DNA of 28,723 bases, from positions 1 through 28,723 of IMG/VR virus record IMGVR_UViG_3300025133_000470; one strand, given 5' to 3'. A program made the position numbers and the translations under genes. The first letter of the stretch is position 1. Each line of letters begins with the position of its first letter. Of the stretch, positions 1 to 28,723 are shown in pieces. Under the pieces are notes generated by a model. The model did no database searches. It was not told where the DNA came from and worked only from the letters and a program-made list of their open reading frames with translations. Source of the DNA: a virus.

Positions 1-1683
1 GAAGATTTGGGCCAACTACAGAACCGTTCAGTTTATTATGGGGACCATACAAATGGACACCACGACACAGAATTCGGTGGTATTGACCAAGTATACACAT
101 ACGATGTAGTAAATGATTATGGTGTTCCTAGTACCGCAACTCATGCTATTATAAACCTGCATACATATGCGGCATTTACTACGGGCGATAGTTGGGAAGT
201 TTATGCAATCCCCGGTGAAATTGCACATGATCCCGGCCAACACGATGAAGCAGGTGGGAATCCTGTACTAGCAGTCGAAGCAGATAAACTGTTTGTCATT
301 TCCATGCGAGGAGAAAGGTCAACCACAAGATCGCAATCGACTGACAGCAACCAAGTTTCAGTTCCACTGATAGATGGAAAATTTTCATTATATATTGATA
401 TCAATTATGACCACGATTCGGATAATGCATTCGGTGGCGTCTATACACAAAGTACAAGCAACTCATCTACCGGCTGGAATCCAGTTGACGACCTCACCCA
501 TGATAGTATTCAGGGAATTCTTGTAGGTTACATAGACAAGCAAACACAAACAATCATTAGTGGTGCAATTAGTAATGTAGACGGCGACAATAACCGCAGA
601 AAGAATATCAATGGTAACTTTGATATCTGGCAAAGAACAACAGACGGCGATCCATATACTTGGCAGTTCAATAGTCCAGAAAAAGATAAATATATGGCAG
701 ATACATGGCACTCAAAAGGTGTCGTTAACAACAAAGTTGATGCAAGACGAAAAGAATTTGATTTATCAGGAACAGAAGGGGTGGATTATCTTCCATTAGA
801 TAATTCATATCCTGCACAATATTATTTGAGGTTTGGTTCTTCAGGACCCGATTCTGCTAATGCCGGTTCACCAAGTCTTCAAACAGTAATTGAAGATGCA
901 ACAACATTTCATGGAAAGAATTGTGCATTCTCATTTTGGTGTAAAGGTGATACCACTTCAAGAGGTACTGGAAAAGACTCCCACATAAAACTAAAAGTAT
1001 ATCAATATGCTGGCATTGTAGACGGTGAAGCATATGGTGTAAGTGTACTAGATGCTGGAACTGGTGGTGGAGATTATGCAATATCGAGTGTTGGAGCAAC
1101 ACCAGTAGAAACTTCATATATTGCTTTTGATGACGAATGGAGAAAATATTCAGGAAGCCTTACCTTGCCAACATTGGGTGGGGCATCAACACCTTTGGGC
1201 GAAGGAGCAACTGCTAATGTAGGATGTATTGGCATCAATTTCATTGTATCAGAAGATGACGAAGGGTGGACAGGTGATTTTGATATTGCACAATTCCAAT
1301 TTGAACAAGGTGGTGCAGTAACGAAATTTGAAGATAGAACATATGGGAGAGAACTTGCTGATTGTTCAAGATATTATCAAATAGCCTGCGGTGGGTTTGA
1401 TACCGCCAACGGCGCAGGTGCTGGCACTTGGGGTGCAGGGACATCATTTCTTGTTGAAATGAGAAAGATTAAAAATGATGGTGGAAGGCCTCGTTGTGTA
1501 GATTCAAACATAGGTGGTACAGACAATAACAGTGGCCACCTTGGAACTTATGTAAATGGCTATAGCGCAACTACAATCAGTGATGTGCTTGTTCGTAATC
1601 ACAGAGGATTTATATTGTCAAAGACGAAACCGACTTCAGATGGCGCATACTTTTCTACCTATGCATTCACCGCAGATTTTTAA
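1..1683 (+). CDS. Tail fibre-like structural protein, 5' end cut by window edge
   Basis: The reading frame is open from base 1 (Glu-Asp-Leu...), so the true start lies upstream and the TTG at 7 is not a credible start. About 560 residues are visible. A sequence rich in Gly, Ser, Thr and Asp leads to the motif NINGNFDIWQR near residue 205, which opens a module common in phage tail fibres and carbohydrate-binding tail proteins. After it comes a jelly-roll-like pattern (a VIEDATTF segment, FSFWCKGD, WRKYSGSLTLP, DIAQFQFEQG, CSRYYQIA). The same series of motifs recurs in the gene at 3961-5394, so the two are paralogues in this module. Its place at the head of a run of large tail genes before gp13 fits a baseplate-attached fibre or adhesin. 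The exact T4 equivalent is not recognisable. The ligand is unknown. Confidence 0.7.
   Translation, partial: EDLGQLQNRSVYYGDHTNGHHDTEFGGIDQVYTYDVVNDYGVPSTATHAIINLHTYAAFTTGDSWEVYAIPGEIAHDPGQHDEAGGNPVLAVEADKLFVISMRGERSTTRSQSTDSNQVSVPLIDGKFSLYIDINYDHDSDNAFGGVYTQSTSNSSTGWNPVDDLTHDSIQGILVGYIDKQTQTIISGAISNVDGDNNRRKNINGNFDIWQRTTDGDPYTWQFNSPEKDKYMADTWHSKGVVNNKVDARRKEFDLSGTEGVDYLPLDNSYPAQYYLRFGSSGPDSANAGSPSLQTVIEDATTFHGKNCAFSFWCKGDTTSRGTGKDSHIKLKVYQYAGIVDGEAYGVSVLDAGTGGGDYAISSVGATPVETSYIAFDDEWRKYSGSLTLPTLGGASTPLGEGATANVGCIGINFIVSEDDEGWTGDFDIAQFQFEQGGAVTKFEDRTYGRELADCSRYYQIACGGFDTANGAGAGTWGAGTSFLVEMRKIKNDGGRPRCVDSNIGGTDNNSGHLGTYVNGYSATTISDVLVRNHRGFILSKTKPTSDGAYFSTYAFTADF
607..636 (+). repeat. Fibre-module DNA repeat, copy 1 (matches 4024-4053)
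   Basis: These 30 bases encode INGNFDIWQR and match 4024-4053 at 28 of 30 positions, the two differences being synonymous C/T changes. This marks the start of a protein module shared by two fibre genes and is a possible site for homologous exchange between them. Confidence 0.75.
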
Positions 1684-1691
1684 CATACATA
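1684..1691 (+). promoter_or_regulatory. TATACATA-like box (CATACATA) before tail-collar fibre gene
   Basis: CATACATA follows the stop codon of the upstream gene and lies just before the AAAGGAG ribosome binding site of the next gene. It differs by one base from the octamer TATACATA found before gp13, gp22, gp23 and the gp19-like gene. It may be a late-promoter variant; on its own the evidence is weak. Confidence 0.3.
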
Positions 1692-1713
1692 CTCTAAAGG
1701 AGTTATTATTTAG

Positions 1714-3957
1714 ATGACATATAGTGCAATAAGACTTTCAGGTGCAGCGAATGATGGTAAGTCCGTCAAGCAAACCATAACACAAGACCTACATGGTTTT
1801 ACTGCCGGTGATGTTATTAGATTTAACACAGGTATTGACGGAAATACCGCAGAATATGTAAAAGCACAAGCAGACTCTGCATTTAATGCAGAAGCAATTG
1901 GTGTTGTTGAATCGGTTGTGTCTGATTCAAGTGACTTTGTTATAGTTTATAGTGGTGAAATTGATATGGCCGAATTTGACATCACTTTAGGCCAGGAAGA
2001 TGTATTTTTCCTTAGTCCAGACACAGCAGGATTATTAGACAAAGCCCCACCCTCAAGTGCAGGTGAAGTTATAAAACCAATCGTAACTCGATTAGGCGAA
2101 TCTGGCTCACTCGGAACTAAAGGCCTCGTAACAAATTATATTGGTACTTCAATCGGTGGTAAATCTACCGTAAGTTTAGACAGTGTTCAGCCCATCGGAC
2201 AAATTATTCCTTGGGCTAGTGGCGCCAATACAGAAGTTTTTGATGCCGAATTGCCTAATGGATGGAAACATTGCAATGGTGCAACACTTGATATAACAGA
2301 ATACGACCAATTTTATAAGCACATTAGATGGAGAAGCAACAGTGATGGTACAGTTAATACACCCAAAGATGGTCATGGATTTCCAGACCCAAACGAAGGT
2401 TTATATGCAGGATGGGGCACAAGATTTGGATGGCAACAAGAAATTGTATTAGAAACAACTCTTGAGGGCATTACAACAGGTGATTGGATTTATCAAGGAC
2501 AAGGACCTTTTGACAATGACAATCCTATTCCAATAGGAATTACATCAAGAGTGGTCGGCCAAGTATTAAATTATGATAATGTAACAAAAACTCTTACCGT
2601 TGATGTTCCTGCTGTCTATATTGGTGAAGATGATGTAGCAGGAACAGATGAAACATATTTGAACGCTCACATGAAAATGTTTGGTGATTGGGGCGTAACA
2701 CTAGAAGGTACGCATCATGGTGCTACTATTGGTTGGATTGATGCTGATAATGACGCCGGTGGAGGTGTAGATTATAATTGGCAAAAATCTATTACTTCTT
2801 CAAAAATTACACATGTAAAACTTCCAGACCTTCGGGGTAGAGTTCCAATAGGTGCTGATGATGCATCCCCACCAGAAGGTGCCGCGGTAGTTGGTAGATA
2901 TCATATGGGTTCTTATGGTGGTAAGGAAGAACATATTCTCAAAACTAGTGAAATGCCTGCTCATGTACATGAATTCCGTAACGCGTCCAATAATGACAGT
3001 ATACTGTTGATGGACACCAGTACTTATCCCGGCAGCCAATTTGCCTCTGGTGCTGGGGGATATAATGGGATAAACGCAGATGAGGCTATTCAACCATTTG
3101 CCGGTGGAGATGCTCCACACACCAATATGCAACCGTGGTTGGCAGTAAACTATATCATTCGTGTTTCTACACTTGCACAGGCAGCACTTCTTGAAGATAT
3201 TAGTGCTATAAAGATGCACGAACTCAAAGATGCCCATATTGATTATGAAACGCCTGCGGGGTCATCATTTGGAAATATGTTATTCTATGAACACGATGGT
3301 TCAACATATGGATGGTATGACCATCTTCCATTAGTAAGAAATCTTTCACCAAGCAGTAATGAAGATTTAGTTTTCTATACATCTCAATCCTCTGGTGATA
3401 CTGGTGGAACAGAAAAGATGAGGCTTACACAGGCCGGACAACTTCATTTGTTGGATGGTATTTCTGCGGATGGTGGTGCAACATTTGGTGGGAAAGTAAC
3501 GGTAGATGCTTTACACGCAAAAACCAATCCTATTGTAATTCAATTAAAATGGAGAGATATTGCCGGTGTGTTGTACTGCCACGCTCTTGGCAATTCGGAT
3601 TTCCCAGGTGAAGAATATTATTATGGTAAATTAAATTATATACAAGGCGGAAATATGAAATATGGGGTATATGCCGAGAATGATGGAATTAGAGGTCTGG
3701 AATGGGATCAGGCCGTTTCATTTAATCTATACTTTCCTGAAGAAGAAAGATTCAAGGTGGATAATTATTCTGTACAACTTACTTGGGCTGGAGGAACTGA
3801 AAACGGAAATATTGTTGCTGCCAATAATATAGGTGCGGATTATAGGTTTAGTATTAATTTCAGCGACATCGATGGAGGTGGTTATTATCTTCCTTTCGGC
3901 GGCCCACAATCGGGAAATGATTCTGTGATGATAACGATATGGACAAAGGATGTATAA
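1714..3957 (+). CDS. Tail fibre protein with phage tail-collar domain (gp12-like)
   Basis: A 747-residue structural protein. Residues of about 60-150 form a domain often seen in phage fibres (AIGVVESV, VFFLSPDTAGLLDKAP, GLVTNYIG). A tail-collar domain follows from about 165: GQIIPWASG, then GWKHCNGATLDITEYDQFYKHI. The C-terminal collar elements come later: LPDLRGRVPIGADD (about 370), EMPAHVHEF (about 410) and MQPWLAVNYIIRV (about 470). In T4 this domain is typical of gp12, the short tail fibre that anchors the virion to the cell surface. The last 270 residues are a further beta-rich region with KMRLTQAGQLHL and resemble fibre tips. The start is supported by an AAAGGAG site. The N-terminus (MTYSAIRLSG) resembles those of the next two genes. 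The family assignment is firm, but whether it is the true gp12 counterpart is inference. Confidence 0.85.
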   Translation: MTYSAIRLSGAANDGKSVKQTITQDLHGFTAGDVIRFNTGIDGNTAEYVKAQADSAFNAEAIGVVESVVSDSSDFVIVYSGEIDMAEFDITLGQEDVFFLSPDTAGLLDKAPPSSAGEVIKPIVTRLGESGSLGTKGLVTNYIGTSIGGKSTVSLDSVQPIGQIIPWASGANTEVFDAELPNGWKHCNGATLDITEYDQFYKHIRWRSNSDGTVNTPKDGHGFPDPNEGLYAGWGTRFGWQQEIVLETTLEGITTGDWIYQGQGPFDNDNPIPIGITSRVVGQVLNYDNVTKTLTVDVPAVYIGEDDVAGTDETYLNAHMKMFGDWGVTLEGTHHGATIGWIDADNDAGGGVDYNWQKSITSSKITHVKLPDLRGRVPIGADDASPPEGAAVVGRYHMGSYGGKEEHILKTSEMPAHVHEFRNASNNDSILLMDTSTYPGSQFASGAGGYNGINADEAIQPFAGGDAPHTNMQPWLAVNYIIRVSTLAQAALLEDISAIKMHELKDAHIDYETPAGSSFGNMLFYEHDGSTYGWYDHLPLVRNLSPSSNEDLVFYTSQSSGDTGGTEKMRLTQAGQLHLLDGISADGGATFGGKVTVDALHAKTNPIVIQLKWRDIAGVLYCHALGNSDFPGEEYYYGKLNYIQGGNMKYGVYAENDGIRGLEWDQAVSFNLYFPEEERFKVDNYSVQLTWAGGTENGNIVAANNIGADYRFSINFSDIDGGGYYLPFGGPQSGNDSVMITIWTKDV

Positions 3958-3960
3958 CAA

Positions 3961-5394
3961 ATGACAAATAGTGCAATAAATTTAGCAGGAATATTAGCAC
4001 CTGCCCAATACAGAAACAAGATTATCAATGGTAACTTTGACATTTGGCAAAGAGGAATTACTTTTGGCACACATGATGACAGTCTTGTGTATGGACCTAT
4101 TGCAGGTGGTAGTGGTGGAACAGGAAGCAATAGGCTTGCAAATATTGCCAATCCCGACACCATAAAAAATAATCCATATGTTTCTCCAATTGCACAAAGA
4201 GGTGGGGGCCAAGCAGATGGGGATACTATAAAAGACCAACCATATACAGCAGACCGTTGGCGGATAATGAATAGGTCTGGATGGAAAGGTCATGTAATAC
4301 GAAAAGAATTTGATTGGAGTGATGTTGATGATTTACTTCCATCAGGTGCTTCACCCGCACGATATTATATGGAACATAGTGTGGAAGTAGAAGGCAACAA
4401 TTCGAGTATGTCACAGAGAATTGAAGATGTTACTATATTCAATAATGAAAAAATCACAGTTTCTTTCTATGCTAGAAGCGTGGACCGGGCGGATTCTAAT
4501 GTGAACACAATACGGGCTCATATCCTGGCATACACCAAATGTAATGGGTCGAATATTGACGATGGGGGGTGGTCAGATAGTCCAGATGGTTCTCCGTTGT
4601 GGGAGGTGCCCTCGAACTACCAACTCTACAACGATAATAGTGGCGAACTTCAAGTTCTTTCTGAGAATTGGCAAAAATATACTTATACATTTACAATTCC
4701 GCAGATGGCAGGAAAAACAGATGGAAATGGAAATCCTGTAACACCCGGCGAAGGCTTTTGGATTATTAATTTGAAACCAATGTCCTCTAGTGGGGATCCG
4801 TGGTTGGGTGCAGTTCACTATGCACAAGTGCAAGTAGAAAAACGAGATGACACGACAGAGTTTGAAGTTCTGCCACCCGGCATAGAATTGCAAAGATGTC
4901 AAAGATATTTTCAGAAGTCAATGGAACTTGATTTTGAGCCTGGTGCAATTGCCAGAAAAAATATAGGAGATGGTGGTGCTGGCACAACTCTGGGATATTA
5001 TAATGATGCGGTCTCTGATGATGCTGTTGAGTGGTACACTACTGGGTCGAACTTTTTAAAAGATGATTACTACCATTGGGAATCGCCTGGTTGCCGTGGT
5101 ATCAATTGGCACGGTCTAGGTATGGGCGGGAATCATGATATTATTTGTGAAATGAGAGATGTTCCAGAAGTTTTCATATTTGACCCCATTACTGGCGCCA
5201 GAGGGTGTTTAAGAGATACAGTTAAAAATGATCAAATAGAAACACTAGGTGGAGAGAAAAGAATTATACACCATATAAGAGGCATATCAAGTTCAGGATG
5301 GGCCCATATGGGAACTACTAGTGGCTCACATTCTCAAACAGATTCTCATTGTGTTGAAGGTTTTTATTACTGGACAGCAGATGCGGAATTATAA
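3961..5394 (+). CDS. Tail fibre-like protein with NGNFDIWQR module
   Basis: A 477-residue protein starting three bases after the previous stop. The N-terminus MTNSAINLAG is followed at about residue 20 by NKIINGNFDIWQRG. The rest follows the same plan as the partial gene at 1-1683: RIEDVTIFNNEKITVSFYAR, WQKYTYTFTIPQ, a beta-strand pattern ending in YAQVQVEKRDDTTEFE, then RCQRYFQKS. This jelly-roll-like layout is common in phage tail proteins that bind surface sugars. The C-terminal 120 residues (after RCQRYFQ) differ from the paralogue and may be the variable receptor-binding end. Its position between the collar fibre and the beta-helix protein puts it in the adsorption apparatus. The receptor is unknown. 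Confidence 0.72.
   Translation: MTNSAINLAGILAPAQYRNKIINGNFDIWQRGITFGTHDDSLVYGPIAGGSGGTGSNRLANIANPDTIKNNPYVSPIAQRGGGQADGDTIKDQPYTADRWRIMNRSGWKGHVIRKEFDWSDVDDLLPSGASPARYYMEHSVEVEGNNSSMSQRIEDVTIFNNEKITVSFYARSVDRADSNVNTIRAHILAYTKCNGSNIDDGGWSDSPDGSPLWEVPSNYQLYNDNSGELQVLSENWQKYTYTFTIPQMAGKTDGNGNPVTPGEGFWIINLKPMSSSGDPWLGAVHYAQVQVEKRDDTTEFEVLPPGIELQRCQRYFQKSMELDFEPGAIARKNIGDGGAGTTLGYYNDAVSDDAVEWYTTGSNFLKDDYYHWESPGCRGINWHGLGMGGNHDIICEMRDVPEVFIFDPITGARGCLRDTVKNDQIETLGGEKRIIHHIRGISSSGWAHMGTTSGSHSQTDSHCVEGFYYWTADAEL
4024..4053 (+). repeat. Fibre-module DNA repeat, copy 2 (matches 607-636)
   Basis: This is the second copy of the 30-base segment encoding INGNFDIWQR, 28 of 30 bases identical to 607-636. 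In this gene the module begins close to the N-terminus, whereas in the upstream gene it follows at least 200 residues of other sequence. Confidence 0.75.
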
Positions 5395-5400
5395 AAATAT

Positions 5401-5408
5401 GATACATA
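5401..5408 (+). promoter_or_regulatory. TATACATA-like box (GATACATA) before beta-helix fibre gene
   Basis: GATACATA followed by TAGTAAC lies about 7 bases before the AAAGG ribosome binding site. The extended string ATACATATAGTAA is shared with the leader of gp13 at 10253-10265. It is a candidate late-promoter variant. Confidence 0.35.
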
Positions 5409-5431
5409 TAGTAACAAAGGAAACAGTATAA

Positions 5432-7789
5432 ATGGCTGACTGGTCTGCAATTAGAATAAATAAACTCGCTGGAAGTGTTTTCACTATCAACGATGATATC
5501 ATCCTTTATGTCGCGACTAGTGGCGATGATGTCAATGGTGATGGTTCATTTGGTAATCCTTATTATTCACCACATAGAGCATTAGAATATCTAAAAGATA
5601 AAATAATTGGTGCCACAGCGTCTGTTGAAATTAATTGTGCAGCCGGAATTTATAATTTCACAGAGAAAATATTTCCCACGCATGGCCAAGGCGAAAGAAT
5701 CCGTATAATTGGTGCAGAACCAGAAGTATATAAAATTAGAGGATGTAGAGGATTTACAGCAGGCGTAAGTGGTGATTCAGACCCATATAAAGTTGGATGG
5801 TGTCATATGAAACTAATAACTTCTATTGATGACGGTGAAGGTGGAATGACAACAGAACATGGCCTAACAGCAGGAGATGTTGGAAAGTGGATGTTAATAT
5901 TTCAAACAACACAAGAAACAAATCCAGACTATCCGATAGCACGAAAAAATTTCTTAGGTTCTTGGCAAGATAATAAAGCAAGAACTGGTCTACACGCTTG
6001 GGGAAATGGAAATGGTTCAACCGCTGGATTACAGTGGACAAAGATTATGGGCGCCAGTGAAATTGTAGGATTAACTGGTGAGGCCGCAAGGCTTGTGACT
6101 GATCCCGATACTGAAGGCGGAGAATCACACATCACCATCGAGAAACATGTTCGTTCTCAATGGTGGCAGATTAGAGAAATGGAGTCGAATCGCACGAACC
6201 CATCGTCCCGCGATGGTCATGAACGAAATGTTTATAATGATTGGGTAGAAGTTGCAAATGTTACTGCTAATCCTGCGCCCAATGCGCGAAAATTTACAGC
6301 AGGGGAAAACATCGCAGTTCTTGCAGAATACGGTGACACCTTAGGTCATACAGCAGACCCAGCATTTGTTCCTTCTACAGAAATGGAAATTGAAGGCAGA
6401 GTAATTCGTACCATTTTCAAATTTACTTCCACAGATAAAATGTTGGCAATTCAAGATGGCCATTCTCTTGGAAGTATTCAAAATATTATATTCAAAGCAG
6501 AGGATAATGGTGTAAAGGCCGGTGTTTTTCTTAGTGATAATTCAAGTTTGAATGATTTTGAAAGGGGTGCTGATGCTGAAAACATAACAAAAAATTGTGG
6601 TGTTGTTGGCGCCAATAGAGGATGGACTGTTCATAGTGGGTCTTCTTTATATGGTAAGAATTTAGTTGCAGCGACATCTTCGTTTGATACAGTTGCCTTC
6701 GGAGGGCAAGGATTTTTCACACAAGATACTGGTTCGTATATGGACTGTAGGCATTCTGTAGCACTTGGGTTTGAACATGGTTTTTATTCGAATCTGCAAT
6801 CAGAACTAAGATGCGATTATTCACTCGCAGGCCATTGTAATCATTACCACGGATGGCTGGGATTTAAGAATAATTTTGATTTTTCGACAATACCTGTTCC
6901 TGGTTACATTTATCAAGAAAATGGACTCCACGGCGTAGAGTTTGTAGGGAAAATTACTCATAAAACCGAGCAAAATTATAGAGTAAATGTTGCGGCTATT
7001 ACATATGGCCTCCCGAACCTAGACACCGGCTCGTACTGGTTATATATGAACGCAAATCAAGCAGAAGCAGAAAAAGGTGCCGATGGTGCTGGAAGTGTTG
7101 CTGTAAATCGTGATACCGATTTAATGGCCTCATACATACACCCAAGAGGTGTAGGATTTTATAGTTGGGGACAATCTACTACTTACGCTCCAAGTTGTAT
7201 TGCAACAGGACTTGGTGGCCACGGCTTTGTTGTGGGCATGGACGGGCTTTGTGTCTGTAATAAGTCTGTGGCATCTGAAATTATGGGTAATGGGTATGAT
7301 TCGGCCCGCGGTAAACTCAATGCAATTGATTCAGTAGCCAGTAGGACTAATCGTGGGTATTATCTTGCCGGCGCTGGTAATTATGTTCCTTATACTATGG
7401 CAGTAAATAATGTTAGTGATAATGTATTCGTAGTGACTGGCCACTCTGAAACAGCACATACGGAATCAGCAGAGGGATTTGATATGGCATTAATTACACA
7501 TAAAACTTCTACCAATCATGGCCAGCAAATAGGAACTTTTTATCGAGGCACCAATGCTACGCATCGAGTATATAATTCTGCACAAACCAACAATACACCT
7601 TATGATGGTGGTGCCGACGGCGCGCGAGGGGATGGTGATTATAATGTAGGCCCCGCGCACAACAAACCCAATCGGTATCACGCCACCTTGGATGGCATGA
7701 TTGACTTCACCCACGATGAGAACGATCTTGCATCTGTTGACGAACCAATAACCAACGCACTTGGTCATACAGATTTGGGAGGACAATAA
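5432..7789 (+). CDS. Large tail protein, probable right-handed beta-helix fibre/spike
   Basis: A 785-residue protein. Residues of about 25-95 have the pattern that opens many phage pectate-lyase-like beta-helices: LYVATSGDDVNGDGSFGNPY, HRALEYLKDKI, VEINCAAGIYNFTEKI, IRIIGAEPEVYKI. The body is made of short strands rich in Gly, Asn and Asp with recurring small motifs (GVVGANRGWTVHSGSSLYGKNLVAA), consistent with stacked coils. The N-terminus MADWSAIRINKLAG resembles those of the two preceding fibre genes, suggesting a common docking peptide or common descent. Beta-helix spikes can bind or cleave capsular sugars; I see no catalytic residues I can assign, so binding only is equally possible. An AAAGG site precedes the ATG. 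No signal peptide or membrane segment is seen. Confidence 0.65.
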   Translation: MADWSAIRINKLAGSVFTINDDIILYVATSGDDVNGDGSFGNPYYSPHRALEYLKDKIIGATASVEINCAAGIYNFTEKIFPTHGQGERIRIIGAEPEVYKIRGCRGFTAGVSGDSDPYKVGWCHMKLITSIDDGEGGMTTEHGLTAGDVGKWMLIFQTTQETNPDYPIARKNFLGSWQDNKARTGLHAWGNGNGSTAGLQWTKIMGASEIVGLTGEAARLVTDPDTEGGESHITIEKHVRSQWWQIREMESNRTNPSSRDGHERNVYNDWVEVANVTANPAPNARKFTAGENIAVLAEYGDTLGHTADPAFVPSTEMEIEGRVIRTIFKFTSTDKMLAIQDGHSLGSIQNIIFKAEDNGVKAGVFLSDNSSLNDFERGADAENITKNCGVVGANRGWTVHSGSSLYGKNLVAATSSFDTVAFGGQGFFTQDTGSYMDCRHSVALGFEHGFYSNLQSELRCDYSLAGHCNHYHGWLGFKNNFDFSTIPVPGYIYQENGLHGVEFVGKITHKTEQNYRVNVAAITYGLPNLDTGSYWLYMNANQAEAEKGADGAGSVAVNRDTDLMASYIHPRGVGFYSWGQSTTYAPSCIATGLGGHGFVVGMDGLCVCNKSVASEIMGNGYDSARGKLNAIDSVASRTNRGYYLAGAGNYVPYTMAVNNVSDNVFVVTGHSETAHTESAEGFDMALITHKTSTNHGQQIGTFYRGTNATHRVYNSAQTNNTPYDGGADGARGDGDYNVGPAHNKPNRYHATLDGMIDFTHDENDLASVDEPITNALGHTDLGGQ

Positions 7790-7792
7790 TAA

Positions 7793-9754
7793 ATGTCTTT
7801 CAATAAAAATAAAACAAAAAGAGTTCATATCAATACTTTTGGATTTATTTCTTCTGAAGAAGTAGCACTGAATCACGACAACACCGAGGAACATCTACAA
7901 ATTTTCAAAGATAGAAATGAAAAAATTGCACATGTTCCTTCATCTATGGCCTATAGTAATAAATTAATTTACAGAGAAACTCCTCATTCTTCTGGACCAG
8001 ATGACATACAATCAGGAGTAATAAAGTACCGCGACCCAAGAACCGAATATGTTGCTACCATGACACAACCATATAGAGGTGTGTCTGGTGCTTCAGGTGG
8101 TGTAACAGTAGATGTTGGTTCTGGTTGTGGTAACTACAACTACAATGAAGAAATTGAACAGAATATGAATTATATTCAAACCTATAATAGTTCAATTTCT
8201 AAAGCACTTCACACAACGACAACAAATCAATTCGGAACATCATCTGCAATATTCGGTGGCGATGGTGGTGGTGGGACAGGTGGATATTTTGAAATACCTA
8301 CCAGTGCTATTACAGGTGGCACAGGTGGAGAAGCAATAAACGAAAATGTCCGTATTCAATTTTGGATGAGATATAATTCTTTACCTTCTGGGGATGAAAC
8401 AATTATAGCACGAAGAACTGGAACAGGCGCTGGTGGTGCATCGGATGCATTCAGATTCCATTTTGACCAATCTTCAAAAGCAATCAAATTTGATGTATCA
8501 GACTTTACGGATACAGGTTCTGGTTTTGCACATTCTCAAAACATTGCATCAGGAACAGGTGGTGCAAATGGTATTACATTAGACGAATGGCATTATTGTG
8601 CGATGACATATAAAACAGACAATGGTGCAGGGGCAGCAGAATGTAATTTGTTTTGGGACGGTGTTAGAACAAACCAAATTACTGTTGGACTAACAGGCGC
8701 GATGCTCACACCAAATCTTCCAATTACAATCGGTGCAGACAATGGTGGATTTTATCCATACTCAGGATATATGGACGAACTTCATATTCTTGCAGGACCA
8801 ACATCAGCAAATATATTCGGTGGTGCATCTGGAGCAACCTTTGAAGTTCTTGATGGAGTTACTGCTCCGTGGGTTTCTGGTGGTCTAACAGGTGTAAGTG
8901 GTGAGGGTTCTGTGAATTATGATACTGTTGCCTTTATGAGTATGGATGGACCGAGTGGATGTAATGCATTTTCTATGCAAAGCAAAAATTACACATATGC
9001 AATTTGTTCTGGATGGGATAATAGTAATAAAACCTTATTCGTACGCGAAGTAGGCCTTTCTGGAGATGCAACAGGTGGTTTCAACACATATCAAGATGGT
9101 GGAACATTAGGAACAGGTGTAACACAAGGATATGTTGTCGGATATAATTCTGATGCACATTATTTTATTAGTTCCGTGGACAATATTCTTTCACTCCCAT
9201 ACAAGAAAGAAATAAAAAAATTATCATTGGATAATGCAAGTGAAATAATTATAGGAATTACATTAGAAGGCACTTCAGGTGCGGCCGGTGTATCAAATGA
9301 TTTTCTAAATCTGTTCGGCATTACAGAAGGTTCTCCTGCCGATAGTGGGGGTACATTCGGACTTTCGGGTGGTTCTGGTGGTGAAAGTGGACCAGGCCAG
9401 CCACAAGGATATAGTGATGGATTTAGTTTTGTTCCCGATGCAAATAATCTTAATGAACTTTCATTGTTGGTAGAATATATAAATACTGGAAATTCTGGTC
9501 CCGGCGGCGGTGGAACTCCAGGCGAAGAATTCCAAATACCAGATGCTGATAATTACATTCATGTTTTTGCAGCCCAAGATGTTCTGAACTTATATGCAGA
9601 TGTAATGGGATTTAGACAAGCCACACAGAATGATTTGAACTGGAAGAAACAATCTATTCAAGCCGCTGCTTCAGGATTTAATATTACTAACACAAATCTA
9701 GAGATATCAACATCATTTAGTAAAGGCACAAACGACCCCGGCAAAGGAAAGTAG
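7793..9754 (+). CDS. Glycine-rich tail protein with LamG/concanavalin-like domain
   Basis: A 653-residue protein with a GGGAGG ribosome binding site overlapping the end of the previous gene. The N-terminal 120 residues are a distinct region (VHINTFGFISSEEVALNHDN...). Residues of about 160-345 look like a LamG/concanavalin-type sandwich: RIQFWMRYNSLPSGDETIIAR, FRFHFDQSSKAIKFDV, DEWHYCAMTY, LFWDGVRTNQI, PITIGADNGGFYPYSGYMDELHIL. Glycine-rich loops flank it (GGDGGGGTGGYF, TGGTGGEA, SGGSGGESGPG, SGPGGGGTPGEEF). The last 70 residues are non-repetitive and partly helical, perhaps an attachment end. LamG-type folds in phage tails usually bind glycans. It lies last in the fibre cassette before the neck genes. 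Function as adhesin is inference. Confidence 0.65.
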   Translation: MSFNKNKTKRVHINTFGFISSEEVALNHDNTEEHLQIFKDRNEKIAHVPSSMAYSNKLIYRETPHSSGPDDIQSGVIKYRDPRTEYVATMTQPYRGVSGASGGVTVDVGSGCGNYNYNEEIEQNMNYIQTYNSSISKALHTTTTNQFGTSSAIFGGDGGGGTGGYFEIPTSAITGGTGGEAINENVRIQFWMRYNSLPSGDETIIARRTGTGAGGASDAFRFHFDQSSKAIKFDVSDFTDTGSGFAHSQNIASGTGGANGITLDEWHYCAMTYKTDNGAGAAECNLFWDGVRTNQITVGLTGAMLTPNLPITIGADNGGFYPYSGYMDELHILAGPTSANIFGGASGATFEVLDGVTAPWVSGGLTGVSGEGSVNYDTVAFMSMDGPSGCNAFSMQSKNYTYAICSGWDNSNKTLFVREVGLSGDATGGFNTYQDGGTLGTGVTQGYVVGYNSDAHYFISSVDNILSLPYKKEIKKLSLDNASEIIIGITLEGTSGAAGVSNDFLNLFGITEGSPADSGGTFGLSGGSGGESGPGQPQGYSDGFSFVPDANNLNELSLLVEYINTGNSGPGGGGTPGEEFQIPDADNYIHVFAAQDVLNLYADVMGFRQATQNDLNWKKQSIQAAASGFNITNTNLEISTSFSKGTNDPGKGK

Positions 9755-9764
9755 CATATAACCT

Positions 9765-10238
9765 GTGAATTTGGAATTTGTTTATAATGTATCCACTGTT
9801 CGTTTAAACGGTGAAGTTTTTAGTATTGGTGATTTTCAGAAAATAGCACCAGAGTTCAAACCACCAAATAGTTTATCTAATATACACTATATTCCTAGCA
9901 AAAGACACACAAGAATAGAAAATGGTATTCCTAAAAATCATCCTATTGTGTGGGATGAAGGAGATTATTATATTTCAAGACTTAACGATTTGAAAATGTA
10001 TATTTCTCATAAAAAAGCAACAACTCCTAAAGTTGAAATAATTTTAGAAACAGATAAAAATAAAATAGACCCCAACCACTCTTATGATATCAACCGAAAA
10101 AAAGAATATCCTGAGATTGAAGAATTGGTAGTTGCTCTTTGGGAACATATCGTAGAAGGCAGGAATCTTAAAGATTCTGAGATAGAAACACTAGAAAACA
10201 TAAGAAGTGCTGTAAAAAACAGGTATCATAAGAAGTAA
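9765..10238 (+). CDS. Unassigned 157-residue protein between fibre and neck genes
   Basis: I do not recognise this protein with confidence. It starts at GTG: an in-frame stop at 9759-9761 excludes anything further upstream, and the nearest purine-rich site (AAAGGA, 9744-9749) is rather far away. The N-terminal half is beta-like (MNLEFVYNVSTVRLNGEVFSIG), with a Tyr-rich middle (EGDYYISRLNDLKMYISH). The C-terminal 45 residues (RKKEYPEIEELVVALWEHIVEG, then IRSAVKNRYHKK) resemble the end of many small phage tail proteins that finish YPxIexQLdxL...VKxRYPK. In T4 the corresponding position holds wac (fibritin), but no coiled coil is seen here. It might be a tail accessory or fibre-assembly protein. 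Confidence 0.6.
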   Translation: MNLEFVYNVSTVRLNGEVFSIGDFQKIAPEFKPPNSLSNIHYIPSKRHTRIENGIPKNHPIVWDEGDYYISRLNDLKMYISHKKATTPKVEIILETDKNKIDPNHSYDINRKKEYPEIEELVVALWEHIVEGRNLKDSEIETLENIRSAVKNRYHKK

Positions 10239-10251
10239 TCCTTCCGAAAAT

Positions 10252-10259
10252 TATACATA
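10252..10259 (+). promoter_or_regulatory. TATACATA box before gp13, candidate late promoter
   Basis: An exact TATACATA octamer lies 4 bases before the AAGGAG site of gp13. It resembles the T4 late box TATAAATA with one change. If used like a T4 late promoter, transcription would start about at 10265, leaving a very short leader that begins at the ribosome binding site. Confidence 0.4.
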
Positions 10260-10281
10260 TAGTAAGGAGAAATAACTACTA

Positions 10282-11052
10282 ATGCGACCTATTACAAGAC
10301 AAAACCTAAAAGATTATGCATTGAGAAAACTTGGGGCTCCTGTCACAGAAATCAATGTCGATGATGCACAGTTAGAAGATTGCATCGATGATGCATTGCA
10401 ATACTTTGCAGAATATCACTTTGATGGAACAGAAAGAAGGTATTACAAATATGCCATTACACAAGAAGATTTAGACAGAGCAGACGGCGACCCCAATGGG
10501 GGTTATATTTTATTGGATGGTATTGATGCCAATATCATTTCAATCACAGGTCTATATCAATTTTCTACACTAAGTTCTAATATGTTTGATGTTCGATACC
10601 AAATGGCATTGAATGATTTTTATGGAATCCGTTCAGGAATGGGCAGCATCACCAATTATAGCATCACAAAACAAAATCTTGAATTGATTTCACAAATGTT
10701 AGACCCCACAAAAAATATGAGGTTTACAAGAGTAACCAATAAATTATACATCGATGCCAATTGGGGTGAAGATTTCGCAGTTGGTGAATATATTCTTTTT
10801 GAATGTTATTCTGCAATCGACCCAGAAACATACACAGAAATTTATGATAACATCCTTTTGAAAAGATATGTTACTGCATTGTTCAAAAAGCAATGGGGGC
10901 AAAATCTTTCTAAATTTGAAGGGATTCAATTGCCAGGTGGCGTTTCGTTCAACGGTGCAGTTATTATAGACCAAGCAATAGCAGACATAGAAAAGATAGA
11001 AGAAGAAGTTTCATTGCGTTATGAATTACCAATAGATTTCTTTACGGGCTAA
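10282..11052 (+). CDS. 13: Neck (head completion) protein gp13
   Basis: A 256-residue protein matching the gp13 family: the N-terminal helix RQNLKDYALRKLGAPVTEINVDDAQLEDCIDDALQYFAEYHFDG is characteristic of T4-like gp13. The central segment (DANIISITGLYQF, FDVRYQMALNDFYGIRS) and the region ECYSAIDPETYTEIYDNILLKRYVTALFKKQWGQNLSKFEGIQLPGGV are also typical. In T4, gp13 and gp14 form the neck that closes the packaged head at the portal and accepts the tail. It is somewhat shorter than T4 gp13 (309 residues). Its order before gp14 and gp15 is the same as in T4. The ATG has a good AAGGAG site. Confidence 0.9.
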   Translation: MRPITRQNLKDYALRKLGAPVTEINVDDAQLEDCIDDALQYFAEYHFDGTERRYYKYAITQEDLDRADGDPNGGYILLDGIDANIISITGLYQFSTLSSNMFDVRYQMALNDFYGIRSGMGSITNYSITKQNLELISQMLDPTKNMRFTRVTNKLYIDANWGEDFAVGEYILFECYSAIDPETYTEIYDNILLKRYVTALFKKQWGQNLSKFEGIQLPGGVSFNGAVIIDQAIADIEKIEEEVSLRYELPIDFFTG

Positions 11053-11056
11053 TAAC

Positions 11057-11070
11057 ATGTATTAATACAT
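11057..11070. promoter_or_regulatory. 14-bp perfect palindrome in gp13-gp14 gap
   Basis: ATGTATTAATACAT reads the same on both strands and begins four bases after the gp13 stop. It contains AATACAT, a relative of the TATACATA box. It may be a protein-binding site or a weak RNA hairpin; there is no T-run, so not a classical terminator. Confidence 0.4.
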
Positions 11071-11136
11071 TTTATTTCCCCTAACACAGAGATTATAACC
11101 GCACATTGCAAATGTGTCAAGGAAAAAATATAAAGA

Positions 11137-12078
11137 ATGTCAAAAAACCCATATTTTAATCACCAACAATCTGAAAAGAGTTTGGTAGAAGATTTAACCA
11201 TTGAATCAATCAAAATTCACGGTTATGATATGGTGTATATTCCAAGAACACTAGTAGGCGAAGATACCATTTTCGGTGAAGATGCCATTTCTAAATTTAC
11301 TGATGGTAATGTTATAGAAATGTATATTTCAAATGTGGATGGGTTTCAAGGAGAGGGAGATTTTATTTCTAAGTTTGGATTAGAGATAAGAGATTCTATT
11401 GATTTGGTCGTATCAAAGAAAAGATTCAACGAAGCATTACGATATAAAAGTGATATAATAAGACCAAGAGAAGGAGATTTGATTTATTTCCCACTTTCAA
11501 AGGGATTATTTGAAATCAAATTTGTAGAACACGAAAACCCATTCTATCAGTTGGGAAGTTTGTACACATATAAACTATCGTGTGAACTCTTTACTTACAG
11601 CCAAGAAACATTGGATACTGGATATAGTGATGTTGATGTAGTTGAAGATAATATGAATAAGTATGCTGTTGATTTGGTTCTTTCTGCTATAAAAGGTTCT
11701 GTTGAGGATTATGTTGCGGGTGAAACTGTATATCAAGTATTGGGTGCATCTGGAGATGGAATCACATTATCAAATGCAACATCTTATGCTACTGTAATGG
11801 ATTGGACTCAAACAGGAACTACTGGTTCTATTAGAATTACTAATATTTCTGGAACATTCTCAACATCTGGCAGCAATACGGTTCGTGGTGCATCGTCTAA
11901 TGCAGAATATACTATCGGTTCAACTTCAACTACAACAGTAATTGTTCCATCTGGAATGACAGGTGGTGCAGGCGGTGATAATGAAGATTTTGAATTTGAA
12001 GTAGATATGAATAATGTATTTGATTTGTCTGATATAGACCCATTCTCTGGTGGCTCATTCTTTACGGGAGGTAGTTGA
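11137..12078 (+). CDS. 14: Neck protein gp14
   Basis: A 313-residue protein. Residues 1-175 match the gp14 family: MSKNPYFNHQQSEKSLVEDL, IESIKIHGYDMVYIPR, LGLEIRDSIDLVVSKKRF-like text (here KFGLEIRDSIDLVVSKKRFN), RPREGDLIYFPLSKGLFEIKFVE and FYQLGSLYTYKLSCELFTYS. gp14 joins gp13 in the head-tail neck. About residues 190-280 carry a Gly/Ser/Thr-rich inserted module (ETVYQVLGASGDGI, ATVMDWTQTGTTGSIRITNI, SGSNTVRGASSNAEYTI) followed by an acidic tail with FDLSDIDPFSGGSFF. This makes it longer than T4 gp14 (256). The stop TGA overlaps the ATG of gp15 (TGATG), so the two are probably translationally coupled. The AAGGA site is 13 bases from the ATG, farther than usual. Confidence 0.9.
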   Translation: MSKNPYFNHQQSEKSLVEDLTIESIKIHGYDMVYIPRTLVGEDTIFGEDAISKFTDGNVIEMYISNVDGFQGEGDFISKFGLEIRDSIDLVVSKKRFNEALRYKSDIIRPREGDLIYFPLSKGLFEIKFVEHENPFYQLGSLYTYKLSCELFTYSQETLDTGYSDVDVVEDNMNKYAVDLVLSAIKGSVEDYVAGETVYQVLGASGDGITLSNATSYATVMDWTQTGTTGSIRITNISGTFSTSGSNTVRGASSNAEYTIGSTSTTTVIVPSGMTGGAGGDNEDFEFEVDMNNVFDLSDIDPFSGGSFFTGGS

Positions 12079-12904
12079 TGTTTGGTTCGGCCAATAGATT
12101 TTATCATTCTTCACTTCGCCGTTTAGTAATTGCTTTCGGTTCATTATTCAATGATGTACACATCGAACGAGTTGGTGACGATAAAGAGATTCGTGTTCCT
12201 GTAACATATGGACCAAAAGAAAAATTTCTTAGGCGACTTCAAGAAAATGCTTCTTTGGATGATGCAGATGTCGCATACACAACACCAATGATGTCTTTTG
12301 AAATTTCTTCAATTGCGTATGATGCAGGAAGAAAACGAAACACAATTGGAAAACGATTTATACGAGATGCCAGTGATGTTGACCAATTAAAATACAATTT
12401 CACTGAAGTTCCATACAATATAGATTTTACTCTTAGTGTTCTTGTTCGCCACTTTGAAGATGGATTACAAATTATAGAACAGATACTTCCGTACTTTTGT
12501 CCAGAATTTAATGTTACAATAAACATAAATGATATCAACCAAAAAGTAGATGTTCCAATTATGCTAAATGATGTAAATCTAGAAGAAGAATACGAAGGGG
12601 ATTTTGAATCTAGAAGAACAATTATATTTACTTTGACATTTACTGCAAAAACTTATCTCTACGGTAAGATTAGAGATTCCAAACACATTAGAAGAACAGA
12701 AACAACTTTGTGGAACTTCGGTGAAAAAGATTGGACATATGGACCGACTGGCGCCACATCGGCTGGTGCTACTGGTGCATTATCATTAGTAGAAGTTGGT
12801 GTGACAGGAGCAACGGCACATATGTCCGATTATGATGATTATACAAATCTATATGTTTGGGGACATACAGGTGCAAATTTAGACAGTGATGGAGGCACAT
12901 CATA

Positions 12905-12905
<1 letters not shown>
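12078..12905 (+). CDS. 15: Tail sheath stabiliser / tail terminator gp15
   Basis: A 275-residue protein starting at the ATG that overlaps the gp14 stop, with GGGAGG just upstream; a TTG three bases earlier is less likely. The start MFGSANRFYHSSLRRLVIAFGSLFNDVHIER and the segments RVPVTYGPKEKFLRRL, DVAYTTPMMSFEISSIAYDAGRK and VPYNIDFTLSVLVRHFEDGLQIIEQILPYFCPEFN are those of T4-like gp15, a hexamer that caps the contracted-tail sheath and binds the neck. The length is near T4 gp15 (272). The last 55 residues are rich in Gly-Ala-Thr (GPTGATSAGATGA, GVTGATAHM, GHTGANLDSDGG), a low-complexity C-terminus I do not recall from T4. The stop TAA shares a base with the next ATG. Confidence 0.92.
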
Positions 12906-14981
<2,076 letters not shown>

Positions 14982-15091
14982 AAATGAAGGATTTTATATA
15001 TAATCTTAGACATACAAAAGTAAAGATAGCACTAATAGTCGCTATAATATAAGTAAAATGACTCATTTCAGGATTTCAAAGGAGAAATAAT

Positions 15092-17116
15092 ATGGGATTT
15101 CAAGTTAGTCCGGGTGTAAATGTAACAGAAAAGGATTTAACCAATGTCATACCCGCAGTCGCGACAACAACTGCTGGTATAGCAGGTACTTTTCGTTGGG
15201 GCCCTGTTGGTAAAAGAATAACAGTTGATAGCGAAAATAATTTAGCAGATATATTTTGGAAACCAGATACATCAGACAGTTCAGCATATTTTCATACAGC
15301 AGCCAACTATCTAGGTTATGGTAATAATCTTGAAGTGGTTCGTGTCGCAGAAACAAATGCATATAATGCATCAGACGATGGTGCAACTAGTCAAGTAAAA
15401 GATAAAACAGATTTCGATGATGGCATTCCAGCGGCGTTTGTCGCCACACAATGGATTGCAAGATATCCTGGCGCACTAGGAAATAGTTTGCAAGTACAAG
15501 TATTTGATGGCGACGGCAAGGTAATTTCAGGAGCAACAGCAGGTGCTGGATATACTGGCGCCGCAGGTTCACGAACCCTTTACGACCCAGCACCTCTTGG
15601 TGGCACAGCGGGTCAAACTATTTTAGCAGGTGATGATGCAATCGTTGTCGTCAACGGCCTTTCTGATGACATCTCTAAGGGTGATACACTTCGATTCTCT
15701 GGTGGACAAGATAGAACAGTTAGAACTGGTTTAACAAGTGGTTTTACTGGTGCAATTTTATTCAACCCAGTTCTTGAAGCAGGCCTTGATTTAGGACACA
15801 CCTTTGATGTTATCAGTAAACACAGTATTCAAACTCTAAGTGGACCAGCAACAACAACACAATGGGGACAAGACCTTGGTATATCTGGTGATGAACTTCA
15901 TATTTTAGTAATAGATGAAGATGGAGATTGGACAGGAGTTTCTGGTGAAGTTCTAGAACGATTTGAAAACCTTTCATTCGCAGGAAACGCTAAAAACGAA
16001 AATGGTGCAAATAATTATTACAAAGATGTAATCAACGAACAATCTGCATATGTTTATGCGTATGTAGGAATAACACTAGCAGGCGCAGGAAGTTCGGCAG
16101 CAGGTGATAATGTAGTTTCAGGAAATACATTCGGAGATTGTGCAACATTCTCTTGGAGTCTTACTGGCGGTGCCGATGGTGGCTCAGCCGCAAACGAAGC
16201 ATTATTGTTCACTCAGGGATATAATGAGTGGGAAGACCCAGAAACAGTAGATGTATCATTACTTCTTGGTGGACCAGCAGAAGGTACAGTAAGTAGACTT
16301 TTGGTAGACATTTGCGATAGACGAAAAGATTGCGTTGCATTCCTTTCACCGCCAAAGACAGCGGTTGTAAATAAGACTGCTACTCAAGCACAAGGTAATA
16401 TTCGAGATTATCGACTAGGACTAAATGCACAAAACGGAACACAAAACTATGTAAGCAACAACTTGAATGTATCGAGTTCCTACGCAATGTTAGACAGTGG
16501 TTGGAAGTATCAATACGACAAGTATAATGACAGGTACATGTATGTTCCACTAAACGGAGATATCGCAGGACTATGCACCAGAACGGAACAAAATTTCGAT
16601 GCTTGGTGGCCACCTGCCGGTTTCAATCGTGGACAAATTCGTGGTGTTGTACGATTAGCGCACAATCCAAGAAAAGCACACCGAGATAATCTTTATAAAG
16701 ACCAAATCAACCCAGTGGTTTCATTCCCTGGCGAAGGCGTGGTTCTTTTTGGTGACAAAACAATGCAAGCAAAACCAAGTGCATTCGATAGAATCAATGT
16801 AAGACGACTTTTCATTGTTCTTGAAAAAGCAATTGCAACTGCTGCCAAATATCAACTCTTTGAACTCAACGACCAATTTACTCGTTCACAATTCAAGAGT
16901 ATGATTGTTCCGTTCCTAAGAGATATTCAATCTCGTAGAGGAATCACTGACTTTATGGTAGTTTGTGATGACACAAACAATCCCGGCAGCGTAGTCGATA
17001 GAAATGAATTTGTTGCAGACATTTATGTCAAACCAACTCGTTCAATCAACTTCATTCAGTTGAACTTCATTGCAACCAGAACTGGTGTAGATTTCAGTGA
17101 AGTTGTAGGAGCATAA
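15092..17116 (+). CDS. 18: Tail sheath protein gp18
   Basis: A 674-residue contractile sheath subunit, close to T4 gp18 (659). The start GFQVSPGVNVTEKDLTNVIPAVATTTAGIAGTFRWGPVGK is the typical sheath N-terminus that forms the strand exchange with neighbouring subunits. The C-terminal domain is strongly conserved: GVVLFGDKTMQAKPSAFDRINVRRLFIVLEK, YQLFELNDQFTRSQFKSM, then RNEFVADIYVKPTRSINFIQLNF and TGVDFSE. The middle (about 130-280) is the variable, surface-exposed protrusion domain, here rich in Gly and Ala. The gene has an AAAGGAG site and stands apart from its neighbours with about 110 bases before and 91 bases after, which suggests its own transcription control for a highly expressed product. 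Confidence 0.96.
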   Translation: MGFQVSPGVNVTEKDLTNVIPAVATTTAGIAGTFRWGPVGKRITVDSENNLADIFWKPDTSDSSAYFHTAANYLGYGNNLEVVRVAETNAYNASDDGATSQVKDKTDFDDGIPAAFVATQWIARYPGALGNSLQVQVFDGDGKVISGATAGAGYTGAAGSRTLYDPAPLGGTAGQTILAGDDAIVVVNGLSDDISKGDTLRFSGGQDRTVRTGLTSGFTGAILFNPVLEAGLDLGHTFDVISKHSIQTLSGPATTTQWGQDLGISGDELHILVIDEDGDWTGVSGEVLERFENLSFAGNAKNENGANNYYKDVINEQSAYVYAYVGITLAGAGSSAAGDNVVSGNTFGDCATFSWSLTGGADGGSAANEALLFTQGYNEWEDPETVDVSLLLGGPAEGTVSRLLVDICDRRKDCVAFLSPPKTAVVNKTATQAQGNIRDYRLGLNAQNGTQNYVSNNLNVSSSYAMLDSGWKYQYDKYNDRYMYVPLNGDIAGLCTRTEQNFDAWWPPAGFNRGQIRGVVRLAHNPRKAHRDNLYKDQINPVVSFPGEGVVLFGDKTMQAKPSAFDRINVRRLFIVLEKAIATAAKYQLFELNDQFTRSQFKSMIVPFLRDIQSRRGITDFMVVCDDTNNPGSVVDRNEFVADIYVKPTRSINFIQLNFIATRTGVDFSEVVGA

Positions 17117-17121
17117 AATAA

Positions 17122-17162
17122 TATAGGGAATATATGCCTTTTTCTAAAAGAAAATCCCTATA
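17122..17162 (+). terminator. Stem-loop in sheath-tube gap, possible attenuator or weak terminator
   Basis: TATAGGGA (17122-17129) pairs with TCCCTATA (17155-17162). Within the loop, TTTTC and GAAAA can pair around TAAA, continuing the stem above a 10-base one-sided bulge. There is no T-run after the stem, so full termination is doubtful. It could reduce read-through, stabilise mRNA ends or be a processing site between gp18 and gp19. Confidence 0.4.
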
Positions 17163-17207
17163 TAATAATAGAAAGTAATTTTGTTTACACACTAAGGAGA
17201 AACAAAG

Positions 17208-17801
17208 ATGAACATTGATAAATTTGCCAGTAACTTTCACGGAGGTGGTATTAGACCTCACCTTTTCCAAGTTTCTGGTTCAATCGGCGCCGACAACACA
17301 AAAAGAGAAACTCAGAGTTTTCATATCAAGTCCGCCAATTTACCAGCATCCACTTTAGGGAAAATTGAAGTTCCTTATCGCGGAAGAAAAATCCCAATTC
17401 CGGGAGATCGGTCATTCGCAGAATGGACTATTACTGTATTGTGCCGAGGAGACCTAGCACTAAGAGATTCATTTGAAAAATGGTCAAATGACATAAATGA
17501 ACATGTAGATAATGTATCTGGTTTGGGTAACAGTCCAGACCATCAACCTCTTGGAAATAATAGTAATTTTGCTAATCCAGACGTTTTCAAAGATTGGCAA
17601 GTTTCACAACTAGACAGGGGTGGAAATGTTCTAAAAGAATATACTTTTTATGGTTGCTGGCCTTCAGAAATAGCAGCGATTGAAGTAAATGCAGAGACCG
17701 TGGACTCAGTTGCAGAATTTGGTGTAACACTACAATATTCATATTGGACAACAGAAGGTATCAATTTCAGACATCCAAAACACAAAAAAGCAATGGGTTA
17801 A
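17208..17801 (+). CDS. 19: Tail tube protein gp19
   Basis: A 197-residue tube subunit; T4 gp19 has 163. Key family features: the start MNIDKFASNFHGGGIRPHLFQV, LPASTLGKIEVPYRGRKIPIPGDRSFAEWTITVLCRGD, LRDSFEKWSNDIN and the closing KEYTFYGCWPSEIAAIEVNAE with VTLQYSYWT. The protein stacks into the rigid inner tube through which DNA is ejected, within the sheath made by the preceding gene. A segment of about residues 100-130 (VSGLGNSPDHQPLGNNSNFAN) looks like an extra surface loop. It carries an AAGGAG site. A second gene with the same fold lies at 23409-23990. Confidence 0.93.
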   Translation: MNIDKFASNFHGGGIRPHLFQVSGSIGADNTKRETQSFHIKSANLPASTLGKIEVPYRGRKIPIPGDRSFAEWTITVLCRGDLALRDSFEKWSNDINEHVDNVSGLGNSPDHQPLGNNSNFANPDVFKDWQVSQLDRGGNVLKEYTFYGCWPSEIAAIEVNAETVDSVAEFGVTLQYSYWTTEGINFRHPKHKKAMG

Positions 17802-17838
17802 TTTCACAAACGAATTTTATATAATGAGGAAATAGAAC

Positions 17839-19380
17839 ATGCCGATAGAATTATTTGGTTTTTCAATAGGTAAAAAGGGAAAAACTTCTCCCAATACAAA
17901 TCCCACAGAATCAGGCGGAAATGCAAAATCTTTTGTACCGCCTGATTTTGATGATGGCGCCATCACAATTACCCCCAGTGGTGCAGGATTTTATGGAACA
18001 TATCTAGACATTGAAGGTGCAATAAGAAACGATATTGAGTTAATCAATAGATATCGTGATATGTCCCTCAGTCCAGAATGTGAAATAGCAGTTGATGACA
18101 TCGTAAACGAATCCATCGTATATGACAACAGTAAAAGACCTGTTGAAATAAATTTAGACGAAGTGGATTATGCTGATTCAATTAAAACTAAAATTGCAAA
18201 TGAATTTGATAATGTTCTTCAACTTTTAGATTTTGGAAACAAGGGTTACGAAATTTATAGAAAATGGTATATCGATAGTAGATTATATTACCATATCATA
18301 TTAGACGAAAATTCTAAGAAGGGTATACAAGAACTTAGACCTATCGATTCTACACAAATAAGAAAAATCAGAAATGTAAAGAAAAAATCTATGCAAAGGG
18401 GTTCATCTACAGTAGATATAGTTGACGGTGTAGAAGAATTTTATGTGTATTACGATGCCTTTGAACAGAAACCAATGCCAGAAGAAGGAATAAAGGTAGC
18501 ACTTGATTCGGTTTGTTATATTCATTCAGGATTATATGACCGGTCAGGAAAAAGAGTTGTAGGATATCTACAAAAAGCAATAAAACCACTCAATCAACTT
18601 AGAATGATTGAAGATGCAGTTGTAATTTATAGAATTTCTCGCGCACCTGAACGAAGAATATTCTATATTGATGTTGGTAATCTACCAAAGAATAAAGCAG
18701 AACAATATCTCAAAGACATTATGAACCGATACCGCAATAAATTGGTTTATGATGCCAGTACAGGTGAGATACGAGATGACAAAAAACATATGTCAATGCT
18801 TGAAGATTACTGGCTTCCCCGCCGCGAAGGTGGCCGTGGAACAGAGATTGCAACACTTGACGGTGGACAAAATCTTGGTGAAATGGAAGATGTCGAATAC
18901 TTCAAGAAACAATTATATAAATCATTGAATATTCCTGTTAGCCGATTAGAAGCAGATAATGGTTTCAATATGGGCAGGGCTGCCGAAATAACTAGGGACG
19001 AAGTAAAATTTTCAAAATTTATCTATCGACTTAGAAAGAAATTTTCTGAATTATTTATAAATCTATTACGAGTTCAGTTGGTGCTAAAGGGTATTATTAC
19101 AGAGGAGGATTGGGATAAAATCAAACAACATATTGATTTTAACTATAAAGCCGATTCATTTTATGCCGAATTGAAAGAAGCAGAGATTTTAAAAGAACGA
19201 ATGGATGTCTTGAATGTTATGGATGAATATATAGGCCGATACTACTCTATTGATTATGTACGAAAAAATATACTCAAACAGGATGAACAAGAGATTAAAG
19301 AAATAGACAAACAGATTGCTGCCGAAAAGAAAACAGGCGCAATCAACCCAGATGACGAAGAACCAAACAGTAATTATTAA
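17839..19380 (+). CDS. 20: Portal protein gp20
   Basis: A 513-residue portal subunit, near T4 gp20 (524). Typical segments are YLDIEGAIRNDIELINRYRDMSLSPECEIAVDDIVNE, FDNVLQLLDFGNKGYEIYRKWYIDSRLYYHIIL, ELRPIDSTQIRKIRNVKK, GYLQKAIKPLNQLRMIEDAVVIYRISRAPERRIFYIDVGNLPKNKAEQYL and LEDYWLPRREGGRGTEIATL. The dodecamer forms the DNA entry channel, the docking site of gp17 and later of gp13. It nucleates prohead assembly at the membrane. The C-terminal 30 residues are charged and probably disordered. It has a GAGGA site and leads the head operon. Confidence 0.96.
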   Translation: MPIELFGFSIGKKGKTSPNTNPTESGGNAKSFVPPDFDDGAITITPSGAGFYGTYLDIEGAIRNDIELINRYRDMSLSPECEIAVDDIVNESIVYDNSKRPVEINLDEVDYADSIKTKIANEFDNVLQLLDFGNKGYEIYRKWYIDSRLYYHIILDENSKKGIQELRPIDSTQIRKIRNVKKKSMQRGSSTVDIVDGVEEFYVYYDAFEQKPMPEEGIKVALDSVCYIHSGLYDRSGKRVVGYLQKAIKPLNQLRMIEDAVVIYRISRAPERRIFYIDVGNLPKNKAEQYLKDIMNRYRNKLVYDASTGEIRDDKKHMSMLEDYWLPRREGGRGTEIATLDGGQNLGEMEDVEYFKKQLYKSLNIPVSRLEADNGFNMGRAAEITRDEVKFSKFIYRLRKKFSELFINLLRVQLVLKGIITEEDWDKIKQHIDFNYKADSFYAELKEAEILKERMDVLNVMDEYIGRYYSIDYVRKNILKQDEQEIKEIDKQIAAEKKTGAINPDDEEPNSNY

Positions 19381-19402
19381 ATAAACATTAGGAGAAAATG
19401 AG

Positions 19403-19831
19403 ATGAACCCCGTAAAAAAGATGATTGGCTCGATATTGAATAAAAATGTAAGCGAGTTTCAAACTGAATTTGACAGTGCGGTAAAAGACCGTATAGCAGT
19501 TAAAGTTGACGATATGAAGGGTGGAATCTCAAATACATTAATTTCTCCAGTACATAACACACCACAAGATGAAAAAGAAGCACAGGCCTCAAACGAATCT
19601 GTATTAAAATTAGTAAACTCTTTACGATTTGTAACAGAAAATAATGATGCTGTTGTGTTAGAACTTCTAAACGGTGAAGAAGTAGACCTCATACCAGAAG
19701 ATGCCAATAAAATCAATAATGTTCATGATATGTTGACGACAGAAAATCAAGAAGTGTTTAGAAATAAATTGATGCAAGATGCAGAATCATTCAAATCAAT
19801 GGTTTCTTTTGCTTGCGAAAAAGCAGGATAA
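19403..19831 (+). CDS. Probable prohead core protein between portal and protease (gp68-like position)
   Basis: A 142-residue protein, mostly helical and charged, with no hydrophobic segment. In T4, the small internal core proteins gp67 and gp68 are encoded exactly here, between gp20 and gp21, and this gene starts 22 bases after the portal stop with its own AGGAG site. The N-terminal region (MNPVKKMIGSILNKNVSEFQTEFDSAVKDRIAVKVDDMK) has the amphipathic pattern of the gp68 start. The C-terminal half (LRFVTENNDAVVLELLNGEEVDLIPEDANKI) is not one I recognise. Assignment rests mainly on position and composition. Confidence 0.6.
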   Translation: MNPVKKMIGSILNKNVSEFQTEFDSAVKDRIAVKVDDMKGGISNTLISPVHNTPQDEKEAQASNESVLKLVNSLRFVTENNDAVVLELLNGEEVDLIPEDANKINNVHDMLTTENQEVFRNKLMQDAESFKSMVSFACEKAG

Positions 19832-19836
19832 TAAAA

Positions 19837-20022
19837 ATGGAACAAGAAAATATAATTAAATCTGTAATGGATGGTGACTTCATTTCTGCCAGAAAAGAAA
19901 CAAAAAATACACTTTATAGAAAAGCGGCTGAGCAAATGGATGCAGTAAAAGCAGAAATATCTGCAAATTACGCACAAAGGCCAGCACATTCAGAAAATGA
20001 TAATCATCAAGAAGGGGAATAG
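19837..20022 (+). CDS. 67: Small prohead core protein, gp67-like
   Basis: A 61-residue protein starting at an ATG 8 bases after CAGGA; the longer reading from a TTG inside the preceding gene is unlikely. MEQENIIKSVMDGDFISARKETKNTLYRKAAEQMDAVKAEIS follows the T4 gp67 pattern (an N-terminal helix with ...I...D...ARK.F...L..K....L...K..IA), and the acidic C-terminus with HSENDNHQEGE recalls its acidic tail, much shortened. gp67 is part of the prohead core and is degraded by the gp21 protease, which is encoded directly next to it (stop TAG then ATG with no gap). The homology is weak because of length. Confidence 0.6.
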   Translation: MEQENIIKSVMDGDFISARKETKNTLYRKAAEQMDAVKAEISANYAQRPAHSENDNHQEGE

Positions 20023-20679
20023 ATGAAATTAATTACAGAAACAACAGAAAATATTCGATATATTACCGAAGATAAAGAAGATGGTAAAAAAAGCCACTTT
20101 ATTGAAGGTATTTTTATGCAAGCAGAAACAAAGAATCGTAATGGTCGAGTATACCCAAAATCAATTCTTATGAAAGAAGTAAAACGATATGCTAAAGAAT
20201 ATGTAAAAGGCAATCGTGCTATGGGTGAATTAGGACATCCCGAAGGGCCAAGTCTAAATTTGGAACGAGTATCTCATATCATTCACGAACTAAAAGAAGA
20301 TGGTAATAATGTTTGGGGTAGAGCAAAAGTTTTAGACACACCCTACGGTAACATTGTAAAGAATCTAATGGATGAAGGCGCCAAATTAGGTGTATCTTCA
20401 AGAGGAATGGGTTCTTTAAAGCAAAAAAACGGTGTAAATGAAGTACAAGAAGATTTTATGCTTGCGGCAGTTGATATTGTTGCAGACCCATCAGCACCCG
20501 ATGCCTATGTAAATGGCATAATGGAAGGAAAAGAATGGGTATGGGAAAATGGATGTTTGAAAGAACATGAAATTGCAGAATATGAAAGAATTATAAAAAC
20601 GGCTTCTTCTAGAGAACTAGAAGAAAAATCATTAAGTGTATTTGCTGACTTTTTATCCAAATTGAATGGATATAAGTAA
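20023..20679 (+). CDS. 21: Prohead core protease gp21
   Basis: A 218-residue serine protease (T4 gp21: 212) that matures the prohead by cutting scaffold, core and capsid proteins at (L/I)xE sites. It shows the herpesvirus-assemblin-like pattern: FIEGIFMQAETKNRNGRVYPKSIL, RAMGELGHPEG with catalytic-type His72, WGRAKVLDTPYGNIVKNLMDEGAKLGVSSRGMGSL with the active Ser in the SSRG motif (125/126), and DFMLAAVDIVADPSAPDAYV. Its ribosome binding site AAGGGG lies within the end of the preceding core gene. It is expected to be made as a zymogen packed in the core. Confidence 0.95.
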   Translation: MKLITETTENIRYITEDKEDGKKSHFIEGIFMQAETKNRNGRVYPKSILMKEVKRYAKEYVKGNRAMGELGHPEGPSLNLERVSHIIHELKEDGNNVWGRAKVLDTPYGNIVKNLMDEGAKLGVSSRGMGSLKQKNGVNEVQEDFMLAAVDIVADPSAPDAYVNGIMEGKEWVWENGCLKEHEIAEYERIIKTASSRELEEKSLSVFADFLSKLNGYK

Positions 20680-20696
20680 GTGAAAATGTATTTAAA

Positions 20697-20704
20697 TATA
20701 CATA
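20697..20704 (+). promoter_or_regulatory. TATACATA box before scaffold gene, candidate late promoter
   Basis: An exact TATACATA 57 bases before the gp22 ATG, far enough to leave a normal leader. It forms the right half of an inverted repeat, ATGTAT (20687-20692) with ATACAT (20698-20703) around a TTAAAT-type centre. It resembles the T4 late box TATAAATA. Good candidate for driving gp22. Confidence 0.45.
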
Positions 20705-20761
20705 AAGAAGTAAATAGGTTATAAAACCACAAACTAGTTTGAAAGAAATAGGAGATAACTA

Positions 20762-21799
20762 ATGGATTACAAAGACCCCATCAGTGCGGCAAAAGACATC
20801 CTTAATAAAGATTTGTTAGAAGAAATTAATACAGATGAAACTGTTGAAACAGATGATTCATTAGTAGTTGAAGATGCTGAAGAAGAAACAAACGAAGCAT
20901 CAGAAACACCAACTCTAGACATTAAATCTATCGAGGATACAAAACTATATGATGACGGCACAGGCAAAGGTGCTAAGGTCGGTACGGACAAGGGAACAGA
21001 AGGCAAAGACAAAAAGAACAAGAAAAGCATCGAAAATAAAGCAAAAGGCAAGGGCGATGCACCTGTTCCTGCAAAGGAACATCTTGAAGTTCTTTTTGCT
21101 ACTTCATCTGAGGACCTTTCAGAAGATTTTAAGGAAGCCGCAACAACCATCTTTGAGGCAGCAATAGCAGAAAGAGTTAGTGTTATTGAAGAAGAACTCA
21201 AAGAAAATCACGATAAAGTTATTGCAGAACATACAAAAGAAATCACAGACCATCTAACTGAGCGTCTAGATGATTATCTCAATTATGTTGTAGAAGAATG
21301 GATGAAAGAAAACGAATTAGCAGTAGAAAACGGAATCCGTTCAGATATTGCTGAATCCTTCATTACAGGACTCAAGGAATTGTTTGAAAATAATAGTATT
21401 ACAATTCCAGATGAAAACTATGAACTCTTAGAGGGTGTAGTTGAAAAAGCAGAAGAACTTGAAAAACAACTTAATACTGAAATTGAAACCAATATGGAAC
21501 TAAAGAAAGAAATCTCAGAAAGCCAATGCAGTAATATCTTTCACGAAGTTTCTAACGGATTGGTTGACACAGAAGTAGAAAAACTTCGTAAACTTTCTGA
21601 AGGAATCGAATTTGAAGATTCAGAACAATATAAAGAAAAGTTGACCATCATAAAAGAAAGTTATTTTGGTGAAAGCACAACGGCTACATCATCAGAAGAA
21701 CCAGATACTACACCAACGGATGAAACATATCCAACAGCCAGTAAAAATACTGTAATGGACAGATATGTCAAATCAATCAAAGACAGCGTAAAAGACTAA
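20762..21799 (+). CDS. 22: Prohead scaffold (core) protein gp22
   Basis: A 345-residue, very acidic, helical protein directly before the capsid gene, as gp22 in T4 (269 residues). It begins DYKDPISAAKDILNKDLLEEI. A Lys/Gly-rich stretch (about 65-105: GKGAKVGTDKGTEGKDKKNKK) separates the N-terminus from a long helical body of about 105-300 with the typical KEHLEVLFATSSEDLSEDFKEAATTIFEAAIAERVSVIEEEL and LTERLDDYLNYVVEEWMKENELAVENGIRSDIAESFITGLKELF. The C-terminus MDRYVKSIKDSVKD is of the kind that binds capsid protein. It is cut to small peptides by gp21; several LxE/IxE sites are present. It has an AGGAG site and its own leader. Confidence 0.93.
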   Translation: MDYKDPISAAKDILNKDLLEEINTDETVETDDSLVVEDAEEETNEASETPTLDIKSIEDTKLYDDGTGKGAKVGTDKGTEGKDKKNKKSIENKAKGKGDAPVPAKEHLEVLFATSSEDLSEDFKEAATTIFEAAIAERVSVIEEELKENHDKVIAEHTKEITDHLTERLDDYLNYVVEEWMKENELAVENGIRSDIAESFITGLKELFENNSITIPDENYELLEGVVEKAEELEKQLNTEIETNMELKKEISESQCSNIFHEVSNGLVDTEVEKLRKLSEGIEFEDSEQYKEKLTIIKESYFGESTTATSSEEPDTTPTDETYPTASKNTVMDRYVKSIKDSVKD

Positions 21800-21801
21800 T
21801 A

Positions 21802-21814
21802 CCGTAAGTTACGG
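21802..21814. promoter_or_regulatory. Dyad CCGTAA-G-TTACGG upstream of capsid gene
   Basis: A perfect 6-bp inverted repeat around one base, three bases after the gp22 stop and four bases before the TATACATA box at 21819. It may be an operator or activator site for the capsid promoter, or a small hairpin marking the gp22 mRNA end; no T-run follows. Confidence 0.4.
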
Positions 21815-21818
21815 ATAT

Positions 21819-21826
21819 TATACATA
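21819..21826 (+). promoter_or_regulatory. TATACATA box before capsid gene, candidate late promoter
   Basis: An exact TATACATA 55 bases before the gp23 ATG. In T4 the capsid gene has a strong late promoter with TATAAATA. The distance leaves a leader of about 50 bases ending in AAAGGAG. Confidence 0.5.
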
Positions 21827-21881
21827 AAACTAGAAATTAGAATTCAAATATTCATTTATAGGACTTTAAAGGAGAGATTCA

Positions 21882-23318
21882 ATGGATACAAATTTAGCAA
21901 ATGTTGACCAACTACGGGAAAAATGGAATCCTGTACTCAGTCACGAAGATATGCCAGACATTCAAGATTCATATCGTAAGAATGTTACGGCAATTTTATT
22001 GGAAAATCAGGAAAACGCAATTCGCGAACAACATCTGCATGAAGCAGTACCCGCCAACGCGGCAGGTGGCGGTCTTGGTCTTGATACAGCAAACAGCAAC
22101 GACTACATGCAGGGATTTGACCCAATTCTTATCTCTCTTGTTCGTAGAGCAATGCCAAACCTAATTGCATATGATGTTGCCGGTGTGCAACCAATGACAG
22201 GTCCTACTGGACTTATCTTTGCACTCAAGAGCAGATACAATACGCAAGACGGCGATGAAGCACTTCATAACGAAGCACGACTCAGATACGGTGCTACAAG
22301 TAGTGCTGGCCCAACTTCAGCAAGTGCTGGCGGTGACCCACTATTCAATGACTATGGTGTTTCAGGTGCTGGTGGTACTCTTGGATACGAAGTAAACGGT
22401 GGTATGTCAAGAAGTGGCGCAGAAAGCCTCGGCCAATCAGGTACATTGTTCAACGAAATGGCATTCAGTGTAGAACGAACATCGGTTGAAGCAAAGACCC
22501 GTGCCCTCAAAGCAGAATACACAACTGAACTCGCTCAAGACTTGAAAGCAGTTCACGGACTTGATGCAGAAACAGAACTTGCTAACATTCTTAGCACTGA
22601 AATTCTTTCAGAAATCAACCGAGAAGTCATCCGTACAATTTACTACGGTGCAGTTCTTGGCGCACAACATGATGACCTCAGAGGTGGTGCCGCAGGCAGC
22701 ACTTACGGTATTACAGGAGGTGGCGCAGGTGGTTCGACTGGCTGTGGCGGTATATACGACTGTCAGTATGATTCTGACGGACGATGGAGTGCAGAACGAT
22801 GGCGTGGTCTTCTCTATCAACTAGAACGAGAAGCAAACATGATTTCTAAAACAACACGCCGTGGTAAAGGTAACTTCGTTATCTGCTCCGCAGATGTTGC
22901 ATCCGCACTCGCAATGAGTGGTTTCCTACAACTATCGCCAGGAATCAACACATCCTTGGCTGTAGATGACACAGGTAACACTTTTGCAGGTTTACTAAAC
23001 GGTAAGATGAAAGTATACATCGACCCATACAGTGGTCCTGGTATCAATGCAACTGCAAGCAACTATGCTTGTGTTGGATATCGTGGTTCTTCACCTTACG
23101 ATGCTGGTATGTTCTACTGCCCATATGTTCCATTACAAATGGTTCGTGCGGTTGGTGAAAATACATTCCAACCTAAGATTGGTTTCAAAACTCGTTACGG
23201 AATGGTAAACAACCCATTCGTAGATGGTAGTTCTGACCCATTGGCTGCGGCATCACTCCGCAGGAATCAATACTACAGAATCTTCCGTATTGATAACCTT
23301 CACGGTTTAGGTAGTTGA
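21882..23318 (+). CDS. 23: Major capsid protein gp23
   Basis: A 478-residue capsid precursor. The sequence follows T4-like gp23: LREKWNPVLSHEDMPDIQDSYRKNVTAILLENQE, then GFDPILISLVRRAMPNLIAYDVAGVQPMTGPTGLIFALKSRY, LFNEMAFSVERTSVEAKTRALKAEYTTELAQDLKAVHGLDAETELANILSTEILSEINREVIR and the C-terminal GENTFQPKIGFKTRYGMVNNPF. The likely gp21 cleavage site is LHE|AVPAN after Glu54, fitting the (L/I)xE rule and close to the T4 site after Glu65, leaving about 424 residues. Codon choice looks more biased than in neighbours (many GAA, GGT, AAC), as expected for the most abundant product. It has its own candidate promoter and a strong terminator. Confidence 0.97.
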   Translation: MDTNLANVDQLREKWNPVLSHEDMPDIQDSYRKNVTAILLENQENAIREQHLHEAVPANAAGGGLGLDTANSNDYMQGFDPILISLVRRAMPNLIAYDVAGVQPMTGPTGLIFALKSRYNTQDGDEALHNEARLRYGATSSAGPTSASAGGDPLFNDYGVSGAGGTLGYEVNGGMSRSGAESLGQSGTLFNEMAFSVERTSVEAKTRALKAEYTTELAQDLKAVHGLDAETELANILSTEILSEINREVIRTIYYGAVLGAQHDDLRGGAAGSTYGITGGGAGGSTGCGGIYDCQYDSDGRWSAERWRGLLYQLEREANMISKTTRRGKGNFVICSADVASALAMSGFLQLSPGINTSLAVDDTGNTFAGLLNGKMKVYIDPYSGPGINATASNYACVGYRGSSPYDAGMFYCPYVPLQMVRAVGENTFQPKIGFKTRYGMVNNPFVDGSSDPLAAASLRRNQYYRIFRIDNLHGLGS

Positions 23319-23337
23319 GAATAGAACTCTAAATAGT

Positions 23338-23351
23338 CCTTTCTAGAAAGG
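23338..23351. repeat. 14-bp palindrome overlapping base of capsid terminator
   Basis: CCTTTCTAGAAAGG is a perfect palindrome. As RNA it could form a 5-bp stem with a CUAG loop; its 3' arm shares GG(G) with the foot of the terminator hairpin that follows, so the two stems compete at their junction. Confidence 0.45.
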
Positions 23352-23375
23352 GAGTCCTTCGGGACTCCCTTTTTT
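23350..23375 (+). terminator. Intrinsic terminator after capsid gene
   Basis: GGGAGTCC and GGACTCCC form an 8-bp stem (23350-23357 with 23362-23369) closed by the very stable UUCG tetraloop between C and G, followed by six T (23370-23375). Preceding A residues can extend the stem into the T-run. This is a textbook factor-independent terminator placed 31 bases after the gp23 stop. Confidence 0.93.
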
Positions 23376-23381
23376 ATTTGA

Positions 23382-23389
23382 TATACATA
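23382..23389 (+). promoter_or_regulatory. TATACATA box directly after capsid terminator, candidate late promoter
   Basis: An exact TATACATA six bases after the T-run of the gp23 terminator and six bases before the AGGAG site of the next gene. A gene placed behind so strong a terminator needs its own promoter, which supports this box. TATACA and TGTATA flank TAC to form a 6-bp dyad (23382-23396). Confidence 0.5.
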
Positions 23390-23408
23390 CTGTATAGGAG
23401 AACATTAT

Positions 23409-23990
23409 ATGGGCGACACAGGACCAGCATATTCATATTTACCAGGCATAGGAAAATTTCTTGGGGAAACTGCTTTAGATAGGCAACCCACCAACACAAA
23501 TTTTCTACTTCCCACTTCTTTTAGATTTGATTTGAAAAGAATACCTTCTGTTGTTTTCTTTTGCCAAAGTGTAAACCTTCCCTCTTTAACATTGGGTGAA
23601 ATTTCACAACCTACAAGATTTTCCCTTCCAGTAAAACGGTCGGGCGATACTTTTGAATTCGAAGATTTGACAGTAAATTTTATTGTTGACGAAGAAATGA
23701 AATCTTGGCTAGAAATTTATAATTGGATGTCTACCATTACAAATTTGGAAGATTTTGACACATATAATGCCGCAGGTCATGGCGACCCGCCTAACGAAAT
23801 GAATCATTATTCTGATGCAGTTCTAATCATAACAAATAGTGCCAAAAATCCACTTCTAGAAGTAAATTTCAAAGGGTGTTTTCCAAAATCTTTATCTGCA
23901 ATAGAATTTGACAGTAAAACTACTGACAATGAACCACTTGTGGCAACTGTTACATTTGGCTATACATCATACAAAGTAGAGGCCCTTTAA
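23409..23990 (+). CDS. Second tail-tube-fold protein (gp19/gp54-like)
   Basis: A 193-residue protein with the layout of phage tail tube proteins. Compare gp19 of this phage: LPASTLGKIEVPYRGRKIPIPGD with LPSLTLGEISQPTRFSLPVKRSGD here; WTITVLCRGD...LRDSFEKWSNDIN with LTVNFIVDEEMKSWLEIYNWMSTI here; and YGCWPSEIAAIEV...VTLQYSY with KGCFPKSLSAIEF...VTFGYTSY here. The same fold occurs in T4 gp54 and gp48, which start the tube on the baseplate, and the last block also resembles gp54. Marine T4-like phages often carry gp3 (tail completion) at this position. Role as a tube initiator or tube-end protein is inference; the fold is well supported by the internal comparison. It begins right after the capsid terminator and has its own ribosome binding site (AGGAG). 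Confidence 0.7.
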   Translation: MGDTGPAYSYLPGIGKFLGETALDRQPTNTNFLLPTSFRFDLKRIPSVVFFCQSVNLPSLTLGEISQPTRFSLPVKRSGDTFEFEDLTVNFIVDEEMKSWLEIYNWMSTITNLEDFDTYNAAGHGDPPNEMNHYSDAVLIITNSAKNPLLEVNFKGCFPKSLSAIEFDSKTTDNEPLVATVTFGYTSYKVEAL

Positions 23991-23999
23991 AAATACAAC

Positions 24000-24027
24000 T
24001 TGACTTTTTTGTTTTTTGTAGTATACT
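24000..24027 (+). promoter_or_regulatory. Sigma70-type promoter before uvsY
   Basis: TTGACT (24000-24005), a 16-base T-rich spacer and TATACT (24022-24027) give one mismatch each to TTGACA and TATAAT. Start of transcription would be near 24034, with AAAGG at 24043-24047 and the uvsY ATG at 24054. The -10 lies within a perfect palindrome TAGTATACTA (24019-24028), a possible operator. It is the only clear -35/-10 pair noticed in the window. Confidence 0.75.
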
Positions 24028-24053
24028 AGTAGTATTATACACAAAGGTATATT

Positions 24054-24488
24054 ATGACATTAGATGAAATAAAAAAAATGATTGCGGAAGATGTGGCCAT
24101 AGACGATACTGAATTGGATATAGAATCGTTAAAAATCCCACAACTTCATAACAAATATCTCAATTTATATACAGATGAAAAATTAATACTTGGCAAGGCC
24201 ATATCAGATTATAACATTCTTCTAAGAAAAAAATGGGAGTATTATACTGGCAAACTAGACAGAGAAGAACTAGAGGAATTGGGATGGTTGCCATTTCAAC
24301 ATAAAATTCTAAAACCAGATATTGAAAAATATCTAGAATCTGATGCCGAATTAATTCAGAAACAACATTTGAAATTATATCAAGAAGAAAAAGTAAAGTA
24401 TTTAGATGCCATTATAAAAAACCTAAACACTAGGCATTGGAAAATTAGAAACGCAATAGAGTGGAGAAAATTTGTAAGTGGCGTATAA
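24054..24488 (+). CDS. uvsY: UvsY recombination mediator
   Basis: A 144-residue protein (T4 UvsY: 137). It loads the UvsX recombinase on single-stranded DNA coated by gp32 during recombination-dependent replication and repair. The start MTLDEIKKMIAEDVAIDDTELDIESLKIPQLHNKYLNLY matches the T4 pattern (EDLQEELKKDVFIDSTKL...KWLN). The middle RKKWEYYTGKLDREEL corresponds to ...LDYYSGRGD, and the end YLDAIIKNLNTRHWKIRNAIEWRKFVSG to ...LDAIKSRGFAIKHIQDMRAFEAG. It is first in a block with uvsW and gp47, its functional partners, and follows a sigma70-type promoter. It overlaps the next gene by 11 bases if that gene starts at GTG. Confidence 0.9.
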   Translation: MTLDEIKKMIAEDVAIDDTELDIESLKIPQLHNKYLNLYTDEKLILGKAISDYNILLRKKWEYYTGKLDREELEELGWLPFQHKILKPDIEKYLESDAELIQKQHLKLYQEEKVKYLDAIIKNLNTRHWKIRNAIEWRKFVSGV

Positions 24489-24996
24489 CCCCAACACAGA
24501 TGCAATGAATGAGATATATCTTTCTAGAGCATACAAATATGCGGCATCAAAAAGTTATGACCCGTCTACACAAAATGCTGCCATTCTTTGGCATCCAATT
24601 GTAGGAATTGTAGTACAGGCAGCAAATGGTATTCCAGAAAAACTGACAACATCAGAAGATATTTGGCAGAGTGAAGATAAATATTTGTATGTCGAACACG
24701 CAGAAAGAAATGTCATATACAAAGCAGCCAATAGAGGTATAGTAACAGAGGGACTTACAATGTATTGCCCTTGGATTTGTTGTGCCGATTGTGCAAGAGC
24801 AATTATTCAAGCAGGAATTATACGAGTCATAGGTCATAAAAACATTATAGATATGACGCCAGATAGATGGAAGAAGTCTTGCGATGTAGGAATACAAATG
24901 CTAAAAGATGCAGGAATACAATGTGGTTTTTGGGAAGGGAAAGCCTGCAAAGATGCCACGCAAATTAGATTCAACGGAGAATTGATATCGCCATAA
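24478..24996 (+). CDS. dCMP deaminase-like enzyme (cytidine deaminase superfamily)
   Basis: A 172-residue zinc deaminase. The active-site motif HAERN (His74, Glu76) and the zinc motif CPWICCADCARAIIQAGI (Cys102 and Cys105 in CxxC) are present, as is the substrate-side pattern DPSTQNAAIL...AANGIPE. In T4, dCMP deaminase makes dUMP for dTTP synthesis; AT-rich phage DNA needs much dTTP. Deoxycytidine, CMP or another cytosine-type substrate cannot be excluded. Start chosen at GTG 24478 with GGAG upstream, overlapping uvsY; an ATG at 24505 has no visible ribosome binding site. The motif has an extra Cys (ICC) and a Trp where many relatives have PCxxC. It sits between two recombination genes, an unusual place for a nucleotide enzyme compared with T4, where cd lies elsewhere. 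Confidence 0.85.
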   Translation: MAYNPNTDAMNEIYLSRAYKYAASKSYDPSTQNAAILWHPIVGIVVQAANGIPEKLTTSEDIWQSEDKYLYVEHAERNVIYKAANRGIVTEGLTMYCPWICCADCARAIIQAGIIRVIGHKNIIDMTPDRWKKSCDVGIQMLKDAGIQCGFWEGKACKDATQIRFNGELISP

Positions 24997-25034
24997 CAGA
25001 TGACATAATTGTATCTTTCAAAGATGATGTTCAT

Positions 25035-26486
25035 ATGAATGTATCATGTGACCGTGGCATTGCAAAGGAAATATCTGAATATTTCACATTTGAAGTTCCT
25101 GGCCACAAATATATGGCGTCATATAGGTCAAAGTTTTGGGATGGAACAATCAAACTATACAATATGTACGACCAAAGTTTGTATAGAGGATTGATGGACT
25201 ATTTGACACAGTTTGCTGTTGACAGAAAATACACAATCAAAATCCCCGATACTCCATCAGAAAAACATTCCAAAGAATCTGTCGAAAAATATATGGCCGA
25301 ATATATCCAACCACACGCAATGGGAAAAGATATAAAGGCGTTTCCACACCAAGTAGATGCAATAATGCAAGCACTAAACAAAAAGAGGTGTTTACTGTTA
25401 TCGCCAACAGGTTCAGGAAAATCTTTGATTATATATTCATTGATGAGATATTATATCGATAAGATACCAAAGGATAAAAAGATTCTATTGGTAGTTCCTA
25501 CAGTGGCATTGGTATCTCAGATGCGTTCAGATTTTATTGATTATTCCAAGAAAAATAAGTGGAAAGTCGATTCCAATTGTCATTGTTTATACGCAGGGCA
25601 GGGGAAAGAAACTGATAAAAAAGTAACGATATCAACTTGGCAAAGCATATACAAGATGCCTGATAAGTTCTTCAAGGACTTTTATGTTATATTCGGGGAT
25701 GAGTGTCACTTATTCAAATCTAAGTCCTTAACATCGATTATGACGAAACTGAGGGACTGCCCGTACAGGGTCGGCACCACTGGAACATTAGACGATGTTC
25801 AAATTAATAAGTTAGTAATTCAGGGATTATTTGGTTCGGTGTATAAAGTGACAACCACAACAGAACTTATTGAACAGAATATGCTTTCTAATTTAAAAAT
25901 CAATTGTATATTGTTAGAATATTCTGATGCAGAGAAAAAAGAGGTACGGAGAGCAAAATACCAAGAAGAAATGGATTGGCTAGTAAAAAACGATAAAAGA
26001 AATAATTTTATTACAGATTTATCTCTTACCCTCAAAGGAAATACACTAGTGCTGTTTCAGTTTGTCGAGAAACACGGAAAAATACTATATACTAATATAG
26101 AAAGTAAAACAAAAAACAATAGAAAAGTATTTTTTGTATATGGTGGAACTGATGTTGATGTTAGAGAAGAAATTAGACATATTGTTGAAAAAGAGGATAA
26201 TGCCATTATCATTGCATCTTATGGAACTTTTAGTACAGGCATTTCTATCAGAAATCTACACAATATTATTTTCGCTTCACCCTCAAAAAGCAGAATTAGA
26301 ATATTACAATCTATCGGTAGACAATTACGAAAATCGGAACAGAAAGTAATGGCAAATCTTTATGATATTGGAGATAATCTTGCGTGGAAATCGTGGAAGA
26401 ACCACACATTTAGACATTTCGCAGAAAGATTAAAAATATACAACTCCGAAAAATTTGAATATAAAACAGACAGAATAAAACTATAG
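25035..26486 (+). CDS. uvsW: UvsW helicase (start may lie upstream at ATA 24993)
   Basis: A superfamily 2 helicase of 483 residues from this ATG. It unwinds R-loops and branched DNA and helps switch replication from origins to recombination. Motifs: Walker A PTGSGKS (124-130), DECH box (222-225), GTTGTL (247-252), and motif VI QSIGRQLR (425-432). The N-terminal domain EYFTFEVPGHKYMASYRSKFWDG corresponds to T4 UvsW FFSFEADGYRF...NWDG. That similarity continues upstream of this ATG without a gap (DIIVSFKDDVH), and the ATG has no ribosome binding site, so translation may begin at the ATA at 24993, which overlaps the stop of the preceding gene; the frame is closed by TAG at 24966-24968. It acts with UvsX, UvsY and gp46/47. 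Confidence 0.93.
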   Translation: MNVSCDRGIAKEISEYFTFEVPGHKYMASYRSKFWDGTIKLYNMYDQSLYRGLMDYLTQFAVDRKYTIKIPDTPSEKHSKESVEKYMAEYIQPHAMGKDIKAFPHQVDAIMQALNKKRCLLLSPTGSGKSLIIYSLMRYYIDKIPKDKKILLVVPTVALVSQMRSDFIDYSKKNKWKVDSNCHCLYAGQGKETDKKVTISTWQSIYKMPDKFFKDFYVIFGDECHLFKSKSLTSIMTKLRDCPYRVGTTGTLDDVQINKLVIQGLFGSVYKVTTTTELIEQNMLSNLKINCILLEYSDAEKKEVRRAKYQEEMDWLVKNDKRNNFITDLSLTLKGNTLVLFQFVEKHGKILYTNIESKTKNNRKVFFVYGGTDVDVREEIRHIVEKEDNAIIIASYGTFSTGISIRNLHNIIFASPSKSRIRILQSIGRQLRKSEQKVMANLYDIGDNLAWKSWKNHTFRHFAERLKIYNSEKFEYKTDRIKL

Positions 26487-26495
26487 GGGATAAAG

Positions 26496-26990
26496 ATGAG
26501 CAAATATCAAATATTAAAACTAAGAAGTGGTGAAGATGTAATCACAAAAATAGTAGGAAAGTCAAAAGATAAATATACTTTAGACCGACCAATGCAATTG
26601 AAAGTTTCATCTTATATAGACCCAGTGAGTGAAGAAAGAAAAGATGTAATGCTGATGAGAGATTGGTTGCAAAACACCAACCAAATAAATGTGGACATTC
26701 CAGTAGATTGGGTAGCAACAATTCTTGAGCCAGATGCTGAAACTGTTGAATCTTATGATGAAGCAAAGAATAAAGAAGATACAATGGCAACTCAAGATGA
26801 AATTGATGAAGAAAATATAGAAGATTTTATTGAATCACAAAATATTCTTGTTACAATAGCAATACCACCGATGATATTCTTTCATATGTTAGCACAAGGA
26901 TTAGTTGGAAAAGACGGGCTTAAAGGAATGAGCGATTATAAAGATTGGTCGCCAAATATTGATGATTATTTAGACGATGATGAGGAATAG
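26496..26990 (+). CDS. Unknown acidic protein between uvsW and gp55
   Basis: A 164-residue protein I cannot name. The first 80 residues look like a small beta-barrel (YQILKLRSGEDVITKIVGKSKDKYTLDRPMQLKVSSYI, VMLMRDWL, INVDIPVDWVATIL), a pattern that recalls Sm-like proteins; this is unverified. The rest is very acidic, with DEIDEENIEDFIES, a hydrophobic segment VTIAIPPMIFFHMLAQGL and a tail ending in SPNIDDYLDDDEE. The hydrophobic stretch is too short and broken for a sure membrane anchor. It has an AGGGGA site and stands three bases before gp55, so it is in one transcription unit with helicase and sigma factor. Genes of this type occupy the same place in other marine T4-like phages, as far as I recall. 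Confidence 0.65.
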   Translation: MSKYQILKLRSGEDVITKIVGKSKDKYTLDRPMQLKVSSYIDPVSEERKDVMLMRDWLQNTNQINVDIPVDWVATILEPDAETVESYDEAKNKEDTMATQDEIDEENIEDFIESQNILVTIAIPPMIFFHMLAQGLVGKDGLKGMSDYKDWSPNIDDYLDDDEE

Positions 26991-26993
26991 ATT

Positions 26994-27596
26994 ATGGCTG
27001 GCAAGAAAAAGAAAAAGAAAACAACCAACAACTATATCGATAATGAAGAATTTTTCAAAGCAATGTGTGAATGGAAAATTTTAGTAAACGATGCAACAGA
27101 ATCAGGTGAAACAGTACCACCTGTGACTAATTATATTGGTGAGTGTTTTTATAAAATATCTGAACACCTTTCATATAGACCAAATTTTATCAATTATCCA
27201 TTTAGAGATGAAATGGTTGGAGATGGAATCGAAAATTGTCTAATGTATTGCCATAATTTCAATCCAGAAAAATCAAAAAATCCATTTTCATATTTTACTC
27301 AAATCATATATTATGCATTTTTGAGAAGAATACAAAAAGAGAAAAAACAAAATTATATAAAGTATAAATTGGTAGAAGCCAATGATACCGAAGGAAATAT
27401 TCCAAGATGGTATTCAGACACTTATGCCGACCATAAAGATTCTGCAATGAGAAATCCGTATGCAGATATGTTCGGCCTGTCACAATGCGATATTGAGAAA
27501 TTTTCCCCAAAACCAAAAAAGAAAAAAAACAAACAAGCAGAAATTGATAATATTTTACAGGATGATGATATAAGTGAAGATAGCAATAATAAATGA
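26994..27596 (+). CDS. 55: Late-gene sigma factor gp55
   Basis: A 200-residue sigma factor that redirects host RNA polymerase to late promoters. The core (about 48-122) is the sigma region 2-like part: YIGECFYKISEHLSYRPNFINYPFRDEMVGDGIENCLMYCHNFNPEKSKNPFSYFTQIIYYAFLRRIQKEKKQ, very close in pattern to T4 gp55. The N-terminus has six Lys in a row, and a second Lys cluster (PKPKKKKNK) precedes an acidic tail (DNILQDDDISEDSNNK). T4 gp55 ends in a short sliding-clamp-binding motif; I cannot clearly see its equivalent. The length is near T4 gp55 (185). It overlaps gp47 by 23 bases. It would read the TATACATA-type boxes if these are late promoters. Confidence 0.92.
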   Translation: MAGKKKKKKTTNNYIDNEEFFKAMCEWKILVNDATESGETVPPVTNYIGECFYKISEHLSYRPNFINYPFRDEMVGDGIENCLMYCHNFNPEKSKNPFSYFTQIIYYAFLRRIQKEKKQNYIKYKLVEANDTEGNIPRWYSDTYADHKDSAMRNPYADMFGLSQCDIEKFSPKPKKKKNKQAEIDNILQDDDISEDSNNK

Positions 27597-28620
27597 CACC
27601 CACTGGTCTGCCAGAGGTGACTCACAATTATTTTTTGATTATTTTATGAAGTTTTTTGATGATGTGTTTTTCCCACATCTAAAAGAACATAACATAAAAA
27701 CAATTATACACGCAGGAGATTTAATGGACAGGCGTAAGTTTGTCAATTTTAATATTCTGAACCAAATTAGAACTAGATTTATGGACAAACTTCGTGATGA
27801 AGGTATAAAAATGCATTGCATTTTAGGCAACCACGATGTTTATTATAGAAATACAAATTCTGTTAATTCTTTACGAGAATTATTTTCTGATGATATAATC
27901 ATTTACGAAAAACCTACTGTGGTAGATTTTGACGGCCTAAACATAGCATTATTGCCTTGGGTGAATAAAGAAAACTATGATGAATCTATAAACTTTATAA
28001 AAACCGCAGGTGCGCCAATTCTGGTCGGACATCTTGAATTGAGTGGATATGATGTGATGAGAGGAATTAAACATGAAGGCGGAATGGATGCAAAGTTGTT
28101 TGAACGATACGAGCAGGTATTGACTGGCCATTTTCATTGCCGGCAAAAACACGACAACATTTATTATATGGGAACACAATACCAAATAACATTTGCTGAT
28201 TTGAAAGAACAAAAAGGTTTTCATGTTTTTGATACAGAATATAGAGAACTTGAATTTATTCCAAACCCACATAAAATGTTTCATTCTATATCGTATAATG
28301 ATGAAACAGGCCCAATTGATATTGAACAATTTAATTGCAAGCACCTCAAAGATTCGTATGTTAAACTATTTGTAGAACACAAAAAGTATCCATATTCGTT
28401 TGAGAGGTTTATGGATAAGTTGTATGATTGCGGAGTAATAAAAATTACTGTTGTTGAAGAAGTCATAAATTCAGAATGGACAAAAGAAGAAATGGTAGAT
28501 TTGTCCCAAGATACGGTAACTCTTATCAACAATGAAATTGATTCTCTTGAAGAAGTCAAAGATAAAGAACGAATGAAACGACTTATCAAAGACATTTATA
28601 TGGAGAGTTTGTCTTTGTGA
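27574..28620 (+). CDS. 47: Recombination nuclease subunit gp47 (Mre11/SbcD-like)
   Basis: A 348-residue calcineurin-like nuclease (T4 gp47: 339). With gp46 it resects DNA ends for recombination-dependent replication and host DNA breakdown. Metal-binding motifs are complete: INDTHW (Asp8, His10), HAGDLMDRR (Asp49), LGNHD (Asn86, His87), VGHLELSG (His153) and TGHFHCR (His186, His188). The start is GTG within the end of gp55, with CAGGA 10 bases upstream; the next Met (residue 25) would remove the first motif, so GTG is required. The partner gene 46, which in T4 and cyanophages lies close downstream, is not next; a methyltransferase begins instead. Confidence 0.95.
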   Translation: MKIAIINDTHWSARGDSQLFFDYFMKFFDDVFFPHLKEHNIKTIIHAGDLMDRRKFVNFNILNQIRTRFMDKLRDEGIKMHCILGNHDVYYRNTNSVNSLRELFSDDIIIYEKPTVVDFDGLNIALLPWVNKENYDESINFIKTAGAPILVGHLELSGYDVMRGIKHEGGMDAKLFERYEQVLTGHFHCRQKHDNIYYMGTQYQITFADLKEQKGFHVFDTEYRELEFIPNPHKMFHSISYNDETGPIDIEQFNCKHLKDSYVKLFVEHKKYPYSFERFMDKLYDCGVIKITVVEEVINSEWTKEEMVDLSQDTVTLINNEIDSLEEVKDKERMKRLIKDIYMESLSL

Positions 28621-28723
28621 TATACAATATTGACTGTATAGATTTTATGAAGAATTGTAAGAGTAAAGTTAATTTGGTTCTTACAAGTCCACCTTATAAT
28701 ATGACCAAACGACCAGGCGGCGA
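28617..28723 (+). CDS. DNA methyltransferase (N6-adenine/N4-cytosine type), 3' end cut by window edge
   Basis: The frame starts at GTG 28617, overlapping the gp47 stop (GTGA), and is open to the window end: 35 residues. It begins IYNIDCIDFMKNCKSKVNLVL and contains TSPPYNMTKRPGG. TSPPYN is the catalytic motif IV of amino-methyltransferases (type D/N-S-PPY/F), and the D-C-x-D/x-F-M opening close to it is typical of the beta-class, in which motif IV comes first and the AdoMet motif later. It could protect phage DNA from host restriction or mark phage DNA. Recognition site and completeness cannot be judged. The call rests on one strong motif. Confidence 0.78.
   Translation, partial: MIYNIDCIDFMKNCKSKVNLVLTSPPYNMTKRPGG

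Follow-up and report, generated by a model that had tools for sequence, protein, structure and literature searches.

Late transcription in phage T4 is textbook material, and searches for the late box of T4-like phages usually start from a TATAAAT seed. T4 late promoters show little deviation from TATAAATA, single deviations being tolerated (PMC2988020), and in the cryo-EM structure of the T4 open complex gp55 residues N13 and H95 form a shallow pocket that receives the flipped A(-9), Y97 provides a stacking surface for A(-12), and T99 a bond to A(-8) (PMC7892883). The late box reads CTAAATA in phage Aeh1 (PMC1524935) and NATAAATA in cyanophages (PMC2984593). TATAAAT served as the late-promoter seed in the Melnitz and cyanophage surveys, and a pelagimyophage study reported failure of late-promoter prediction. 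Among the titles listed by a literature search that covered few subscription papers, none described a phage late box of the form TATACATA or ATACATA. Here we examine TATACATA, whose sole difference from TATAAATA is at position -9, in an uncultured T4-like phage and its relatives.

The DNA analysed (hereinafter the window) spans all 28,723 bases of a virus record, itself a 28.7-kb fragment. Its main genes are all encoded on the + strand and comprise tail-fibre-like genes, gp13 to gp23, a second gp19-like gene, uvsY, a deaminase-like gene, uvsW, a conserved small gene, gp55 and gp47. The gene at 1714 matches tail proteins, and a gp45 gene, absent from the fragment, is found in the sister contig G014. 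A DNA search of a phage collection returned no close cultured relative of the window, its matches to named phages (cyanophages and Melnitz) being short and weak; the nearest named relatives are recorded as Kyanoviridae. Judged from these relatives, the virus, an uncultured phage of bacteria, is probably of marine origin. Rfam gives zero matches on the window. The leaders of gp18, gp19 and gp20 have TATATAAT in common.

Table 1. Features of the window. Predicted +1 positions follow T4 numbering (box at -13 to -6, start six bases past the box).
Feature	Coordinates	Strand	Predicted +1	Predicted leader (nt)	Context or match
Putative late box CATACATA	1684..1691	+	1697	17	before gene at 1714
Putative late box GATACATA	5401..5408	+	5414	18	before gene at 5432
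Putative late box TATACATA	10252..10259	+	10265	17	before gp13
gp13-like head-tail adaptor	10282..11052	+			phrog_211, E 1.3e-42
Possible late box TATATATA, T at -9	14995..15002	+			before gp18; palindromic, uncertain
Putative late box TATACATA	20697..20704	+	20710	52	before gp22
gp22-like scaffold protein	20762..21799	+			phrog_237, E 2.1e-71
Putative late box TATACATA	21819..21826	+	21832	50	before gp23
gp23-like major capsid protein	21882..23318	+			phrog_138, E 1.4e-141
Putative late box TATACATA	23382..23389	+	23395	14	before gp19-like gene
gp19-like tail tube protein, second copy	23409..23990	+			phrog_45, E 2.4e-43
σ70-type early promoter TTGACT-16-TATACT	24000..24027	+			before uvsY
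gp55-like late sigma factor, proposed reader of the box	26994..27596	+			phrog_234, E 8.5e-59

As the preliminary description had proposed, exact TATACATA occurs before four structural genes, each copy directly 5' of gp13, gp22, gp23 or the gp19-like gene; all four copies are on the + strand, none is on the - strand and none lies within a gene. The whole-window total is ordinary (4 against a shuffle mean of 2.2, with 21 of 100 shuffles reaching 4) and is not significant by itself; the significance lies in the placement, with all four copies falling in 940 intergenic bases out of 28,723. Across the 13 window leaders of at least 18 bases (809 bases in total), the four copies compare with 0.15 expected from dinucleotide shuffles, 0 of 2000 of which reach 4. 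Motif search of the same leaders brings out ATACATA as the 7-mer common to the most of them, present in 6 of 13 against 0.50 expected (0 of 2000 dinucleotide shuffles reach 6); corrected for the scanning of all 7-mers, any 7-mer recurs in at least six leaders in 2 of 2000 shuffles. The six leaders belong to the gp13, gp22, gp23 and gp19-like genes and to the genes at 1714 and 5432. ATACATA occurs eight times on the + strand of the window and never on the - strand, while the six copies of ATAAATA (both strands) all lie within genes, none being intergenic, and TATAAATA is likewise found inside genes only. At -9, the window leaders carry six C, one T and no A.

The one-base variants CATACATA and GATACATA at 1684 and 5401, listed as such in the preliminary description, keep ATACATA and stand in leaders; since T4-like phages, this one included, tolerate variation at -13, both are full members of the set; two further copies of CATACATA, at 160 and 7131, escaped that list and lie within genes. 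The box at 1684 ends 22 nt before the start codon. Close to where the 5401 site would fall, the sister contig G001 carries an exact TATACATA, inferred to be the orthologue of that site, at a distance of 5024 bases upstream of the contig's gp13 box, and at the place comparable to the 21819 box two relatives (L010 and L020) have ATACATA and a third (L023) has ATAAATA. The box at 23382 stands just 3' of the terminator that follows gp23. Short leaders of about 15-25 bases had been suggested at 1684, 5401, 10252 and 23382, and T4 spacing indeed gives predicted lengths of about 14-18 nt there. Among the + strand σ70-like sites listed for the window, a list that leaves out 23 weaker ones, none coincides with any of the six boxes. 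A recognisable box is missing from several window late genes, namely gp14 to gp17, gp19 and gp20.

The preliminary description also placed gp55, the proposed reader, in the same window, and both the profile match (Table 1) and a fold match to T4 gp55 bear this out. The AlphaFold model of the window protein has chain F of PDB 7d7c as its best match (rmsd 2.1 over 116 columns), and alignment to that chain equates window N17, F98, S99, Y100 and T102 with T4 N13, H95, A96, Y97 and T99. The window gp55 thus keeps N13, Y97 and T99, and has Phe98 in place of H95 and Ser99 in place of A96 (hereinafter, Ser96 and Ala96 denote the residue at the T4 Ala96 position, which adjoins H95).

Relatives were compared first in about 160 related loci fetched from viral contigs, half of them found through gp23 and half (80 entries each) through gp55, and then in longer records from some 40 phages, drawn from viral contigs and seven named phages; as gene calling relied on a simple script, the leaders are delimited approximately. 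Among leaders of the fetched loci, near-copies included, ATAAATA occurs 171 times and ATACATA 83 times in the sense direction, against 5 and 2 times in antisense. When 7-mers were ranked by sense minus antisense count, with no motif presupposed, ATACATA leads in the window; in the two sister contigs it is tied or near the top, and several other contigs place it first or nearly so. The same ranking gives ATAAATA in the cyanophage, Mosig and G013 records, places ATAAATA high in T4, Melnitz and HTVC008M, and recovers CTAAATA in Aeh1, matching the published Aeh1 box.

Among the Ser96 phages, the box is restricted to late genes: it is found in leaders of gp13, gp18, gp22, gp23, the gp19-like gene and uvsW, and none is found in leaders of gp14, gp17, gp21, gp55 or gp47. 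It is present in 14 of 15 gp13 leaders (11 with C, 3 with A) and in 42 of 51 gp19-like leaders (24 with C, 18 with A), while the 32 gp22 leaders have A in 11 and C in 4. A later-fetched set of 45 distinct gp13 leaders has 26 C and 15 A boxes and no antisense copy. ATACATA and ATAAATA interchange before the same genes at identical spacing: the median distance from box to gp13 start codon is 22 nt for either form, and a gap of exactly 5 nt precedes the gp19-like gene in 12 leaders with A and 9 with C. With T4 numbering, a 5-nt gap puts +1 on the A of AUG, and the gp19-like transcript is predicted to be leaderless in many relatives. The C variant is not peculiar to the window phage; a large clade of uncultured and mostly marine phages commonly has it, in mixture with A.

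The uvsY leader departs from this pattern. TATACACA at 24036, the third one-base variant of the preliminary description, lies 9 bases downstream of TTGACT-16-TATACT (Table 1). Among 58 uvsY leaders of Ser96 relatives one carries the A box and one the C box, and 68 of 107 uvsY leaders of relatives have a σ70-like site. Since uvsY leaders are rarely boxed and often σ70-like, TATACACA probably does not serve as a late box.

Mixed use of A and C is almost exclusive to phages with a Ser96 gp55. With non-independent boxes counted as independent, A:C is 87:76 in Ser96 phages (antisense 13:6) and 134:7 in Ala96 phages (antisense 29:5). Within genes the two classes are alike (209:126 and 145:90, respectively), so the C cannot be put down to base composition. 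Residue 96 ranks first of 179 gp55 columns at separating A-users from C-users, and T4 position 12, adjoining N13, ranks second (by best two-way split). The joint classes give A:C of 76:72 for D12/S96, 9:4 for N12/S96, 14:2 for D12/A96 and 106:4 for N12/A96; from the N12/S96 and D12/A96 classes, position 12 is a less likely sole determinant than position 96. The change of H95 to Phe does not separate the groups, as Phe is also present in A-only cyanophages and pelagiphages. Of 33 records with at least three boxes, 23 have Ser96 with C, 2 Ser96 without C, 8 Ala96 without C and none Ala96 with C; two Ser96 records (G029 and G031) use A only. Residue 96 changes at least six times on the gp55 tree, and the independent pairs with enough boxes number only two to four, all in the expected direction and too few to reach significance; a single deep split provides most of the association, and other gp55 columns separate the clades too. 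With two to four independent contrasts, a causal role of Ser96 in C acceptance is something we can only infer. Non-exhaustive searches found no cultured phage with the Ser96 motif: the best isolates match a 25-residue peptide at 96%, with Ala, and eight further phage records all have Ala.

Only C is used in the window (6 boxes) and in the sister contigs G001 (5) and G014 (3), largely at the same sites; the sister contigs are near-copies, and only six boxes come from the window itself. The remaining Ser96 phages have 68 C and 87 A, and the lineage count of six C and no A (Fisher p 0.008, a test chosen post hoc) exceeds what drift would easily give.

Taken together, the octamer is very probably the -10 box of a T4-type late promoter with C at -9, a base that a gp55 with Ser96 would admit and that this lineage would have fixed. 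The box would be (N)ATACATA at -13 to -6, with C replacing A at -9. Equipped with phage gp55 and aided by the gp45 clamp, host RNA polymerase would open the DNA at the box, transcription would begin about six bases downstream, and late in infection head and tail genes would be driven from it. Ser96, usually with Asp for Asn12, would let the gp55 pocket take C besides A, and in the window's own lineage C at -9 would have become fixed. Promoter activity, the +1 position and recognition by gp55 are all predicted here from sequence. This supports the preliminary proposal of a late-promoter variant read by gp55, with amendments, among them that the change is a substitution at -9 rather than a "one-base shift" and that it is shared with other phages.

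Two readings would deny that the octamer is a promoter element at all. Octamers might simply arise from AT-rich spacers, and the whole-window count does lie inside the random range; the leader shuffles, the bias to one strand and the conservation of the box in diverged phages refute this, making chance vanishingly improbable. A translation or RNA-processing signal near the ribosome binding site would suit the four window boxes that stand only 19-23 nt 5' of the start codon. Such a signal is nevertheless very improbable, and we set it aside, as the distance ranges from 4 to 57 nt, uvsY and gp55 have ordinary leaders without a box, and in relatives the box lines up with the established late box, ATAAATA.

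Harder to separate are accounts of the -9 change itself. Position -9 could merely be relaxed in the clade (TATANATA), with gp55 indifferent to the base and the C of the window a product of drift; most Ser96 phages mix A and C, and some G (16) and T (33) occur there too. After antisense subtraction, however, about 74 A and 70 C dominate over 12 G and 17 T, the window lineage is skewed to C as described above, and gp13 favours C (11:3) where gp22 favours A (4 C, 11 A; p 0.009, post hoc), which is unlike free drift, so that relaxation appears rather unlikely. Alternatively, the box is a promoter but its -9 base answers the host RNA polymerase, DNA modification or gp33/gp45, and Ser96 is a clade marker. 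We lean against this possibility while taking it seriously: residue 96 and box type track the same deep split and independent contrasts are few, but the best of the 179 columns adjoins the T4 -9 contact residue, the second (two-way split) adjoins N13, and the nested Ala96 records G019 (6 A, 1 C) and G025 (4 A, 0 C) go the expected way. The strongest form of the gp55-based reading, in which the Ser96 protein of the large uncultured marine clade reads both A and C at -9 and the window lineage has become fully C-only, with boxes poorly read by the A-type gp55 that T4, cyanophages and pelagiphages have, is tentative and falls a little short of an even chance.

Searches seeded with TATAAAT miss the C form, which may be the reason why late-promoter prediction failed in pelagimyophages, and adding ATACATA to such searches would reveal late genes in many uncultured phages. 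A -9 base held in the gp55 pocket and a substitution beside that pocket would offer a direct test of co-change between a sigma factor and its promoters, in which dozens of promoters per phage would change along with the phage sigma factor. The T4 late switch would then have a second form, ATACATA versus ATAAATA, together with a testable idea of how its reader adapts.

Compared with T4 and its TATAAATA/gp55 system, the window shares an 8-bp box before late genes with no conserved -35 element, a tolerant -13 position, a box-to-start spacing that fits the T4 +1, and the gp55 equivalents of N13, Y97 and T99; it differs in having C at -9, where T4 leaders have A:C of 22:1, and Phe and Ser for H95 and A96. 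The cyanophages, pelagiphages and methylophages that use NATAAATA resemble it in the Kyanoviridae of their records, gp23-gp55 gene order, Phe at the H95 position and a loose -13, but have Ala at the A96 position and A nearly always at -9 (A:C of 21:1 in S-PM2, 16:1 in S-WAM2, 14:1 in HTVC008M, 24:1 in Mosig and 15:0 in Melnitz). Aeh1, with CTAAATA, provides the precedent of a T4-like phage in which a late box changed at one base accompanies a diverged gp55, although its change lies at -12 rather than -9 and both His95 and Ala96 are kept.

In many relatives, exactly 5 nt lie between the end of the late box and the AUG of the gp19-like gene downstream of gp23; the comparison covers about 35 related loci (e.g. 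the contigs and loci G024, G016 and L082 and the Mosig phage record) and window positions 23382-23409. At the 5-nt distance the predicted transcript start falls on the AUG itself, and the gp19-like late mRNA is thus predicted to be leaderless in many relatives. By contrast, 19 nt separate the box from the AUG in the window, where a ribosome binding site is also present. This second tail-tube-like gene follows the major capsid gene, with a strong terminator between the two.

Among phages whose gp55 carries Ser at T4 position 96, C at position –9 of the box outnumbers A in gp13 leaders (11:3), whereas A is preferred in gp22 leaders (11 A versus 4 C). These opposite base preferences hint at promoter-specific tuning. 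The leaders of gp18, gp19 and gp20 in the window have TATATAAT in common, which is distinct from the ATACATA box.

A perfect σ70 promoter points leftward from the gap between gp13 and gp14, in antisense orientation relative to gp13; a regular-expression scan detected it in the window and its sister contig G001 only.

Coordinates of features in the window
Feature	Position	Strand
σ70 promoter, TTGACA-17-TATAAT	11120-11092	-
gp18 leader with TATATAAT	14981-15092	
gp19 leader with TATATAAT	17116-17208	
gp20 leader with TATATAAT	17801-17839	
Strong terminator	23345-23374	
gp19-like gene	23409-23990	+
gp55 tail	27546-27566	+

Residues 180-190 of the window gp55 are predicted to form a helix, and its C-terminal tail, AEIDNILQD, resembles by eye the clamp-binding end of T4 gp55, PSLDFLYEA.
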